Shown here piece by piece: positions 1 to 64,000 of a stretch of 64,000 nucleotides of DNA (position 1 is its first letter; each line of letters opens with the position of its first letter). Position numbers and translations under genes: made by a program. The notes under the pieces were generated by a model. That model saw only the letters and a list, made by a program, of their open reading frames with translations. It did not search any database and had not been told where the DNA came from. This DNA is from Okibacterium sp. HSC-33S16 (GTDB taxonomy: Bacteria > Actinomycetota > Actinomycetes > Actinomycetales > Microbacteriaceae): assembly GCF_024171565.1 (NCBI RefSeq), contig NZ_JALJZZ010000002.1, forward strand, positions 434,001 to 498,000, written 5' to 3'.

Positions 1-536
1 CCGCTAGCGAGTAGATTGTCGGCTCTCGAGAGGGACGTGAGAGCGCAATAGTGCACGGATGTCTGCGCAGCCAGCGTTCCCGTCAGTGCTATTTCCGGGG
101 CGCCCCATGCATAGGACGGCGTGTTCGCCGGAAGGGTGCAAACGCCTGCTGTTGGCGTCTTCCACACTTGAACCTTGAGCCTGCCAGCGAATGTTGAGGA
201 GGAAGGACCGGCTACCTTCGTCGTCGTCCTATAGTCGGCGGTGACAGTGCCGGTATTCGTGACTGTCGCGGTGTCTAAACGCGTCAACACCCCTGCAGAG
301 AACGCTGCACTTGAAGACGTTGCGTTTGACGTGGCGGTGACGGTGCCTGCGGTTGCAATCTGCAGCTGTGCTTCTGAAGTGTCAGACCATAGCGCGTATG
401 TCTGCCCCGTGTTCCCGGTTGCTCCAACTGCGAATATCGCAGCAATAGCGGCGGCCGCAACAAGGGGTCCTCGCACAAACCTGCGCCAAACACCGCGTCG
501 ACGCGCAGGCGTCGGTTCTGCGGGCAGGTTGGTCAT
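1..536 (-). CDS. Exported protein with SipW-type (alternate) signal peptide, C-terminus beyond window
   Basis: Open frame on the minus strand from ATG at 536 to the window edge, 178 codons visible with no stop. The N-terminus reads MTNLPAEPTPARRRGVWRR, then a hydrophobic stretch (about residues 20-42), then TYALWSDTSEAQ. A hydrophobic segment followed by an aromatic residue, W/F and S/T-D is the hallmark of SipW-dependent 'alternate signal-mediated exported proteins' of Gram-positive bacteria (TasA/CalY-like secretion). The remainder is Thr/Ser/Ala/Val-rich with two Cys near visible residues 144 and 165, as in small secreted beta-sandwich proteins. No strong Shine-Dalgarno precedes the ATG. 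It lies downstream of acs in the same direction with a 173-nt gap, so it probably has its own promoter. Function unknown; a sipW-type peptidase would be expected just beyond the window. Confidence 0.7.
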   Translation of the reverse strand, partial: MTNLPAEPTPARRRGVWRRFVRGPLVAAAAIAAIFAVGATGNTGQTYALWSDTSEAQLQIATAGTVTATSNATSSSAAFSAGVLTRLDTATVTNTGTVTADYRTTTKVAGPSSSTFAGRLKVQVWKTPTAGVCTLPANTPSYAWGAPEIALTGTLAAQTSVHYCALTSLSRADNLLAS

Positions 537-688
537 CGCGAGGTCGGTCTCAACTTTCAGAAAAGGAAACTCGCCTTCAGCTTAGTCATGACGTCTGGGT
601 AAAGACGCGAGCCGGCATACCCAGTTCGGGGCAGGCAGGCGGTCTCGCTTCGCGCGGCCGTCCAGCAAAAGGGACGTGTGCGCACACT

Positions 689-716
689 CGGCTAAGAAAG
701 GCTGGTGCTTTAGCCG
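689..716 (-). terminator. Weak hairpin overlapping the acs stop codon
   Basis: CGGCTAA (710-716 read on minus) pairs with TTAGCCG (689-695) across a 14-nt loop, and the stem includes the acs stop codon. There is no clear U-tract. It is a possible transcript end for acs and weak evidence on its own. Confidence 0.3.
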
Positions 717-2764
717 ATGAGACCGCGACCGGCCTTCACGATGTGCTCGATCCGAGCCGGCGCCGTCTCGTCCTGCAAGCTCGTCACGTCGCCGAGTGGG
801 CGGGAGTCCGAGATATCGCCCAACAGTCGCCGCATGATTTTGCCGGATCGCGTTTTCGGCAGATCGGGAACGAGAATGATGTCGCGTGGTTTGGCGATGG
901 GACCGATCTGCGCCCCGACGTGTGCGCGGAGTGTTGCGGTGAGTTCGTCGCGCAGACCGAGCCAGTAGGCGGGGTCGTCGGACTCAGGACCATGCGAACG
1001 CTCCGCAGGAATGACGTACGCCGCGATGGCTTGCCCGGTGATGGCATCCGTCACACCGACAACGCCTGCCTCGCCGACCGCCGGATGTGCGACGAGCGAC
1101 GACTCAATCTCGATCGTGGACAGGCGGTGACCCGACACGTTGATGACGTCGTCGACGCGACCGAGTACCCAAATGTCGCCGTCGTCGTCCCACTTGGCGC
1201 CGTCGCCGGAGAAGAAGTAGCCCTGCTTCCAGAACCTGGCCCAGTACGAGTCGCGGTAGCGTTCGGGGTTGCCCCAGACCGAGCGTGCGAGGCCGGGACC
1301 GGGGCGATCGACGACGAGGTACCCTCCTTCGCCAAACGGCACCGCGTTGCCGTCGTCATCGACAACGAGCGTCGAGAGTCCGGGCAGGGCTCGGTTAGCG
1401 GAGCCTGGTTTGAGTGTTGAGACGCCGGGCATCGGGGCCATCACCGAGGCGCCGGTCTCGGACTGCCACCAGGTGTCGACGATTGGTGCTTTGCCTTGAC
1501 CGATGTGGGTGTGGAACCAGACCCACGCTTCCGGGTTGATCGCCTCACCGACGGTGCCAAGCAGCCGCAACGACGAGAGGTCGTAGTCGGCGGGCACGCC
1601 ATCGGGGAACCAGGTCATCAGCGTGCGGATGAGCGTGGGCGCCGTGTAGTACGTCGTCACGCCGTAGCGCTCGATGATCTCGAAGTGCCGTGCCGTGTGT
1701 GGAGTGTTCGGAGTGCCCTCGTAGATCACCTGAGTGAGCCCGTTCGACAGCGGTCCGTAGATCTCGTAGGTGTGCGCGGTAACCCAGGCAAGGTCTGCGG
1801 TGCACCAGTGCACGTCGTCGGGCTTGGCGTCGAAGATTGCCCAATGGCTCCACGACGCCTGGGTCAGGTAGCCACCCGACGTGTGCACAAGCCCCTTGGG
1901 CTTACCGGTTGTCCCCGAGGTATAGATGATGAACAGCGGCGTCTCGGCATCGAACGCCTCAGCGTCGTGCACATCGGCTGCTTCGTCGACGGTCTCGTGC
2001 CACCAGACGTCGCGTCCGTCAGTCCACGCGATGTTCGGGGTCGCATCGCCCGTGCGCCGCACCACGAGCACGTGCTCGATGCTCGGAACGCCCTCGACAG
2101 CGGCGTCTGCATTGTCTTTCACAGCGACCGCCGACCCGCGGCGGAACTGCCCATCGGTCGTGATCAACAGCTTTGCCCGGGTGTCCTCAACCCGGAACCG
2201 CAACGCCTCAGCGCTGAACCCACCGAACACCAACGAGTGGATCGCGCCGATCCGAGCAACAGCCAGCGTTGCGATGATGGTCTCCGGAATCACCGGCAGG
2301 TAAATGACAACGCGGTCGCCTGTGCCGATGCCGAGCTCGGTCAGGGCGTTTGCGGCCTTCGACACTTCACGCTGCAGTTCGGCGTAACTGATCGCCCGCC
2401 GGTCACCCGGCTCACCCTCGAAGTACAGCGCGATCTTCTCGCCCTTGCCCGCCGCCACGTGCCGGTCAACACAGTTCACCGCGACGTTGAGTTTTCCGCC
2501 GGCGAACCACTCGGCCTTCGGCACGGTCAGTTCGCCGTCGGCCCCTTCGGTGACCGGCTCCCAGGTGTGGGTGGTGTGCCAGGGCTCTGCCCAGTCGAGC
2601 CGGGCGGCCGCTTCGGCCCAGAACGCGGTGGGGTCCGCGTCCGCTTTCTCCCAGTCCGCGGCCGAGAAGTTGGCCTGTGCCGCAAACCCCTCGGGCGCTG
2701 GGTAACGTCGTGTCTCCGCGAGCAGGTTCGAGATCGTGGGGGCGGATGCTTCTGGCGCGGTCAT
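710..2764 (-). CDS. acs: Acetyl-CoA synthetase (AMP-forming)
   Basis: 684 aa, slightly longer than the usual ~650. Activates acetate to acetyl-CoA with ATP via acetyl-AMP in the cytosol. The ACAS N-terminal domain (WEKADADPTAFWAEAAARL) is followed by the AMP-binding core with the P-loop-like motif YTSGTTGKPKGLVHTSGGY, the WWQSETG motif, the A8 hinge region (GRVDDVINVSGHRLSTIEIE) and the C-terminal catalytic Lys in PKTRSGKIMRRLL, the lysine usually controlled by acetylation. Start is the ATG at 2764, the first start in frame before the conserved N-terminus. It is transcribed alone, divergent from the epimerase-like gene. It could assimilate acetate or re-activate acetate released by catabolism. 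All signature motifs are intact. Confidence 0.96.
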   Translation of the reverse strand: MTAPEASAPTISNLLAETRRYPAPEGFAAQANFSAADWEKADADPTAFWAEAAARLDWAEPWHTTHTWEPVTEGADGELTVPKAEWFAGGKLNVAVNCVDRHVAAGKGEKIALYFEGEPGDRRAISYAELQREVSKAANALTELGIGTGDRVVIYLPVIPETIIATLAVARIGAIHSLVFGGFSAEALRFRVEDTRAKLLITTDGQFRRGSAVAVKDNADAAVEGVPSIEHVLVVRRTGDATPNIAWTDGRDVWWHETVDEAADVHDAEAFDAETPLFIIYTSGTTGKPKGLVHTSGGYLTQASWSHWAIFDAKPDDVHWCTADLAWVTAHTYEIYGPLSNGLTQVIYEGTPNTPHTARHFEIIERYGVTTYYTAPTLIRTLMTWFPDGVPADYDLSSLRLLGTVGEAINPEAWVWFHTHIGQGKAPIVDTWWQSETGASVMAPMPGVSTLKPGSANRALPGLSTLVVDDDGNAVPFGEGGYLVVDRPGPGLARSVWGNPERYRDSYWARFWKQGYFFSGDGAKWDDDGDIWVLGRVDDVINVSGHRLSTIEIESSLVAHPAVGEAGVVGVTDAITGQAIAAYVIPAERSHGPESDDPAYWLGLRDELTATLRAHVGAQIGPIAKPRDIILVPDLPKTRSGKIMRRLLGDISDSRPLGDVTSLQDETAPARIEHIVKAGRGLIG

Positions 2765-2912
2765 TCTTCGACGTTACGTTCGGCAGGTGGCGGCCTCGAA
2801 ATCGGGGTGCAACAGGAGGTAACCTGACCGCAAGTTGCTGACTATGCGGCAGTGGGGTGCGACACAACCCCTGCACTTTTTGCACCTCGCGGCGAGTGAT
2901 CCTGACAGACTG

Positions 2913-3902
2913 ATGGACATGTCTGCACAGAGTGTCCTCGTCCTTGGTGGAACCGGAATCATCAGCAGTGCCTCGGTGGCGCTCGCCGCCGAGCGCGGAT
3001 GGGAGGTGACCGTGGTTAACCGCGGCAGGTCCGAAAGCCGCCCGCTCGGCGCTGACATCGAAACGCTCGAGGCTGATGTCCGCGATCCTGAGTCACTCTC
3101 GGCAGCGATCGGAAACCGAAACTTCGACGTGGTCGCTGACTTCCTCAGCTTCACTCCCGACCAGCTGCACCTCGACGCTTTTCGCGACCGCACGGGCCAG
3201 TACATCTTCATCAGTTCCGCTTCGGCCTATCAGAAGCCGCCCGCATACTCCCCGGTCACCGAGTCGACACCGCTGCGCAACCCGTTCTGGGAGTACTCAC
3301 GCAACAAAATCGCCTGCGAAGACGTCCTCGTCGCCGAGTATCGGGCATCCGGTTATCCCATCACCATCGTTCGACCGTCACACACCTACGACCGCACCGC
3401 GCTGCCGACGTTGGGCGGTTGGACCGACATTGAGCGCATGCGTCGCGGGCTCCCCGTGGTCGTGCACGGCGACGGCACCACCCAGTGGACCATCACACAC
3501 ACTCGGGACTTCGCTGTCGGCTTCGTCGGGCTCTTCGGGCGCGACGCCGCGCTCGGCGACACGTTCCACATCACTGGCGACCAGGCACCCACCTGGGACG
3601 CGATTTACGCAGCACTCGGCCGCGCGGCCGGCGTCGAGCCCGTTCTCGTTCACGTTCCGAGCGACGCCATTGCGGCGGCAGCACCCGACTTGGGCCCCGG
3701 CCTTCTCGGAGACAAGGCCCACTCGATGGTGTTCGACAACAGCAAGCTCAAGGCACTCGTCCCTGACTTCCGACAGTCCACGTTCTTCGAGGACGGTGCA
3801 CGCGAGATTATCGAGTGGTACGACGCCGACGCGTCGCGCCGTGTCGTCGACTCGCAGTTCGACGAGTTGTCTGACAGCCTGTTCCAGCGTTTCGGGGCCT
3901 AA
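2913..3902 (+). CDS. NAD-dependent epimerase/dehydratase-like protein (extended SDR)
   Basis: 329 aa from ATG 2913 (an equally possible ATG lies at 2919); the open frame continues upstream to 2835 but that extension precedes the Rossmann fold. The N-terminus VLVLGGTGIISSASV is the nucleotide-binding Gly-rich motif of extended short-chain dehydrogenases. The middle has the ISSASAYQKP segment where the catalytic Ser/Tyr normally lie, and FWEYSRNK has a YxxxK-like arrangement. It resembles the NAD-dependent epimerase/reductase group related to chloroplast CSP41 and sugar-nucleotide epimerases. Substrate cannot be inferred. Divergent from acs with a short intergenic region; no obvious operon partner. 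Confidence 0.8.
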   Translation: MDMSAQSVLVLGGTGIISSASVALAAERGWEVTVVNRGRSESRPLGADIETLEADVRDPESLSAAIGNRNFDVVADFLSFTPDQLHLDAFRDRTGQYIFISSASAYQKPPAYSPVTESTPLRNPFWEYSRNKIACEDVLVAEYRASGYPITIVRPSHTYDRTALPTLGGWTDIERMRRGLPVVVHGDGTTQWTITHTRDFAVGFVGLFGRDAALGDTFHITGDQAPTWDAIYAALGRAAGVEPVLVHVPSDAIAAAAPDLGPGLLGDKAHSMVFDNSKLKALVPDFRQSTFFEDGAREIIEWYDADASRRVVDSQFDELSDSLFQRFGA

Positions 3903-3939
3903 CGCGTTCCTTGTGCGGGCCGAGCGACGGTCGGAGTGA

Positions 3940-4776
3940 CTACTTCCTGGCGGCCAAACGGTAACCGACACCTCGGACGGTCTCGATCCATCGTGGCTCG
4001 TCCAAACTGTCGCCGAGTTTGTGCCGGAGGTTGCTGAGGTGGCTTTCCAGCGAGCGCTTGTCTGTGTCCGTCACGTAATGCGACGACGACGCACTGTCAC
4101 CGCGCGCGAGCAGCGCGAGGTCACCTTTGTTCTGCACGCGGCGATTTCCTTCCAGGACCGCGGCCAGGAGGTCGAACTCCGTGCGGGTGAGGTGCAACTC
4201 GGTGTCGTCGAGCACGGCCAGGCGCATGTCCGTGCTCAGTCGTAGTCCGTTGTGCTCGACCCAGTCTTCGGTGCTGCTCGCTCGATACGAAGCGGTGGTG
4301 CCAGGCTCCGAGGCGGGAATCATCGAGAGCTCCGTTTGAGGGGTGTCGGTCGGCTGCGGCAGGGGCGTGCGAGGGCGCCGAAGCATCGCGGCAATTCGCG
4401 CTCGAAGCTCACGTGGCCGGAACGGTTTCGTAAGGTAGTCGTCCGCGCCGGCCTGAAGACCGGACAACGTATCGATTTCGCTGTCGCGCGCGGTAACCAT
4501 CATGAGGTAGGTATTGCTGAACTCCCGGATGCGTCTGGCGACTTCGAATCCGTCCATGCCCGACATGCTGAGGTCGAGCGTCGTGACAACCGGGTTGTGC
4601 TCATGAACGGCCTGAATTCCGTCGATGCCATTTCCGGCTCCGGCAACGTCGAATCCCGCCTGGGTTAATGTCACTTCGAGGAGGTGGCGAATATCGGCCT
4701 GATCCTCAATGACCACCGCAACTCGACGACCATCATCCAACGACCCCATCGTGACCTGCCCCCGCTCCAGATTCAT
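3940..4776 (-). CDS. OmpR/PhoB-family response regulator (orphan)
   Basis: 278 aa. N-terminal receiver domain (residues ~19-135) with acidic residues in VVIEDQADIR, the phospho-acceptor Asp68 in TLDLSMSGMDG, the switch Thr in MMVTARD and Lys in YLTKPFRPREL. A linker of about 35 residues leads to a C-terminal winged-helix DNA-binding domain (LTRTEFDLLAAVLEG ... ETVRGVGYRL). ATG 4776 gives the longest form; ATG 4749 is an alternative that still keeps the whole receiver. No histidine kinase is adjacent, so it is an orphan whose partner and targets are unknown. The long linker is slightly unusual for the family. Convergent with the epimerase gene. Confidence 0.9.
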   Translation of the reverse strand: MNLERGQVTMGSLDDGRRVAVVIEDQADIRHLLEVTLTQAGFDVAGAGNGIDGIQAVHEHNPVVTTLDLSMSGMDGFEVARRIREFSNTYLMMVTARDSEIDTLSGLQAGADDYLTKPFRPRELRARIAAMLRRPRTPLPQPTDTPQTELSMIPASEPGTTASYRASSTEDWVEHNGLRLSTDMRLAVLDDTELHLTRTEFDLLAAVLEGNRRVQNKGDLALLARGDSASSSHYVTDTDKRSLESHLSNLRHKLGDSLDEPRWIETVRGVGYRLAARK

Positions 4777-4911
4777 TTGACGTAGTCACACTATGTGATC
4801 AGTGCTCACAAAAAGGGCGGGCAGATCGCGAGGGGTATTTCTGTTAGCATTCGCCGTCCAGCCCGGGGTGCGAGGAGGGGCAATCGCGAGGTACGGCGGA
4901 GATATCACGAA

Positions 4912-4947
4912 AAGCGGCTCGCACAGCCGAGATTGTGCGAGCCGCTT
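4912..4947 (-). terminator. Rho-independent-type terminator of the LPXTG gene
   Basis: Perfect 14-bp stem (4912-4925 with 4934-4947, AAGCGGCTCGCACA arm) with an 8-nt loop, 10 nt beyond the stop codon of the LPXTG protein. On the minus strand it is followed by TTTTCG. Confidence 0.8.
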
Positions 4948-4957
4948 CTGTTACGGG

Positions 4958-5938
4958 TTACGCCCGGCGAAGCCGCCGAACGGCGACGAGCGCGCCGCCC
5001 ATCAGGAGAAGTCCGCCCGCCACAGCGAACATCCATGCGTTATTGGTTCCCGTGGAGGGAAGCACGTCTGCAACCGGACTGCTGTCGGTCGCGGAAGGTG
5101 TCGGCGGAGTCACCGCAACCGGGCATTCGACGGGGGTCGCCGCACGAACCGCGGTCGTCGTCGTGGACGCCGGAGCTTCCGGCGTCCAGACGTTGGATGA
5201 TGTGTCGAGGATCCAGTCGGTGCTGACTGTTGTCGTTGTTGTCGCGATGGACGTGCTCGAGCAGTCCTTCTCCTCGACAGGGATGCTTGTGACCACCGGA
5301 GCGGGCTTTGGTGGGACGACGACGGAAGGAGTGCAGCCGTCATCGACTCGGGTTAGTGTGCCAGCGAGGGTGGAGGTGAAGGTCAGTGTTTTCTCTCCAT
5401 TGGCGAAGGTGTGGCCGTCGTCAGCGGTCGCAATCACGGAGTATGTCCCGGGGCCCACTTCGGCGGTGGGCGTCGACCAGGTGGCGTTCGTCACCGCACC
5501 GAGAACGAGCCGGGCGGGCGCGTCGCAGGTCGGCGGACGCACACTGACTTCCGCCACCGCATCCGCAGGCACAGAGGCCGCTGGGCAGGGATCAGTGGTT
5601 CCGTCGAACGTTCTGTCATAGGTCGTGCCGACGGCATCCACGATGATCGAGTAGGTATGGCCGACGGTGGTGCTGTCGAATGCGTAGGTGTCTCGGAACG
5701 ATTCTCCGAACCGCTCTGCAGCCACTTCAATGTCATCAATGGAGACTGAAACGAGGTTGGGGTTGCTGTCTTCGGTGGTGGTCGAGTAGTTCTCGAAGTT
5801 GACCGAAATTCCTTCACAGCTGGCATCGACTTCGGGCGCATGCGCGCTTGCGGGGGCTGCGGTGGCGAGCAGCACCAAGGCGGCTCCTACGAGGACGCTC
5901 GCATTGAGTCCTGCGATTGCTCTTGTGTGGGCTTTCAC
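4958..5938 (-). CDS. LPXTG-anchored cell-surface protein
   Basis: 326 aa, starting at GTG 5938, placed by the AAAGGA Shine-Dalgarno at 5942-5947; the frame is open further upstream to 6040 but that part is not protein-like. Signal peptide VKAHTRAIAGLNASVLVGAA... ending near ASAHA. The mature part is rich in Thr, Val, Ser and Pro with repeated TTTTTV-type low-complexity stretches and several Cys, suggesting an extended stalk. The C-terminus is a full sortase signal: VLPSTGTNN, a hydrophobic helix and the positive tail RRLRRA. It is therefore predicted to be covalently attached to peptidoglycan by a sortase not present in this window. Ligand or function unknown. Confidence 0.85.
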   Translation of the reverse strand: MKAHTRAIAGLNASVLVGAALVLLATAAPASAHAPEVDASCEGISVNFENYSTTTEDSNPNLVSVSIDDIEVAAERFGESFRDTYAFDSTTVGHTYSIIVDAVGTTYDRTFDGTTDPCPAASVPADAVAEVSVRPPTCDAPARLVLGAVTNATWSTPTAEVGPGTYSVIATADDGHTFANGEKTLTFTSTLAGTLTRVDDGCTPSVVVPPKPAPVVTSIPVEEKDCSSTSIATTTTTVSTDWILDTSSNVWTPEAPASTTTTAVRAATPVECPVAVTPPTPSATDSSPVADVLPSTGTNNAWMFAVAGGLLLMGGALVAVRRLRRA

Positions 5939-6245
5939 AATGTCCTTTTCCGACGCGCACCCCGGGTGGCGGGATGCACGCCATGATTGAGGGTCAGGTG
6001 CGAGCGCAGAACCGCCGCATCGCAAACCCAGCCGCTTCATGCGACGGGTCTCGGGTGACCGGGCCGCACGGCAGAGAGGATCTTCCTCTCGCAGAATTCA
6101 CCCTCCGGCACCCCCCATAAGGGGACCCCGTGAAAGGGTCTGGAGAAGCTCAAGATTTGCTCGGTTTTGAGTCTGTGCCGCCATGCGGCTGGCTGGTTAT
6201 TGTCCGATGTCCGCGGGGAATCGAATTGCAGCCGACTCCCGGAAG
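5939..6245. other. Gene-free region between FUSC gene and LPXTG gene
   Basis: About 307 nt without a convincing gene. It holds the leader of the LPXTG gene (Shine-Dalgarno 5942-5947) and a perfect 7-bp hairpin GAGAGGA-TCT-TCCTCTC at 6074-6090. A C-run/G-run imperfect palindrome (CCCCATAAGGGG type) lies near 6113-6124. No consensus promoter stands out; these elements may be regulatory but nothing identifies them. Confidence 0.4.
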
Positions 6246-7328
6246 CTAGTGCGCGGTCACCTTCGGGTGCCGTACCCGGTGCGTCGCGAGAATGAGGACA
6301 GCGGCAACGGCGACGCCCACGATCGTCTCGAGGCCCCGGTCGACAACCAGCGGGAGAACGGGTCTCGGGCCGTTGAGGAGCCCCATCCCGACCGTGAGCG
6401 GCGTCAGGAACAAGAGGGCAGAGCTGTAGTTACGCAGAACAACGAGCTCGGTGCCTGCCTGCAGGGCGACGAGGATCAGGATGAGCATGAGGCCCTGCGG
6501 TTGCCATCCGAACAGGAGGATCGCGACGAGTAACCCGATGAGTGTGCCGAGTACGCGGTGACTTCCCCGGATGAGCTGGCCAGACGTGGTCGCACCGACG
6601 ACAGGAACAACAGCCGACACCATCGCCCAGTACGGGTGCTGCCAGCCGAGCGACAGCGCGATACCGCCCGCGATTCCGGCACCGAGGAAGCACATGGCGG
6701 CGTGCGTGACGATCAGCCGCCAGTCCCGAGGTGCCGGTCGCATCGCCGGGTAGGAGCCGGTGGCCTTGCCCGCAAGCCGTCGTCGAGCCCGAAGGCCCTG
6801 TTTACCGAGACCGGAGATCGCGGTCACGAGGAGGGTGAACGCCAGCGCGGACCCGGCGAGCATTGCGGCAACACCGACCCCGGGCCACGTGGTCGGCAGT
6901 GACGCCGACACACCGAGACCGAACACAAAGAACACTGACCCTGCCGGACGCCACGAGCGAGCATCAGCAACCACCGTGCCGAGCCCGGCCGCGATCGCGA
7001 TGCAGAGGACGACCAGCCACGGCGACGCCTCGGCGGCGGACAGCGCCGCGCCGGCGATGATGAGCGCCACTTGACAGAGCCCGAACTCGGTCTGCACGAC
7101 CATCCGTTGCAGCGGCGGTGCCATGCGGCCGTACACCGACGCCAAAGCGGCGAGCAACGCGTAGCCGGCGAGTTCGAGGTGATCGAGAGCAAAAAGCACG
7201 AGCAGCGGCGCAAGGATCGAAACCACAACGCGCAGCGCCACTTTGTGCGCACCGAGATGCGGACCAAACCGAACGAGCTCACGAGGGTCGAACAGAATCC
7301 CATCGGGGCGATATCGGTCAGCGTGCAT
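6246..7328 (-). CDS. FUSC-family membrane protein (aromatic acid exporter-like)
   Basis: 360 aa integral membrane protein with about ten hydrophobic segments in two clusters: residues ~28-150 and ~215-345. This is the arrangement of half-size fusaric acid resistance/aromatic acid exporter proteins. Conserved-looking features are VYGRMAPPLQRMVVQ after the first hairpin and the second-repeat start LIVTHAAMCFLGAGIAGGIA. ATG 7328 is preceded by GAAGGAA. These proteins usually export small aromatic or amphipathic acids; the substrate here is unknown. It stands downstream of the amino-acid permease with an 84-nt gap in the same direction, possibly co-transcribed. Confidence 0.8.
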   Translation of the reverse strand: MHADRYRPDGILFDPRELVRFGPHLGAHKVALRVVVSILAPLLVLFALDHLELAGYALLAALASVYGRMAPPLQRMVVQTEFGLCQVALIIAGAALSAAEASPWLVVLCIAIAAGLGTVVADARSWRPAGSVFFVFGLGVSASLPTTWPGVGVAAMLAGSALAFTLLVTAISGLGKQGLRARRRLAGKATGSYPAMRPAPRDWRLIVTHAAMCFLGAGIAGGIALSLGWQHPYWAMVSAVVPVVGATTSGQLIRGSHRVLGTLIGLLVAILLFGWQPQGLMLILILVALQAGTELVVLRNYSSALLFLTPLTVGMGLLNGPRPVLPLVVDRGLETIVGVAVAAVLILATHRVRHPKVTAH

Positions 7329-7412
7329 GTGTTCCTTCTCGTTGCGCCCTCACGGAGAGCTCCCTCCAGCCTACGCGCGTGAAAGAGCAGCACATTCGCG
7401 CCCGACGCTCGA

Positions 7413-8870
7413 CTAGCGCTGAGCTTTCGCCTCGACCGTCCGATGCCTGGGGCTGTCCGGATTCATCAGCGAATGACGCCGCCCGTACAAAAAGTAAATT
7501 GCGAGCCCGATCACGAGCCACACGCCGAAGCGAACCCAGGTTTCCCAGTGGAGCTGGATCATCAAAAAAGCGGATGCCACGACACCGAAAGCAGGAACCA
7601 CCGGCATGAGAGGCAGACGGAACGTTCGCGGAGCATCCGGTTTCGTGTATCGGAAGACGATCACCGACGTACACACCACAACGAAGGCGGCGAGGATTCC
7701 GATGTTGGTGAGGTCTGCTACTTCCTTGATCGGAAACACTCCGGCGAGGAATGCCGACGAAATTCCGGCGATCCAGGTAACGCGTTGCGGGGTGCCGCGC
7801 TTGTCGGTGTGCGAGAACCAGGCAGGCAAAAGTCCGTCGCGACTCATCGAGAACCACACCCGAGTGACACCGAGGAGGAAGGTCAGCATGACCGTGAGGA
7901 TGGACAGTACGGCGAACACGGCAATGATGGTGGCGATCACCGGAAGCCCGACGCTCTGGAACGCGGATGCGAAGCCGGCTGTTGGCGAGATGTCCTTGTA
8001 GTTCTGCATGCCGGTGAGCACGAGGGTTGCCGCGACGTAGAGCAGCATGGCGATGATGAGCGACAGGATGATGGCCTTGGGCATGTGCTTCTTGCCGTCG
8101 GTGGACTCCTCCGCTGCCGTGCTCATGGCGTCATAGCCGAAGACGGCGAAGAACACGGTTGCCGCTCCGGCGACGACGGGCCCGAATCCGCTTGGCATGA
8201 ACGGGTTGTAGTTGGCCGTGTCGATGTAGAAGATCCCGAGCCCGATGATGAAGAGGATCAAAAGTACTTTGATCGCGACGGCGACCAGCTCGAAGCGACC
8301 GAATGCCTGGGTGCCTCGGCTGAGGATCCAGGTCACGAGCAGGCAGACGGCGATGGCGGGCAGGTTGACCACCCCACCACGTCCTTCGTCAAAGGTTGAG
8401 GTGAGCGCGGCCGGCATGTCGAGGCCGATGCCGTTGAGGAACGCCTCGAAATACCCGGAGATCCCGATGGCAACAACCGCGACAATCGCGATGTACTCGA
8501 GCAACAGATCCCAGCCGATGAACCAGCCGATGATCTCGCCGAGGGCGACGTAGCCGTAGGTGTAGGCCGACCCTGCGCGCGGGACCATTCCGGCGAATTC
8601 GGCGTACGACAGGGCGGCGGCGGCCGAGGCAAGCCCCGCGATGAGGAAGGAAATGAGCACGGCAGGGCCGACGCCCGGTGAATCTTCGCTCCCGGCAGCC
8701 ACAAGCCCGGCCAGTGAGAAGATGCCGACTCCGATGATTCCGCCGACGCCGATGGCCGTGAGTTGCCAGAGACCCAAGCTCTTGGTCAGCCCGCTGTGTT
8801 TGTTCTCTTCCTCGATGTCTTCGATGGGCTTCCGCCGCAGAATCGACCGGTTGGAGTGTGTCGCAGTCAT
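7413..8870 (-). CDS. APC-superfamily amino acid permease (cationic amino acid transporter type)
   Basis: 485 aa with about twelve membrane helices. The N-terminal cytoplasmic segment ends in GLWQLTAIGVGGIIGVGIFSL, the Gly-rich first helix with the GxxIGxGIF signature of the amino acid-polyamine-organocation superfamily. TM3 region PRAGSAYTYGYVALGEIIGWFIGWDL and the FFAVFGYDAMSTAAEE motif of TM6 match the YfnA/CAT subgroup. Predicted to import amino acids by proton symport across the plasma membrane. The exact substrate is not deducible. Single gene, with the FUSC gene downstream. Confidence 0.9.
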   Translation of the reverse strand: MTATHSNRSILRRKPIEDIEEENKHSGLTKSLGLWQLTAIGVGGIIGVGIFSLAGLVAAGSEDSPGVGPAVLISFLIAGLASAAAALSYAEFAGMVPRAGSAYTYGYVALGEIIGWFIGWDLLLEYIAIVAVVAIGISGYFEAFLNGIGLDMPAALTSTFDEGRGGVVNLPAIAVCLLVTWILSRGTQAFGRFELVAVAIKVLLILFIIGLGIFYIDTANYNPFMPSGFGPVVAGAATVFFAVFGYDAMSTAAEESTDGKKHMPKAIILSLIIAMLLYVAATLVLTGMQNYKDISPTAGFASAFQSVGLPVIATIIAVFAVLSILTVMLTFLLGVTRVWFSMSRDGLLPAWFSHTDKRGTPQRVTWIAGISSAFLAGVFPIKEVADLTNIGILAAFVVVCTSVIVFRYTKPDAPRTFRLPLMPVVPAFGVVASAFLMIQLHWETWVRFGVWLVIGLAIYFLYGRRHSLMNPDSPRHRTVEAKAQR

Positions 8871-8964
8871 GAGGACCCCCTTGTCCGCCTTCGTTGCTCA
8901 GGCAGCGTCAGTATGGCAAGTGGGCCCACCCGCCGCAAGAACTCGACAGCGGGCAGATCAGGGG

Positions 8965-10047
8965 TTAAGCGCGGGCGTCTGTCGCGAGCTCAGTGCGAAT
9001 GCCCTCGACAAAGGCATCGATGTCGGCTTCGGTCGTGTCAAACGAACACATCCACCGGACCTCGCGTTGTGCCGCATCCCAGTCGTAGAAGTGGAACTTT
9101 TCGCGCAACACCTCGATCGACTCGGCGGGCAGCGTCGCGAACACCGCGTTCGCCTGCGTCGGCTGACTGAACCTGAGACCCGTCACCGCACCGGTGGAAA
9201 CCAGCTCGTCGAGCGCGCCCCGAAGCCGTGCGGCCATCGCGTTGGCGTGCTGGGCCGAACGCAGCCACAAGTCACCCTCGAGCAGGGCGATGAGCTGGGC
9301 AGACACGAAACGGAGTTTTGACGCGAGTTGCATGTTGAGCTTGCGAAGAAAAATCAGGCCATCGGATGCGGCGGGGTTGAGAACGACGACCGCCTCACCA
9401 AACAGGAGACCGTTTTTCGTTCCGCCGAACGAGAGCACGTCGACGCCGGCGTCGGTCGTGAACGCCTTGAGCGGGACGCCGAGCGAAGCCGCCGCGTTGG
9501 CCAGCCGGGCACCGTCCATGTGCAGCGCCATTCCATGCGCGTGGGCGTGGTCGGCGATGGCGCGCACCTCGTCGACCGAGTACAGCGTTCCGAGTTCGGT
9601 CGACTGGGTGATGGAGACGACGAGCGGCTGAGCGCGGTGTTCGTCACCCCAGCCCCATGCCTCGAGATCAATCAGCTCGGGGGTGAGCTTGCCGTCCGGG
9701 GAGGGCACCGTCAACAGCTTGATGCCGCCGACGCGTTCGGGGGCTCCGCCCTCGTCGACGTTAATGTGCGCGGTGGATGCGGAGATGACCGCTCCCCAGC
9801 GCGGAAGCATGGACTGTAGCGCGGTGACATTGGCGCCGGTTCCGTTGAAGACGGGGAACACCTCAACGCCCTCGCCGAAGTGCGAGGCGAAAACCTCCTG
9901 CAGACGGGCGGTGTACACGTCGCCGCCATAGGAGACCTGGTGGCCGCCATTGGCCTGGACGATCGCGTCGAGTACTTCGGGGTGTGCGCCCGCGTAGTTG
10001 TCGCTTGCGAAGCCGCGGAAGTTAGGGTCGTGGAGAATTTCAGTCAC
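8965..10047 (-). CDS. Low-specificity L-threonine aldolase family (PLP-dependent)
   Basis: 360 aa starting at GTG 10047. Cleaves L-threonine or L-allo-threonine to glycine and acetaldehyde, or a related beta-hydroxy amino acid. The fold-type I PLP enzyme features are visible: FNGTGANVTALQ near residue 68, LHMDGARLANAA (Asp-Gly-Ala-Arg-Leu binding PLP), and the Schiff-base Lys in DVLSFGGTKNG. Follows the AHSA1-domain gene with only 4 nt between, so the two are translationally linked. Low-specificity aldolases of this clade may also act on other beta-hydroxy amino acids. Confidence 0.9.
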   Translation of the reverse strand: MTEILHDPNFRGFASDNYAGAHPEVLDAIVQANGGHQVSYGGDVYTARLQEVFASHFGEGVEVFPVFNGTGANVTALQSMLPRWGAVISASTAHINVDEGGAPERVGGIKLLTVPSPDGKLTPELIDLEAWGWGDEHRAQPLVVSITQSTELGTLYSVDEVRAIADHAHAHGMALHMDGARLANAAASLGVPLKAFTTDAGVDVLSFGGTKNGLLFGEAVVVLNPAASDGLIFLRKLNMQLASKLRFVSAQLIALLEGDLWLRSAQHANAMAARLRGALDELVSTGAVTGLRFSQPTQANAVFATLPAESIEVLREKFHFYDWDAAQREVRWMCSFDTTEADIDAFVEGIRTELATDARA

Positions 10048-10051
10048 TCAC

Positions 10052-10585
10052 TCAGCGTAATAGTCGTTCGTACTGTTCGTTGAGCACATCCCAGCCGTGT
10101 AGTTTGGCGGCTTCCCCGGTCATGGGCGGAATCTCAAGGCCCTGGGTGATGCCGTCGAGCGCGGTGAGGCAGAGGTGCCATCCCGCCGCGTAGCTGGCCG
10201 CGTTATCGCGGTCGTCGAACGTATGGCTGAGGCGAAGTACCGTCGCGTTCTCTGACGGAACCACCTCAAAATCGAGCGTGTCGTCGCCCCACGTGAGCGA
10301 CAGCATCCGCCCGGGTATGACGGAAAGGACCTCACCTTGACTTTCTGGTGGTTCCTCGTCGTCGTCGTCCGTGGTGGATTCGGGGAGAGACACCGGGCCT
10401 GTCGCTGTGAGGTCGCGTGACGGGTGGTAGGGCGCCCAGCCGGCCACGCGATGGCGGTCGGTGAGTGCGTGCCAGATCTCAGGAATTGTCGCGGGAAGCA
10501 CTCGCTCGAGCGTCAGCACAATGGCGTTGTCCAACGGTGCCACTCTGGCGTCGATCGGGTGCTGTGGTACCGCGGATTCGCTCAT
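10052..10585 (-). CDS. SRPBCC/AHSA1-domain protein
   Basis: 177 aa from ATG 10585, chosen because GAGGGGAC precedes it; an in-frame ATG at 10603 would add six residues without a ribosome site. The sequence has the Bet v1-like helix-grip pattern: LTLERVLPATIPEIWHALTDRHRVAGW at the start, a beta-rich middle including EVLSVIPGRMLSLTWGDDTLDFEV, and a C-terminal helix. An Asp/Glu-rich insert DDDDEEPPE lies in the middle. Proteins of this family bind hydrophobic ligands or act as Hsp90-activator-like regulators; the ligand is unknown. Upstream partner of threonine aldolase. Confidence 0.75.
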   Translation of the reverse strand: MSESAVPQHPIDARVAPLDNAIVLTLERVLPATIPEIWHALTDRHRVAGWAPYHPSRDLTATGPVSLPESTTDDDDEEPPESQGEVLSVIPGRMLSLTWGDDTLDFEVVPSENATVLRLSHTFDDRDNAASYAAGWHLCLTALDGITQGLEIPPMTGEAAKLHGWDVLNEQYERLLR

Positions 10586-10670
10586 GAGATGTCCCCTCGT
10601 CAATCGCCGAGGCGAAGCACGGCGACGTGTGCTTTCCAGTGTTGCCGTTCGCGAGGAGTTCGTCCAGAGA

Positions 10671-10907
10671 CTAACCGCCTACCAGTCCGGTCATCACCGA
10701 GCCAGCCGCGACAACTGCCGCGAGCAGAACGGCAGCGGCTCCGAGCGCGGCGACCGCGGGCCACCGCCGCCGTGACCGACGGGGAGGGGACGGCTCTGGG
10801 ATGTGGGCCGGGTTCACCATGGCGTGGTAGCGCAGCGGATTGAGCGGCGGCTCCGGCGTCTGCCGGGGAAGGCGAGGGGTGGATGAGGGCGTAGCGGGAA
10901 GAGTCAT
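10671..10907 (-). CDS. Small membrane protein, hypothetical
   Basis: 78 aa from ATG 10907 (MTLPATPSSTPRLP...). A Pro-rich N-terminal half of about 45 residues leads to a basic cluster PPRRSRRRW and a single transmembrane helix VAALGAAAVLLAAVVAAG. The predicted topology is N-terminus inside. I recognise no family. The ribosome site is weak (AGGACC). Alternative longer starts exist up to 10988 but look unlike protein. Lies upstream of the AHSA1/threonine aldolase pair in the same direction. Confidence 0.5.
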   Translation of the reverse strand: MTLPATPSSTPRLPRQTPEPPLNPLRYHAMVNPAHIPEPSPPRRSRRRWPAVAALGAAAVLLAAVVAAGSVMTGLVGG

Positions 10908-10988
10908 ATCCGGTCCTGTCGGGTAACGCACCGAGTGAGACCTGCAGCTTATAACTGAGGAACACTCAGTTTGTGGCCGGATACACAA

Positions 10989-11027
10989 ATCACCCCTGAA
11001 GATGTGTCAGACATCGTCAGGGGTGAT
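10989..11027 (-). terminator. Two-tier hairpin downstream of the ABC exporter genes
   Basis: 11-bp outer stem ATCACCCCTGA (10989-10999 with 11017-11027) plus an inner 5-bp stem GATGT/ACATC (11001-11005 with 11011-11015). It starts 19 nt past the permease stop on the minus strand. No strong U-tract. Confidence 0.6.
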
Positions 11028-11045
11028 CTGGGGGCACGCGGCGAA

Positions 11046-12167
11046 TTAGCTCTTGAGAGCCTCGCCCCACTTCACTCGAGCACCCATCTTGAGGAGCGAG
11101 TTCTGGTAGATCCGGGATCCGAGCGCGATGACCGCGATCGTTGAGACGACGAGGATCGCGAGCGACAGCAGCGGCTCCCACCACTCGGCCGAGCCGAGGA
11201 ACAGGCGCACGGGCATTCCCACCGGAGCGGAGAACGGCACGTACGACATGATCGCCAGCACCGTGGGGTTGTCGTTGAAAAAGATGACCAGGAAGTAGGG
11301 AATCATCACGAGCATGGTGACCGGGGTTGTGGTCGAGCCGATGTCCTCCTGGCGGGAAACCATGGACGCGGTCGCTGCGAAAAGTGCGGCGAGGAGCACG
11401 AAGCCAATCGCGAAGAAGACGACGAACCAGACGATCGGGGCGCCGAGCCCGGTGAGCAGGTCGGTTTGCCCGGTGATGGTCAGGCCGATGATCGACAACG
11501 CCGCAATCACGGCGATCTGACCGAAGGCGAGGATCGAGTTGCCGAGTACCTTGCCTGCCATGAGCGCCTGGACCGGAACGGCCGACATCAGGATCTCGAC
11601 GACACGCGTCTGCTTCTCCTCAACGACATTCTGCGCAATCGTCGAGCCGAATGTCATCGCCGACATGAAGAACACGAGCCCGAAGCCCAGGGCGACGAAG
11701 TAAACGATGAGCGGGTTTGCCGCAGTGTCATCGAGCAGGTGCACGGGCGGAGACATGCTCAACTGGCCGAGCAGCCCGCTGGGCACCTCGGTGTCGCCGA
11801 TGACGGCAATCCCGAGCGGGGTGGTGGAGTCGGGCACGATGGCCGCTTCGACGGTTCCGTCCTTCACGAGCGCTTCGGCCTTCTCGACGCTGGAGGCCTC
11901 GGTCACGTCGAGACCTTCTGCCCCAGAGACCGCCTGCGACGCGGTTCCGACGACCGCGACCTTCGTGTCGCTTACGTTTTGGGCCGAGAACCCACCGATC
12001 ACGATGGAGGCGAGAACGAGCAGTAGGAGAATTCCGGTGGAGATGAGAAACGCTTTGCTGCGCAGGCGCATCGTGATCTCACGCTCGGCGACAAGCCAGG
12101 TCGCCTGAACGGTGCTGGGTGCTGACGGCCGGGTGCGCGAGACACTGTCCGGGGTTGTGGTCGTCAT
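11046..12167 (-). CDS. ABC-2 type exporter permease (NatB-like)
   Basis: 373 aa. One N-terminal membrane helix (residues ~35-57, FLISTGILLLLVLASIVIGG), a large extracytoplasmic domain to about residue 150, then five to six helices. Between them is the NatB-type signature TFGSTIAQNVVEEKQTRVVEILMSAVP. It pairs with the upstream ATPase: the permease start overlaps the ATPase stop by 4 nt. Such pairs export Na+ or other small solutes; substrate unknown. Confidence 0.88.
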   Translation of the reverse strand: MTTTTPDSVSRTRPSAPSTVQATWLVAEREITMRLRSKAFLISTGILLLLVLASIVIGGFSAQNVSDTKVAVVGTASQAVSGAEGLDVTEASSVEKAEALVKDGTVEAAIVPDSTTPLGIAVIGDTEVPSGLLGQLSMSPPVHLLDDTAANPLIVYFVALGFGLVFFMSAMTFGSTIAQNVVEEKQTRVVEILMSAVPVQALMAGKVLGNSILAFGQIAVIAALSIIGLTITGQTDLLTGLGAPIVWFVVFFAIGFVLLAALFAATASMVSRQEDIGSTTTPVTMLVMIPYFLVIFFNDNPTVLAIMSYVPFSAPVGMPVRLFLGSAEWWEPLLSLAILVVSTIAVIALGSRIYQNSLLKMGARVKWGEALKS

Positions 12168-13048
12168 TTGATGACCTCCTTGAAGATTTCGGCGAGGGAC
12201 GGATGCTGCGGAGCGAACGTTGCCACGTCGCCCCGGCTCAGTGCGGAGCGGAGGACGTGTTGGGCGGTCGCTTCGGTGTCGGCGTCGAACAACGCATACC
12301 CACCGTCGAAGTCGACCACCGTTACACCGTCCTCAGCGCGCAGCCAGCCGGCGTCGCCGCTCGACACGAGCTCGTAGCGGAGCCGCGAGTGCTGGGCGCG
12401 GAGCCCCTCGCGTGAACCGGAAGCCCGGATACGGCCGTCGGCAATGATGACGAGGTCGTCGCAGAGTCGTTCGACGATGTCGAGCTGGTGCGACGAGAAC
12501 AGTACGGGTGCTCCGGCCGTGGCGCGGTCCTTGAGCACACCGACGACAACGTCGACGGCGAGCGGGTCGAGTCCGGAGAACGGCTCGTCGAGTATGAGGA
12601 CCTCGGGATCGTGCACCAGCGCTGCGGCGATCTGGGCGCGCTGCTGGTTCCCAAGCGAGAGGCTCTCAACGGCGTCGTTACTGCGCTCGCCGAGGCCTAG
12701 TCGTTCGAGCAGTTCGCGGGCGTTGCGGCGGGCGGCCTCGGTGGTGAAGCCGTGCAGCCGAGCCAGATAGACGAGCTGCTCCTCGACCTTCATCTTCGGG
12801 TAGAGCCCACGCTCTTCCGGCATGTAGCCGAACCGTCGACGATCGTCTGGAGTGAGCCGGCTGCCGCCGAGGCTGACCGTGCCGGCGTTGGTGCTCAGCA
12901 CACCGAGGATGATGCGCATGGTGGTGGTCTTGCCGGCGCCGTTGCCGCCGACAAATCCGGTCATGCGGCCGGGTGCGACGTCAAAGCTGACGTCGGTGAG
13001 CACCTGCCGCGTGCCATATGTCTTGGTGACATTTCGAATCTCGAGCAT
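12164..13048 (-). CDS. ABC transporter ATP-binding protein (NatA-like)
   Basis: 294 aa from ATG 13048. Walker A GGNGAGKTTT near residue 35, Q-loop region YMPEERGLYPKMKVEEQLVYL, signature segment ESLSLGNQQRAQIAAALVHDP (an LSxGNQQ variant typical of NatA-type exporters rather than LSGGQ), Walker B VLILDEPFSGLDPLA, H-loop FSSHQ. A C-terminal ~80-residue extension follows the ATPase core (DUF4162-like), as in exporters of this class. Powers the downstream permease at 11046-12167. Confidence 0.92.
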   Translation of the reverse strand: MLEIRNVTKTYGTRQVLTDVSFDVAPGRMTGFVGGNGAGKTTTMRIILGVLSTNAGTVSLGGSRLTPDDRRRFGYMPEERGLYPKMKVEEQLVYLARLHGFTTEAARRNARELLERLGLGERSNDAVESLSLGNQQRAQIAAALVHDPEVLILDEPFSGLDPLAVDVVVGVLKDRATAGAPVLFSSHQLDIVERLCDDLVIIADGRIRASGSREGLRAQHSRLRYELVSSGDAGWLRAEDGVTVVDFDGGYALFDADTEATAQHVLRSALSRGDVATFAPQHPSLAEIFKEVIK

Positions 13049-13189
13049 GTGAAGCCCTTTCGGTGAACGTAAGCCAACGGTACGGCGGGCGAGCAGCGCG
13101 GAGCATCCGTCTGGGGAAGGGTCTTTCGTCTCCGCCGTGCGGGGGAGACGGCGCTATCCTTCGAGAGGATCACGTGCTTTGCTGGCTGC

Positions 13190-13630
13190 ATGGCAACCGA
13201 GTGGACCCTGACCGTCGACTGCGCAGACCCGATGCGGCTAGCCGCCTTTTGGAAGCGAGCCCTCGGGTATCGGGATCGGCCAGCACCCGGTGGATTTCGT
13301 TCGTGGCATGACTGGTTCTCGAGCATCGGCGTTCCCGAGGCGGAATGGAACGACGGTGCCTACATCGACGATCCAAGCGGGACGCTGCCGCGCATTTCGT
13401 TCCTCCGCGTCCCTGAAAGCAAGATCGTGAAGAACCGAATGCACATAGACGTGCAAGCGGGTGGAGGGAGGGCCGAACCTCTCGCCGTTCGATGGCCGCG
13501 CGTGCGTGCTGCGGTCGCCGAGCTTGTCGACGCCGGTGCCGTGCTGGTTCGCCAGTATGACGACCCCGAGGGGCGACCGGATCACGTCGTGATGACCGAC
13601 CCGGAGGGCAACGAGTTCTGCGTGGTCTGA
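13190..13630 (+). CDS. VOC-superfamily (glyoxalase-like) protein
   Basis: 146 aa, ATG 13190. The start reads MATEWTLTVDCADPMRLAAFWKRALGY, a single-domain vicinal-oxygen-chelate start, and the end reads MTDPEGNEFCVV, the second metal-ligand strand pattern of Glyoxalase_6-type proteins. The DxxDPxGTLPRISFLRVPE segment is also typical. Members include dioxygenases, isomerases and antibiotic-binding proteins; substrate unknown. Divergent from natA. Confidence 0.82.
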   Translation: MATEWTLTVDCADPMRLAAFWKRALGYRDRPAPGGFRSWHDWFSSIGVPEAEWNDGAYIDDPSGTLPRISFLRVPESKIVKNRMHIDVQAGGGRAEPLAVRWPRVRAAVAELVDAGAVLVRQYDDPEGRPDHVVMTDPEGNEFCVV

Positions 13631-13691
13631 ACGGTGCTCATCGGGTCCTCCGGTGGCGCCCTGTTGTTCCCGCCAGGCCTACGCTGGGTGA

Positions 13692-14900
13692 GTGATTCGA
13701 GTGTCTCTGACCCGCCGCGCTACGGACTGCCCGCGGTTGCCGCGAGATGTGTTGGTGCTCGGTGTCGTGGCCTTCTTCGTGATGGTCGGGTTCGGTGTTG
13801 TTGTTCCGGTTCTCCCGGTCTATGTGGCCACCTTCGGCGTCGGGTATGTCGAGGTCGGCGCCGTCGTTTCGGCGTTCGCGCTTCTGCGGTTTGTCACCAG
13901 TCCGTTTTGTGGTCGGCTCATCGACCTCGTCGGCGAGCGGGTGCTTCTTGCGGTTGGCATCGGAATCGTCGCCCTGTCGAGCGGGCTCGTCGGGATCGCG
14001 CACAGCTACGTCGATGTGTTGTTGCTGCGGGGAGCCGGCGGCATCGGCTCGGCCATGTTCACGGTGTCGGCCATGACGCTCCTCCTCGGCTCGACAGTGC
14101 CGACGCAACGCGGCCGAGCGGTTGGCTTCTATCAGGGCGGCTTCCTCATTGGCGGCATGGCTGGACCGGCGATCGGCGGGGTGTTGGCCGCGATCTCGCT
14201 CACGGCCCCGTTCTTCTTCTATGCCGGGACGCTCGCGATTGCCGGACTCGTCGGCATTGTTTTGCTGCGTCCACGGTCGCGGGAAGTTGGGGGCCCGGCG
14301 CGGGTCGACGCTGTACCTTTCCGGGCCGTCCTCAGAGACACCCGATTCCGAGTGGCAGTGCTGGCGAACTTCGCCAACGGCTGGACCTCACTCGGCGTGA
14401 GGAGTGCGCTTATTCCGGTGCTCGTCGTGGACGTCCTGCGTGGTGAACCGGCGTGGACCGGCATCGCCTTCGCGATAGCGGCGGTGGCTCAGACCCTCGC
14501 ACTGGGACCCGCGGGCAAGTTCGTGGATACCGTCGGGCGAAGACCTGCCATCCTCGGGGCCTATGCCGTCGCGGCACTCACCATTCTCGGTATTTCGTTC
14601 TCGCCGAATATGGTCGTCCTCACCGTGCTGCTCGCCGTCTACGGGGTGGCTGCCGCGTTCATGGGAACCGCACCAGCGGCCGCGGTTGGTGACGCGACGG
14701 CCGGAGCGAAGGGCGGTCGTCCGGTCGCGGTGTTCTCGATGGCCAGCGATCTGGGGGCCATTGTCGGCCCCCTGGTTGCCGGGTGGCTGGTGGACACCGC
14801 CTCGTTCCCGCTGGCGTTTGGTCTGGCCGCGCTATTCCTCGCCGCCGCGTCGCTTTTCGCCATCCGAATGCCACGCGAGAGCATCGTTTCATCCCCGTGA
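13692..14900 (+). CDS. MFS transporter (DHA-type drug/metabolite exporter)
   Basis: 402 aa from GTG 13692 with twelve hydrophobic segments and two-fold internal similarity. The loop 2-3 region SPFCGRLIDLVGERVLL fits the MFS motif A (GxLaDrxGrkxxl), repeated in the second half as GPAGKFVDTVGRRPAIL. The TM5 region GGFLIGGMAGPAIGGVLA resembles motif C of antiporters, suggesting export. Substrate unknown. Start codon is not firmly set; other GTG codons follow closely. Confidence 0.85.
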   Translation: MIRVSLTRRATDCPRLPRDVLVLGVVAFFVMVGFGVVVPVLPVYVATFGVGYVEVGAVVSAFALLRFVTSPFCGRLIDLVGERVLLAVGIGIVALSSGLVGIAHSYVDVLLLRGAGGIGSAMFTVSAMTLLLGSTVPTQRGRAVGFYQGGFLIGGMAGPAIGGVLAAISLTAPFFFYAGTLAIAGLVGIVLLRPRSREVGGPARVDAVPFRAVLRDTRFRVAVLANFANGWTSLGVRSALIPVLVVDVLRGEPAWTGIAFAIAAVAQTLALGPAGKFVDTVGRRPAILGAYAVAALTILGISFSPNMVVLTVLLAVYGVAAAFMGTAPAAAVGDATAGAKGGRPVAVFSMASDLGAIVGPLVAGWLVDTASFPLAFGLAALFLAAASLFAIRMPRESIVSSP

Positions 14901-14955
14901 CCGTGCTTCGGGCGGGAAATCGAGGGGTCCGTCGCGGATAGCGGGTCGGACACTC

Positions 14956-14986
14956 CACCTGACCTCCCGAAACTTCGGGTCAGGTG
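14956..14986. terminator. Bidirectional hairpin between MFS gene and response regulator
   Basis: 9-bp stem CACCTGACC/GGTCAGGTG (14956-14964 with 14978-14986) sits between the two converging genes and overlaps the last codons of the response regulator. Confidence 0.5.
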
Positions 14987-15669
14987 CCAGGGACCGCGAC
15001 GCCGTGCTCGTAGGCGTAGACCACGGCCTGGATCCGGTCCCGCAGACCGAGCTTCTGCAACACCTTGGACACGTGCGACTTCACGGTGGCCTCACCCACG
15101 AACAGTTGCTGGGCGATTTCGGCGTTGGACAAGCCCTGCGCCACAAGTGAGAGCACTTCACCCTCACGATCGGTAAGGGTGTCGAGCGCGTCCGGCCGCA
15201 CACGAGTCGCCACCCCAGAGACTCGAGCTGCAGCATCCGCGTGGCCGCCGAACCGCTCGATCACGCGACGGGTGACCGCTGGAGCAAGCAGAGCGTCGCC
15301 GGAGGCCACGACCCGAACGGCATCGATGAGTTGCTCTGGAGTCGAGTTCTTGAGCAGGAACCCGCTTGCTCCCGCGGACAGTGCCTCAAAGAGATAGTCG
15401 TCGCGGTCGAAGGTGGTGAGGATGAGAACGGCGGATGTTCCCTCGTCGTCCGCGATGATGCGTCGCGTGGCTTCCAACCCGTCCATGTCGGGCATCTGCA
15501 CGTCCATGCAGATCACGTCGGGGTGGAGCTCGACGGCTCGGGCAAGCGCCTCGGTGCCGGTAGCCGCTTCTCCCACTACCTCGATGTCGGGTTGCGAGCC
15601 GAGGATGATGCGAAAGCCCGCCCGAACCATCTCGTGGTCGTCAGCGAGGAGCACTCGAGTAGTGGTCAT
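14980..15669 (-). CDS. LuxR/NarL-family response regulator
   Basis: 229 aa. Receiver domain residues ~5-120 with acidic pocket LLADDHEMVR, phospho-acceptor Asp56 in ICMDVQMPDMDGL, Thr in LTTFDRDDY and Lys in FLLKNSTPEQL. A NarL/LuxR helix-turn-helix occupies residues ~165-220 (LTDREGEVLSLVAQGLSNAEIAQQLFVGEATVKSHV). Start ATG 15669 overlaps the kinase stop by 4 nt, so the two form a coupled two-component system, typical of DesKR/LiaSR-like actinobacterial pairs. Target genes are not evident locally. Confidence 0.94.
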   Translation of the reverse strand: MTTTRVLLADDHEMVRAGFRIILGSQPDIEVVGEAATGTEALARAVELHPDVICMDVQMPDMDGLEATRRIIADDEGTSAVLILTTFDRDDYLFEALSAGASGFLLKNSTPEQLIDAVRVVASGDALLAPAVTRRVIERFGGHADAAARVSGVATRVRPDALDTLTDREGEVLSLVAQGLSNAEIAQQLFVGEATVKSHVSKVLQKLGLRDRIQAVVYAYEHGVAVPGT

Positions 15670-17006
15670 CGTGCGGTCTCCTGTGGGGCTGGTGTCGATG
15701 CATCGTCGGGCGTGATGGGCGGCGCTTCGGTATCGGGAATGCGGGCGCGCACGAGGTACCCACCCCGGGCCCGCGGCCCGAGTTCAAGCGTTCCGCCCAG
15801 CGCATCGACACGCTCGCGCATTCCGATGTGGCCCAGACCGCCCGCCCGGGGTTGCGAGGGCACCGACCCGGTGTTCGCGACCTCCAGCTCCACAGCCCCG
15901 GGCAAGTAGCGCACGCGCACATCTGCTGTCGCGGCGGTTCCCGCGTACTTGCGGGCGTTGGTGAGCGCCTCCTGCGCGATGCGATAGAGGCTCAGGCGCA
16001 CCAACCCCGGCACCTCACGTGGCTCGCCGATCATCTCAAGCGTGGTGGGCAGCCCGGACGCTGTCGAGTCGGCGGCGAGGGCATCCAGCGAATTGAGGCC
16101 GAGAGTCGACGCGCTCGTCGATGCGGAGTCGTCGACCGGTTCGGACTCGCGAAGCGTGTGCAGGAGCTTCTGCAGCTCGTCGATTGCCGTGCGGGCGCCG
16201 AGCTCAACATTCGACAGCGCATCGCGCGCCATGGCCGGATTCGAGTCGAGCACCGTTCGAGCAGCCCCAGCCTGCACCCCCATGACTGACACATGGTGGG
16301 CAACAACGTCGTGCAGCTCCCGGGCGATCCGCACTCGCTCAAGCGCGACCGCTTGCTGCTCGGTGCGCTCCCGCTCCCGCTCCAGCTCCGCGGTGCGAAA
16401 TTCCAACAAAGCTTTCTGACGTGCCGACGCGTACGAACGGTCACCGAAGTAATAGGCACCGCCGAAGTAGAGCAGATTGGTGAGGATCTGGATCATCAGG
16501 TAAGCCACGAGCGGCGAGAACGCGCCCACCCGTGAGAACCCCTCGAGCGCGTCCGGGTCGGTGGTCTGCCGGAACATCGCGATAACCAACCAGCCGAGCA
16601 TCGCCGCGATGATGACCGCGCGCACGACGAGTGCGGTGCGCCGGTTATCGACCCACGCACCCACCGCGTAGAGCGCCATGAACAGGGTGATGTTGCAGAT
16701 CAGCAGTTCGGGCACATGCAGTTCGCCGCCGACGATGAATGCGACAGATACGACGACCGCCACGGTGTTCGGAAACCGGCGTCGAAGTGCGAGCGGCAGG
16801 GTGATGAGCACCGCCCACATGAGGCTCAGCCACATTGGTGCCGGATCCTCGTAGAGGCCAGCCACCTGGTAGAGCATGAGGCTGAATAGCGTCCCGACGA
16901 AGAGCACGGCGGCGAGGATCGCGTCGGCGCGCAACTGCGTGGGCGTCACGGCCGGGCGGCGCCAGGTCGCATCGTTCGGGTCGAGCGCGGGCACAGGAAT
17001 CGACAT
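15666..17006 (-). CDS. Sensor histidine kinase (HisKA_3, DesK/LiaS type)
   Basis: About 446 aa from ATG 17006 (a GTG directly upstream at 17009 would add one residue). Five or six transmembrane helices between residues 28 and 185 with short loops, so sensing is probably within the membrane. A coiled region (about 195-225, LEFRTAELERERERTEQQ) precedes the dimerisation/phosphotransfer helix RIARELHDVVAHHVSVM with phospho-acceptor His about 232. A C-terminal HATPase domain follows (N-box NARKYAG, G-box GGLGHIGMRERV). Partner of the overlapping response regulator. Confidence 0.94.
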   Translation of the reverse strand: MSIPVPALDPNDATWRRPAVTPTQLRADAILAAVLFVGTLFSLMLYQVAGLYEDPAPMWLSLMWAVLITLPLALRRRFPNTVAVVVSVAFIVGGELHVPELLICNITLFMALYAVGAWVDNRRTALVVRAVIIAAMLGWLVIAMFRQTTDPDALEGFSRVGAFSPLVAYLMIQILTNLLYFGGAYYFGDRSYASARQKALLEFRTAELERERERTEQQAVALERVRIARELHDVVAHHVSVMGVQAGAARTVLDSNPAMARDALSNVELGARTAIDELQKLLHTLRESEPVDDSASTSASTLGLNSLDALAADSTASGLPTTLEMIGEPREVPGLVRLSLYRIAQEALTNARKYAGTAATADVRVRYLPGAVELEVANTGSVPSQPRAGGLGHIGMRERVDALGGTLELGPRARGGYLVRARIPDTEAPPITPDDASTPAPQETAR

Positions 17007-17067
17007 CACAGCTCAACGCTAGCGAGGCCGCGTGCGTGAAGCATCCGCCGCTCGGCGGAGTTTGCGA

Positions 17068-17736
17068 TCAGCTCCCCTCAGGAGCAGTGAGGATCGAACG
17101 CATAAAGAAAGCGGATGCCGCATCGGCCTCCCACAGGCGCGTCACTTCGGTCGCCAGTTGGGTTTCGAGACCGGCCAGGGCTCGCACCGCGAAGACGGTG
17201 ACGCTCGCCGACGCCGCCGACTTCTCGAATCCGTTCGCGATTGCGCGCGCCCAGGTTTCGGCGGCCGCCTTCGCGGCAGCGTAGTTTGCTCCGCCGGGCA
17301 TCGGCCGGTCGAGGGTCGTCGTCGAGACGAGAGCGAGCCGCCCGGCATCGGAGGCTTGCAGGTCGTCGACGAACACGCGGGTGGTGTTACGCAGGGTGGT
17401 GACGATGCGGGAGTGCAGAAAGTCCCAGTCCTCGTCGCTCTGGCCAGCCAGTCCGCCGCCGCCGCGCCAACCGCCGACGAGGTGAATGAGGCCGTCGATT
17501 CGGCCGTGATCCTCGTGGACACGATCGCCCAAACGGGCCACCTCATCGAGGTGGGCGAGATTGCAGATCATGCCCGTGGCATCCGGAACCGTCTCGACCA
17601 AATCGCGCATGCGCTCGTCGTGAGAACCGACAGCGATCACCCGCGCTCCCGCCGAGGCCAACTCGCGACAGACGGCGATGCCTGCGGCGCTCGTGGCGCC
17701 GGCGACGAGGACGAGTTTTCCGGAGATGTCGGTCAT
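17068..17736 (-). CDS. Short-chain dehydrogenase/reductase (SDR)
   Basis: 222 aa. Rossmann motif LVLVAGATSAAGIAVCRELA near residue 9, LVGGWRGGG in place of the usual NNAG strand region, Ser in LVSTTT and the YAAAKAAAETW segment giving the catalytic YxxxK. A classical oxidoreductase of unknown substrate. ATG 17736 is 46 nt from the divergent phospholipase start. The short C-terminus makes it smaller than the usual ~250 aa. Confidence 0.85.
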   Translation of the reverse strand: MTDISGKLVLVAGATSAAGIAVCRELASAGARVIAVGSHDERMRDLVETVPDATGMICNLAHLDEVARLGDRVHEDHGRIDGLIHLVGGWRGGGGLAGQSDEDWDFLHSRIVTTLRNTTRVFVDDLQASDAGRLALVSTTTLDRPMPGGANYAAAKAAAETWARAIANGFEKSAASASVTVFAVRALAGLETQLATEVTRLWEADAASAFFMRSILTAPEGS

Positions 17737-17781
17737 GTATTCATTCTGGCCGCGAGCTGGGGTTTCGTGCCAAGATCAACC

Positions 17782-19503
17782 ATGGAGTCGCGGAAACGTG
17801 AACCAGAGAATCAGTCCGGCGCCTCGCGTCGCGACTTCTTCCGCGCATCCGGGATCGCGGTGTCAGGGCTCGCCGTCGGCGGTCTCACCGGAGCGGCGGT
17901 CGCGGCGGCCGCCGATGCCGATCCCGGGTACTCTCCCGTTGCGCCACGTTCGGAGCCCGGGTTCGATCACCTCGTTGTGCTCATGTTCGAGAACCGCTCG
18001 TTCGACAACCTGCTGGGTCGGCTGTATGAGAACACAACTCCGCCGAACGGCCAATCGTTTCGCGGTATCGCGGAGGGCCATCACAGCAACACGGCTCCCG
18101 ACGGAACGGTCGTTCCTTCCCATGTCTTCGACGGACCGACCGACACGGTGATGTCGCAACCCGCTCCCGACCCGGGCGAGACCTATCCGCACGTGAACAC
18201 CCAGCTGTTCGGCATCGTCGACCCACCTGACAATTCCCACCTCACCGAGCGCGGCGCCGCGAAACCGTTCAACGCCCCGCCGGACGGCGCGACGCCCACC
18301 ATGTCGGGCTTCGTGACCGACTACATCATCAACTATCGGCACGAGCAGGGTGGGAAAGAGCCGTCCGTCGAGGAGTACGGCGTCGCCATGGGCGGCTTCT
18401 CGCCCGACATGTTGCCGGTGATGAGCACGCTAGCCCGCAACTTCGCGGTGTACGACGCCTGGCACTGTGCGGTGCCGTCGCAGACGTTCTGTAATCGCTC
18501 GTTCTTCCACGCGGGTACCTCGCACGGCTTCGTCACCAACGTCGAGAACGGCGGCATCGGCAAGTGGCTCGACCCCGCGTTCACCACGACGCTGTTTACC
18601 CAGCTTGAGGAGGCCGGGATCTCGTGGCGGGTGTACTACGACGATGACCAGCTCATCTCGCTTACCGGCCTCATCCACGCCGCGGCGACCGAACGGTACT
18701 GGAAGTCAAACTTTCGCGGCATGAAACAGTTTCACGACGATGTAGCACGCGGCACCCTGCCGACCTACGCGTTCATCGAGCCGCGAATGATCTTCAACCA
18801 CAACGACATGCACCCGCCGGTCGGGCGGCTCCGTGAGAGCACGGTCGATGGCAAGCCTGTGACCGACAGCGCACTGTCGGATGTGCGTGCAGGCGAGGTG
18901 CTGCTCTCATCGGTGTACACGGCAATCAAGGAGTCGGCGTCGACGACGGGCTCGAACGCGCTCAACACGACCCTTGTCATCACCTTCGATGAGCACGGCG
19001 GGACGTACGACCACGTACCGCCGCCCGCCGCCACTCCACCCGACGAGGAGCCGAAGCCCGGCGAAATGGGCTTCACCTTCGACCGACTCGGCGTGAGGGT
19101 ACCCGCGATTGTCGTGTCTGCATACACGCCCGTCGGTGCGATCCTCTCCGATGAGATGCACCACGGTGCCATCGCCGCGACGCTGGGTGAGCTATTCACA
19201 CTCACGCCCCTCTCACGGCGCAACGAGGGCGCGCGAACAATCCGCAATGCGCTCACGCTGACGAAACCCCGGCAGCCCGCGCTCTGGCCAGACACACATC
19301 CCGCCTACGTGCCGCCGAACTCTGAGGCTCAGGGCGCCGTGCACGAAAGTGACGCACACCACCCGCTGACCTCGCCGGCCAAGGGCGTGCTCGGACTGCT
19401 GCTGGCCAAGTATGAGCCGAGCCGCCCGGTCCCTGAGACCTACGCCGATGCCTACGAGGTTCTCGTGAAGCATGGCACAGGTCTCTTCGGCGTCACCGAG
19501 TGA
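17782..19503 (+). CDS. Tat-exported phospholipase C/acid phosphatase-like phosphoesterase
   Basis: 573 aa from ATG 17782; the frame is open 750 nt further upstream but that part lies over the SDR gene and is not protein-like. Twin-arginine signal SRRDFFRASGIAVSGLAVGG (Arg16-Arg17) predicts folded export by Tat. The phosphoesterase family (bacterial PLC and AcpA) motifs follow in order: FDHLVVLMFENRSFDNLLG, PSQTFCNRSFF, a metal/phosphate segment near HNDMHPP, and ITFDEHGGTYDHVPPP with the conserved Asp/Glu/His. Predicted to hydrolyse phospholipid head groups or phosphomonoesters outside the cell, for phosphate acquisition or membrane-lipid turnover. It has a compact C-terminus rather than the additional repeats of some PLCs. 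Confidence 0.9.
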   Translation: MESRKREPENQSGASRRDFFRASGIAVSGLAVGGLTGAAVAAAADADPGYSPVAPRSEPGFDHLVVLMFENRSFDNLLGRLYENTTPPNGQSFRGIAEGHHSNTAPDGTVVPSHVFDGPTDTVMSQPAPDPGETYPHVNTQLFGIVDPPDNSHLTERGAAKPFNAPPDGATPTMSGFVTDYIINYRHEQGGKEPSVEEYGVAMGGFSPDMLPVMSTLARNFAVYDAWHCAVPSQTFCNRSFFHAGTSHGFVTNVENGGIGKWLDPAFTTTLFTQLEEAGISWRVYYDDDQLISLTGLIHAAATERYWKSNFRGMKQFHDDVARGTLPTYAFIEPRMIFNHNDMHPPVGRLRESTVDGKPVTDSALSDVRAGEVLLSSVYTAIKESASTTGSNALNTTLVITFDEHGGTYDHVPPPAATPPDEEPKPGEMGFTFDRLGVRVPAIVVSAYTPVGAILSDEMHHGAIAATLGELFTLTPLSRRNEGARTIRNALTLTKPRQPALWPDTHPAYVPPNSEAQGAVHESDAHHPLTSPAKGVLGLLLAKYEPSRPVPETYADAYEVLVKHGTGLFGVTE

Positions 19504-19527
19504 GCCCGACCCGGGGGAACCCCCCTG

Positions 19528-20961
19528 TTACTCGGCGGTTCGACCGGTGATGCCCGCCGTGGATTCGATCACGTCGCGCATCTTCTTGGAGAGCGCCTCG
19601 TAGAACATGCTGAGTGGGAACTCGTCATCCATCACGAGGTCGGTGTACCCCTTGGGTGCTCCGGTGAGTACGTCGTCGGGGAGACCCCGGGCCCACGCTG
19701 AGGCCGGGTGCGGCTCGACCGTGCTTGAGACGAGCTCGTACGCGGCGAGCCAGTGCGCGACCTTCGGCCGGTCGATCGAGCGCCAGTAGAGCTCGTCGAT
19801 GGCGTTGCCGAGCGAGACTACGACGTCGGGCACCTCGGCCCAGTCGATGGTGAGCGCGGTGTCTGTCCAGTGCAGCACGTGGTGCTGGTGCAGCCACGCG
19901 AAGAGCAGCTGCCCACCGAGCCCGTCGTAGTTGCGCACCCGGTTGCCGGTGAGAGCGAACCTAAAGATCCGGTCGAAGATCACCGCGTACTGCACGAGCT
20001 TCGCGTGGGTGAGGATTTCGGTCTCCGCGTCGGTCAACTCGGCCGGGCTCTGCGCGCTCAGCGCGCGTTCGAGTTTCACCGACTCGCGGAACGCCGTGAG
20101 GTCACAGCGCAGTTCCTCGAGGGAGTACAGGAAGAACGGCATCCGCTGTTTGATCATGAACGGGTCAAATGGCAGGTCCCCGCGCATGTGCGTGCGGTCG
20201 TGGATGAGGTCCCACATCACGAACGTTTCCTCGGTGAGCTCCTGGCTCTCGAGCAGCGCCTGTGCGTCTGCGGGAAGTTCGAGTTTGGTGATTTCGGCGG
20301 CAGCCTTCACAACCCGGCGGAACCGAGCGGCCTCACGGTCGGCGAAGATCGCGCCCCAGGTGAACGTCGGGATCGCCCGCATCGCCACGGTCTCGGGAAA
20401 GAGCACGGCCGAGTTGGTGTCGTAGCCGGGGGTGAAGTCGAGGAACCGAATTGGCACGAACAGTTTGTTCGAGTACTCACCAGCCTCAAGCTCAGCCACG
20501 AAGTCGGGCCAAACGACCTCGACCAGCACAGCCTCAACGAGCCGGTCGGTCGACCCGTTCTGTGTGTACATCGGGAACAGCACGAGGTGCGAGCGCCCGT
20601 CGACGCGGTGCTGCTGCGGCTGGAACGCCATCAGCGAGTCATAGAAGTCGGGCACTCCAAAGTTCTCGGCCGCCCAACGCTCACAGTCCACCACGACGGC
20701 GTCGAGATACTCGGCATCCCACGGAAACAGCGCTGCCAGCTCACGAACTGCACTGACAATCGTTGCAAGGTGCTCGCGTGCCTCGCCATGGGCATCCGAT
20801 TCAGGAATGGATCCGTCCTTGATTTGCAGCGGGCGGATGCTGACGGCCGCGTTCTTGAGACGAAGCCACGCGGGGTGGCTGGCCAGGTCGCTGCCGGTAG
20901 CCGGGCGGTCTTCGACGACCTCGGGCTCGCCAACGATCACGTGTGCGTGAAATTCAGACAT
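19528..20961 (-). CDS. DUF6421-like conserved actinobacterial protein
   Basis: 477 aa from ATG 20961, set by GGGAGGG 7 nt upstream; the open frame extends to 21105 without support. No signal peptide or membrane helix. Rich in aromatic and acidic residues with recurring His/Asp motifs such as MWDLIHDRTHMRGDLPFDPFM, FAWLHQHHVLHWTD and DFTPGYDTNS, which look like conserved active- or metal-site segments. I believe it belongs to the DUF6421 group of Actinobacteria (memory only). Function unknown. An inverted repeat at 20978-21000 lies in its leader and suggests specific regulation. Confidence 0.7.
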   Translation of the reverse strand: MSEFHAHVIVGEPEVVEDRPATGSDLASHPAWLRLKNAAVSIRPLQIKDGSIPESDAHGEAREHLATIVSAVRELAALFPWDAEYLDAVVVDCERWAAENFGVPDFYDSLMAFQPQQHRVDGRSHLVLFPMYTQNGSTDRLVEAVLVEVVWPDFVAELEAGEYSNKLFVPIRFLDFTPGYDTNSAVLFPETVAMRAIPTFTWGAIFADREAARFRRVVKAAAEITKLELPADAQALLESQELTEETFVMWDLIHDRTHMRGDLPFDPFMIKQRMPFFLYSLEELRCDLTAFRESVKLERALSAQSPAELTDAETEILTHAKLVQYAVIFDRIFRFALTGNRVRNYDGLGGQLLFAWLHQHHVLHWTDTALTIDWAEVPDVVVSLGNAIDELYWRSIDRPKVAHWLAAYELVSSTVEPHPASAWARGLPDDVLTGAPKGYTDLVMDDEFPLSMFYEALSKKMRDVIESTAGITGRTAE

Positions 20962-20977
20962 AACAACCCTCCCGGCG

Positions 20978-21000
20978 TCGATGCAAACAGTGTGCATCGA
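20978..21000 (-). promoter_or_regulatory. Inverted repeat in the leader of the DUF6421-like gene
   Basis: 8-bp perfect arms TCGATGCA / TGCATCGA with a 7-nt spacer, ending 17 nt before the start codon and just upstream of its Shine-Dalgarno. The geometry fits a dimeric repressor operator; no regulator can be named. Confidence 0.45.
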
Positions 21001-21157
21001 GCGTATCCGGGGGAGTGCAAGCGTTTCTTTGACTCTCACGAGCGTTGGCTGCGCAGAACCCCGGGGAAGCGCAGGTAAATTGCGCCGAGCCTCCCGGCAG
21101 AACACTCAACCCACGTGGGCTGGGGGCGGTTGGCGCTCGCGGCAACTCGCCCCGACG

Positions 21158-21412
21158 TCAGTGGAGGAGGTGACTGATAAACAAGCCCAGCGAGAACACA
21201 ACCGACACAGCTGACAGCCACAGGGCCACCTTCTGGAGCGCCCGGTCCCCGGTGTTCTGGCTCACCCGCACGATCGCCCAGACGAGAACCGCGATGGCGA
21301 CGAGGGGGAGCACAAAGAAAACAAAGCTCGCGACTGAGCCGACGAGCAGCCAGATATCGGCCCACGGACGGGCCGCGGGTGCGGGAGCGACCGAATCAGA
21401 AGAAGGTTCCAT
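21158..21412 (-). CDS. Small two-helix membrane protein, hypothetical
   Basis: 84 aa from ATG 21412 (MEPSSDSVAPAPAARPWADIW...). Two transmembrane helices: LVGSVASFVFFVLPLVAIAVLVWAI and VALWLSAVSVVFSLGLFI, separated by a short polar loop VSQNTGDRALQK. No family recognised. The frame is open upstream into the dehydrogenase gene, but the N-terminus chosen avoids that overlap. Its ATG falls inside a 36-bp near-palindrome (21410-21445), so translation may depend on RNA folding. A downstream GTG may be the true start. Confidence 0.5.
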   Translation of the reverse strand: MEPSSDSVAPAPAARPWADIWLLVGSVASFVFFVLPLVAIAVLVWAIVRVSQNTGDRALQKVALWLSAVSVVFSLGLFISHLLH

Positions 21413-21445
21413 GCATTGCACGCTACCGGTATCGTGCAATGCATG
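21410..21445 (-). repeat. 36-bp near-perfect palindrome over a start codon
   Basis: Arms CATGCATTGCACG (21410-21422) and CGTGCAATGCATG (21433-21445) flank a central TACCGGTA palindrome; only one base pair is mismatched. It lies downstream of the dehydrogenase stop and covers the next gene's ATG. It could be a terminator or an operator. Confidence 0.6.
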
Positions 21446-21458
21446 CGAGCTCGCTAGC

Positions 21459-21474
21459 GGGTCGGTCCCGACCC
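21459..21474 (-). terminator. Short GC hairpin after the dehydrogenase gene
   Basis: GGGTCGG-TC-CCGACCC starts 10 nt past the stop at 21484 on the minus strand. Together with the palindrome next to it this probably ends or attenuates the dehydrogenase transcript. Confidence 0.4.
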
Positions 21475-21483
21475 CACCGCAGA

Positions 21484-22599
21484 CTATGCCGACTGCAGGA
21501 GCTGCCCGTCCGTCGGCCACGGCACTGCGGCTTCGAGCCGGTCTGCCGCAAGCTTCTCGGCCGCAGCCAACGTCGTCACCGAGCGCGTCGCCGCATCGCG
21601 GAACACTGCCTTGAGAGTGCGCCCGATGTCGTCGACTCGAGCGTGGATGGCCTCGCGGTCAGCGCCGGCCTGTGACGCCATGTCGAGATAGATCACCCCG
21701 CCCGCGTTGACGATGAAGTCGGGTGCCCAGAGGATCCCGCGCTCGGCGAGTCGTTCAGCGCCGTCTGTATCGGCCAATTGGTTGTTCGCGGCACCAACGA
21801 CGGCGGCGCAACGAAGTTGTGCGATCACCTCGCGCGTGAGTGCCCCGCCGACCCCGCACGGCACGAACACATCGGTCTCGAAGAGATGCTCGTCGCCTGG
21901 TTCGATCCAGCTCGCGTGAATCTCTTCGGCGAATGCACGGCGAGCAGGATTCACGTCGGTGACGATCAGGGTCACCCCTTCCGCGGAGAGCCGTCGAGCG
22001 AGTCGCGATCCGACCTGACCGAGTCCGGAAATGGTGGCCCGTCGACCGGACAAGATCGGGCTGCCTGTCACCGTCTCCAGGGTGGCCACGATGCTCGAGT
22101 ACACGCCCTGCGCCGTGGCGTCGCTCGGTTCACCGACTCCACCACGATCGGCTGGCAGGCCCGAGACGTGTGCGGTGCGCTCGCCGACAACGGCCATGTC
22201 GGACGCGGTTGTGCCGACGTCCTCCGCGGTTTGGTACGAACCGCCGAGGCTGTCCACCGCGTCACCGAGGTCGAGCATGGCGAGGCGTTTGCGCTCGGCG
22301 TCGAGCGCCTCGCCGCGTGGGACGAAGATCACTGACTTGCCGCCGCCCCGGGACAACCCGGCGGCCGCGTTCTTCAGGGTCATACCGGCCGACAACCGAA
22401 GAGAATCCTCCACCGCCTCAAGCCAGGAGTCGTATTGCCAGACCCGGGCGCCACCGAGGGCGGGACCCAGCTGGGTGGAGTGGACCGCGACGCTGATCGT
22501 CAGCCCCGACCGGGTGCCGCGGGTGATCAGGAGCGTTTCGTGGTCGAGAGTGCTCGAGTGCAGGGCGTCCAGGGACGCACCGGGTGAAAAAGACGACAT
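21484..22599 (-). CDS. Leu/Val/Phe/Glu-type amino acid dehydrogenase
   Basis: 371 aa from ATG 22599, set by AAGGAG 7 nt upstream. Reversible NAD-dependent oxidative deamination of branched or aromatic amino acids to 2-oxo acids. The N-terminal catalytic domain has the conserved Lys in LSAGMTLKNAAAGLSRGGGK and the LGGSYQTAEDVGTTASDM segment. The C-terminal Rossmann domain has ATISGLGQVGSRLARRL with GxGxxG and an acidic residue (VTDVNP) favouring NAD. Closest to leucine/valine dehydrogenases. Located downstream of the sulfonate transporter genes after a 130-nt gap, probably an independent unit. Confidence 0.9.
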   Translation of the reverse strand: MSSFSPGASLDALHSSTLDHETLLITRGTRSGLTISVAVHSTQLGPALGGARVWQYDSWLEAVEDSLRLSAGMTLKNAAAGLSRGGGKSVIFVPRGEALDAERKRLAMLDLGDAVDSLGGSYQTAEDVGTTASDMAVVGERTAHVSGLPADRGGVGEPSDATAQGVYSSIVATLETVTGSPILSGRRATISGLGQVGSRLARRLSAEGVTLIVTDVNPARRAFAEEIHASWIEPGDEHLFETDVFVPCGVGGALTREVIAQLRCAAVVGAANNQLADTDGAERLAERGILWAPDFIVNAGGVIYLDMASQAGADREAIHARVDDIGRTLKAVFRDAATRSVTTLAAAEKLAADRLEAAVPWPTDGQLLQSA

Positions 22600-22731
22600 T
22601 GTCAGATCTCCTTGTGGGTGATGTGGGAGCCCCGAGTCGGGGCGGCAACGCGATGCGCGGGTAGCGCAGCGAATCACCTGAGTTCCATCACACCAGCCCA
22701 CTGCGCCGGTGGCAAGGGGCAGCGGCCAGAC

Positions 22732-23649
22732 CTAGCTCCAGCGCTTATTGACCCAGCGTTCGAAGAGCCCGACGAGCGAATCGGTGACCTTGCCAAGCAC
22801 GGCGAGAAGCACGATCGCGAGGAGGATCCGGTCGACGCGACCGTTGTTCTGCGAGTCAATGAGGAGGAAGCCGAGTCCCATCGACGACGCAATGAGTTCG
22901 GCCGCAACGAGGAACAACCACGCCTGCGCGAGCGCGAGGCGCAGCCCGGAGACCACGGACGGCAAAACAGCGGGCAGCTGCACGGTTGTGAACAGTCGGG
23001 CTCCGTTGTAGCCGAACGCCCGACCCGCCTCAACGAGCTGCCGATCGACGTGCCGCAGCGCCGCAGACACCGTCGTGTACACCGGGAAAAACGCGCCGAT
23101 CGCGATGAGGGTGATCTTCGACTCTTCGCCGATCTTCAACCAGAGAATAAGCAGCGGGATCCAGGCAAGCGACGGCACCGCCCGAATAGCGCCGAGCGTC
23201 GGTGCCACCAGGATGTCGGCGAGGCGCGACAACCCCACGAAGGCACCGAAAAGCAGACCAAGCAGGGCGCCGATCGCGAAGCCGATGAGCACGCGTTGGG
23301 TCGAAATAGCGACGTATTGACCGAGCAGCCCGCGCTGCAGCAGGTCAACGCCAGCGAGCCAGACTGATGCGGGCGATGGCAGCTGTGACTCGCTCACCAG
23401 ACCGAGCGTCGTCACCGCCTGCCACGTGGCCAGGATGATGAGCGGGAGAACCGCTCCACCGACGATCACAAACCAGGGGCGACGCGTCAGCGGACGGCGT
23501 CCGCGAGCCGAATCAGAACGACGAGCGGATGCTTCGGTGCGACGGGCAACCTCGGACCGCGCACGCACGCCAACCGGGTGCCCAGGAAGACCAGCAGCCG
23601 TTGCCGCGCGCACGTCGCTGCTCGTCGTCAGCTTGTCTGTGTCTGTCAT
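22732..23649 (-). CDS. ssuC: Aliphatic sulfonate/nitrate/taurine-type ABC permease
   Basis: 305 aa with six membrane helices after a ~60-residue basic cytoplasmic N-terminus. The BPD_transp_1 coupling motif appears as VEAGRAFGYNGARLFTTVQLPAVLP. Forms the membrane channel with SsuB and SsuA encoded upstream. Separated from ssuA by a strong hairpin at 23679-23711. Probably imports alkanesulfonates as sulfur source; no SsuD monooxygenase is seen nearby, so substrate assignment rests on family likeness only. Confidence 0.85.
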   Translation of the reverse strand: MTDTDKLTTSSDVRAATAAGLPGHPVGVRARSEVARRTEASARRSDSARGRRPLTRRPWFVIVGGAVLPLIILATWQAVTTLGLVSESQLPSPASVWLAGVDLLQRGLLGQYVAISTQRVLIGFAIGALLGLLFGAFVGLSRLADILVAPTLGAIRAVPSLAWIPLLILWLKIGEESKITLIAIGAFFPVYTTVSAALRHVDRQLVEAGRAFGYNGARLFTTVQLPAVLPSVVSGLRLALAQAWLFLVAAELIASSMGLGFLLIDSQNNGRVDRILLAIVLLAVLGKVTDSLVGLFERWVNKRWS

Positions 23650-23678
23650 GAGCTTTCCTGCCTGCGAAAAAGAAGAAA

Positions 23679-23711
23679 GAGGAGAAGAGCGGATGCCCCG
23701 CTCTTCTCCTC
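23679..23711 (-). terminator. Intercistronic hairpin with U-rich tail between ssuA and ssuC
   Basis: Perfect 14-bp stem (23679-23692 with 23698-23711, arm GAGGAGAAGAGCGG) and 5-nt loop, 7 nt past the ssuA stop. On the minus strand it is followed by TTTCTTCTTTTTCG, giving an intrinsic-terminator look. Likely an attenuator that lowers permease expression relative to the binding protein, or a stabiliser of the ssuA message. Confidence 0.75.
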
Positions 23712-23718
23712 CGGACGG

Positions 23719-24762
23719 CTAACCGATGGCGTCGGGGTCGGCCTTCGTGATGAACGAGTCGTTAATGATGCTGTCGAGCGCCTCGTCGACTTTGTCCTGG
23801 CTCGTCACGTCACCGGTCTCAACAAAGATCGGGCCGACGATGGAGAGCACGTCGATCTGGGCGTCGCCGGGTACCGGGTCGACGTCGAGGTTCGAGCGCT
23901 CGGTGATCACGCGGGTGGCGACCGGCAGGTCGAGGCCGGCGACGCTCGCGAGGATCTGTGCGGCTTCCTCTTCGTTGTCAGCGGCCCAGGCGCGGGCGTG
24001 CTCGTATGCGTTCACGACGGCCTGCGCCAGGTCGGGCTTGTCCTTGAGGAATGACTCGGTGGCGTTGAGGAATCCGTAGGTGTTGAAGTCGACGTTGCGG
24101 TAGATGAGCTTGGCGCCCGCCTCTTCGGCGTTGGCCATGATCGGGTCAAGTCCGCTCCACGCGTCGACCGATCCGTTCTGCAGCGCAGCCCAGCCATCGG
24201 CGTGCTGGAGGTTCTCGATCGTGACGTCCTCGGGAGTGAGGCCGGCCTCCTCGAGGCTCTGCAGCAGGAAGAAGTACGGGTCAGTACCCTTGGTCGCGGC
24301 GATCTTCTTGCCCTTGAGCTCGGCGACATCGGTGATCGTCGAGTTCGGTCCGACAACGAGTGCCGACCACTCGGGTTGGGAGTAGAGGTCGATGACCTGG
24401 ATGGGTGAGCCGTTCGACCGGGCCAGGAGGGCGGCGGAGCCGGCGGTCGAGCCCACATCGATGGCGTTGGCGCGCAATGCCTCGTTGGCCTTGTTCGAGC
24501 CCGCGGACTGCACCCAGTTGACGGTGACGTCCTGCTCGGCGAGGGCGTCTTCGAGCCAGCCTTTCTCCTTAATGATCAGCGACAACGGGTTGTACGTGGC
24601 GAAGTCGATGTTGAGGGTGCCGCCTTCGGTGACGATCGCGCCGCTGTCGTCTTTCGACGAGGTGGCGGCCGAGCCTTCACCGGCCACGCAGCCAGAAAGC
24701 AGGAGAGCCGCGGTGGCGGCGCCGGCGACGAGAGCCGCCAGGGAGAAACGTTTGCGAGCCAT
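23719..24762 (-). CDS. ssuA: Aliphatic sulfonate-type ABC substrate-binding lipoprotein
   Basis: 347 aa from ATG 24762; a much longer open frame continues to 25854 but runs across the ATPase gene in another frame and is spurious. Lipoprotein signal MARKRFSLAALVAGAATAAL ending in lipobox LLSGC. The mature protein is an NMT1/SsuA-type type II periplasmic-binding fold: NIDFATYNPLSLIIKEKGWLE at the start, VGSTAGSAALLARSNGSPI, and the hinge region KGKKIAATKGTDPYFFLLQ. Predicted to be anchored outside the membrane and deliver sulfonates to SsuBC. Confidence 0.88.
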   Translation of the reverse strand: MARKRFSLAALVAGAATAALLLSGCVAGEGSAATSSKDDSGAIVTEGGTLNIDFATYNPLSLIIKEKGWLEDALAEQDVTVNWVQSAGSNKANEALRANAIDVGSTAGSAALLARSNGSPIQVIDLYSQPEWSALVVGPNSTITDVAELKGKKIAATKGTDPYFFLLQSLEEAGLTPEDVTIENLQHADGWAALQNGSVDAWSGLDPIMANAEEAGAKLIYRNVDFNTYGFLNATESFLKDKPDLAQAVVNAYEHARAWAADNEEEAAQILASVAGLDLPVATRVITERSNLDVDPVPGDAQIDVLSIVGPIFVETGDVTSQDKVDEALDSIINDSFITKADPDAIG

Positions 24763-24817
24763 GAGAGGTCCTTTGGTCAGGAAGTGCTGTTCGGGTGCGA
24801 GCGGAGAAGTGCAGCGG

Positions 24818-25726
24818 TTAGTACGGGAAGGTCGGCATGGCCGTGGTTTTTTCGACGCCACGAGCCTCTCCGTGACGGTCGATGCCGAGGCCGGCGAGGA
24901 GCCGCCCGCGCAGTTCCGCGAGCTCGGCTGAGCCACGGTCGCGGGGGCGTCGGCCGGGAACGACGATCTCCTGGGCGATCGACGAGCCGTCGACGCCGTC
25001 CTTCCGGCCGAGGAGGATGATGCGGTCTGCGAGTTGGAGTGCCTCGTCGACGTCGTGGGTGACCAGGAGCACCGTGGTTGGCGCCGCCGCGTGCACATCG
25101 AGCAGGAGGTCCTGCATCTTGAGCCGGGTGAGGGCGTCGAGCGCACCGAACGGTTCGTCGAGCAGAAGCACACCCGGGTTGCGGGCGAGTGCGCGGGCCA
25201 GCGACGCGCGCTGCGCCATGCCACCCGAAATCTCGCGGGGACGGTGACCGGCGAACGCGCCGAGCCCAACCAGATCGATGAGTTCGGCCACCCGGGCAGC
25301 GCCATCGGCTTTCGGTGTGCCGCGGGGCAGCCCGAGGGCAACGTTGTCGGTGACGCTGCGCCACGGCAGCAGCCGAGGTTCCTGGAAACCGACCGCGGTA
25401 CGGGCGTCGAACCGGGAAACCGGGGAGCCATCGATGAGAACGCTTCCGGCGGTGGCTGAGTCGAGGCCGCCGGCGATGCGCAGGAGGGTCGACTTTCCGC
25501 ACCCGCTTGTGCCGAGAATGGCGAGTACTTCGCCCGCTCGAACCTCAAGCGAAATGTCACGCAACACGCGACGCTGGGCTCCGCGTTCGCCGGGGAAATC
25601 GCGACCGACGCCCGCAAGAGAAACGCCGAAAGCGGCATCCGTCCTCGAAGGAGAAGTTCCCGATGCCGACTGTGACGCGCCGCGCAAGGCCCCCGGGGGG
25701 CGAGCGGTGAGGCGAGAAGATGACAT
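24818..25726 (-). CDS. ssuB: Aliphatic sulfonate-type ABC ATP-binding protein
   Basis: 302 aa, ATG 25726 preceded by GAGGAGC. Walker A LGTSGCGKSTLL near residue 75, Q-loop VGFQEPRLLPW, signature ISGGMAQRASLARAL, Walker B VLLLDEPFGALDALTR, H-loop LVTHDVDEA, all typical of the SsuB/TauB subfamily. The first ~30 residues are low complexity and may not be essential. First gene of the ssuB-ssuA-ssuC unit; divergent from corA. Confidence 0.9.
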   Translation of the reverse strand: MSSSRLTARPPGALRGASQSASGTSPSRTDAAFGVSLAGVGRDFPGERGAQRRVLRDISLEVRAGEVLAILGTSGCGKSTLLRIAGGLDSATAGSVLIDGSPVSRFDARTAVGFQEPRLLPWRSVTDNVALGLPRGTPKADGAARVAELIDLVGLGAFAGHRPREISGGMAQRASLARALARNPGVLLLDEPFGALDALTRLKMQDLLLDVHAAAPTTVLLVTHDVDEALQLADRIILLGRKDGVDGSSIAQEIVVPGRRPRDRGSAELAELRGRLLAGLGIDRHGEARGVEKTTAMPTFPY

Positions 25727-25837
25727 GAGGTGCTCCTCAGAGGGAGAGATCGGGTAGTTTCACGGTACTGAGATGCGCCGCTACCCATCAGCAACGCCGA
25801 AACACTCCGTAACACTGCGGGCAGGGAGAACACGCGA

Positions 25838-26833
25838 ATGGTTGTCGTCGACAACGCCGTCTACCTCGGAGGCAACCGGGTGGCGACACCGCCGAGCCTC
25901 GATGCCACCTACGAACTGATGCAGGAAAAGGGCGGCATGGCGTGGATCGGCCTGTACCGCCCGGATGACGAGGAAGTGCACTCGGTCGCCGCGGAGTTCG
26001 GGCTGCACCCGCTCATGGTGGAGGATGCCCTGTCCGGGCACCAGCGACCGAAGATTGAGCGGTACGGCGACACCCTGTTTGCAGTATTCAAGGCCGCGCG
26101 ATACGTCGACGCCGATGAACGGGTCGAGTTCGGTGAGGTGCACGTGGTCGTCGGGCGGGATTTCGCCATCACCATTCGGCATGCGGAGACGCCGAATATT
26201 GCGGGCATCCGCAAGCGCCTCGAGGGTGATGAAGAGCTCCTGGCCATGGGGCCCGAAGCGGTGCTGTACGCGGTGATTGACGAGATCGTCGACGGGTACG
26301 CTCCGGTGGTTGCCGGTCTCGAGAACGACATCGACGAGATCGAGGACGCTCTGTTTTCGGGTGGGCAGGAGTCGTCGCAGCGCATCTACGCCCTCAGCCG
26401 TGAGGTGATCGAGTTTCAGCGCGCCACCCAGCCGCTCGTCGGCATCTTCGAGTCCCTCGGCGACGGCGCGGATAAGTATGGGGTCCCGGTGGAACTCCGG
26501 CGGTACCTGCGGGATGTGCACGACCACGTGTTGCGAGTGGTTGAGCGCGCCGACGCTTTTCGGGCACTGCTGCAGAACGCGCTGAGCGTCAACACAGCCC
26601 TGGTCGGTCAACGGCAGAACGAGGCGAGCTTCGCGCAGAGTGAGCAGGTGAAACGCATCTCCAGCTGGGCGGCGATCTTCTTCGCTCCGTCTCTCGTCGG
26701 CTCGGTGTACGGCATGAATTTCCGGTACATGCCCGAGCTCGACTGGGTGTGGGGGTATCCATTCGCGCTTGCCCTCATGGTCGGAAGCGCGGGCGTGCTC
26801 TTCGGGATTTTCCGGAAGAACAAGTGGCTGTGA
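25838..26833 (+). CDS. corA: CorA-family Mg2+/Co2+ transporter
   Basis: 331 aa. Large cytoplasmic N-terminal domain (alpha-beta funnel with ALSGHQRPKIERYGDTLF, typical of CorA), a long helical region to about residue 270, and two C-terminal membrane helices joined by the periplasmic YGMNF signature (the GMN selectivity motif) followed by MPELDW. The terminal KNKWL after the second helix has the positive charge expected at the inner ring. Divalent-cation uptake, homopentamer in the plasma membrane. Its stop overlaps the photolyase GTG start. Confidence 0.93.
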   Translation: MVVVDNAVYLGGNRVATPPSLDATYELMQEKGGMAWIGLYRPDDEEVHSVAAEFGLHPLMVEDALSGHQRPKIERYGDTLFAVFKAARYVDADERVEFGEVHVVVGRDFAITIRHAETPNIAGIRKRLEGDEELLAMGPEAVLYAVIDEIVDGYAPVVAGLENDIDEIEDALFSGGQESSQRIYALSREVIEFQRATQPLVGIFESLGDGADKYGVPVELRRYLRDVHDHVLRVVERADAFRALLQNALSVNTALVGQRQNEASFAQSEQVKRISSWAAIFFAPSLVGSVYGMNFRYMPELDWVWGYPFALALMVGSAGVLFGIFRKNKWL

Positions 26834-28209
26834 CCGCCCCGGCGATCGTCTGGTTCCGCGAAGACCTGCGACTGGATGACAACCCGGCTCTCAGCGCGGC
26901 GGTCGAGTCGGGCCGTCCACTCATTGCGGTCTACCTCTACGACATCGAGTCACCCGACGTCCGGCCGCTCGGCGGCGCCGCACGGTGGTGGCTGCACCAA
27001 AGCCTCACCTCCTTGTCAGCATCACTCGCCGACGTCGGTGTCGACCTTGTTTTACGTCGGGGAGCAGCCGCCGACGAGATCCCCCGGCTCGTCCGTGAGG
27101 TCGGCGCCGATGCGATCTTCTGGAACCGGCGGTACGGCGCCGCCGAGCGCGCGGTAGACGCTGAACTCAAGGCTCGCCTGCGTGCGGATGGGCGTGCGGT
27201 GGCGAGTTTCGCGGCCGCGCTGCTCTTTGAACCATGGACCATCACAACCGGGTCGGGCACCCCGTACTCGGTGTTCACTCCATTCTGGCGGGCGTGCCTC
27301 GCGAGCCCGCCGCCTCGGGCTCCGCTCGACGAACCCGAGTCGCTGTCGGGGTGGACCGGCAGCGTGCCGAGCGACCAGCTGGACGATTGGGCGCTCGAGC
27401 CGACGCACCCCGACTGGGCGCGCGGGCTGCGGGAGGCGTGGCAGCCGGGTGAGGCATCCGCTCATGCGCTTCTCCACGAATTTCTCGGTGACAAACTGGC
27501 CGCGTACGACGACGAGCGTGATCTGCCCGCGCAGGCCGCGACGTCGGGACTCTCGCCGCACCTGCGCTGGGGCGAGATCAGTCCGCATTGGGTGTGGGCC
27601 GAGACTGACAGGGCGCGGCGTGGAGCCAGCGCCCGGGAAGCGGCTGGGGCGTCGCGGTTTCTCACCGAGCTGGGGTGGCGTGAGTTTTGTTACCACGTGC
27701 TGTTCGCGTCACCCGATCTCGCGACCAGGAACTGGCGACCCGCGTTCGACGCGTTTCCGTGGCCGCCCCTCAACGAGGAGGCGCTCGCTGCCTGGCAACA
27801 CGGTCGAACCGGCATTCCTTTGGTGGACGCGGGGATGCGTGAGCTCTGGCGGACCGGAACGATGCACAACCGCATCCGCATGGTGGTTGCGTCGTTTCTC
27901 ACCAAGAACCTGCTCATCGACTGGCGTGAGGGCGAGCAGTGGTTCTGGGACACCCTCGTCGACGCCGATTCGGCCGCCAATGCGTTCAACTGGCAGTGGG
28001 TGGCCGGCTCGGGAGCCGACGCCGCGCCGTACTTTCGCGTCTTCAACCCCGAGTTGCAGGCGAAGAAGTTCGACCCGCACGGGGAATACATCCGTCAGAA
28101 CGTGCCGGAGTGGGGAACGGATGCCTATCCGCAACCGATCGTGGACCTCGCCGAGACCCGCAAAGCGGCGCTCGCAGCCTACGACGCCCTGAAACGCGCG
28201 CCGAATTGA
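26830..28209 (+). CDS. phr: Deoxyribodipyrimidine photolyase (cryptochrome/photolyase family)
   Basis: 459 aa from GTG 26830, overlapping the corA stop by 4 nt (GTGA); GTG 26824 is an alternative. The N-terminal photolyase domain begins TAPAIVWFREDLRLDDNPALS, binding the antenna chromophore. The C-terminal FAD domain has TELGWREFCYHVLF, WRPAFDAFPWPPLNEEALAAW, RTGIPLVDAGMRELWRTG and the MHNRIRMVVASFLTKNLLIDW block lining FAD. The NWQWVAGSGADAAPYFRVFNP segment is typical of class I CPD photolyases. Repairs UV cyclobutane dimers with blue light. Coupling to corA is unusual but has no clear functional meaning. Confidence 0.93.
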   Translation: MTAPAIVWFREDLRLDDNPALSAAVESGRPLIAVYLYDIESPDVRPLGGAARWWLHQSLTSLSASLADVGVDLVLRRGAAADEIPRLVREVGADAIFWNRRYGAAERAVDAELKARLRADGRAVASFAAALLFEPWTITTGSGTPYSVFTPFWRACLASPPPRAPLDEPESLSGWTGSVPSDQLDDWALEPTHPDWARGLREAWQPGEASAHALLHEFLGDKLAAYDDERDLPAQAATSGLSPHLRWGEISPHWVWAETDRARRGASAREAAGASRFLTELGWREFCYHVLFASPDLATRNWRPAFDAFPWPPLNEEALAAWQHGRTGIPLVDAGMRELWRTGTMHNRIRMVVASFLTKNLLIDWREGEQWFWDTLVDADSAANAFNWQWVAGSGADAAPYFRVFNPELQAKKFDPHGEYIRQNVPEWGTDAYPQPIVDLAETRKAALAAYDALKRAPN

Positions 28210-28230
28210 ACAGGTCCCCGGCGAGGCAGC

Positions 28231-29049
28231 TCATAACCCGTGGTCGGAAAGCCACGGGCTGAGGACCTCGAGGAACTCCCGCGGGCGCTCGACACTGGGC
28301 AGATGCGCCGTGTCGGGAAAAACGTGCCGCGTCGCGTTCGGAATCGACTGGGCCAGGTACTCGAACTGGATGAGCGCGGGCGTGATGTCGAACTCACCGA
28401 CCGTGACGAGCGCCGGGATCTCCAGGTCCACGATCTGGTCATAGGCCGGTGGCTCGAGGTCGATTGACTCGCCGATCGCACTGTCGTGGTGCCGCAGATT
28501 GAGCCGGTTGAGTTCGAACGCGGTGCGCACGAAGTCGCCGTCGAGGTCCTGTTCATTACGGAGCGGACCAATCGACCAGAGCCGCACCTCCAGGTCAGCG
28601 ATGCGCTGGTGATCTTTCGCCTCAAACGCCTCGTCGAGTTTCGTGCACAGATCGTCCTCGGCGTCGGTCAGTTCAACCTCAGGAAATCCGCTCGGGCCGG
28701 AGCCGATCGTGGCAATGCCCGCCACCCGATCGGGCGTCTCCACCGCGATGTCGAGCCCGATCCGCCCCCCGCGAGACGCACCGATGATCGTCGGACGCAA
28801 CACCCCGAGGTGGTCAAGGATCGCGCGCGCGTCGTCCCGATCCGAGAACGCCTCTGGCCCGCTCGTCGTCTCGCCGAATCCCCGCGTGTCATACCGAATC
28901 ACGTAGTGATTCGTGGCCAGCGCCGCCACAATGGGGTCCCACATCCGCAGCGTCGCGATGCCAGCGTGAATCAGCAGCAGCGGCTCATCGGCCGCGTGGC
29001 CATCTGTTTCGTAGTACAGCCGGGCTCCCGGCACATCCAGGTGAGGCAT
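28231..29049 (-). CDS. Alpha/beta hydrolase
   Basis: 272 aa. Starts MPHLDVPGARLYYETDG with the oxyanion-side motif LLLIHAGIATLRMWDPIV, the DTRGFGETT loop, and the nucleophile elbow GASRGGRIGLDIAVE (Ser in G-x-S-x-G). The acid residue probably lies near VTVGEFDIT and the His in PDTAHLPSVERP. Cytosolic esterase, lactonase or peroxidase-like activity; substrate unknown. Convergent with phr; its last codons form a hairpin. Confidence 0.85.
   Translation of the reverse strand: MPHLDVPGARLYYETDGHAADEPLLLIHAGIATLRMWDPIVAALATNHYVIRYDTRGFGETTSGPEAFSDRDDARAILDHLGVLRPTIIGASRGGRIGLDIAVETPDRVAGIATIGSGPSGFPEVELTDAEDDLCTKLDEAFEAKDHQRIADLEVRLWSIGPLRNEQDLDGDFVRTAFELNRLNLRHHDSAIGESIDLEPPAYDQIVDLEIPALVTVGEFDITPALIQFEYLAQSIPNATRHVFPDTAHLPSVERPREFLEVLSPWLSDHGL
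28237..28258. terminator. Hairpin between phr and the hydrolase
   Basis: Perfect 7-bp stem CCCGTGG / CCACGGG with an 8-nt loop, 27 nt after the phr stop and inside the last codons of the convergent hydrolase. Possible phr terminator. Confidence 0.4.
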
Positions 29050-29157
29050 CCTCCGACACTACCCAGAGCACTCGCTGCTGGCTAGAGCGGTCGAAGCCCC
29101 TGCGGGCGTCGCTCGCATGCGGCAAGCGGATGCCATCGGTGCTGACACAATAGACGA

Positions 29158-30075
29158 ATGTCAGGGGTGCTCACAGGGTTCGTGGTGATCGGAATCATCA
29201 TCGCCGTCGGCTACCTCGTGGGACGTATCGATCTGCTCGGCAAGCACGGCCAGCAGGTCATGGCCCGGGCGATCTTCTTCGTCCTCTCGCCCTGCCTGCT
29301 CTTCACCGTGCTCGCTGAGGCCGAGGTCAGTCGCCTGTTCTCGCCGCTTCTCGTGGTATCGCTGCTCGCCGCCCTCTCGGCGTTCGGAGTGTTTCTGGTC
29401 GTCGCTGTCGTCATCTGGCGGCGCAAGCTGCCCGAGGCGACCATCGGCGCGCTGGCGTCGGGTTACGTCAACGCGAACAACATCGGTATCCCGGTGTCGG
29501 TCTATGTGCTCGGCGACGCCACGTATTCGGCGCCGGTGGTGCTGCTGCAGATGCTGATCTTCGCCCCCGTCGCGCTCACACTCCTCGACGTCGGTACCGG
29601 AGGTTCGGCGTCCGTTGGCCGCATCCTCACCCAGCCTTTCCGTAACCCCATCATCATCGGCTCGCTGCTGGGCCTTCTCGTCTCCGTCACCGGAATCACG
29701 GTGCCCGAGCCGCTCTTCGAACCGTTCAAGCTCATTGGTACCGCCGCCCTGCCCCTCATGCTCATCAACTTCGGCATGTCGCTCTCCGGCACCAAGATCC
29801 TCCAGCCCGGCTCAGGGCGGCGTGATGTCCTCCTCGCCACCTCGATTAAACTCGCGATCATGCCCGTCGCCGCCGGTCTCATCGGGGCGGCGTTCGGGAT
29901 CACCGGGCACGAACTCTTCGCGATCGTCGTGCTGGCGGCTTTGCCGACAGCGCAGAATGTCTTCAACTACGCTCAGCGCTACTCGCGCGGCGTCATCCTG
30001 GCCCGCGACACCGTGCTTCTGACGACCGTGGGTTCGGTCGTCGTCCTGCTGATCGCCTCTCTGCTCCTCACCTAG
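29158..30075 (+). CDS. AEC-family (auxin efflux carrier-like) transporter
   Basis: 305 aa, about ten membrane helices in two five-helix halves: residues 1-150 and 155-305. YVNANNIGIPVSVYVLGD carries the conserved Asn-Asn/Gly pattern of the family, and the second half contains LPLMLINFGMSLSG and ALPTAQNVFNYAQRY. Members transport malonate, malate or other organic anions. No linked metabolic gene suggests a substrate here. Divergent from the hydrolase. Confidence 0.87.
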   Translation: MSGVLTGFVVIGIIIAVGYLVGRIDLLGKHGQQVMARAIFFVLSPCLLFTVLAEAEVSRLFSPLLVVSLLAALSAFGVFLVVAVVIWRRKLPEATIGALASGYVNANNIGIPVSVYVLGDATYSAPVVLLQMLIFAPVALTLLDVGTGGSASVGRILTQPFRNPIIIGSLLGLLVSVTGITVPEPLFEPFKLIGTAALPLMLINFGMSLSGTKILQPGSGRRDVLLATSIKLAIMPVAAGLIGAAFGITGHELFAIVVLAALPTAQNVFNYAQRYSRGVILARDTVLLTTVGSVVVLLIASLLLT

Positions 30076-30096
30076 GCGCGATTTCACCATGTGCCC

Positions 30097-30148
30097 TTGA
30101 CGGGGGTCATGCCGAGGTCTACCGTGAAACCACCTAAACCGGTTAAGG
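30097..30148 (+). promoter_or_regulatory. Sigma-70-type promoter with overlapping LacI-type operator
   Basis: -35 TTGACG at 30097-30102, a 17-nt spacer, and -10 TACCGT at 30120-30125. Just downstream is CCTAAACCGGTTAAGG (30133-30148), symmetric at 14 of 16 positions with the central CG typical of LacI/GalR operators. The operator lies over the predicted transcription start, so binding would block transcription. It probably mediates autorepression by the LacI protein starting at 30191 and control of the whole glycan operon. Confidence 0.65.
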
Positions 30149-30190
30149 CCCCGGTATCCGGGACGATCGGCACCTCAAGGCGGAGGCACG

Positions 30191-31237
30191 ATGAGCGCTC
30201 GCAAGCCCACCATCTCTGACGTTGCCAGCGCGGCAGGTGTCAGTAAAGGGCTCGTGTCATTTGCCCTCAACGACAAGCCCGGGGTCGCAGTCGACACCCG
30301 TGACCGCATCCTGGCCGTCGCGAAAGATCTCGGCTGGCGTCCGAGCCTTTCCGCGCGTTCGCTGTCCACGCGCACATCCTTCGCCCTCGGCCTCGTCATC
30401 CGTCGTGCAGCCGAAGTAATCGGCGCGGACCCGTTCTTTCCGTCGTTCATTGCCGGCATCGAATCCGTCCTCTCCGAGGAGGGAAGGGCCCTCGTCCTCA
30501 GTGTGGTTCCCGACCAGGAAGCCGAACTCAGTACCTACCGAACGCTCGCGGCTGACAAGCGGGTCGACGGGGTCTTCCTCACCGATCTTCGCCAAGACGA
30601 CAAACGGTTTGCCCTCATCGAAGAGCTGGACCTCCCGGCCGTCGCTCTCGGGCACCCGGCCTCGAGCGTTTGTTTCCCGTTCGTTGAACTCGACGACACC
30701 TCCGGCATTCAGGCCGCCGTCGAACACCTCGTCTCCCTCGGCCACACCCGAATCGGGCACGTCGCCGGGGATCCCGCCATGATCCACGGCGGTCGACGGC
30801 GAGAATCGTTCGCCGATGCCATGACCAACGCCGGCCTCGACTCGTCGCTCGTCATCGAGACCAATTTTTCGGTCTCACAAGGTGCGGATGCCACGCGTCG
30901 CCTTCTCGACGGCCCTCACCCGCCAACCGCGATCGTATTCGCCAATGACCCGATGGCCATCGCTGGCCTGGGGGTCGCCCACCAACGAGGACTCAGGGTG
31001 CCCGCAGACCTCTCGATCACCGGGTTCGACGGCACCGACATCTCGGCATACGTGTTTCCCGCCCTCACCACCATCACGAGCGACCCGGTCGAATGGGGCC
31101 GCGTCGCCGCTCGAACCCTGCTCGACCAGATCGCGACCGGAGCTGCGCCCACCGTGGCGCTCCCACCGGCCCAACTTCTGATCAGGGACTCCACCGCACC
31201 ACCCCCACCTCCCGCGGCAGAAGTCGCACACAGATAA
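30191..31237 (+). CDS. LacI-family transcriptional repressor of the glycan operon
   Basis: 348 aa, ATG 30191 after GGCGGAGG. The N-terminal helix-turn-helix and hinge KPTISDVASAAGVSKGLVSFALNDKPGV is canonical LacI/GalR; the ligand-binding domain occupies about residues 60-335 with LGHTRIGHVAGDP, PTAIVFANDPMAIAGL and VPADLSITGFDGTDIS. Located 11 nt upstream of the sugar-binding protein gene and 43 nt downstream of a matching operator, so it presumably represses its own operon until an oligosaccharide or its breakdown product is present. Confidence 0.93.
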   Translation: MSARKPTISDVASAAGVSKGLVSFALNDKPGVAVDTRDRILAVAKDLGWRPSLSARSLSTRTSFALGLVIRRAAEVIGADPFFPSFIAGIESVLSEEGRALVLSVVPDQEAELSTYRTLAADKRVDGVFLTDLRQDDKRFALIEELDLPAVALGHPASSVCFPFVELDDTSGIQAAVEHLVSLGHTRIGHVAGDPAMIHGGRRRESFADAMTNAGLDSSLVIETNFSVSQGADATRRLLDGPHPPTAIVFANDPMAIAGLGVAHQRGLRVPADLSITGFDGTDISAYVFPALTTITSDPVEWGRVAARTLLDQIATGAAPTVALPPAQLLIRDSTAPPPPPAAEVAHR

Positions 31238-31248
31238 GGAGAAGAACC

Positions 31249-32541
31249 GTGCAACGACGCACTTTCACCACGGCGACCGCGACAGCCGCGGTTGCACTCC
31301 TCGCCCTGACCGCCTGTTCCGGCGGTGGAGCAAGCAGTTCCGACGCCCTTAAGGCGAAGGGCGACATCACCATTTGGTACTCCAATAACGAACAAGAAGT
31401 GGCCTGGGGTAAGGCCATGGTCGAGGCCTGGAACAAGGACCATCCCGATGAGCAGATCAAGGGACAGGAAATCCCGGCCGGAAAGTCGAGCGAAGAGGTC
31501 ATCGGCGCGGCCATCACGGCTGGCACCGCCCCGTGCCTCGTCTTCAACACGGCGCCGTCGGCGGTCGGTCAGTTCCAGAAGCAGGGTGGACTCGTCGACC
31601 TCACGAAGTTCGACGACGGCAAGTCCTACATCGAGGAACGCAGCGGCGATGCCGCCGAGCAGTACCAATCGCCGGACGGCGGGTACTTCCAGATGCCCTG
31701 GAAGTCGAACCCCGTGATGATCTTCTACAACAAGGACATGTTTACGGCGGCTGGGCTCGACCCCGAGGCCCCCAAACTGTCCACCTATGACGACTTCCTC
31801 GCCACCTCTAAGACGCTCGTGGAATCGGGGGCCGCGCCGTTCGCCATCTACCCGACGCCGACAAGCGAGTTCTTCCAGTCACAGTTCGACTTCATGCCGC
31901 TCTACGCGGCCCAGACCGGGGGCACCGGACTCGTTGAAGACGGCAAAGCAACGTTCGACAGCGAAGACGGCCTCGACGTCGCCACGCTCTGGAAGACGCT
32001 CTACGATGAAGGCCTCGCCGGCAAGGAACAACTGCAGGGTGATTCGTTCGCTACCGACAAAGCAGCTATGGCCATCGTGGGCCCGTGGGCCATCGCGGTG
32101 TACGGCGAGGACAAGAACTGGGGAGCCGTTCCCGTTCCGACGAAGGACGGCATCGCCGCCGATGAAACGTACACCTTCAGCGACGCGAAGAACGTGGGGC
32201 TCTACTCGGCCTGCAAAAACCAGGCCACCGCGTGGGAGGTACTGAAGTTCGCCACGAGCGAGGAGCAAGACGGCCAGCTCCTCGAGTTGACCGGCCAGAT
32301 GCCGATCCGGCAGGACCTCCCCGAGGTCTACGCTGACTACTTCGAAGCGAACCCGGCATACACGCTGTTTGGTGACCAGGCCAGTCGCACCATCGAAGTT
32401 CCGGCCGGACCCAACACGGTCGAGATGCTGCAGGACTTCCGCGATGCGTACACCAAAGCCGTGATCTCCGGAGAGGGTGACCTTGCGGATGCACTCAAGG
32501 GTGCAGCCGACAAAGTCACCAAACTCGCGGGTCAGGACTAA
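31249..32541 (+). CDS. Carbohydrate ABC transporter substrate-binding lipoprotein
   Basis: 430 aa from GTG 31249, set by AAGGAGAAG 5 nt upstream; upstream frame extension lies inside the repressor gene. Lipoprotein signal VQRRTFTTATATAAVALLA with lipobox LTAC. Mature part is a family 1 extracellular solute-binding protein: DITIWYSNNEQEVAWGKAMVEAWNKDHP at the start, PWKSNPVMIFYNKDMFTAAGL, MAIVGPWAIAVYG, and C-terminal KGAADKVTKL. Captures an oligosaccharide for the two downstream permeases. No ATPase gene is in the operon; such importers commonly share an MsiK-type ATPase encoded elsewhere. Confidence 0.92.
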   Translation: MQRRTFTTATATAAVALLALTACSGGGASSSDALKAKGDITIWYSNNEQEVAWGKAMVEAWNKDHPDEQIKGQEIPAGKSSEEVIGAAITAGTAPCLVFNTAPSAVGQFQKQGGLVDLTKFDDGKSYIEERSGDAAEQYQSPDGGYFQMPWKSNPVMIFYNKDMFTAAGLDPEAPKLSTYDDFLATSKTLVESGAAPFAIYPTPTSEFFQSQFDFMPLYAAQTGGTGLVEDGKATFDSEDGLDVATLWKTLYDEGLAGKEQLQGDSFATDKAAMAIVGPWAIAVYGEDKNWGAVPVPTKDGIAADETYTFSDAKNVGLYSACKNQATAWEVLKFATSEEQDGQLLELTGQMPIRQDLPEVYADYFEANPAYTLFGDQASRTIEVPAGPNTVEMLQDFRDAYTKAVISGEGDLADALKGAADKVTKLAGQD

Positions 32542-32546
32542 CCACC

Positions 32547-33515
32547 ATGTCGAGTGAAACGCTCGGTCGTCCCGCGGGGGTACGCAACCCCCGCGGGACG
32601 ACACCACCCCGCCCAGGCAAGCGCCCCGGAATTCAGCGACTCTTCGGAAAGCACCCGCTCGGTGTCCTGTTCAGCGCTCCGTACCTGATCTTCGTCGGTG
32701 TCGTCTTCGCCTACCCGCTGGTCTTCGCGGTTTACATGTCGCTCCACGACTACTTCTTCGCGGCGCCCGGCGCCGTCGTAGATCGACCCTTCACGGGTAT
32801 CGATAACTACGTCACCGCTTTGACCGACCCGCGGGTATTGCGCAGCTTCCTCAACGTCGGGATCTTCCTGATCATCAACGTGCCGCTCACCGTCGTGTTG
32901 TCGCTCGTCCTGGCCACGGCGCTTAACCGGGTGGTCCACTTCCGCAGCTTCCTCCGGGTGGCGTTTTATGTGCCGTACGTCACGGCGAGCGTCGCGGTCG
33001 TCGGGGTGTGGCTGTTTCTCTTCAACGGGGGCGGTTTAGTCTCGACGCTTCTCGGACCGCTGGCGCCCGACCCGGCGTGGTTGATCAACCCGGCGTGGGC
33101 CATGCCCACCATCGCACTGTTCGTGACGTGGAAGCAGCTCGGGTTTTACATCCTGCTCTACCTGGCGGCGCTGCAGAACGTGCCGAACGAACTGTACGAG
33201 TCGGCATCGACCGATGGTGCCGGAGCTGTGCGCTCGTTTTTCTCGGTCACGGTCCCCGGAGTTCGGCCGGCCACCGTGCTCGTCTTGCTGATATCGACGA
33301 TCACGGGCGCGAACCTGTTCACGGAACCGTACCTGCTGACCGGTGGCGGCGGCCCCAATGGGGCATCGGCCTCGCCCGTTCTCATCATGTACCAGCAGGG
33401 TATCCAACAGGGGAAGCCCGGGTACGCAGCCGCGATCGGCGTTGTCCTGGTGATTCTTGTGCTGGTTATTGCGCTGTTGCAGAACCGATTCGTCGGCGGA
33501 AGGGAGGAGAAATAA
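32547..33515 (+). CDS. Sugar ABC permease, MalF/UgpA type
   Basis: 322 aa from ATG 32547. A ~35-residue cytoplasmic N-terminus rich in Arg/Pro, then six membrane helices. The EAA coupling loop is NELYESASTDGAGAVRSFFSVTVPG; ends NRFVGGREEK. The first 20 codons contain a perfect 16-bp hairpin (32566-32602), so expression is probably lower than that of the preceding binding protein. No good Shine-Dalgarno is seen in the 5-nt gap; translation may rely on coupling. Its TAA stop shares an A with the next gene's ATG. Confidence 0.92.
   Translation: MSSETLGRPAGVRNPRGTTPPRPGKRPGIQRLFGKHPLGVLFSAPYLIFVGVVFAYPLVFAVYMSLHDYFFAAPGAVVDRPFTGIDNYVTALTDPRVLRSFLNVGIFLIINVPLTVVLSLVLATALNRVVHFRSFLRVAFYVPYVTASVAVVGVWLFLFNGGGLVSTLLGPLAPDPAWLINPAWAMPTIALFVTWKQLGFYILLYLAALQNVPNELYESASTDGAGAVRSFFSVTVPGVRPATVLVLLISTITGANLFTEPYLLTGGGGPNGASASPVLIMYQQGIQQGKPGYAAAIGVVLVILVLVIALLQNRFVGGREEK
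32566..32602 (+). repeat. Perfect 16-bp hairpin inside the permease 5' coding region
   Basis: Arm GTCGTCCCGCGGGGGT (32566-32581) pairs fully with 32587-32602 across a 5-nt loop. It begins 25 nt past the binding-protein stop and 19 nt inside the permease gene. Probably an RNA-level attenuator or 3'-end stabiliser for the binding-protein message. Confidence 0.75.
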
Positions 33516-34378
33516 TGGCCGCTACGCAACGCCTCCCGGGCCAGATCAGCCGCGGACAGGCCATTCTTCGCGGAACGGTGTTGGGCATCGGAGCACTCGT
33601 GTTTCTGTTCCCGTTCTACTACATGGTGATCGGGTCGCTGCAGACCTCTCCAGATACCTCTCTGGCCGGCTTGTTTCCCAACCCGGCGAACATCACGGGC
33701 GAAAACTACGTGAACATCAACGAGCGCATCAACTTGTTCACGGGCCTGGTGAACTCCGGTATCTTCACGGCCGGAGTGCTCATCGGCACCACGGTCTTCG
33801 GCCTTTTGGTCGGTTACGCGCTCGCCGTGCTGGAGTGGCGAGGGCGAGGCGCGACCTTTGCACTCGCACTTCTTGTGCAGGTGGTGCCGTTCCAGCTCCT
33901 CATGATCCCGCTGTATGTCATGATCGCCAGGGATTACGGGCTCGGTGATACCCACCTCGGGATGATCCTGCCGTTCGCCATCAACTCAACCGCGGTGATC
34001 ATCTTCCGCCAGTACTTCCTGCAGGTACCCAAGGAAATGTTCGACGCCGCCCGAATCGATGGCGCCGGTGAGCTCGGGTTGCTGTGGCGGGTGGCGATCC
34101 CGCTCGTCCGCCCGGCACTGGTCACCGTGGTTCTTCTCGCGTTCATCGGGCCCTGGAACGAGTTCCTCTGGCCTTTCCTCATTACTAAGGACGCGAGCCT
34201 GCAGCCGCTCGCCGTGTCGCTGGCCAACTTCATCTCCAACGTGGCCTCGTCGACGGCAAACCCCTTCGGGGCAATCCTCGCGGGCGCATGCGTGCTCGCA
34301 GCTCCGGTTGTCGTTCTCTTCCTGTTCTTCCAGCAGTACTTCATCTCAACGGACATCGGGTCCGGAGTGAAAGGATGA
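33515..34378 (+). CDS. Sugar ABC permease, MalG/UgpE type
   Basis: 287 aa from ATG 33515 (TAATG overlap with the previous gene, AGGGAGGAG upstream); the longer frame upstream is spurious. Six membrane helices; EAA motif KEMFDAARIDGAGELGLLWRVAIPL followed by IGPWNEFLWPF, as in MalG-like subunits. Forms the heterodimeric channel with the preceding MalF-type protein. Stop overlaps the GH130 start by 4 nt. Confidence 0.93.
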   Translation: MAATQRLPGQISRGQAILRGTVLGIGALVFLFPFYYMVIGSLQTSPDTSLAGLFPNPANITGENYVNINERINLFTGLVNSGIFTAGVLIGTTVFGLLVGYALAVLEWRGRGATFALALLVQVVPFQLLMIPLYVMIARDYGLGDTHLGMILPFAINSTAVIIFRQYFLQVPKEMFDAARIDGAGELGLLWRVAIPLVRPALVTVVLLAFIGPWNEFLWPFLITKDASLQPLAVSLANFISNVASSTANPFGAILAGACVLAAPVVVLFLFFQQYFISTDIGSGVKG

Positions 34379-35451
34379 CCATGTCAGCGCAGTCTCGTCC
34401 ATTTCCGTACACGTTGGCCCGCGTGGGAGTGGTGATGACCCCGGAACCCGGGAACGAGCTCGAAGCCGAAGGGGTGCTCAACCCGGGCTCAGGTCGAGGA
34501 CCCGACGGCGAGCTGTATCTGCTGCCGCGGCTCGTCGAGAAGGGGAACGTCTCGCGCGTCGGGCTCGCCCGGGTTGTGGTGGAGGACGGTGTTCCCATCT
34601 CGGTTGAGCGTGAGGGCGTCGTGTTGGCGCCCGACCGGGGCTGGGAACGCGGCGTCGGCAATGCCGGGGTCGAGGACCCACGCATCACCTGGATCGCGGA
34701 ACTTGGCCTGCACGTCATGACCTACGTCGCGTACGGGCCGCTCGGACCGCGCACGGCTCTGGCCACGTCTGTGGACCTGCGGGACTGGACCCGATTGGGA
34801 CCGGTGCACTTCGAGTACGACGACGCGCTCGACATGGACCTCAACCTGTTCCACAACAAGGACACGGTGTTCTTCCCCGAAGCGGTTTCCGGGCCAGACG
34901 GTGTGCCGAGCTTTGCCGTGTTGCACCGGCCGATGTGGGATCTCGATGAAGTGAAAATGGGGCAGGGAATTCGCGTGCCGGCGGGCATTGAGGACGAGCG
35001 GCAATCCATCTGGATCAGCTTCGTGCACGTAGACGACGTCGCGCGTGACATCCGTTCCCTGACGCATTGGAGAGGGCATCGACTGCTTGCCACGCCACAG
35101 TTCGCCTTCGAGGCGCTCAAGATTGGCGGTGGGCCGCCGCCGCTCCGTGTGCCGGAGGGGTGGCTGCTGCTGCACCACGGCGTGACCGGGAAGCTGGCAC
35201 GCGCCTTCGATCAGCAGCAAAACGTCAACTATGCAGCGGGCGGCATGATTCTCGATGCGAACGAACCGTGGACGGTCCTCGCTCGAACCGAGGAACCGCT
35301 GCTTGCCGCCGAGACCGAGGATGAGCGCTCGGGCATCGTGCCGAACGTTGTCTTTCCGACAGCGATCGAGAATATCGACGGCGTGCATTTCGTGTTCTAC
35401 GGGATGGCTGACTCAAAGATCGGCGTCGCGCGGCTGGAGAGCGTAAGCTGA
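34375..35451 (+). CDS. GH130 family glycoside phosphorylase/hydrolase
   Basis: 358 aa from ATG 34375 (ATGA overlap); extension upstream is inside the permease. Five-bladed beta-propeller pattern of GH130: early Arg-rich segment GVLNPGSGRGPDGELYLLPRLV, GVEDPRITWI near residue 102 (family signature with catalytic-region Asp), the DMDLNLFHNKDTVFFPEA block, and near the C-terminus FYGMADSKIGVARL, equivalent to the YGAAD motif. No signal peptide, so it acts inside the cell on imported sugar. Known members phosphorolyse or hydrolyse beta-mannosides, for example mannosyl-glucose or beta-1,4- or beta-1,2-mannooligosaccharides. The importer upstream therefore probably carries a mannose-containing oligosaccharide (inference). 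Confidence 0.88.
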   Translation: MTMSAQSRPFPYTLARVGVVMTPEPGNELEAEGVLNPGSGRGPDGELYLLPRLVEKGNVSRVGLARVVVEDGVPISVEREGVVLAPDRGWERGVGNAGVEDPRITWIAELGLHVMTYVAYGPLGPRTALATSVDLRDWTRLGPVHFEYDDALDMDLNLFHNKDTVFFPEAVSGPDGVPSFAVLHRPMWDLDEVKMGQGIRVPAGIEDERQSIWISFVHVDDVARDIRSLTHWRGHRLLATPQFAFEALKIGGGPPPLRVPEGWLLLHHGVTGKLARAFDQQQNVNYAAGGMILDANEPWTVLARTEEPLLAAETEDERSGIVPNVVFPTAIENIDGVHFVFYGMADSKIGVARLESVS

Positions 35452-35507
35452 CCCCCATCCGACCGAGGTGAGAGCCTCAACTGACAACGGCGTGGGGAGT
35501 TCGGATC

Positions 35508-37529
35508 ATGGCGAGTTCTGTGGCGAAGCGGGTTCTGTCCGTCGTCGCGAGCGCCGTTTTTGTGGCTGCCGGGCTTGGCATGTCCGCACCAGCCGTCGCC
35601 GAAACTGCGCCGCTGAGTAACCTCGATCAACTCAACTTCCTGCTGGACGACGTGGCACCAACGGCGACGCCGGAACACGACACCTGGCGCCTGGCGGAAG
35701 AACCGCAACTTGTGATGCCGTGGACCTACGCGGATGCGCGCGATGGCGGGACGTTTGAGCGGATCGGTGGCGGAACGCTCGACCCGGCTACCGGGTACTG
35801 GGGCCAGGGTGCGTTCAACGCGGACGATGTGGCGCGCACGGCGGTGGTGTACCTGCGGCACTGGACGCAATTCGGAGATAAGGCTTCGAGGCAGCAGGCG
35901 TACGATTTGCTGCGGTCAACCGCGTACCTGCAAACGCTGACCGGCCCGAACGCCGGCAATGTGGTGCTGTGGATGCAGGCGGACGGCACGCTCACCCCCA
36001 GCGCAGACCCGGTCGAGCTGCCCGACCCCTCGGATTCGGGCGAGAGTTACTGGCTGGCGCGCTCGCTCTGGGCATTCGGCGAGGGCTATGCCGCGTTCCG
36101 TGACGTTGATCCCGAGTTCGCCGGTTTCCTTCAGGACCGGTTGCGGTTGGGCGTTGCCGCCCTCGATCGGCAGACTTTGACTCGATACGGCCAGTACCTG
36201 ACGGTCGATGGCGTGCAGCTTCCGGCGTGGCTCATCACCAACGGCGCGGACGCCAGTGCCGAAGCGGTGCTCGGGCTGTCGGCGTACCTCGAGGCGGCTC
36301 CGTCCGACACCGGTGTGCGTGCGGCGACGACGAAACTGGCTGAAGGTATCGCCGCGATGGCATCGGGTGACGCCCGAAACTGGCCGTATGGCGCCGTGTT
36401 GCCGTGGGCTGAATCGCGATCGGTCTGGCACGCGTGGGGCTCGCAGATGCCTGCTGCGCTCGCGGAAGCATCCGTTGTTCTGGGGAATCCGGCGTTGTTG
36501 GAGCCGGCGCTCAAGGACTCGGCGGTGTTCGATCCGATTCTATTAACGGCGGGAGGCCCGGATAACGGCTGGAACCCGGCACCGGTCGACCGAACCCAGA
36601 TCGCTTACGGCGTCGACTCGCGACTGCAGTCGCTTATTGCCGTTGCTGCAGCCGGGAACACGCCCGGGCTGTTGGGGCTGGCCTCCCTCGTCGGCAGTTG
36701 GTACTTCGGCACAAATGCGTCGAGCGTGCCGGTCTATGACCCGGCCACCGGAGTGACCTTCGACGGTGTGGCTGCCGACGGCACCGTGAACCGGAACAGT
36801 GGGGCTGAGTCGACGATTCACGGACAGTTGTCGATGCTCGCGCTGGACGCGAACCCGGAGCTGCGCGCTCGGACGCTGGGACTGACCACCGTGGTGTCGC
36901 GGGATGGCGCGAGGGTAGTTGAGGCGGAGACGGCTACCTCAACGAGCGGAAAGGTGGTTACGCTTCCGGACTCGGAACGCTGGACCGGTGAGTCGCAGTA
37001 TTCGGGCACCGGATACCTGCAACTCGCCAAGGGCCGCTCGGCAACGTTCGCCCTGCCACCCGCGACGTCGCAACGACTCGTCTCACCCATAATCTTCTCG
37101 GCGCAGAGCGGGAAGGCGAGCTCGCTGTGGCGCAGTGGATACGTGCCGCTCGGCGTGCTCACGCACAGTGTGGGGACGCAGGGAGTGACCGCGGTTCCCG
37201 GTGCGCTGCTGCCGCAGACGCTGCCGATTGCTGTGCCGACGAAAGGCACGAGCGTCGCGGTGACCGCGATCTCCGGTCCGGTGAAGGTGGACGCGTTGCT
37301 CGTTCGGCCGCTCTTCTCACGCCTCACCTACGGTGGCCCGGCCATGAGCACTGAACTCGTTCACTCGGCCAGCGCCGTGTCCCAGCGAGTCGCGGTGAAC
37401 GCGGCGGGCGGAGCCGGAACGCTGACGAGCTATGACTCGCGTGGCGTTGTGGTCGCGGAACACACCATCAGCGGGGCCGCTCAGATCACGCTGAAGCCGG
37501 GCGGCTTCGCCCTCGTCATCAAGGGCTAA
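35508..37529 (+). CDS. Large secreted protein, putative carbohydrate-active enzyme
   Basis: 673 aa, ATG 35508. Sec signal peptide MASSVAKRVLSVVASAVFVA cut near APAVAE. Residues ~45-450 are helical with repeated Trp/Tyr/Asp-rich segments (WGQGAFNADDVARTAVVYL, YWLARSLWAFGEGYAAF, RNWPYGAVLPWAESRSVWHAWG, VNRNSGAESTIHGQLSMLAL), consistent with an (alpha/alpha)-barrel glycosidase. Residues ~470-673 look like beta-rich carbohydrate-binding or accessory modules (VEAETATSTSGKVVTL resembles the start of a CBM-like fold). I cannot assign a GH family. Last gene of the LacI-GH130 operon, so it probably releases the imported oligosaccharide from an extracellular polymer. Confidence 0.7.
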   Translation: MASSVAKRVLSVVASAVFVAAGLGMSAPAVAETAPLSNLDQLNFLLDDVAPTATPEHDTWRLAEEPQLVMPWTYADARDGGTFERIGGGTLDPATGYWGQGAFNADDVARTAVVYLRHWTQFGDKASRQQAYDLLRSTAYLQTLTGPNAGNVVLWMQADGTLTPSADPVELPDPSDSGESYWLARSLWAFGEGYAAFRDVDPEFAGFLQDRLRLGVAALDRQTLTRYGQYLTVDGVQLPAWLITNGADASAEAVLGLSAYLEAAPSDTGVRAATTKLAEGIAAMASGDARNWPYGAVLPWAESRSVWHAWGSQMPAALAEASVVLGNPALLEPALKDSAVFDPILLTAGGPDNGWNPAPVDRTQIAYGVDSRLQSLIAVAAAGNTPGLLGLASLVGSWYFGTNASSVPVYDPATGVTFDGVAADGTVNRNSGAESTIHGQLSMLALDANPELRARTLGLTTVVSRDGARVVEAETATSTSGKVVTLPDSERWTGESQYSGTGYLQLAKGRSATFALPPATSQRLVSPIIFSAQSGKASSLWRSGYVPLGVLTHSVGTQGVTAVPGALLPQTLPIAVPTKGTSVAVTAISGPVKVDALLVRPLFSRLTYGGPAMSTELVHSASAVSQRVAVNAAGGAGTLTSYDSRGVVVAEHTISGAAQITLKPGGFALVIKG

Positions 37530-37559
37530 CTGTACACACCGGACGATCGATGGAGTAAC

Positions 37560-38258
37560 TCACGTGGCCTGGCCGTGCACAGGTCTGGCGTTTGCCGGGG
37601 GTTCTCCAACCTCCTCAATGGTGTGGCCGGTGCACGGCGTCGTTGTTACGCTGGCTCGTTCGATCCGCGACACCGTGAACCATCGCATTGCGGTGCGCAG
37701 TCTGCACCACCCAACGAGATACCAGGTGCCGTTTGTCGAGGCGAACAGAACGGGTTCGACATCGCGGGTGGTCGTGGCCCCGTCTGGCGTTGTATAGCGG
37801 ATGCGGACTACTCGTTGCTCGACCATCGCCGCCTCTAGTGCCGATCTGATGGTGCGCGAAGAGGGGGGAGCCGCGTTGACCCAGACTCGGCCGGCCAGCT
37901 CGGCGGCTCGTGCTCGAGTTCTGGGATCGAGCACGTCCAGTATCTTTTGGACGCCGGCTGCTGCTAGATCGGCGTATGGCGCATCGGGTGCAGCCGACAC
38001 GGCCGCCATGAGTGCAACGGCCTGCGCGGGGGACAGGCTGACCGGCGGGAATGATGCGCCGATCGCTAACCCGTAGCCACCGCCCGGTCCCGGGCGCGAC
38101 CATACGGGCGCACCGCTGTTCTCGAGCGCAGCGAGGTCTCTCTTGACCGTGCGGACGGATACGCCGAACTCCTTCGCCAGACGGTCGGCGGAACAACCCC
38201 GTGATCCGTTACGACGCAACATCTCGGACAGGGCGTGGAGTCTCTCAGTTCGTTTCAC
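37560..38258 (-). CDS. HTH_11/WYL-domain transcriptional regulator (YafY family)
   Basis: 232 aa. N-terminal winged helix RLHALSEMLRRNGSRGCSADRLAKEFGVSVRTVKRDLAALE, then a WYL domain (about residues 140-215, with VRIRYTTPDGATTTRDVEPVL and GTWYLVGWCRLRTAMRWF). WYL regulators respond to small ligands or nucleic acid. Divergent from the hydrolase at 38346, which is probably its target. ATG 38258. Confidence 0.9.
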   Translation of the reverse strand: MKRTERLHALSEMLRRNGSRGCSADRLAKEFGVSVRTVKRDLAALENSGAPVWSRPGPGGGYGLAIGASFPPVSLSPAQAVALMAAVSAAPDAPYADLAAAGVQKILDVLDPRTRARAAELAGRVWVNAAPPSSRTIRSALEAAMVEQRVVRIRYTTPDGATTTRDVEPVLFASTNGTWYLVGWCRLRTAMRWFTVSRIERASVTTTPCTGHTIEEVGEPPANARPVHGQAT

Positions 38259-38345
38259 TGCTCTCGTTTCACTGCTCAGCCTGATGTGAATTCATGACAG
38301 AAATAGTGACATACACCTGCCCGGAAGGCACCCCAATGTAGAGAT

Positions 38346-39086
38346 ATGACAACTACGACAACTCATCCGGCCATCATCCTTATCGCCGGCCACTGGCTGG
38401 GCGCATGGGCATGGGATGACGTCCTCGAGCACCTCGAAACCGACCACTCGCGTGCGCTGGCGATGACGCTGCCCGGCCTCGATGGGGATGATCCTGAGCG
38501 TGCGGCGAGAACTCTCGACGATCAAGTCGGAGCGATCTTGGACGTTTTCGCCCACCTCTCGGTCTCCGAAGATCAGCCGGCGATCATCGTCGCTCACAGC
38601 GGTGCGAACTTCCCCGTCAGCATTGTCCTTGACCGGCACCCTGAGCTCGTTCATCGGGTGGTGTGGGTCGACTCCGGCCCCGTTGCGACGGGAAGCGTCT
38701 TCGCCCCAGACCTCCCGGAGGAAGTGAAGGAGGTTCCCTTGCCGCCCCTGGACGTCCTCGCGCAGCGGGCGAGCTTGGACGGCCTAAGCGCAGAGGTCCT
38801 CGAACGTTTCCAAACCCGGGCCGTTCCTGAGCCCGGCCCCGTGCTTCGTCAGCGTATTGAGCTTACGAACGACGCCCGGCATGAGGTCCGGACAACCCTG
38901 GTGTGCTGCTCGATTCCGAGCGCACAGATGCTGGAGCTTGCCCGCGCGGGACACGCTATGTTCGCCGAAGTCGTGAAGATCGAGCACCTCGATGTCATTG
39001 ATCTCCCGACGGGCCATTGGCCGATGTGGAGCCGTCCCCGCGACCTCGCCACGGCCATTCAGTCAGCGGCGACGCTGCCCCGCTGA
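38346..39086 (+). CDS. Alpha/beta hydrolase (salicylate esterase/hydroxynitrile lyase-like)
   Basis: 246 aa. Motif AGHWLGAWAWDDVLEHLE matches the HGAWHGAWCW-type oxyanion segment of plant-esterase-like hydrolases. The nucleophile elbow is VAHSGANFPVSIV, with Ser in H-S-G. The catalytic His is near DLPTGHWPMW. Small esterase of unknown substrate, probably controlled by the divergent WYL regulator; possibly a detoxification gene. Confidence 0.85.
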   Translation: MTTTTTHPAIILIAGHWLGAWAWDDVLEHLETDHSRALAMTLPGLDGDDPERAARTLDDQVGAILDVFAHLSVSEDQPAIIVAHSGANFPVSIVLDRHPELVHRVVWVDSGPVATGSVFAPDLPEEVKEVPLPPLDVLAQRASLDGLSAEVLERFQTRAVPEPGPVLRQRIELTNDARHEVRTTLVCCSIPSAQMLELARAGHAMFAEVVKIEHLDVIDLPTGHWPMWSRPRDLATAIQSAATLPR

Positions 39087-39105
39087 ACTGCACTCACCAA
39101 CAAGC

Positions 39106-39137
39106 GAGGCCGGTCGCACGTGGGTGCGACCGGCCTC
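39106..39137. terminator. Bidirectional terminator between hydrolase and ptsH
   Basis: Perfect 14-bp stem GAGGCCGGTCGCAC (39106-39119 with 39124-39137), loop GTGG, followed by TTT on the plus strand. It sits between two converging genes. Confidence 0.8.
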
Positions 39138-39148
39138 TTTCATGACGA

Positions 39149-39418
39149 CTACTCGGCGTCAAGGTCCGTTTCGAGCAGGGCAACCAGCTCGGCGAGCGCC
39201 TCGTCGGCTCCGTCGCCGTCGGCGGCGAGCGTCACTGTCTCGCCATTCGATGCGCCGAGGCTCATGATCGAGAGGATGCTGGCGGCGTTCAGCGGACCGC
39301 TGTCGCCCTTCGCGATGGTGACCTTGACGGGCTGGCGCTTCACAGCGTCGATGAAGAGTGACGCGGGTCGGGCGTGAAGGCCAACGCGGCTGGCGATGAC
39401 GGCGGTGCGTTCTGACAT
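39149..39418 (-). CDS. ptsH: PTS phosphocarrier protein HPr
   Basis: 89 aa. Phosphorylation site His15 in ASRVGLHARPASLF, and regulatory-type Ser region ASILSIMSLGAS (Ser46 equivalent). Transfers phosphate from EI to the fructose EIIA encoded upstream. Distal gene of the fru operon; EI (ptsI) is not in the window. Confidence 0.95.
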   Translation of the reverse strand: MSERTAVIASRVGLHARPASLFIDAVKRQPVKVTIAKGDSGPLNAASILSIMSLGASNGETVTLAADGDGADEALAELVALLETDLDAE

Positions 39419-39459
39419 GAGATTCCTTACTGAGTCGTGGGGACGGTGGAGAAAACGAG

Positions 39460-41499
39460 TTAGACCGTCGCGGGGACGCCTGTTTCTATGGGGGTGGCAT
39501 CCGTCACTGATGTGTCATCAGCAACCGGGCGACGCCGAACGAAGCGCTTCAGCAGCACCACGATGGCGGCCGAGATGATCGTGCCGACGACGATCGCCAG
39601 GATGAACATGAGCACGTTACCGATGGCGAAGAACACGAAGATGCCGCCGTGGGGAGCTTGCGAGGTGACACCTGTGCCCATCACGATCGCACCGGTGACT
39701 GCGCTTCCGACGATGCCCGCTGGAATGACCCGGAGCGGGTCAGCCGCCGCGAACGGGATGGCGCCTTCGGAGATGAATGCCGCGCCGAGCAGCCAGGCTG
39801 CCTTCCCGTTCTCGCGCTCTGCAGCGCTGAACAGTTTGCGGTCGACGAGGGTGGCGAGGGCGAGGGCCAGCGGCGGAACCATTCCGGCCGCCATCACCGC
39901 GGCCATGATCGCCCACGGGGCCTGGTTGTCGAAGGACCCGGCGCTGAGCCCGGCCACGGCGAAGGCGTACGCCACCTTGTTGACCGGTCCGCCCAGGTCG
40001 ATGGCCATCATCGTGCCGAGGATGAGTCCAAGAAGTACAGCGGATGCTCCGGTAAGCGACGACAGCCAGGTGCTGAGTCCCGTCATCAGGGCGGCGATCG
40101 GTCCGCCGAGCAGCACGATCATGAGTCCGGAGGCGAAGATCGATCCGACGAGTGGGATGATCACGACGGGCATCAGGCCACGCAACCAGCGTGGAACGGT
40201 CAGGCGACCGATCGCCCAGGCGATGAATCCGGCGAGCAGACCACCGACAAGTCCACCGAGGAACCCAGCATTCATAACAAGAGCCACGGCGCCGGCAGTG
40301 AAACCGACGGCGATACCGGGCCGGTCAGCGATGGCGTAGGCGATGTAGCCGGCCAGCGCGGGTACAAGGAAACCCATCGACGCGCTACCGATGATGTACG
40401 CGACGGCGCCGAGGTATTGGCCCAGGCCGCCGTCGGGCAGGTTGGCCAGGCTGTTGCCGAGGACGATGTCCTTGGCGTTGTCGGTGATCTGGTAACCGGC
40501 AAGCAGGAAGCCGAGCGCGATCAGTAGACCGCCTCCCGCAACGAACGGGATCATGTAGCTCACACCGGTGAGCAGGTAGCGCTTGAGCTTCTGGCCGATG
40601 TGCTCGGATCGGGCGTCGTCGGAGGAGGCGGCGGATTCCGCACTACTTCCCGAGACGCGGCGAGCGTTCGGGTCGGTGGGAGCCGCGAGGGCCTCGGCAA
40701 TCATTTTGTCGGGCTCGTCGATTCCGCGTTTCACCGGAGACTGCACGAGCGGCATGCCAGCGAAACGGCCCTTGTCGCGAACGTCGACGTCGACCGCGAA
40801 GATCACGGCAGACGCCCGCGCGATGATTGCCGGGTCGAGCGGGGTGACGCTCGATGATCCCTGTGTCTCTACATGCAGCTCAACCCCGGCGCGCTTCGCT
40901 GCGGCGACCAGCGAGTCGGCCGCCATGTAGGTGTGTGCGATGCCGGTCGGGCACGCGGTGATCGCAACGAGCACGGGTGCCGGTTCGCTTGATGAAGCGG
41001 ATGCTCCGGCGCCAGCCGCCGAAGCGGCCGCCGGTTCTGCAGGCTTCGTCGGCGCCAGTGCCTCGTCGACGAGGTCAACGACGGCCTGCGGGGTCGGCGC
41101 GCTGCGCAGCGCGTCAGTGAAGTCCTCACGGATGAGCGAACGCGCCAGCGTGGACAGCAGCGTGAGGTGAGCCTGGTCTGCTCCCGCCGGCGCAGCGATG
41201 AAGAAGATGAGGTCGGCCGGGCCGTCGTCAGAGCCGAAGTCGACGCCCGGGTTCGGGCGAGCCATGACGAGGGTCGGCACGGTGACCGCTTCGGAGCGGC
41301 AGTGCGGGATGGCCAGGCCGCCCGGGATCCCGGTGTCGGTCTTCGACTCGCGGTCCCACGCGTCGGCGAACAGGGCGTCGACGCTCGTGGCGCGGCCGTT
41401 CTCGACGACGAGGGTCGCAAGAGTGCGGATGACCGCTGCGCGGTCGGTTCCGAGATTCTGGTCGAGGAGGACCAGCTCGGGGGTGATGAGGGAAGACAT
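39460..41499 (-). CDS. fruA: PTS fructose transporter, EIIABC fusion
   Basis: 679 aa from ATG 41499, set by AAGGAG; the frame runs upstream to 41814 across fruK and is spurious. Domain order: EIIA (residues 1-150) with phospho-His66 in GGLAIPHCRSE, a Pro/Ala/Ser linker, EIIB (~173-275) with phospho-Cys183 in VAITACPTGIAHTYMA, and EIIC (~310-650) with about nine membrane helices including GGPVNKVAYAFAVAGLS. Takes up fructose while phosphorylating it to fructose 1-phosphate, the substrate of FruK. Confidence 0.96.
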   Translation of the reverse strand: MSSLITPELVLLDQNLGTDRAAVIRTLATLVVENGRATSVDALFADAWDRESKTDTGIPGGLAIPHCRSEAVTVPTLVMARPNPGVDFGSDDGPADLIFFIAAPAGADQAHLTLLSTLARSLIREDFTDALRSAPTPQAVVDLVDEALAPTKPAEPAAASAAGAGASASSSEPAPVLVAITACPTGIAHTYMAADSLVAAAKRAGVELHVETQGSSSVTPLDPAIIARASAVIFAVDVDVRDKGRFAGMPLVQSPVKRGIDEPDKMIAEALAAPTDPNARRVSGSSAESAASSDDARSEHIGQKLKRYLLTGVSYMIPFVAGGGLLIALGFLLAGYQITDNAKDIVLGNSLANLPDGGLGQYLGAVAYIIGSASMGFLVPALAGYIAYAIADRPGIAVGFTAGAVALVMNAGFLGGLVGGLLAGFIAWAIGRLTVPRWLRGLMPVVIIPLVGSIFASGLMIVLLGGPIAALMTGLSTWLSSLTGASAVLLGLILGTMMAIDLGGPVNKVAYAFAVAGLSAGSFDNQAPWAIMAAVMAAGMVPPLALALATLVDRKLFSAAERENGKAAWLLGAAFISEGAIPFAAADPLRVIPAGIVGSAVTGAIVMGTGVTSQAPHGGIFVFFAIGNVLMFILAIVVGTIISAAIVVLLKRFVRRRPVADDTSVTDATPIETGVPATV

Positions 41500-41545
41500 G
41501 AACGAAACTCCTTCGTTGTCGTGCGTGGGGGACGTGAGGGGCGCG

Positions 41546-42544
41546 TTACTCGGCGAGAACGCGGGGGGAGCGGCTGACGGCGATGGCGCCGGAGTCCGCT
41601 TGCTCGAGGGTGGGAACCTTCGAGCCGGGAAGAGAAGCGGCCGCAGCGCCGTGCGCGATGGCCTGGGCGAGACACCCAGCCGCGTCGTCGCCACGCTCGG
41701 AGGCCAGGAGGAAACCGGCGAGGGAGCAGTCACCGGCGCCAACGGTGCTGCGGGCCACAATGCGGGGGGCGGCGGCGCGGACAACGTCGCTGTCGGTGGC
41801 AAGCACGGCCCCACGGGATCCGAGGGTGATGAGGGCCGCGCCGAGACCGTGCTGCAACACCTGGTCCGCGATCTCGACTACGCTCGCGTCGTCGGAGCCG
41901 AGCAGCTCCGGGTCGACATCCGGAACCGCAATGCCAAGCGACGACGCCAGGTCGAAGAGCTCCTCGGCGTTGGGCTTGATGAGGTCGACCCGTTCGTCCG
42001 ATGCGAGGAGGGCGGCGAGCGGCTCGCCCGAGCTGTCGACGGCGACGCGGGGGGCGGGAACGCCGCGGAGCGCAGCGTCGTTCCGTACCTCGTGCACGAT
42101 GTGGGCGTAGAAGTCGCTGGGCAGACCGGGAGGCAGCGATCCTGCGAGAACCAGCCACGTGGCATCCGCAGATCTCGACACAATGAGGGTCATCAATGCA
42201 GCAGCCGTCGTCTCGGTAACGGGCGCACCGGGCTCGTTGAGCTTCGTGGTGGTGCCATCTGGTTCCGTGATGGTGGTGTTGGAGCGGATGGGCGCGGTAA
42301 CCGGAACCGTCTCGGCCGGGATACCGTCGGCCAGGAGGGCGAGGACCATGGGGTCAGCGGACGCGCCCGGAAGCATCGCGAGGGTGGCGACGCCGGCGGT
42401 GTGCAGAGCGCGAGAGACGTTGACGCCCTTGCCGCCGGGTTCCTGGATAGCACGCGCCGCGCGTTGCACCGATCCACGCTCGAGCGGAGCGTCGAGGTCG
42501 ATGGTGCGGTCGAAGGACGGGTTGAGGGTGACCGTGACAATCAC
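41546..42544 (-). CDS. fruK: 1-Phosphofructokinase
   Basis: 332 aa. PfkB/ribokinase family: Gly-rich start GGKGVNVSRAL near residue 37 and the C-terminal ATP-binding/anion-hole motif TVGAGDCSLAGFLLASERG with catalytic Asp. Converts fructose 1-phosphate to fructose 1,6-bisphosphate. GTG start at 42544 overlaps the fruR stop by 4 nt; fruA follows 46 nt downstream. Confidence 0.95.
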   Translation of the reverse strand: MIVTVTLNPSFDRTIDLDAPLERGSVQRAARAIQEPGGKGVNVSRALHTAGVATLAMLPGASADPMVLALLADGIPAETVPVTAPIRSNTTITEPDGTTTKLNEPGAPVTETTAAALMTLIVSRSADATWLVLAGSLPPGLPSDFYAHIVHEVRNDAALRGVPAPRVAVDSSGEPLAALLASDERVDLIKPNAEELFDLASSLGIAVPDVDPELLGSDDASVVEIADQVLQHGLGAALITLGSRGAVLATDSDVVRAAAPRIVARSTVGAGDCSLAGFLLASERGDDAAGCLAQAIAHGAAAASLPGSKVPTLEQADSGAIAVSRSPRVLAE

Positions 42545-43326
42545 GCGACGATCACCTCCACCTCGTCGGAGTCGAGCGCCGCCGAGAGAGTGCCGACCGG
42601 GTCACTGTTTGAGATCAGCGTGTCGAGTTCGCGCAGCTCGGCGAACCGGTAGAGCGCTTCGTCGCCGAGCTTGGACGAGTCGACGAGAGCGACCGTGCGT
42701 CGAGCGGCGCGGACCATGGCGGATTTCACCGAGGCTTCACGCTCTTCGGGGGTACTCAGGCCGAAATCGGCAGAGATGCCGTTCGCGCCGAGGAAGGCAA
42801 CGTCAGGGCGCAGGTGGGCGAGTTGCTCGATCGTGCTACCGCCGACCGCTGCGCTCGTGACTCCGCGAACGCTTCCCCCGAGAAGGTGCAGGTCGATCGC
42901 AGGGTTGTGGTGAAGGAGCGCAGCGATGGGCACCGAGTTCGTGATGACCGTGATATTCGATGAGCCCTTGCCGCGCCAGTCGGCCAGGAGCTCAGCCAAT
43001 GCCCCGGTTGTGGTGCCTGCGTCAAGCAACAGCGAACCGCGGAAGTCATCGCCGATGAGGTCGAACGCGGCTCTAGCGATCGCCATTTTGGCCTCGCGGG
43101 CCTCGCCGGATCGGTCGGCGACCGTGGACTCTACAACGCTCGTTTTGCCTGCGGCGACGGCTCCGCCGTGCACCCGGCGGAGAGCGCCCTGGCGTTCGAG
43201 GACGTCGAGGTCGCGGCGAACGGTTTCGGCCGTGACCGACAGGGAGTCGGACAATCCAGCGACGGTGACGCGGCCACTGGCCTGCAACAGTTCGGCGATG
43301 CGCTCGTGGCGTTCGATGGCATACAT
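42541..43326 (-). CDS. fruR: DeoR-family regulator of the fructose operon
   Basis: 261 aa. N-terminal DeoR winged helix RHERIAELLQASGRVTVAGL then LSVTAETVRRDLDVLERQGALRRVHGG, followed by the sugar-phosphate isomerase-like effector domain with LLDAGTTTGALAELL and VALVDSSKLG. Presumably senses fructose 1-phosphate. First gene of fruR-fruK-fruA-ptsH, so probably autoregulated. Confidence 0.93.
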   Translation of the reverse strand: MYAIERHERIAELLQASGRVTVAGLSDSLSVTAETVRRDLDVLERQGALRRVHGGAVAAGKTSVVESTVADRSGEAREAKMAIARAAFDLIGDDFRGSLLLDAGTTTGALAELLADWRGKGSSNITVITNSVPIAALLHHNPAIDLHLLGGSVRGVTSAAVGGSTIEQLAHLRPDVAFLGANGISADFGLSTPEEREASVKSAMVRAARRTVALVDSSKLGDEALYRFAELRELDTLISNSDPVGTLSAALDSDEVEVIVA

Positions 43327-43401
43327 GTCGACGCTGACTCCTCGGACTTCTCTGAACCGGAATTCGCTGGACGATCCTTCGGCGAATCTTTGTTTCAGTG
43401 A

Positions 43402-43436
43402 CTTTATGCCCGATTCTGTGGGAATGCAAGATTAAC
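43402..43436 (-). promoter_or_regulatory. Candidate fru operon promoter region
   Basis: The 180-nt gap upstream of fruR holds an AT-richer stretch. On the minus strand CTTGCA and CATAAA are 17 nt apart, giving a plausible but weak sigma-70 promoter about 75 nt before fruR. No operator could be defined. Confidence 0.3.
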
Positions 43437-43508
43437 CGCAGAAAAAGCCAGAAATCTCCACATCCGATCGGAATGGGTGCGGGGATTAGAGGGTGAATCG
43501 GCCTTGGC

Positions 43509-44348
43509 CTAGAAAATCATGGGCCGATCGTCGTCGTCTTCGGTGGGCAGGTCCAGCTCAACCATGACGGGAACGTGGTCGCTCGGTGCTTCGCCTTTCC
43601 GCTCGTTCCGGTGAATGGAGGCACCAGTGACGAGGTCAGCGAAGTCGGGCGAGCCGAAGATGAAGTCGATGCGCATGCCTTCGTTGCGCGGGAACTTGAG
43701 CTGTTTGTAATCCCAGTAGGTGAATCCCTCCGGAACGAGCGGCCGCACAACATCGGTGAGCCCGATGTCGCCGAAGGCGGCGATGGCGGCGCGTTCGGGC
43801 GGGGAGATGTGGGTCGAGAGGCCCGGAACGAGGTTGGGATCGCCCATATCGGAATCGAGCGGAGCGACGTTGAAGTCGCCCATGAGCGCGAGCGGAACAC
43901 CGGGGTTCGCCGAAAGCCAGCCGCCCATGTCTTCCTTGAGCTTGGTCAGCCAGTCGAGCTTGTACACGTAGTGCGGGTCATCGAGCGAGCGGCCGTTGGG
44001 AACGTACAGGCTCCACAGCCGGACACCGTTGATCGTCGCGCCCAGTGCGCGCGCCTCTTTCGGCAGGTCAGGTCCTTCTACGCCTTTCAGGAAGCCGGGC
44101 ATCTCCGCAAAGGCGGTCGTGACATCCTCAATCGGAAGCCTGCTCGCGATCGCGACACCATTCCACTGGTTGAGACCGTGGATGGCGACCTCATAACCCG
44201 CGGCCTCGAATTGTTCGAGCGGAAACTGGTCTGGACGACACTTGATCTCCTGCATGGCCAGCACGTCGACGTCTTCACGCGCCATCCAGTCAACGGTGCG
44301 GGTGACACGGGCTCGAATGGAGTTGACGTTCCAGGTGGCGATTCGCAT
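43509..44348 (-). CDS. xthA: Exodeoxyribonuclease III (AP endonuclease)
   Basis: 279 aa. Endonuclease/exonuclease/phosphatase fold: MRIATWNVNSIRARV, the metal-binding Glu in LAMQEIKCRPDQF, Tyr/Asn segment SLYVPNGRSLDDPHY, MGDFNVAPLDSDMG, RIDFIFGSP and the terminal His of APSDHVPVMVEL. Cleaves DNA 5' of abasic sites. Divergent from the F420 genes with a 51-nt gap. Confidence 0.95.
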   Translation of the reverse strand: MRIATWNVNSIRARVTRTVDWMAREDVDVLAMQEIKCRPDQFPLEQFEAAGYEVAIHGLNQWNGVAIASRLPIEDVTTAFAEMPGFLKGVEGPDLPKEARALGATINGVRLWSLYVPNGRSLDDPHYVYKLDWLTKLKEDMGGWLSANPGVPLALMGDFNVAPLDSDMGDPNLVPGLSTHISPPERAAIAAFGDIGLTDVVRPLVPEGFTYWDYKQLKFPRNEGMRIDFIFGSPDFADLVTGASIHRNERKGEAPSDHVPVMVELDLPTEDDDDRPMIF

Positions 44349-44399
44349 GATTCAACGCTAGCCGAGACCGACGACGCTTCCGTGCGCCAAGATGGGGTA

Positions 44400-45401
44400 A
44401 TGGCTTCCCTCTCCGTCGGCTATTCGGCGATGCTCTCGCAGTTCGCCCCGCAGGAGGCTGTCGCGCTCAGCGCGCTCGCCGAGCAGCACGGGTTCGATGG
44501 AGTGATGGCTGCCGACCACTTCCAACCATGGGTGCCGCAACAGGGCGAGTCATCGTTTGTCTGGAGTGTGCTGGCTGCGCTGGGCGAGCGCACCACCGGC
44601 AATTTCGGACCCGGCGTCACTGCGCCCACGTTCCGCTGGCACCCGGCCATGGTGGCGCAGGCCTCGGCAACGCTCGGTGCCATGTACCCCGGCCGGCATT
44701 GGCTCGGGCTCGGCTCCGGAGAAGCGCTCAACGAGCATATTGTCGGCGCATATTGGCCCGAAGCGCACGAGCGCATTAGCCGCATGTTTGAGGCGGTCGA
44801 CATCATCAAGAAGCTCTTCGCCGCGTCGCTGGCCGGTCGAGACGTCAAGCACTCGGGACCGTTCTACAAGCTCGAATCCACGCGACTGTGGACAATGCCC
44901 GCGGTTGCGCCGGAAATCCTCGTTGCAACATCCGGCCCCGTTACGGCCAAGCGTGCCGGCAAGACGGTCGACGGGCTCATCACGGTCGAAGCGCCGCGTG
45001 AAAAAATAGGCATGCTGCTGTCACGGTTCGATGAGGGCGCGCGCTCGATCGGTCGCGACCCGTCCACGATGACCAAGGTGTTGCAACTTCACCTGTCCTG
45101 GGCGTCGACCGACGAGGAAGCCCGCCGCAATGCGGTGGTGGAGTGGCCCAACGGCGGCATGCGGTTCCCGAAGTCCGACATCCGCTCGCCGTTCGAATTT
45201 GAGCAGATGGCGCGCATGGTCCGACCGGAGGACTTCGAGGGTCGGATGGTCATCTCCGCAGACCCCGACGTGCACCGGCGGCACATTCAGTCCTACGTCG
45301 ACCTCGGTTTCGATCGGATTTACTTGCACAACGTTGGCCGCAACCAGCGCGAGTGGATCGAAACCTTCGGCCGCGATGTTCTTCCCCAACTCTCCCGATA
45401 G
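44400..45401 (+). CDS. F420-dependent LLM oxidoreductase, Fgd-like
   Basis: 333 aa from ATG 44400; the frame is open upstream across xthA but spurious. Luciferase-like TIM barrel closely resembling the F420-dependent glucose-6-phosphate dehydrogenase family. MAADHFQPW keeps the Asp39, His40 and Trp44 active-site residues of mycobacterial Fgd1 (from memory), and GSGEALNEH keeps the catalytic Glu (residue 108 here). Phosphate-binding residues look partly different: the Lys in the Fgd1 EMEKAAD segment is Gln here (FEFEQMARM), while the following Arg is kept (EGRMVISAD). So it reduces F420 with G6P or a related substrate, or is a family relative with another donor. Eight nt upstream of cofE, forming one operon. 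Confidence 0.85.
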
Positions 45402-45409
45402 GTGGCAGT

Positions 45410-46189
45410 GTGCTGACAGTATTTGGACTCGACGGCATCGGTGAGATCACCGACGGCGACGACCTCGCAGCGGTGATCACGACGGCGGCGACCGGGCTCA
45501 TTGAGGACGGTGACATCCTCCTCGTGACCTCAAAGATTGTGTCAAAGGCTGAGGGACGGATGCGTCACGCCGCCGATCGCGAACAGGCGATCACCGATGA
45601 GACGGTGCGCGTTGTTGCGCAGCGCGAGCATCCGAACGGCATTACTCGAATCGTCGAAAACCGGCTCGGACTAGTGATGGCCGCCGCAGGAGTCGACGCC
45701 AGTAACACCCCGGACGGGACCATCCTGCTGTTGCCGGTCGACCCCGACCGCTCGGCGCGGGAGCTCCGCGCTCACCTCTTCGTCAAACTTGGCATTCGGG
45801 TGGGCGTTGTCGTCACCGACACGGTGGGTCGGCCGTGGCGCGACGGGCAAACGGACATCGCCATCGGAGCAGCGGGTATCCGCGTTATTGATGACCTTCG
45901 CGGACAGACCGATGCCTCGGGTCGGCTGCTCACCGTGACCGCTGCCGCCGTCGCTGATGAGCTTGCGGCGGCTGGCGACCTGGTCAAAGGCAAGACAAGT
46001 GGACGCCCGGTCGCGGTCGCCCGCGGCATGGCGCACTTGGTCACCGACGAAGACGGCCCCGGCGCTCGGGCACTCGTGCGCGACGCCGAGCGCGACATGT
46101 TCCGGCTCGGAAGTGATGAGGCGTATGCGGCCGGATACGCGGCGGGACTCGCTGCGGCGAAGGTGGCCCGAGCCACTCCCGCGGGCTGA
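45410..46189 (+). CDS. cofE: Coenzyme F420-0:L-glutamate ligase
   Basis: 259 aa from GTG 45410 (frame open further upstream inside the preceding gene). GTP-dependent addition of glutamates to F420-0, the last step of F420 synthesis. Conserved blocks: [18 protein letters not shown] and [21 protein letters not shown] followed by [17 protein letters not shown]. It is a stand-alone CofE without the C-terminal nitroreductase-like domain that FbiB proteins of mycobacteria carry. Other F420 synthesis genes (fbiC, cofC/fbiD, cofD/fbiA) are not in the window. Convergent with the F420-0 transporter genes. Confidence 0.93.
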
Positions 46190-46209
46190 GCGTTTCGTCA
46201 CCGCCGCAA

Positions 46210-46274
46210 CAGGAAATAGTGCCCAAATCAGGATACTTTCGCCGGGAATGTCCTGATTTGGCGACTATTTCCTG
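46210..46274. repeat. Long inverted repeat between converging F420 genes
   Basis: 24-nt arms (46210-46233 and 46251-46274) match at 22 positions and flank a 17-nt loop; the arms are AT-richer than the surroundings (CAGGAAATAGT, CAAATCAGGA). A further partial copy TCCTGATTTCGGCG follows the right arm. Acts at least as a bidirectional terminator; may be a dispersed repeat. Confidence 0.65.
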
Positions 46275-46315
46275 ATTTCGGCGTCACGCTGCATGAACGA
46301 ACCATATGAACTGAG

Positions 46316-47137
46316 TCAGGTGGTGTCGAACGCGATGAGCGGCCGCCCGGTGCGTGGGTGCGTCAACACGTCGGCGCGGACGCCGTAGACGTCGCCAATC
46401 AATTCTGGCGTGAGAACGGATGCCACGTCGCCAGCAGCGACGACGCGCCCAGCGCTCAGCACAATGACCGAGTCGGCGTACGCCGCGGCAATGTTGAGGT
46501 CGTGAAGAGCCGCGATGGCGGTAATCCCGGCCGCCGTCTGCGCCCGGACGAGTGAGAGCAGGCTGAGTTGCGCGCGCACGTCGAGGTGGTTGGTTGGCTC
46601 ATCGAGTAGCAACAGCCGCGGTTGTTGGGCCAGGGCGCGGGCGAGGTGTACACGCTGACGTTCACCTCCCGAGAGTGTGTCGAACGAGCGGTCGGCGAAA
46701 GCGCTCATGCCGACGGCGGCGAGGGCGTCCGACACGATGCGTCGATCGCCCTCGCTCTCGGCGGAGAAGCGGCCGATGTGCGGAGTGCGGCCAAGCATGA
46801 CCACGTCGGTCACGGCGAGTCCGGTGTCGCTGTCACCGTGTTGCTCGCTGAGGGCGACAATCCGGGCGCGGTCCCGTCGGCGGAGTCCGAGCAGGTCGGA
46901 ACCGTCGAACAGCACAGCGCCGCTCTCGGCGGGCAGTGTTCCGACGAGGAGGTGCAGGAGCGTCGACTTTCCGGCACCGTTCGGGCCGATCACCGCCCCG
47001 AACGAGCCGATCGGAACTGTGACGTCGACTCCATCGAGCACGAGTTTGCCGTCGCGCCGGAAGGAAACGCGACTGGCGGCCAGTGCGGAAACGTTCGCGA
47101 CAGCATCCGTCGTCGAATTTGTGGTGACGTCGGTCAC
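46316..47137 (-). CDS. Putative F420-0 ABC transporter ATP-binding protein
   Basis: 273 aa from GTG 47137 with GGAGG 5 nt upstream and a 4-nt overlap with the permease; the 650-aa open frame that extends to 48268 is spurious. FecE/BtuD-like ATPase: Walker A GPNGAGKSTLL near residue 50, signature DTLSGGERQRVHLARAL, Walker B LLLLDEPTNHLD, H-loop ALHDLN. TIGRFAM defines a cassette of this type (from memory TIGR03873, with TIGR03868 and TIGR03869), found in F420-using actinobacteria beside cofE and proposed to import F420-0. The gene order here, next to cofE and an Fgd-like gene, matches that description. Siderophore or haem import is the alternative. Confidence 0.8.
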   Translation of the reverse strand: MTDVTTNSTTDAVANVSALAASRVSFRRDGKLVLDGVDVTVPIGSFGAVIGPNGAGKSTLLHLLVGTLPAESGAVLFDGSDLLGLRRRDRARIVALSEQHGDSDTGLAVTDVVMLGRTPHIGRFSAESEGDRRIVSDALAAVGMSAFADRSFDTLSGGERQRVHLARALAQQPRLLLLDEPTNHLDVRAQLSLLSLVRAQTAAGITAIAALHDLNIAAAYADSVIVLSAGRVVAAGDVASVLTPELIGDVYGVRADVLTHPRTGRPLIAFDTT

Positions 47138-48222
47138 GAGATCCTCCGGGACTTGAGAAGCAGAAGCGCGAAGACTGGGGCGCCGACGACCGCCGTTAGG
47201 ATGCCGACGGGCAGTTCGCGCGGGTCGAACAGGGTGCGAGCACCGGTGTCGATCCAGACCAGGAAAATGGCGCCGGCAAGGGCGGAGAGAGGAAGAACGA
47301 CTCGGTTGCGCTGACCGGCGACCAGTCGGACCGCGTGCGGGAGGATCAGGCCGACGAAGCCGATCGATCCGGAGACCGAGACCATGGCGCCGGTGAGGAG
47401 CGCGGTCGCGGTGAGGAGGATCCAGCGGGTCGAGTTGACGCCGATGCCGAGCGCCGACGCGGCCGTGTCGCCGAACGCGAAGGCGTCGAGGGTGCGGCCG
47501 GTAAGCATCAGCGGGATGCCGACAATCACGAGGGCACCGATGCCGATCGCGACGGCAGGCCAGCGCGCGCCGCTCAGCGAGCCGAGTAGCCAGCTCAGGA
47601 TCTCCCGGTAGGTGTCTCCGGTGGCTGACCAGAAGATGATGAGGCTTGTGAGCGCTCCGAAAAAACTCGAGACGGCGAGGCCGGCCAGCACGGTGCGGGT
47701 CGGCGTGAGGGCACCGACCGCCCCGGCCAGCCCGAGCGTTGCCACGAGGGCGGCGATGGCTCCGGCGAAGGCGGCGACCGGGAGCACAACGCCGAGTCCG
47801 AGCAGGATCACGGCGACGGCACCGAGCGAGGCGCCGGACGACAGGCCGAGCAGGTAGGGATCGGCGAGCGGGTTGCGCGTGAGCGCCTGCATCACCGTGC
47901 CGGAGAGGGCGAGCCCGGCACCGACCGCAGCGGCCGTGAGCACGCGGGGCATCCGCAGTTCCCAGACGATGCCGTCGCGCAGGGGCGAGAGGGCTTCGCC
48001 GCCGAGTGCGGTCGGGGAAAAGCCGAGGTGGCCGAGAATCGAGCCCCACACCTCGGTCGCTCGAATGTCGGCCGGGCCAAAAGTGACGGTGACAACGAGC
48101 GACACGAGCAGGAGAACCGAGAGTGCGATCACCCACACGGCCGTCGGCAGCCCGCGTAACGCCCGGCGGCGGGGAGGGGTCAGCCCCGCCGCCGGTGCGT
48201 CGATCGCGGTTGTTGTCGTCAC
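47134..48222 (-). CDS. Putative F420-0 ABC transporter permease (FecCD family)
   Basis: 362 aa with nine to ten membrane helices. FecCD features: ELRMPRVLTAAAVGAGLALSGTVMQALTRNPLADPYLLGLSSGASLGAV and later SIGFVGLILPHAVRLVAGQRNR. Begins with a Thr-rich MTTTTAIDAPAAGLTP cytoplasmic segment. Overlaps both neighbours by 4 nt, so all three subunits are translationally coupled. Predicted importer channel for F420-0 on the basis of context; the family otherwise carries B12, haem or siderophores. Confidence 0.82.
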   Translation of the reverse strand: MTTTTAIDAPAAGLTPPRRRALRGLPTAVWVIALSVLLLVSLVVTVTFGPADIRATEVWGSILGHLGFSPTALGGEALSPLRDGIVWELRMPRVLTAAAVGAGLALSGTVMQALTRNPLADPYLLGLSSGASLGAVAVILLGLGVVLPVAAFAGAIAALVATLGLAGAVGALTPTRTVLAGLAVSSFFGALTSLIIFWSATGDTYREILSWLLGSLSGARWPAVAIGIGALVIVGIPLMLTGRTLDAFAFGDTAASALGIGVNSTRWILLTATALLTGAMVSVSGSIGFVGLILPHAVRLVAGQRNRVVLPLSALAGAIFLVWIDTGARTLFDPRELPVGILTAVVGAPVFALLLLKSRRIS

Positions 48223-49226
48223 AGGCCGAGCGCCTCCAGCTGAGTCGAGATCGACGTCGCTGCTTCAACGTTGCGCACCCCGGCCTCGCCGGTGGCGAAG
48301 GGAACGGTGACGTAGCGCTTGTTCACGACGGCATCGAGTTTCGCGGTGGCCGGGTTCGACTCGAGAACACCGATTTTCTTCTCGGCGCTGCCCCAGTCGG
48401 AGACGACCAGGACGATGACGTCGGGATTAGCGTCGACGACAGCTTCCCAGTTGAAGGAGGTCCAGGACTCGTCGACATCGGCAGCGATGTTGGTCAGCCC
48501 GACGGCGTCCATGATCATCTGCGGCGCGCCGGATCCGGCGCCAACGTAGGGCGTGTCTGACCCGCTCGAGTACCAGAGCGCGGTCACATCCTCGACCGGC
48601 TTGATCGCCTTGAGCTGCGTCTTCTGGGTGTCGACCAGCTCCGTCGCCGCATCGGTGACATTGAAGATCGAGCCGACCTCGCCAATGTGGGCGAAGACGT
48701 CGTCGAAACTCAGCGATTCCGGGGCGTATTCCGGTTCCTGGCATGCGGCGGGCGAGACGTAGGTGTTCACGCCGAGCGACTGCAAGTCAGCGCGCTCGCC
48801 GGCACCGTCGGCCGAGAAGTTCGATTCCCAACCGGCGTAGATGAAGTCGGGCTCCAGGTTGAGCACGGCCTCCTGGCCCGGCACCTTGTCGCTGATCACC
48901 GGAACGTCAGCACCACCGAGGTCTTCGGGCAACGGCCCGTCGGGGAACGCGCGCCCGATGAGCGCATCCTCGAGACCGAGGGCGAGCAACATTTCAGTGG
49001 TCGTCGACTTGATCGTCAGCACACGCTCGGGCGCCTTCTCGATGGTCACCTCGGTGCCGCAGTTGTCGAGGGTGAGCGGGTAGCTGGCGGCTGTTGGTGT
49101 CGCCGATTCTTTCGGTGAGACGGATGCCGCGGGGCTGGCACACGCAGACACCGCGAAAAGCGAGGCGGCAACGCCGATCGCGGCCAGGGGCCGTGCGAGA
49201 CGGGGAACGGAAAAAGGGGAAGTCAT
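48219..49226 (-). CDS. Putative F420-0 ABC transporter substrate-binding lipoprotein
   Basis: 335 aa from ATG 49226; the frame upstream to 49304 is not supported. Signal MTSPFSVPRLARPLAAIGVA with lipobox VSAC. Mature part is a two-lobed helical-backbone binding protein (FepB/BtuF type): TLDNCGTEVTIEKAPERVL, IKSTTTEMLLALGL, LNLEPDFIYAGWESNF, and the long joining helix DDVFAHIGEVGSIFNVTDAATELV. First gene of the cassette. I looked at the 148-nt leader for a cobalamin-type riboswitch or iron-box and found none, which mildly argues against B12 or iron. Ligand prediction F420-0 rests on the linked cofE and Fgd-like genes. Confidence 0.8.
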   Translation of the reverse strand: MTSPFSVPRLARPLAAIGVAASLFAVSACASPAASVSPKESATPTAASYPLTLDNCGTEVTIEKAPERVLTIKSTTTEMLLALGLEDALIGRAFPDGPLPEDLGGADVPVISDKVPGQEAVLNLEPDFIYAGWESNFSADGAGERADLQSLGVNTYVSPAACQEPEYAPESLSFDDVFAHIGEVGSIFNVTDAATELVDTQKTQLKAIKPVEDVTALWYSSGSDTPYVGAGSGAPQMIMDAVGLTNIAADVDESWTSFNWEAVVDANPDVIVLVVSDWGSAEKKIGVLESNPATAKLDAVVNKRYVTVPFATGEAGVRNVEAATSISTQLEALGL

Positions 49227-49374
49227 GAAACCTCGGATTCGGATGCGCAGGGGTGAGAGAGCACGCCACGTACTTCTCTCGACCAGCCACCCAAATCCGG
49301 GCAAGCTCGACCGGTCATACCCAACCGGCGGTCTGTTTCCAGACTACAACTCGGCTGGCGGCCGCCCAACCATG

Positions 49375-50229
49375 TCAGGACAGAACGTCTTTCGTGGCGA
49401 AGCGGCCGTAGGCCAGAGCGAAGAACACGGCGATATAACCCAACTGCATCAGGGCGTTGGTGCCGAACTCGCTGAGGTCGGCAGGTTGGCTCAGCAGTCC
49501 CGCGAAACCGAGCCAGTGCTGCGTGAACAGCCACGGGTGCAACCACTCGAGCTGCGGCAGGGCTCCGAGTATTTGCGAAACCACCGACAGGAGGACGGTC
49601 GCTGCCATGGCGCCAACCGGCACCGAGGTCAGTGTGGAGATGAAGAGACCAATCGCGCACAGCCCGAGCAGTGACACTGTGACGTATGCGGCCACGAGCA
49701 GCGATCGCCACACCGACTCGGCAACACCGATGGTCTCGCCGGAGAGCAGGGTGACCGGCCCAACCGGAAAGAGGAGTGCGCCGATGAGGGACCCGACAAC
49801 CAAAAGAGTGAGTGTTGCTGCCAGGCAAAACGCGGCCGCGCCAGCGAACTTCACCAGAAGGAGTCTCAACCGACCGGCTGGCGACACGAGGAGGTAGCGC
49901 AGGGTGCCGAGCCCGGCCTCGCCGGCGATCGTGTCGCCGGCGACGACACCGATGGTGAGGGGAAGAAACAGGGGGATCGCGACGACGGTGGCCGTGAAGC
50001 TCACGAACAGACCGTTTTGCGTGACGCGGTCAAGGAATGGTGGCCCTTCGCCGGGATCCAGTTCGCTCGCGGTGAGTCGAACTGCGACCGCCAGGAGGAT
50101 CGGGATGAGCGCGACGGCGGCCAGCATGGCCCAGGTGCGTCGGCGGGAAAACAGTACGGACAGCTCGCTGCCGAGGAGGTCGAGCCCGGGCGAAGAACGA
50201 CGCGCCACCGTGGTGTCAGGAACGGACAT
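49375..50229 (-). CDS. ABC-2 type exporter permease
   Basis: 284 aa from ATG 50229, placed by GGAGGG; the longer frame to 50373 overlaps the ATPase. Six helices with the first at residues ~30-48 (RTWAMLAAVALIPILLAVAV), a loop of about 45 residues, then five more. GDTIAGEAGLGTLRYLLVSPAGRLRLLLVK is typical of ABC-2 permeases. Overlaps the ATPase gene by 14 nt. Substrate unknown. Confidence 0.85.
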   Translation of the reverse strand: MSVPDTTVARRSSPGLDLLGSELSVLFSRRRTWAMLAAVALIPILLAVAVRLTASELDPGEGPPFLDRVTQNGLFVSFTATVVAIPLFLPLTIGVVAGDTIAGEAGLGTLRYLLVSPAGRLRLLLVKFAGAAAFCLAATLTLLVVGSLIGALLFPVGPVTLLSGETIGVAESVWRSLLVAAYVTVSLLGLCAIGLFISTLTSVPVGAMAATVLLSVVSQILGALPQLEWLHPWLFTQHWLGFAGLLSQPADLSEFGTNALMQLGYIAVFFALAYGRFATKDVLS

Positions 50230-51184
50230 CGAATCCCTCCCCGGTGAGTGCGACAAAGCGCTCCTCCAGGCTGGCCTCTTCGATCCCGTATCCGCGAACG
50301 CGCACACCGGCCTCGAGTAGGGCAGGCAAGAGACGGTCAGGATCGAGTTCCGTCGATGGTGGAAGGAGGGCACTCACCTCGGGGTGGGCCTCGTTCGGAG
50401 ACGTTAGAGCCGGGAGCAGACCGAACCGGGCAAGTACGCTTTCGGCTGTCGAAGCATCCGGTGTTTGAACGCGCACGTGTGATTCGCCAGCGCCCCGCAG
50501 CTCATCGAGTGAGCCCTGCGCGACAATCGAGCCGGCGCTCATGATCGCGGCGTGGGTGCACATCTGTTCCACTTCGGCCAGCAGGTGGCTGGAAACAAAG
50601 ACCGTGGTGCCTTCCGCAGCGAAAGAGTGGACGAGGTTGCGGACTTCACGCGTGCCCTGTGGGTCGAGGCCGTTCGTCGGTTCGTCGAGGACGAGGAGAT
50701 CCCGAGGGGAAAGCAGCGCGTTCGCGATGCCGAGTCGCTGCTTCATGCCGAGCGAGTATGCACCGGCCTTCTTCGATGCCGCGTTCGTGAGCCCGACACG
50801 CTCGAGTGCCGCGTTCACGCGCTCAGGGCGGGTCCGACGCGACGCGTGACGATCTGCGGTGTCGAAGCGGTGGAGATTCGCTCGGCCGGTGAGAAACGGG
50901 TAGAAGGCGGGTCCCTCAACGAGTGCGCCGACGCGGGGTAAGACGTTCCGCAGTTTGTCGGGCATGCGCTCGCCGAGTACCCGGATCTCGCCGTCGGACG
51001 GGGTGATCAGGCCGAGCAGCATGCGGATGGTGGTTGTCTTTCCTGACCCGTTCGGGCCGAGGAAGCCAAACACTGAGCCGCGGGGCACGGCAAGGTCAAT
51101 GGAGTCGACCGCTGTTTGGGTGCGGAACCGCTTGGTGAGGCCTCGACTGTCTATTGCGAGGTCGGCGGCCGCGGATGCCGTCAC
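50216..51184 (-). CDS. ABC exporter ATP-binding protein
   Basis: 322 aa from GTG 51184 (GTGA overlap with the upstream gene); the frame to 51385 is spurious. Walker A FGFLGPNGSGKTTTIRML, signature YSLGMKQRLGIANAL, Walker B LLVLDEPTNGLDPQG, H-loop FVSSHLLAE, plus a ~90-residue C-terminal regulatory extension. Resembles the bacitracin/lantibiotic-type exporter ATPases. Middle gene of a three-gene unit. Confidence 0.92.
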   Translation of the reverse strand: MTASAAADLAIDSRGLTKRFRTQTAVDSIDLAVPRGSVFGFLGPNGSGKTTTIRMLLGLITPSDGEIRVLGERMPDKLRNVLPRVGALVEGPAFYPFLTGRANLHRFDTADRHASRRTRPERVNAALERVGLTNAASKKAGAYSLGMKQRLGIANALLSPRDLLVLDEPTNGLDPQGTREVRNLVHSFAAEGTTVFVSSHLLAEVEQMCTHAAIMSAGSIVAQGSLDELRGAGESHVRVQTPDASTAESVLARFGLLPALTSPNEAHPEVSALLPPSTELDPDRLLPALLEAGVRVRGYGIEEASLEERFVALTGEGFDVRS

Positions 51185-52287
51185 TCTGTGTTCGCCGCGG
51201 CCTGCAACCGATCGACGGTCACGGACCCGGCAAACACCCGGCCGTCGTCGGTCAGCAGCACGTTGAGGAGCGACGTTGAGAGAAGACGTCCGCCGTCCAC
51301 CGCGGTGGTGAGTTGATCGAGTAGCGGGTTGTCGGCGAATCCGTCTGGAGCGCTTCCGGCGGGAAGAGCCACGATGGTCTCCCACCCGGTGCCGAGTGTT
51401 GTGACGCCGCTCTCCGTACCGGGATTGTGTTCACCGTTCGGCGGCATCGACGGGAAGGGTTGCTCTTCTACCGTCACACCGTCCCCGGGCGTGTAGGTGA
51501 AGAGGTCGGCGGCCGGGTCAGACAGGTCGATGGACGTGAAGCCGATGCGAAGCGCGGGCTCATCCTGGCCCGCTGCCGAGACGGTGACCTGAAGCGGGAG
51601 CCCGGTCTCGGAGTCAACGGCGATGGACACTGACTCGGCCAGGGTGCCAGACACCTTGGGGGTGAGAACCAGTTCGTAAACGGTGCGGCCAGCGACTCGC
51701 GCGTCGGTGCCCACGGTGATGGTGGTGGTCGGTTCGAGCTCGGTCAGGAGGCGATCGGCCAGCTGGGGCGGAGTGAGCATTTCTCCGGTGTGAGTGTCGC
51801 CCTTCTCGTGGACCGACGTGTCGGCGGGGATGGCGACGTGTGTGGCAACGTTCGACTCTGAGTCGTAGAACCAGGCATCGTTGCCGTTGCTGACCGCTAT
51901 TCGCTCGGCGAGCTGGTCTTTTACCTGAACCCGAACATTCTTCTCGCCGGAGACGTAGACGTTGGCGTCGTGAGTTCCGCTGAAGAGCTCGAGTGCCGCA
52001 GAGACGAGCTCGCTGGAGTCCTCGGCAGACAGGCCGGACGAGGGGCCACCCATCGACTGCGCCATTCCGGCGGCGTCGATGTCGGGCAATCCGAGTTCGG
52101 CCGTCTTCTCGACCGTGCCAGAGAACGTGTCCTCGGTGCTGTCCGACACGAGGAGCAGCACTTCTTTCGCCGTTTTGTCTGGCAGGTCGACGGCGGCTCC
52201 GGCCGACAGCGGGATGGCCACGACTCCGGCCGCGACCAGTGCGGGCACTGCGAGGGCGGGGAGCCACTTGAGAGATTTACGCGACAC
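51181..52287 (-). CDS. RseB/LolA-like exported protein (DUF2092-like)
   Basis: 368 aa from GTG 52287; the ATG at 52296 overlaps its own Shine-Dalgarno (AAAGGA, 52296-52301), so GTG is preferred. Signal peptide KWLPALAVPALVAAGVVAIP cut near SAGAA. The mature part has the half-barrel pattern of LolA/RseB lipid- or lipoprotein-binding proteins: TAKEVLLLVSDSTEDTFSGTVEKTAELGLP at the start, NVRVQVKDQLAERIAVSNGNDAWFYDSESN, and AGRTVYELVLTPKVSGTLAESVSIAVDSETGLPLQV. Translationally coupled to an ABC exporter, so it may hand over or sense an exported lipid or peptide. Confidence 0.78.
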   Translation of the reverse strand: MSRKSLKWLPALAVPALVAAGVVAIPLSAGAAVDLPDKTAKEVLLLVSDSTEDTFSGTVEKTAELGLPDIDAAGMAQSMGGPSSGLSAEDSSELVSAALELFSGTHDANVYVSGEKNVRVQVKDQLAERIAVSNGNDAWFYDSESNVATHVAIPADTSVHEKGDTHTGEMLTPPQLADRLLTELEPTTTITVGTDARVAGRTVYELVLTPKVSGTLAESVSIAVDSETGLPLQVTVSAAGQDEPALRIGFTSIDLSDPAADLFTYTPGDGVTVEEQPFPSMPPNGEHNPGTESGVTTLGTGWETIVALPAGSAPDGFADNPLLDQLTTAVDGGRLLSTSLLNVLLTDDGRVFAGSVTVDRLQAAANTE

Positions 52288-52376
52288 GATCAACATCCTT
52301 TGTCGGATCGAAGAGGTTCGCCATGATACGCCGCGGAACTGGGTTTTGACCTGAATAGAGAACCGAATCCTGCTTG

Positions 52377-52802
52377 TTAGCCGATGCTCTCAATTGTCGC
52401 CCACTCAACGTCGGTCACGCAGAGGCCACCCTCGGTCTCGCGGAGGAAAACGTCACTCGGCACGTTTTGGCCCGGGGTCAGGCCGTCGATACTGCCCTCG
52501 AGATTGATGTTCCAGCTCGGGTCTGCAGCGACTTGCTCCTGCCAGTACTCAGCGTGGAACCGTTCCGGCTCGCCGGCCGAGAGGCCTTCCCAGTCCTCGG
52601 GGTGGCCTAGATCAGCAACGCCGTCCGCACACATCAGGTCAGTACCCTCACCCGTCGCAACGGCTTCAATGAGGTGCTCGGTCGTGTCGATGACCCGGGC
52701 CCCGTCGCCACCCCAGATGAGTGCGTCCATCGAGCACCCGCTCAGCAGGACGATGAGCGCGCCCGCGGCCCCGAGCGATAAGGCTCGAGAGACACGGTTC
52801 AT
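52377..52802 (-). CDS. Small lipoprotein, hypothetical
   Basis: 141 aa from ATG 52802 (an ATG two codons upstream is possible). Signal MNRVSRALSLGAAGALIVL with lipobox LLSGC. The mature ~118 residues are acidic with two further Cys (TDLMCADGV, GGLCVTDVEW) likely forming a disulfide and recurrent Trp. No family recognised. Monocistronic between the RseB-like gene and the MocR gene, same strand. Confidence 0.7.
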   Translation of the reverse strand: MNRVSRALSLGAAGALIVLLSGCSMDALIWGGDGARVIDTTEHLIEAVATGEGTDLMCADGVADLGHPEDWEGLSAGEPERFHAEYWQEQVAADPSWNINLEGSIDGLTPGQNVPSDVFLRETEGGLCVTDVEWATIESIG

Positions 52803-52855
52803 GAGCACAACCTATCGGTGGCCGGTCCCTGGCGCCATCATTGATCGTTCGACGG

Positions 52856-54190
52856 TCAGCCCGTCAGCGCGACGCTTGCCAAAGCATCCGCCACGAAATC
52901 AACCTCGTCATGCAGCACACCCGCGGTCACTCGCACAAAGGACCCGGCGTCGGGAGAAGACAGGTACGGCGTTCCGCCCGCAACACGGATGCCCGCAGCT
53001 GACAGGTGAACCAGCGCACCTCGTTCATCGTTCACCGGAATCCAGGTGTTGAGCCCATCGGCCAGCGTCGCGAAGTAGCCACGGCGGGTGAGCGCAGTAG
53101 CCAGGGCCTTTTGCCGCGAGAAGTACACCATCCGTGCTTCATTGACCGCGTTGACCGCTGCATTCTCAGTCAACAGTTCGGCGAGGATCGTCTGAACCAT
53201 CCGGCTGGTCCACCCGGTGGTGAGCATGCGCCGCGACACGATGCGGTGCACGAGATCGCCGGGGCCGCCGAGCGCCGCGATACGGAGATCCGGACCGTGC
53301 GTCTTCGAAAAACTGCGGACGTGGAGGACTTGGGTGGGGAGGAACATGCCGAGGCTGACATCCGGCTCGGTGCTGATGCCTGCCGAGTGATCATCCTCGA
53401 TAACGACCGCGTCGCTCGCGTGCCGGGAGGAGGAGATGACCTTCGCCAACTCGCGGGCCCTGTCCTCGGTCATCGACGCACCGGTCGGATTGTGTGCTCG
53501 AGGTTGCAGCACGATCGCGCGTGGCGATGACGGGAGGGCTTTCGCGAGCGCGGCAGGAAGCATCCCGAATTCATCAAGGGCAACCGGGATGCGTACGGCG
53601 CCGAGGGAATCGAGGAGATCGAAGAAGGGCGGGAAGGTCGGGTCTTCGATGATGACCCGGTCGCCGAAGCGCACGACCTGTTCGAGGGCGCGCGACATTC
53701 CGTCGAGGGCCCCGTCGACGACAGTGATGGCGTCAGCACGGTACGGCCACGTTCTCGTCAGTTCGGCATGGAGGGCGGGGATAACCGGTTCATCGGTGTA
53801 GCTGAACGTCGTCGCGTGTTCGGACAGGCGTGAGAGTGCAGGTCCGAGTGCGGGTAAGAGGGCGTCATCCGGGGTGCCGCGAGACAGGTCGATTCGTGTT
53901 TGCTCGCCGTAACCGGCCATGCGCTGCATACGCGGGCTGAGCCAAGGCATCGCTGCCTGCCGCACGAAACTGCCGCTCCGACCGCGGGACACGATGAGAC
54001 CGACGGTCGACAGGGCTTGCCACGCTGCACTCACCGTCGCGGGACTAACCGCCAGTTCTGCGCCGAGTTCTCGCACCGTTGGGAGCCGGTCACCGGGAGC
54101 CAGCTGGCCGGAATTGATGAGCCGAGCCAGGGCAGCCGCGATGCCCTGGGGGGAGCGATCGTCTATGAGTTCTGCGAACGACTCAGTCAT
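52856..54190 (-). CDS. MocR/GntR-type PLP-dependent transcriptional regulator
   Basis: 444 aa from ATG 54190 (ATG 54205 is possible). GntR winged helix residues ~10-75: IAAALARLINSGQLAPGDRLPTVRELGAELAVSPATVSAAW. Residues ~100-440 are a class I aminotransferase fold with IEDPTFPPFFDLLDSLG, YTDEPVIPALHAEL, LQPRAHNPTGASM and the PLP-binding Lys in RSFSKTHGPDLRIA. Divergent from the pyrimidine-degradation operon, which it presumably controls. By analogy with GabR (PLP plus GABA) it may sense an amine, beta-alanine being the obvious candidate (inference). Confidence 0.9.
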   Translation of the reverse strand: MTESFAELIDDRSPQGIAAALARLINSGQLAPGDRLPTVRELGAELAVSPATVSAAWQALSTVGLIVSRGRSGSFVRQAAMPWLSPRMQRMAGYGEQTRIDLSRGTPDDALLPALGPALSRLSEHATTFSYTDEPVIPALHAELTRTWPYRADAITVVDGALDGMSRALEQVVRFGDRVIIEDPTFPPFFDLLDSLGAVRIPVALDEFGMLPAALAKALPSSPRAIVLQPRAHNPTGASMTEDRARELAKVISSSRHASDAVVIEDDHSAGISTEPDVSLGMFLPTQVLHVRSFSKTHGPDLRIAALGGPGDLVHRIVSRRMLTTGWTSRMVQTILAELLTENAAVNAVNEARMVYFSRQKALATALTRRGYFATLADGLNTWIPVNDERGALVHLSAAGIRVAGGTPYLSSPDAGSFVRVTAGVLHDEVDFVADALASVALTG

Positions 54191-54384
54191 CAGAGGAGGC
54201 CTCATCCCGAATTGGGTATTTACGAACGCGTCACAGAGGGAAACAATGGAGAAATGTTCAACTCGAATAATAACAAATGAGCGGAACAGCAAAACCGTCT
54301 AACGGACCGAGGAACTGACCTCAATTCGACGGACACCGACAACGGCGTAATACCTACCGCTCAATGACGACACGGAGGCTAGAG
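54191..54384. promoter_or_regulatory. Divergent control region of mocR and the pyrimidine operon
   Basis: Two direct repeats TCAACTCGAA (54258-54267) and TCAATTCGAC (54321-54330) start 63 nt apart, close to six helical turns; a third, inverted partial copy CGAATTG lies at 54208-54214. A minus-strand -10 TATTAT (54267-54272) with TTTTGC 16 nt upstream is a likely mocR promoter and touches the first repeat. Direct repeats are the usual MocR target form. Confidence 0.4.
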
Positions 54385-55233
54385 ATGACTGTAGTTCGCG
54401 CGGCAATCACCCAGACGACCTGGACCGGCGACAAAGAATCCATGATCGCGAAACACGAACAGTTCGCACGAGACGCAGCGAAAGACGGAGCGCAGATCAT
54501 CTGCTTCCAGGAGCTGTTCTACGGACCGTATTTCGGAATCACGGAGGACAAGAAGTACTACGAGTTCGCCGAGCCGGCCGACGGGCCGATCGTCCAGCGC
54601 TTCGCGAAGCTCGCGAAGGAACTGGGCCTCGTGATGGTTCTTCCGATCTACGAGGAAGACATGCCTGGCGTCTACTACAACACCGCTGTCGTCGTTGACG
54701 CAGACGGCACCATCCTCGGCAAGTACCGCAAGCACCACATCCCCCACCTCGAGAAGTTCTACGAGAAGTTCTACTTCCGCCCCGGCAACATGGGCTACCC
54801 GGTCTTCGACACCGCGGTGGGACCCGTCGGTGTCTACATTTGCTACGACCGCCACTTCCCCGAGGGCTGGCGAGAGCTGGGGCTCAACGGAGCCCAGATC
54901 GTGTTCAACCCGAACGCGACGAAGCCCGGCTTGTCCAACCGCCTCTGGGACCTCGAGCAGGCAACGGCCGCGGCCGCCAACGGCTACTTCGTTGCAGCGC
55001 CCAACCGGGTCGGAACCGAAGACAACGAGTACGGCGACCTCGCCGTCACCTTCTATGGCACCAGCCAGTTCGCTGACCCGCAGGGCAACTTCGTCGGAGA
55101 GCGCGGCAGCTCGGAGCACGAGGACATCGTCATCCGCGACCTCGACCTCGACATGATCAAAAAGGTGCGCGACGACTGGCAGTTCTACCGAGACCGTCGT
55201 CCGGAGTCCTACACGTCGATCCCGAAGCCATAA
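54385..55233 (+). CDS. pydC: N-carbamoyl-beta-alanine amidohydrolase (beta-ureidopropionase), nitrilase family
   Basis: 282 aa from ATG 54385, chosen for GGAGG 9 nt upstream over ATG 54364. Carbon-nitrogen hydrolase with Glu in IICFQELFYGP, Lys in LGKYRKHHIPH and nucleophile Cys153 in VYICYDRHFPEGWREL: the intact Glu-Lys-Cys triad. Closest to beta-ureidopropionases, which convert N-carbamoyl-beta-alanine to beta-alanine, CO2 and ammonia. First gene of the operon, 26 nt before the dihydropyrimidinase gene. A carbamoyl-D-amino acid or putrescine amidase is a weaker alternative. Confidence 0.85.
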   Translation: MTVVRAAITQTTWTGDKESMIAKHEQFARDAAKDGAQIICFQELFYGPYFGITEDKKYYEFAEPADGPIVQRFAKLAKELGLVMVLPIYEEDMPGVYYNTAVVVDADGTILGKYRKHHIPHLEKFYEKFYFRPGNMGYPVFDTAVGPVGVYICYDRHFPEGWRELGLNGAQIVFNPNATKPGLSNRLWDLEQATAAAANGYFVAAPNRVGTEDNEYGDLAVTFYGTSQFADPQGNFVGERGSSEHEDIVIRDLDLDMIKKVRDDWQFYRDRRPESYTSIPKP

Positions 55234-55259
55234 CCGGATACCGGACGCGAGGAGGAATC

Positions 55260-56693
55260 ATGAAGACCCTCATCAAAAACGGTACGGTCGTCAACTCAAC
55301 GGGCTCTGCTCCGGCCGATGTGCTCATCGACGGCGAGACGATCGCCGCTGTATTGGCACCCGGCTCAAACCTGCTCGGCTTCGACGTCGAGAACAACGTC
55401 GACACGGTGATCGACGCAAGCGGAAAGTACGTCATCCCCGGTGGAATCGACGCTCACACCCACATGGAGATGCCGTTCGGCGGTACCTTCGCGAGCGACA
55501 CCTTCGAGACCGGAACCCGCGCAGCCGCCCACGGAGGCACCACGAGCATCGTTGACTTCGTCGTGCAGTACGCGGGGGAGAACGTCCTCGACCAGTTCTC
55601 GCTCTGGCACGAGAAAGCTCGAAGCAACTGCGCCATCGACTACGGATTTCACCAGATTCTGAGCGACGTGCAGGACTCGTCGCTCACCGCGATGGACGAA
55701 CTCGTCAGGGAGGGTGTCTCGAGCTTCAAGCTGTTCATGGCCTACAAAGGAGTGTTCCTCTCCGACGACGGACAGATCGTCAAGGCGATGCAGCGAGCGA
55801 GCGATAACGGATCAATGATCATGATGCACGCCGAAAACGGCAGCGTCATCGATCTTCTGGTGCAACAGTCGCTCGAAGCCGGTAAGACCGCGCCGTATTA
55901 CCACGGCATCACGCGGCCCTGGCAGGCCGAAGAGGAAGCTACGCACCGTGCCATCATGCTGGCGAACCTGACCGGAGCTCCGCTGTACGTCGTGCACGTC
56001 AGCGCGAAACAGGCCGTCGAACAGATTGCCATGGCTCGCGACAACGGCCAGAACGTGTTCGGCGAAACCTGCCCGCAGTACCTCTATCTCTCGCTGGAAG
56101 ACCAGCTCGGAGCGTCCAGTGAGGAGTGGGGCGACTTCGAAGGAGCCAAATGGGTGTGTTCAACTCCGCTGCGGTCGAAGCATGAGGGCCACCAGCACCA
56201 CATGTGGCAGAGCCTGCGCACCAACGACATCCAGATGGTCTCGACCGACCATTGCCCGTTCTGCATGAAGGGGCAGAAGGACATGGGGCTCGGCAACTTC
56301 GCCAAGATTCCCAACGGCATTGGCAGCGTCGAGCACCGCATGGATCTGCTCTATCAGGGTGTTGTTGACGGAAAAATATCGCTCGAACGCTGGGTCGAAG
56401 TCACCTCAACCACACCGGCGCGCATGTTCGGCATGTACGGAAAAAAGGGAGTGCTGCAGCCCGGCGCAGACGGGGACGTTGTCATTTACAACCCCAACGG
56501 CCACACCTCGATCGGCGTCGGCAAGACCCACCACATGAACATGGACTACTCCGCTTGGGAAGGCTACGAGATCGACGGCCACGTCGACACCGTGCTCTCA
56601 CGAGGAAAAGTCATCATCGACGACAACCAGTACCTGGGCACCAAGGGCGACGGCAAGTACGTCCACCGCGGCCTCAGCCAGTACCTGATCTAA
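55260..56693 (+). CDS. Dihydropyrimidinase/hydantoinase
   Basis: 477 aa, ATG 55260 after GAGGAGG. Cyclic amidohydrolase: binuclear-metal His pair in GGIDAHTHMEMPFGG, carbamylated Lys157 in SSFKLFMAYKGV, metal His in MMHAENGS and VVHVSAKQ, Asp in VSTDHCPFCMKGQK. Opens 5,6-dihydrouracil or dihydrothymine to the N-carbamoyl amino acid used by PydC. ARMFGMYGKKGVLQPGADGDVV is the typical C-terminal block. Annotations of close relatives vary between phenylhydantoinase and dihydropyrimidinase; gene order supports the latter. Confidence 0.92.
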   Translation: MKTLIKNGTVVNSTGSAPADVLIDGETIAAVLAPGSNLLGFDVENNVDTVIDASGKYVIPGGIDAHTHMEMPFGGTFASDTFETGTRAAAHGGTTSIVDFVVQYAGENVLDQFSLWHEKARSNCAIDYGFHQILSDVQDSSLTAMDELVREGVSSFKLFMAYKGVFLSDDGQIVKAMQRASDNGSMIMMHAENGSVIDLLVQQSLEAGKTAPYYHGITRPWQAEEEATHRAIMLANLTGAPLYVVHVSAKQAVEQIAMARDNGQNVFGETCPQYLYLSLEDQLGASSEEWGDFEGAKWVCSTPLRSKHEGHQHHMWQSLRTNDIQMVSTDHCPFCMKGQKDMGLGNFAKIPNGIGSVEHRMDLLYQGVVDGKISLERWVEVTSTTPARMFGMYGKKGVLQPGADGDVVIYNPNGHTSIGVGKTHHMNMDYSAWEGYEIDGHVDTVLSRGKVIIDDNQYLGTKGDGKYVHRGLSQYLI

Positions 56694-56701
56694 GGGCATC
56701 C

Positions 56702-57718
56702 ATGGACTTCGGAGCAGTAATCCAAACCAACCCGCCCGCCTCGAGAACCGTCCACCTCGCCAAGCTCGCCGAGCAGTACGGCTTCAGCCATGTCTGGACG
56801 TTCGACTCCCACCTGCTCTGGCAGGAGCCATACGTTATCTACAGCCAGATTCTCAACGAGACCAAACGCGTCACCGTTGGGCCGATGGTGACAAACCCGG
56901 CCACCCGCGACTGGACCGTCACGGCATCCACCTACGCGACCCTCAACGAGATGTACGGCAATCGCACGATCTGTGGAATCGGCCGAGGTGACTCAGCCGT
57001 GCGCACGACAAACGGGGCACCGACCAACCTGAAGACACTGCGGGAATCCATCCACGTCATCCGTGAACTGGCTAACTCCCGTCCGGTCGAATACAACGGT
57101 GCCACGGTGCAATTTCCGTGGAGCGTGGGTTCACAGCTGGACGTTTGGGTTGCGGCGTACGGCCCACTTGCGCTGAAGCTGACCGGCGAGGTGGGCGACG
57201 GCTTCATCCTGCAACTCGCAGACGTCGACATCGCGAAATGGATGATCAAGACGGTTCGGGATGCTGCGGAGAAGGTCGGTCGCGATCCGATGTCGATCAA
57301 ATTTTGTGTCGCCGCGCCGATGTACATTGGCGACGACTGGGAGCACATGCGAGACCAGTGCCGCTGGTTCGGCGGCATGGTCGGCAACCACGTCGCCGAC
57401 ATCGTCGCCAAGTACGGCACCAGCGGCGCCATTCCCCAGGCGCTCACCGACTACATTCAGGGCCGCGAGTCCTACGACTACAACGAGCACGGTAAGGCGG
57501 GCAACAGTCACACCAGCTTCGTTCCTGACGAGATCGTCGACCGATTCTGCCTGCTCGGGTCGGCGAGCGACCACATCGAGAAGCTCGAAGAACTCAAGAG
57601 CATCGGCGTTGACCAATTCGCCGGATACCTCCAGCACGACAACAAGGAAGAGACGCTTCGGGTATACGGCGAGACCGTGATCCCGGCCCTCCGAGAAAAG
57701 ATCGTGGCAACGGCATGA
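56702..57718 (+). CDS. F420-type LLM oxidoreductase of the hydantoinase operon (TIGR03842-like)
   Basis: 338 aa from ATG 56702, 8 nt after the previous stop; frame extension upstream is spurious. Luciferase-like monooxygenase fold: MDFGAVIQTNPPASRTVHLAKLAEQYGFSHVWTFDSH, GPMVTNPATRDWTVTASTYATLNEM, ICGIGRGDSAVRT, VWVAAYGPLALKLTGEVGDGFIL. Related to Mer-like F420 enzymes. I recall TIGR03842 as this family, of unknown function. Its position between dihydropyrimidinase and a dedicated importer, with no PydA-type dehydrogenase in the operon, suggests reduction of uracil/thymine to the dihydro form with F420H2, or handling of a modified pyrimidine (inference). An FMN-dependent role cannot be excluded. 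Confidence 0.8.
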   Translation: MDFGAVIQTNPPASRTVHLAKLAEQYGFSHVWTFDSHLLWQEPYVIYSQILNETKRVTVGPMVTNPATRDWTVTASTYATLNEMYGNRTICGIGRGDSAVRTTNGAPTNLKTLRESIHVIRELANSRPVEYNGATVQFPWSVGSQLDVWVAAYGPLALKLTGEVGDGFILQLADVDIAKWMIKTVRDAAEKVGRDPMSIKFCVAAPMYIGDDWEHMRDQCRWFGGMVGNHVADIVAKYGTSGAIPQALTDYIQGRESYDYNEHGKAGNSHTSFVPDEIVDRFCLLGSASDHIEKLEELKSIGVDQFAGYLQHDNKEETLRVYGETVIPALREKIVATA

Positions 57719-58635
57719 CCGCCGAAAACCTCGCCCCAGCGATCCGTCGGCGCCGTGGCGCGCCGGCTCGCGAACTGGTGCGCTGGGGTTATGGATTACT
57801 CGGAATCCTCGTGATCGCCGCGGCCTGGGAGCTGTACAAGTTTCTGGGTCCGGCGGACGGCGTCGTGATCGCTGGGGCCCGGGTTCTTCCTCGCACGACC
57901 GACCTGGCCATGCCCCATACCTGGGACATGGTGGCACGGCTGTTCGACCCGGTCACCCGCTCGGCCACGGCCAATCCGCTGTGGCTCGAGGTGGCACTCG
58001 CAGCACTCACCACCCTGGGCATCGCTGCGGTCGGCTGGCTGGTCGGAATCGTGATCGGCTTCCTGCTCGCACTCGTGATGCAGCGGTGGCGGCTCGCCGA
58101 GTGGGGACTCCTGCCCTGGATCATCCTCAGCCAGACCGTGCCCCTGATCGCGTTCGCCCCCATCGTTCGAAGCTGGGGCTCTCGGATCGAAATCGGCGCG
58201 TTCGAATGGCAGGACTGGATGAGCGTCGCTGTAATCGCGTCGTACCTCGCGTTCTTCCCGATCGCGGTCGGCGCCCTCAAGGGACTGCAATCGCCGGATG
58301 TCATTCACACCGAACTGATGCGCACCTACGGCGTTGGCTGGTGGAAGACGCTTCTGAAACTGCGGATTCCGGCATCCGTTCCGTACCTTCTTCCTGCTCT
58401 CCGGCTTGGCGCGGCCAATGCCGTGGTCGGTGCTGTCGTCGCCGAGGTGTCGACGGGAATGCAGGGCGGCATCGGGCGCATCCTCATCCAATACGCGGGT
58501 CAGGCTAGCGGCGACCCCTCGAAAGCATGGGGGCCGATCTTCGGCTCGATCGTGCTCGGTCTCGCTGCGGCAGGCTCCGTCGCCATCCTCGGCGCCATTC
58601 TCAGGAACTACCGACGTGTGGAGATCAACGCGTGA
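57715..58635 (+). CDS. ABC permease of the pyrimidine operon (first)
   Basis: 306 aa, ATGA overlap with the oxidoreductase gene. Six to seven membrane helices, SsuC/ThiX class, with the coupling motif HTELMRTYGVGWWKTLLKLRIPASVPYLL. A ~40-residue periplasmic segment after the first helix (VVIAGARVLPRTTDLAMPHTW) is longer than in typical SsuC. Pairs with the second permease at 59474 into a heterodimer. Predicted cargo is a pyrimidine, hydantoin or ureido compound. Confidence 0.87.
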   Translation: MTAENLAPAIRRRRGAPARELVRWGYGLLGILVIAAAWELYKFLGPADGVVIAGARVLPRTTDLAMPHTWDMVARLFDPVTRSATANPLWLEVALAALTTLGIAAVGWLVGIVIGFLLALVMQRWRLAEWGLLPWIILSQTVPLIAFAPIVRSWGSRIEIGAFEWQDWMSVAVIASYLAFFPIAVGALKGLQSPDVIHTELMRTYGVGWWKTLLKLRIPASVPYLLPALRLGAANAVVGAVVAEVSTGMQGGIGRILIQYAGQASGDPSKAWGPIFGSIVLGLAAAGSVAILGAILRNYRRVEINA

Positions 58636-59474
58636 CTCAGCTACCCGAATCCTCATCCGCTCCGCGCAGCGACGCGGTCAGCGTGAAGGCCGTCGACAAG
58701 ACCTTCGACACCCGTTCCGGCCAAGTCCAGGCGCTCACGTCCATCGACCTTACGGTGTCGGCCGGCGAATTTGTGTCGCTCATCGGACCGTCCGGATGCG
58801 GCAAGTCCACCCTGATGCGCCTCATTGCTGACCTCGACCAGCCGACGGCGGGAAGTGTCACCGTCTTCGGGAAAACCGCGTCACAAGCGCGGCGCGACCA
58901 GGATTACGGCATTGCCTTCCAGCAGGCCGGGCTCCTGCCGTGGCGCACAGTGGCCGCAAATGTCGGCCTCCCGCTTGAGCTGCACGGTGCGTCAAGTTCG
59001 GCGCGAAGTGCGCGCGTCGCGGAGCTACTCGACATGGTGGGGCTGAGTGACTTCGCTGACCGGTATCCCGACCAACTCTCCGGCGGAATGCAGCAACGCG
59101 TTGCCATTGCTCGCTCGCTGGCCGAGAAGCCCGACCTGCTCCTCATGGACGAGCCGTTCGGCGCCCTCGACGAAATGACGCGGGAGCGGATGCAGACCGA
59201 GTTGCTGCGCATCTGTGCCGAGACCGGCGCAGCCGTTGTGTTCGTCACCCACTCCATTCCCGAGGCCGTATATCTCTCCGACCGGGTCGTCGTTATGTCA
59301 CCCCGACCGGGACGCATTCAGGAGATCGTGCCGATGGCGTTGACCCGGGACCCCGAACATGCCGAGGCGCTTCGCGAGGAGCGTGCGTTCTTCGACGGCG
59401 TCACCGCTGTGCGCGAAGCGCTGCACACGGGGTCCCCGGTTCCGACCGGGGCGCGCGGAGTGGAGAACCGCTGA
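58632..59474 (+). CDS. ABC ATP-binding protein of the pyrimidine operon
   Basis: 280 aa from GTG 58632 (GTGA overlap). SsuB/TauB/ThiZ class: Walker A IGPSGCGKSTLMRLIA, Q-loop AFQQAGLLPWRTV, signature LSGGMQQRVAIARSL, Walker B LLLMDEPFGALDEMTR, H-loop FVTHSIPEAVYLSDRV. Energises the two flanking permeases. Overlaps the next ATG by 1 nt. Confidence 0.92.
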   Translation: MTQLPESSSAPRSDAVSVKAVDKTFDTRSGQVQALTSIDLTVSAGEFVSLIGPSGCGKSTLMRLIADLDQPTAGSVTVFGKTASQARRDQDYGIAFQQAGLLPWRTVAANVGLPLELHGASSSARSARVAELLDMVGLSDFADRYPDQLSGGMQQRVAIARSLAEKPDLLLMDEPFGALDEMTRERMQTELLRICAETGAAVVFVTHSIPEAVYLSDRVVVMSPRPGRIQEIVPMALTRDPEHAEALREERAFFDGVTAVREALHTGSPVPTGARGVENR

Positions 59475-60283
59475 TGGTTCTGACGCTGTCTGAGAAGCCA
59501 CGCGCCACGGCGAGCCAGGAATCGGCGCTCAGAATTCTGGCTCCCGTTGCGGTCGGCCTCGTCGTCCTCGGCGTGTGGCAGTTCCTGGTCAGCGTGGTGG
59601 GAATCAGTGATTACCTTTTGCCGAGCCCGGTGGCCATCGCCGGACAGTTCATCGAGTTCTTTCCATCGATCGTTGCCGCGACCGGAATGACCGGGCTCAA
59701 CGCGCTGCTCGGGTTGATTGTGGGGTCGCTCCTCGGCATTTTGCTGGCGGCGCTCGCCGCCGGATGGCGACCGATCGATCAGATGAGTGCTCCCATCGTT
59801 GCATCGCTCGCCGTCATTCCGATCGTCGCCCTCGCTCCGGTGCTCAACTCCATGTTCGGCGCAGACAGCCAGTTTGGTCGTCAGGCCATTGCCGGGCTCG
59901 CGTCGTTCGTGCCGGTTTTCATCAACACGCTTCGGGGTTTTCGCCAGACGCTTCCGGTTCACCGCGACCTCATGAAGGTCTATGCGGCCAGTTCGGGCCA
60001 AATTGTTCGCACCGTGACGCTGCCGACGGCCGTCCCGTTTGTCTTCACAGGCATCCGCATTGCGTCATCTCTTGCGGTTATCTCCGCACTGGTTGCCGAG
60101 TATTTCGGTGGACCGCGCGGAGGGCTCGGAGGGCTGATCTCAACGTCGGCCGCGTCGAGTGCCTACCCGCGAGCGTGGGCGTACGTCGTCGCCTCGATCG
60201 TGCTCGGACTCGTCTTTTTCCTCGTCACACTCGCGCTGGAACGCCTCGCAACCCGAAGCAGGCAGCGCTCCTCACTGTCCTGA
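59474..60283 (+). CDS. ABC permease of the pyrimidine operon (second)
   Basis: 269 aa, ATG 59474 (TGATG). Six helices; coupling loop HRDLMKVYAASSGQIVRTVTLPTAVPFVFTG; SALVAEYFGGPRGGLG is typical of ThiX/SsuC permeases. Second half of the heterodimeric channel. Its stop codon lies inside a strong hairpin (60279-60299). Confidence 0.9.
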   Translation: MVLTLSEKPRATASQESALRILAPVAVGLVVLGVWQFLVSVVGISDYLLPSPVAIAGQFIEFFPSIVAATGMTGLNALLGLIVGSLLGILLAALAAGWRPIDQMSAPIVASLAVIPIVALAPVLNSMFGADSQFGRQAIAGLASFVPVFINTLRGFRQTLPVHRDLMKVYAASSGQIVRTVTLPTAVPFVFTGIRIASSLAVISALVAEYFGGPRGGLGGLISTSAASSAYPRAWAYVVASIVLGLVFFLVTLALERLATRSRQRSSLS

Positions 60284-60299
60284 GCCCGCCGGGCTCAGG
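60279..60299 (+). repeat. Hairpin at the permease stop, before the binding-protein gene
   Basis: Perfect 9-bp stem CCTGAGCCC / GGGCTCAGG with a 3-nt loop, including the TGA stop. No U-tract. Likely an mRNA processing or stability element rather than a terminator. Confidence 0.6.
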
Positions 60300-60363
60300 G
60301 GCAACCGCACCATCCCCGCTCCGCCCCCGCACCACCTGCAGCACTCGATTGAAAGGACGCACC

Positions 60364-61518
60364 ATGAAACACAGCACACGTCGCTTTGCGACGGTGGGTG
60401 CGCTGGCCGCAACGGCCGCGCTCGTACTCTCCGCTTGTTCAGGACCAGCCGACACCGGGTCCGGAGGAAACGAAAATGCAGGTGACAGCCTGACCGAAGT
60501 TAAACTGCAGCTGCAATGGCTGCCGCAGGGCCAGTTCGCCGGTTACTTCGCCGCCCTTGACCAGGGCTACTTCGAGGACGAGGGTCTCGACGTCGAAATC
60601 ATCCCGTCTGGCGGTGACATCGTTCCGCAGGATGCGCTCGCCAACGGAGACGTCGACTACGCCATCGCCTGGGTGCCCAAGGTTCTCGGCTCGATCGAGG
60701 CCGGTGCCAACGTCACCAACATCGCCCAGATCTTCCAGCGCTCAGGAACACTTCAGGTGTCATGGGCCGACTCGGGCATCGAGAGCGTCGCCGACTTCGA
60801 AGGCAAGAAAATCGGCTCGTGGGGCTTCGGCAACGAGTGGGAAATCTTCGCGGCCATGGCTGCGGAGGGGCTCGACTCGTCGACGGTTGAGATCATCACA
60901 CAGGACTTCAACATGAACGCCTTTTTGCAGGGTGACATCGACGCAGCGCAGGCGATGACCTACAACGAGTACGCACAGCTGCTCGAGACGACGGATCCGG
61001 AGACGGGTGAGCTCTACACCGAGGACGACTTCAACGTCATCAGCTATGAGGACACCGTCGGCGCGATGCTGCAGGATGCCATCTGGGCTGACACCGAAAA
61101 GCTCGAGGGTGACGAGGAGTACCAGGAGACCACCGTCTCCTTCCTCAAGGCCGTCGTGAAGGGTTGGATCTACGCAGCCGAAAACCCGGAGGAAGCATCG
61201 CAGATCACCCTCGACGCTGGCTCCGGCTGGGGTCCGAGCCACGAACTCTGGATGGTCAACGAGACCAACAAACTCATCTGGCCGGCCGCCAACGGCATCG
61301 GCATCATCGACGAGGCAGCGTTCGACAAGACCGTCCAGGGTGCTCTCTCCGCTGTCAACGAGCAGGGAGCCGCACTCATCAAGGAAGAGCCCCCGGCAGG
61401 GGTCTGGACCAACGACTACATCCAGAAGGCTCTCGATGAGCTTGAGGACGAAGGCGTCGACACCAAGGGTGAAGGTTTCACTCCGATCAAGGTCACCCTC
61501 GAGGAGGGCGGCAACTAA
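60364..61518 (+). CDS. NMT1/THI5-like ABC substrate-binding lipoprotein
   Basis: 384 aa from ATG 60364 with AAAGGAC upstream; the longer frame runs through the permease and is spurious. Signal MKHSTRRFATVGALAATAAL with lipobox LSAC. The mature domain begins VKLQLQWLPQGQFAGYFAALDQGYFEDEGL, the hallmark of ThiY/NMT1-like proteins that bind pyrimidine-like ligands, then IIPSGGDIVPQDALANGDVDYAIAWVPK and SWGFGNEWEIFAAMAAEGL. Fits uptake of a uracil-, thymine- or hydantoin-type compound for this operon; a thiamine-precursor role is less likely given the neighbours and no TPP element seen. Bracketed by two hairpins. Confidence 0.88.
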   Translation: MKHSTRRFATVGALAATAALVLSACSGPADTGSGGNENAGDSLTEVKLQLQWLPQGQFAGYFAALDQGYFEDEGLDVEIIPSGGDIVPQDALANGDVDYAIAWVPKVLGSIEAGANVTNIAQIFQRSGTLQVSWADSGIESVADFEGKKIGSWGFGNEWEIFAAMAAEGLDSSTVEIITQDFNMNAFLQGDIDAAQAMTYNEYAQLLETTDPETGELYTEDDFNVISYEDTVGAMLQDAIWADTEKLEGDEEYQETTVSFLKAVVKGWIYAAENPEEASQITLDAGSGWGPSHELWMVNETNKLIWPAANGIGIIDEAAFDKTVQGALSAVNEQGAALIKEEPPAGVWTNDYIQKALDELEDEGVDTKGEGFTPIKVTLEEGGN

Positions 61519-61528
61519 CACTCCTGAT

Positions 61529-61560
61529 CCCGGGCGGGGAGCTTCGGCTTCCCGCCCGGG
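61529..61560 (+). repeat. Strong UUCG-loop hairpin after the binding-protein gene
   Basis: 14-bp stem with one G-U pair (61529-61542 with 61547-61560, arm CCCGGGCGGGGAGC) capped by a TTCG tetraloop, 10 nt after the stop. No U-tract follows, so read-through into the aminotransferase gene is expected. A 3' protective element for the binding-protein mRNA is likely. Confidence 0.7.
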
Positions 61561-61593
61561 GAACCACCGCACGAAACGCACAAAGGAGATGTC

Positions 61594-62918
61594 GTGGCAC
61601 TCACGCTCACGTCAGAAAGCAACCAGGGCACCCTCGATCTCGATCGGGCCCACGTCTTCCACTCGTGGTCAGCGCAGGGAACGCTGACCCCCCTCGTCAT
61701 CGCCGGCGGCCTCGGTTCGCGGGTGTGGGACTTCGACGGCAAAAACTACCTCGACTTTTCCAGCCAACTGGTCAACGTGAACATCGGCCACCAGCATCCC
61801 GCCGTCATCTCGGCGATCAAGGAGCAGGCTGAACAACTGACCACCATTGCGCCGTCCACGGCCAATCTCACGCGAGGCGAAGCCGCCCGGCGCATTACCA
61901 ACCTCGCCCCCCAGGGCTTCCACAAAGTTTTCTTCACCAACGGCGGTGCGGATGCCAACGAAAACGCGATCCGGATGGCTCGCCTTCATACCGGTCGAGA
62001 CAAGGTGCTTTCCACCTATCGTTCGTACCACGGCAACACCGGTGCAGCCATCGTGGCCACCGGTGACTGGCGTCGGATGCCCAATGAGTTCGCTCGTGGC
62101 CACGTGCACTTCTTTGGCCCCTACCTCTACCGCTCTGAATTCTGGGCATCGACGCCCGAGGAAGAGTCGGCGCGCGCGCTGCACCATCTCGAACGCGTGA
62201 TCCAGGGCGAAGGGCCGCAGACGATCGCAGCCATCCTGCTCGAGTCGATTCCGGGCACCGCAGGCGTCCTGCTGCCTCCACCCGGCTACCTGGCCGGCGT
62301 ACGCGAACTCTGCGACCGCTACGGGATCGTCCTCATTCTCGATGAGGTGATGGCCGGCTTCGGACGATCCGGCCGGTGGTTCGCCTTCGAAGGGTACGAC
62401 GTGGTTCCCGACCTCATCACCTTCGCCAAGGGGGTGAACTCGGGGTACGTGCCCACGGGAGGCGTGATCATCTGCGATGAAATAGCATCCGATTTCGATT
62501 CGACAGTATTCCCCGGCGGACTGACCTATTCCGGACACCCGCTCGCAATGGCTTCGATTGTCGGCGCGCTCGACGCGATGGCCGACGAAGGCATCGTCGA
62601 GAATGCCGCTCGCATCGGGCGTGAGGCCATCGGCCCCGCCCTCGCCGAACTGGCGGAGAAGCACGACCTCATCGGTGAGGTGCGGGGTGAGGGCGTTTTC
62701 TGGGCCATCGAATTGGTAGCGGATGCCACGACGCGCGAGCCGCTCCCTGCCGCGGTGATGGGACGCATCAAGACCGCCCTTGTCGGGCGAGGGCTGCTTC
62801 CATTTGTGCAGGACAACCGCATTCACGTCGTGCCGCCGTGCACCGTCACGGACGACGAGGTCGCCGAGGCGATGGCGGCATACGACGCCGTTCTCACCGA
62901 CGTTTCGAAAGGACTGTA

Positions 62919-62919
<1 letters not shown>
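61594..62919 (+). CDS. Class III omega-aminotransferase (beta-alanine:pyruvate-like)
   Basis: 441 aa from GTG 61594 with AAAGGAG 7 nt upstream. Fold-type I PLP enzyme: FFTNGGADANENAIRMAR (PLP phosphate site), ILDEVMAGFGRSGRWFAFE (Asp on the pyridine N), and Schiff-base Lys279 in LITFAKGVNSGYVPTGG. In this context it should convert beta-alanine (from uracil) or 3-aminoisobutyrate (from thymine) to malonate or methylmalonate semialdehyde. Overlaps the mmsA start by 1 nt. Confidence 0.88.

Positions 62920-64000
<1,081 letters not shown>

Follow-up and report, generated by a model that had tools for sequence, protein, structure and literature searches.

The binding-protein, permease and ATPase genes at this locus, which lies in a window of 64 kb (the whole stretch of DNA that was analysed), are predicted to encode an ABC importer for deazaflavins. 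In the window's genus, which appears to lack CofD, comparative sequence evidence makes coenzyme F420-0, supplied by neighbouring F420 makers and trapped by CofE as F420-n, the most likely substrate, and we consider this reading probable. The gene set and its coupling, the missing matches to CofG, CofC and CofD, the F420-using enzymes and the replacement of FbiC by the importer in the family were computed. What the importer binds, which way it transports and how its cargo is trapped we infer as follows. Neighbouring F420 makers would release F420-0, which would be captured by the putative lipoprotein and carried into the cell by the permease and the ATPase. CofE would then add glutamates, trapping the product inside as F420-n, which Fgd, encoded elsewhere in the genome, would reduce for use by FDOR-A and LLM enzymes, perhaps including the neighbouring TIGR03557 enzyme.

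The first-pass annotation of this DNA had described the locus as a module for F420-0 salvage. That reading is supported by the profile matches, the missing synthesis genes, the F420 users and the exclusion between importer and FbiC, with two amendments: the LLM gene does not encode Fgd, and the F420-0 label does not hold for all relatives of the importer. The accompanying caution that transport itself is unproven stands.

Architecture of the locus

The LLM gene and cofE form a forward-strand unit that is convergent with the reverse-strand unit of binding protein, permease and ATPase (Table 1). The gap between the LLM gene and cofE is 8 bases, with AGGTGG preceding the cofE start, and the binding protein/permease and permease/ATPase junctions are 4-base overlaps. 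The coordinates and overlaps agree with the original description of cofE and an LLM gene converging on a coupled three-gene cassette, and the placement of the permease in the FecCD class was confirmed by its matches to PF01032 and TIGR03869. The inverted repeat at 46210..46274, between the convergent units, is possibly a two-way terminator. A scan of the 64-kb window against Rfam at the gathering threshold returned zero RNA families and hence no cobalamin riboswitch, as had been stated of the transporter leader, where no B12 element was seen.

Table 1. Features of the predicted deazaflavin import locus, in window coordinates.
Feature	Position	Strand	Evidence or remark
LLM-class oxidoreductase, TIGR03557 F420-dependent family, not Fgd	44400..45401	+	TIGR03557 over cut-off
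cofE, stand-alone F420-0:gamma-glutamyl ligase	45410..46189	+	TIGR01916; GTG start at 45410
24-nt inverted repeat	46210-46233/46251-46274	.	92% arm complementarity, 17-nt spacer; strand unassigned
Importer ATPase	46316..47137	-	TIGR03873 367.5 bits, 4.9 under cut-off
FecCD-type permease	47134..48222	-	TIGR03869 496.9; PF01032
Substrate-binding protein, probably lipoprotein	48219..49226	-	TIGR03868 448.9
Ser276 codon of binding protein	48399..48401	-	Residue correlated with cofD absence in relatives

Family membership of the importer and its neighbours

The three families proposed for the cassette were compared by HMM. The binding protein and the permease passed the cut-offs of TIGR03868 (448.9 bits against 392.4) and TIGR03869 (496.9 against 437.35), whereas the ATPase narrowly missed that of TIGR03873 (367.5 against 372.4). 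TIGR03873 was its top family by >100 bits among the families listed, and the cut-off is strict, since it was reached by 2 of the 10 ATPases compared, several of which were trimmed to the aligned part. The trait described by the three families, which we take to be linkage to cofE in genomes where the remaining F420 synthesis genes are missing, is found in the host genome, where cofE is linked to the window cassette and no other F420 synthesis genes were matched. The three-gene order is also identical to that of the "putative F420-0 ABC transporter" of NCBIfam.

The gene called Fgd-like in the first-pass annotation belongs to the F420-dependent LLM family TIGR03557 (272.8 bits against a cut-off of 210.4), but Fgd itself was ruled out by the equivalog model TIGR03554 (220.2 against 420). 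Its product has the LLM family in common with Fgd (3B4Y) and is identical at 10 of the 21 Fgd1 positions compared, including H40, W44, E109, N112, K259 and R283, while E13 is replaced by Ser and Lys198 by Pro. The enzyme may use FMN, a possibility kept because TIGR03885 ("FMN-dependent") gave the lowest E-value among the models listed, at a score that fails the cut-off (307 against 398.7). The nearest solved structure is 9hav, a "Luciferase family protein" (422 bits), and a literature lookup of this code found no paper.

The cofE product passed TIGR01916 (234.9 against 180.65) and matched the CofE structures 2g9i, 7uld and 2phn with E-values of about 1e-36. Its alignment to the 449-position model NF009810 is confined to positions 12-260, indicating that the C-terminal domain is absent; the gene is stand-alone, as originally annotated.

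F420 synthesis and use in the host genome

At an E-value of 0.001, the threshold used for the synthesis models, the 100% complete host genome gave no match to CofG (TIGR03550), CofD (PF01933) or CofC (PF01983), and the genus, with 6 genomes in the survey, yielded no CofD. The absence of fbiC, cofC and cofD, first noted for the window, extends to the whole genome; a complete synthesis set elsewhere, named beforehand as the main observation that would speak against salvage, was looked for and not found. A true Fgd is encoded at C2:416768-417664 (699.3 bits), on the same contig and outside the window. Other F420 users are a TIGR03557 protein (484.4 bits), two TIGR03560 proteins, a TIGR03842 protein (590.9 bits) and the products of four PF04075 FDOR-A genes, compared with no such gene in 14 control genomes. 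Judged from its gene content, the host seems incapable of making F420, though it carries several F420-using enzymes.

Distribution of the importer and FbiC

A family survey covered 249 genomes, and an order survey for importer and FbiC covered 395; the p-values of the surveys ignore shared ancestry. In the family, cofE was carried by 136 of the 249 genomes, 75 of which contained the importer only, 55 FbiC only, none both and 6 neither, and cofE was present in all 75 importer genomes. Importer and FbiC are thus mutually exclusive in the family and less strictly so in the order, where they occurred together in 5 of the 395 genomes. In all 68 importer genomes that had cofE and the binding-protein gene on one contig, the two were convergent and lay no more than 17 kb apart.

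The arrangement seen in the window (SBP>PERM>ATP>COFE<LLM<) was recovered in 23 of the 75 family loci, and also in four Mycetocola records and in the marine actinobacterium PHSC20C1. The genes, order and orientation in PHSC20C1 are identical to those of the window, as is Ser276 of the binding protein, the two binding proteins being 58% identical. In the alphaproteobacterium Devosia subaequoris, fgd, cofE and the genes for the binding protein, permease and ATPase form one co-directional run.

Retention of cofD and residue 276 of the binding protein

cofD was kept by 48 of the 75 importer genomes, mostly adjoining the importer and with cofC near. The label "F420-0 transporter" is for this reason unfit for all relatives, and suits poorly the larger importer group of the family survey, which is linked to cofC and cofD. 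The importers of the relatives that keep cofD probably take up FO, and since most importer genomes of the family retain cofD, FO may be the commoner substrate. For the window importer F420-0 is favoured, because CofD is absent in the genus and CofC was unmatched in the host.

Position 276 of the binding protein, where the loop following model strand 231-236 begins, is Ser in the window. It was picked after inspection of the family set, so that the family counts of Ser276, 17 of 25 cofD-less versus 0 of 47 cofD-bearing binding proteins, represent the discovery set. The order loci alone were held out, and here Ser276 was observed in 31 of 32 cofD-less versus 2 of 14 cofD-bearing loci, with the cofD state read from the DNA retrieved around each locus, for most of them about 19 kb. 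Of the 63 order loci fetched, 2 without a usable binding protein and 15 ambiguous ones (12 Ala, 3 Ser) were excluded. The 12 independent pairs for this residue take in the discovery set. Exceptions were found in both directions: 8 of the 25 cofD-less family proteins have Ala276, as does the Devosia protein although no cofD lies within 10 kb, while Arthrobacter hankyongi L136 has Ser276 despite a cofD in view. Compostimonas suwonensis exemplifies the cofD-bearing relatives with Ala276.

We regard as evenly poised the broader proposal that the "putative F420-0 transporter" family is in fact two: an FO importer with Ala276, encoded next to cofC and cofD, and a second importer for F420-0, usually with Ser276 and including that of the window, which would have arisen repeatedly on loss of cofC and cofD. 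Under this proposal F420 precursors would be a shared good among actinobacteria, since 75 of the 136 cofE genomes would rely on the deazaflavins of neighbours against 55 with FbiC, and the system would have spread into Devosia.

Alternative substrates

An unlikely alternative to F420-0 is that the importer takes tailed F420-n (F420-1 or longer) and that CofE merely lengthens the tail. Tailed F420 is, on general knowledge, expected from lysed neighbours, F420-0 and F420-1 are indistinguishable from sequence, and the retention of CofE in all 75 importer genomes is also compatible with tail extension. A ready-made tail would, however, make CofE dispensable, yet none of the 75 has lost it.

We give somewhat less credence still to import of FO, which an unrecognised pathway in the host would convert to F420-0 in place of CofC and CofD. 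The many relatives with cofD, mostly adjoining the importer, fit such an import, as does the leakage of FO from producers into the medium that is reported in the available parts of PMC3012119 and PMC11104420. Against it stand the missing CofC and CofD matches in the host, the lack of CofD in all six genomes of the genus and the window's Ser276, which most cofD-less lineages share.

That an ordinary importer of haem, B12 or siderophores lies beside cofE by chance is highly improbable, and this reading was rejected: binding proteins for these ligands, of the same fold class, are the majority of the 50 structural matches listed and the ATPase scored 247.5 against the 261 of the haem model, but the models listed (BtuC/BtuF, PRK13548, FecE and EitA/EitC; for the ATPase, those among its 25 top-scoring families out of 187) were all below their cut-offs, no riboswitch was found in the window with Rfam, and cofE linkage and FbiC replacement across many genera would be unexpected for such an importer.

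Discussion

The locus belongs to a kind of importer that had already been predicted, and the division between FO and F420-0 importers is new. An importer of F420 or FO was not described in the F420 literature found, which included available parts of PMC8498797, PMC12855090, PMC3012119, PMC8571402 and PMC11104420, with subscription journals mostly outside the search. In the available text of PMC8498797, a long review from 2021, neither salvage nor uptake appears, nor any word beginning with scaveng- or excret-, but an ABC transporter is mentioned that may export 3PG-F420 in Paraburkholderia (now Mycetohabitans) rhizoxinica.

The division can be tested sharply, as each of the two ligands is paired with its own binding protein and a single residue is the candidate, and a crystal structure of a relative exists: PDB 4MLZ, a periplasmic binding protein from Jonesia denitrificans that was deposited without a functional name and for which a lookup of the code found no paper. 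If the module works as proposed here, many actinobacteria would be auxotrophs for F420 precursors and depend on their neighbours. Such dependence is comparable to the sharing of B12. If this is true, the F420 capacity of actinobacteria should not be judged by fbiC alone.

Identity of the locus and its genes

The genome of the strain comprises 3.23 Mb in 10 contigs and is 100% complete. The first-pass annotation had described a predicted salvage module, and this was borne out by its five genes, their coupling and their family scores: an LLM gene and cofE on the forward strand face a cassette for a substrate-binding protein (SBP), a permease and an ATPase on the reverse strand, with an inverted repeat between the two facing units. 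The SBP (TIGR03868) and the permease (TIGR03869) scored above the cut-offs of the NCBIfam models named 'putative F420-0 ABC transporter', which was also the top match of the ATPase (TIGR03873), yet 4.9 bits below the cut-off. The longer model descriptions cited in the first-pass annotation associate such a cassette with cofE in actinobacteria without the other F420 synthesis genes. The arrangement is identical to that in PHSC20C1. Among named genomes, Mycetocola zhadangensis has the nearest SBP (87%). As judged from sequence, the locus is a further example of a known, predicted kind of importer.

The LLM gene and cofE form a real unit: of the 66 Microbacteriaceae loci whose examined stretch includes cofE, 53 have a relative of this LLM gene 3-155 bp away from cofE in the same orientation, and of the 38 named loci that show cofE, 24 have one at a distance of up to 250 bp. 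The earlier 'Fgd-like' label does not fit this gene as an Fgd: Lys198, the residue with which Fgd1 binds phosphate, is replaced by Pro, and Glu13 by Ser; Lys259 and Arg283 are conserved. The best E-value was obtained with TIGR03885, a model named FMN-dependent, below its cut-off.

Several other genes were observed at or near such loci (table below). The TIGR03842 gene of the window, an F420-class LLM gene (590.9 bits), is preceded by a hydantoinase-like and followed by a permease-like gene, and a similar gene pair adjoins the importer in the related locus L061. A small, apparently coaD-like gene near the LLM-cofE pair in L061 and L055 belongs to a cluster with members in 24 of 75 loci. In the alphaproteobacterium Devosia subaequoris, fgd, cofE, the three importer genes and a TIGR03842 LLM gene form one co-directional run. 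Provided that the contig does not stem from contamination, this would be a compact salvage operon in a non-actinobacterium; PF04075 had no match in this genome.

Positions of the features discussed
Feature	Location	Positions
Predicted salvage module	window	44400-49226
Region with the TIGR03842 LLM gene	window	55260-58635
Co-directional run, Devosia subaequoris	L163	8098-13757
Small gene near LLM-cofE	L061	2765-3256
Small gene near LLM-cofE	L055	15681-16169

Probable demand for F420 without its synthesis

As the first-pass annotation had predicted in expecting no other F420 synthesis genes genome-wide, the CofG, CofD and CofC models had no match in this genome; in 14 control genomes the same searches gave matches in 11, 10 and 6, respectively. 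Users of F420 are encoded all the same: Fgd proper (699.3 bits), a TIGR03557 protein (484.4 bits), two TIGR03560 proteins, the TIGR03842 protein of the window and four FDOR-A genes, versus no FDOR-A in the 14 controls. All six sampled genomes of the genus, our own included, contained CofE and the importer above the cut-offs and 3 or 4 FDOR-A genes, and none contained CofG or CofD above the cut-offs.

Mutual exclusion of importer and FbiC

Among 249 Microbacteriaceae genomes, our own included, the SBP exceeded the TIGR03868 cut-off in 70, CofG (taken as FbiC) in 56 and CofE in 136. Five importers were added by hand to a total of 75: the SBPs of G119, G174 and G223 scored 326-330 bits, that of G022 is clipped by contig ends and that of G049 is in two pieces. 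CofE was present in all 75, and the 136 CofE genomes had the importer only (75), FbiC only (55), both (0) or neither (6), an exclusion with a Fisher p of 1e-31 when shared ancestry is ignored. Both solutions occur, in separate species, within four genera (g21, g37, g52 and g76).

Across 395 genomes of the order Actinomycetales, the importer exceeded the cut-off in 98 and CofG in 62, and the two occurred together in 5 (G437, G521, G539, G566 and G581) versus 15.4 expected (p 6e-4). The exclusion is strong, yet these five genomes show that it has exceptions. Two of them, G539 and G566, have the importer beside cofD and cofC, with FbiC at another site. The six CofE genomes with neither solution above the cut-offs (G016, G027, G053, G153, G163 and G177, all except G177 with CofD) may have another uptake route or overlooked genes. 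The only CofG genome without CofE above the cut-off, G198, has a partial CofG with one internal stop, partial CofE and CofD, and no importer above the cut-off; the three other sampled genomes of its genus, g84, have the importer. G198 may be in the course of losing F420, or its assembly may be poor. A second SBP group at about 190-233 bits on TIGR03868, with a perhaps siderophore-like substrate, was seen in G255, G294, G304, G358, G384, G397, G402, G164 and others; the eight named genomes carry CofG above the cut-off.

Importers with and without cofD

Of the 75 genomes with the importer, 47 had CofD above the cut-off, and one more, G009, had a split CofD. CofD shared a contig with the SBP in 44, always on the same strand and in 41 at a distance of at most 3.1 kb. 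In all 41, cofD is next to the importer: in 31 it continues the row of importer genes uninterrupted by another marker gene, following them in 29 and preceding them in 2. In the remaining 10 it is ahead of the importer with an opposite-strand cofC between, so that these genes are neighbours rather than parts of a single operon. A cofC gene turned up in 40 of the 75 loci. A genome with cofC and cofD and without FbiC needs FO, not F420-0. FO does escape from producer cells, since the medium of Mycobacterium smegmatis contained it when FbiC was overexpressed, which the study attributes to the lack of charge on FO (PMC3012119), and the supernatant of Mycetohabitans rhizoxinica reportedly contains it (PMC11104420). 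The group with no CofD match includes 27 of the 75 genomes, among them the genus of the window; the absence is less sure in G022, G044 and G107, whose assemblies are interrupted at the importer or close to it.

A residue that tracks the absence of cofD

For 72 of the 75 family SBPs, which were long enough (the split cofD of G009 scored as present, window numbering), Ser276 was found in 17 of 25 cofD-less and 0 of 47 cofD-bearing cases, and Lys/Arg283 in 17 and 1 of these, respectively. Since position 276 was picked after viewing these data, order loci outside the family (62 of 82, plus G581) served as the test set, with 15 loci of unclear state, G581 included, left out. Loci with cofE and no cofD in the stretch had 31 Ser and 1 Ala, and those with cofD 2 Ser and 12 Ala (p 3e-8, not corrected for ancestry). 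On a tree of the family and order sets, built without the tested columns, there were 12 independent pairs differing in cofD, the discovery set included, of which a mean of 8.2 associated Ser with cofD absence and 0 the opposite (median p 0.0078); the next best of 15 candidate sites had 5.5 pairs and 0.1 opposite. The smaller family-only tree was weaker, with 7 pairs, 5.0 the same way and 0 opposite (median p 0.0625).

In the AlphaFold2 model (pLDDT 94), residue 276 opens the loop after strand 231-236 (in the numbering of the model), where it neighbours Trp278 and Lys284, both invariant in the 72 family SBPs; Trp278 is nearly invariant in a comparison set of 48 SBPs. Loops of this kind commonly hold ligands in this fold. 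The phospholactyl group, which is present in F420-0 and not in FO, would be well accommodated by an additional hydroxyl and lysine. Taken at the level of sequence, this is evidence for two classes within the importer family; both this division and the prevalence of import among the cofE-bearing genomes of the Microbacteriaceae appear new within the literature searched.
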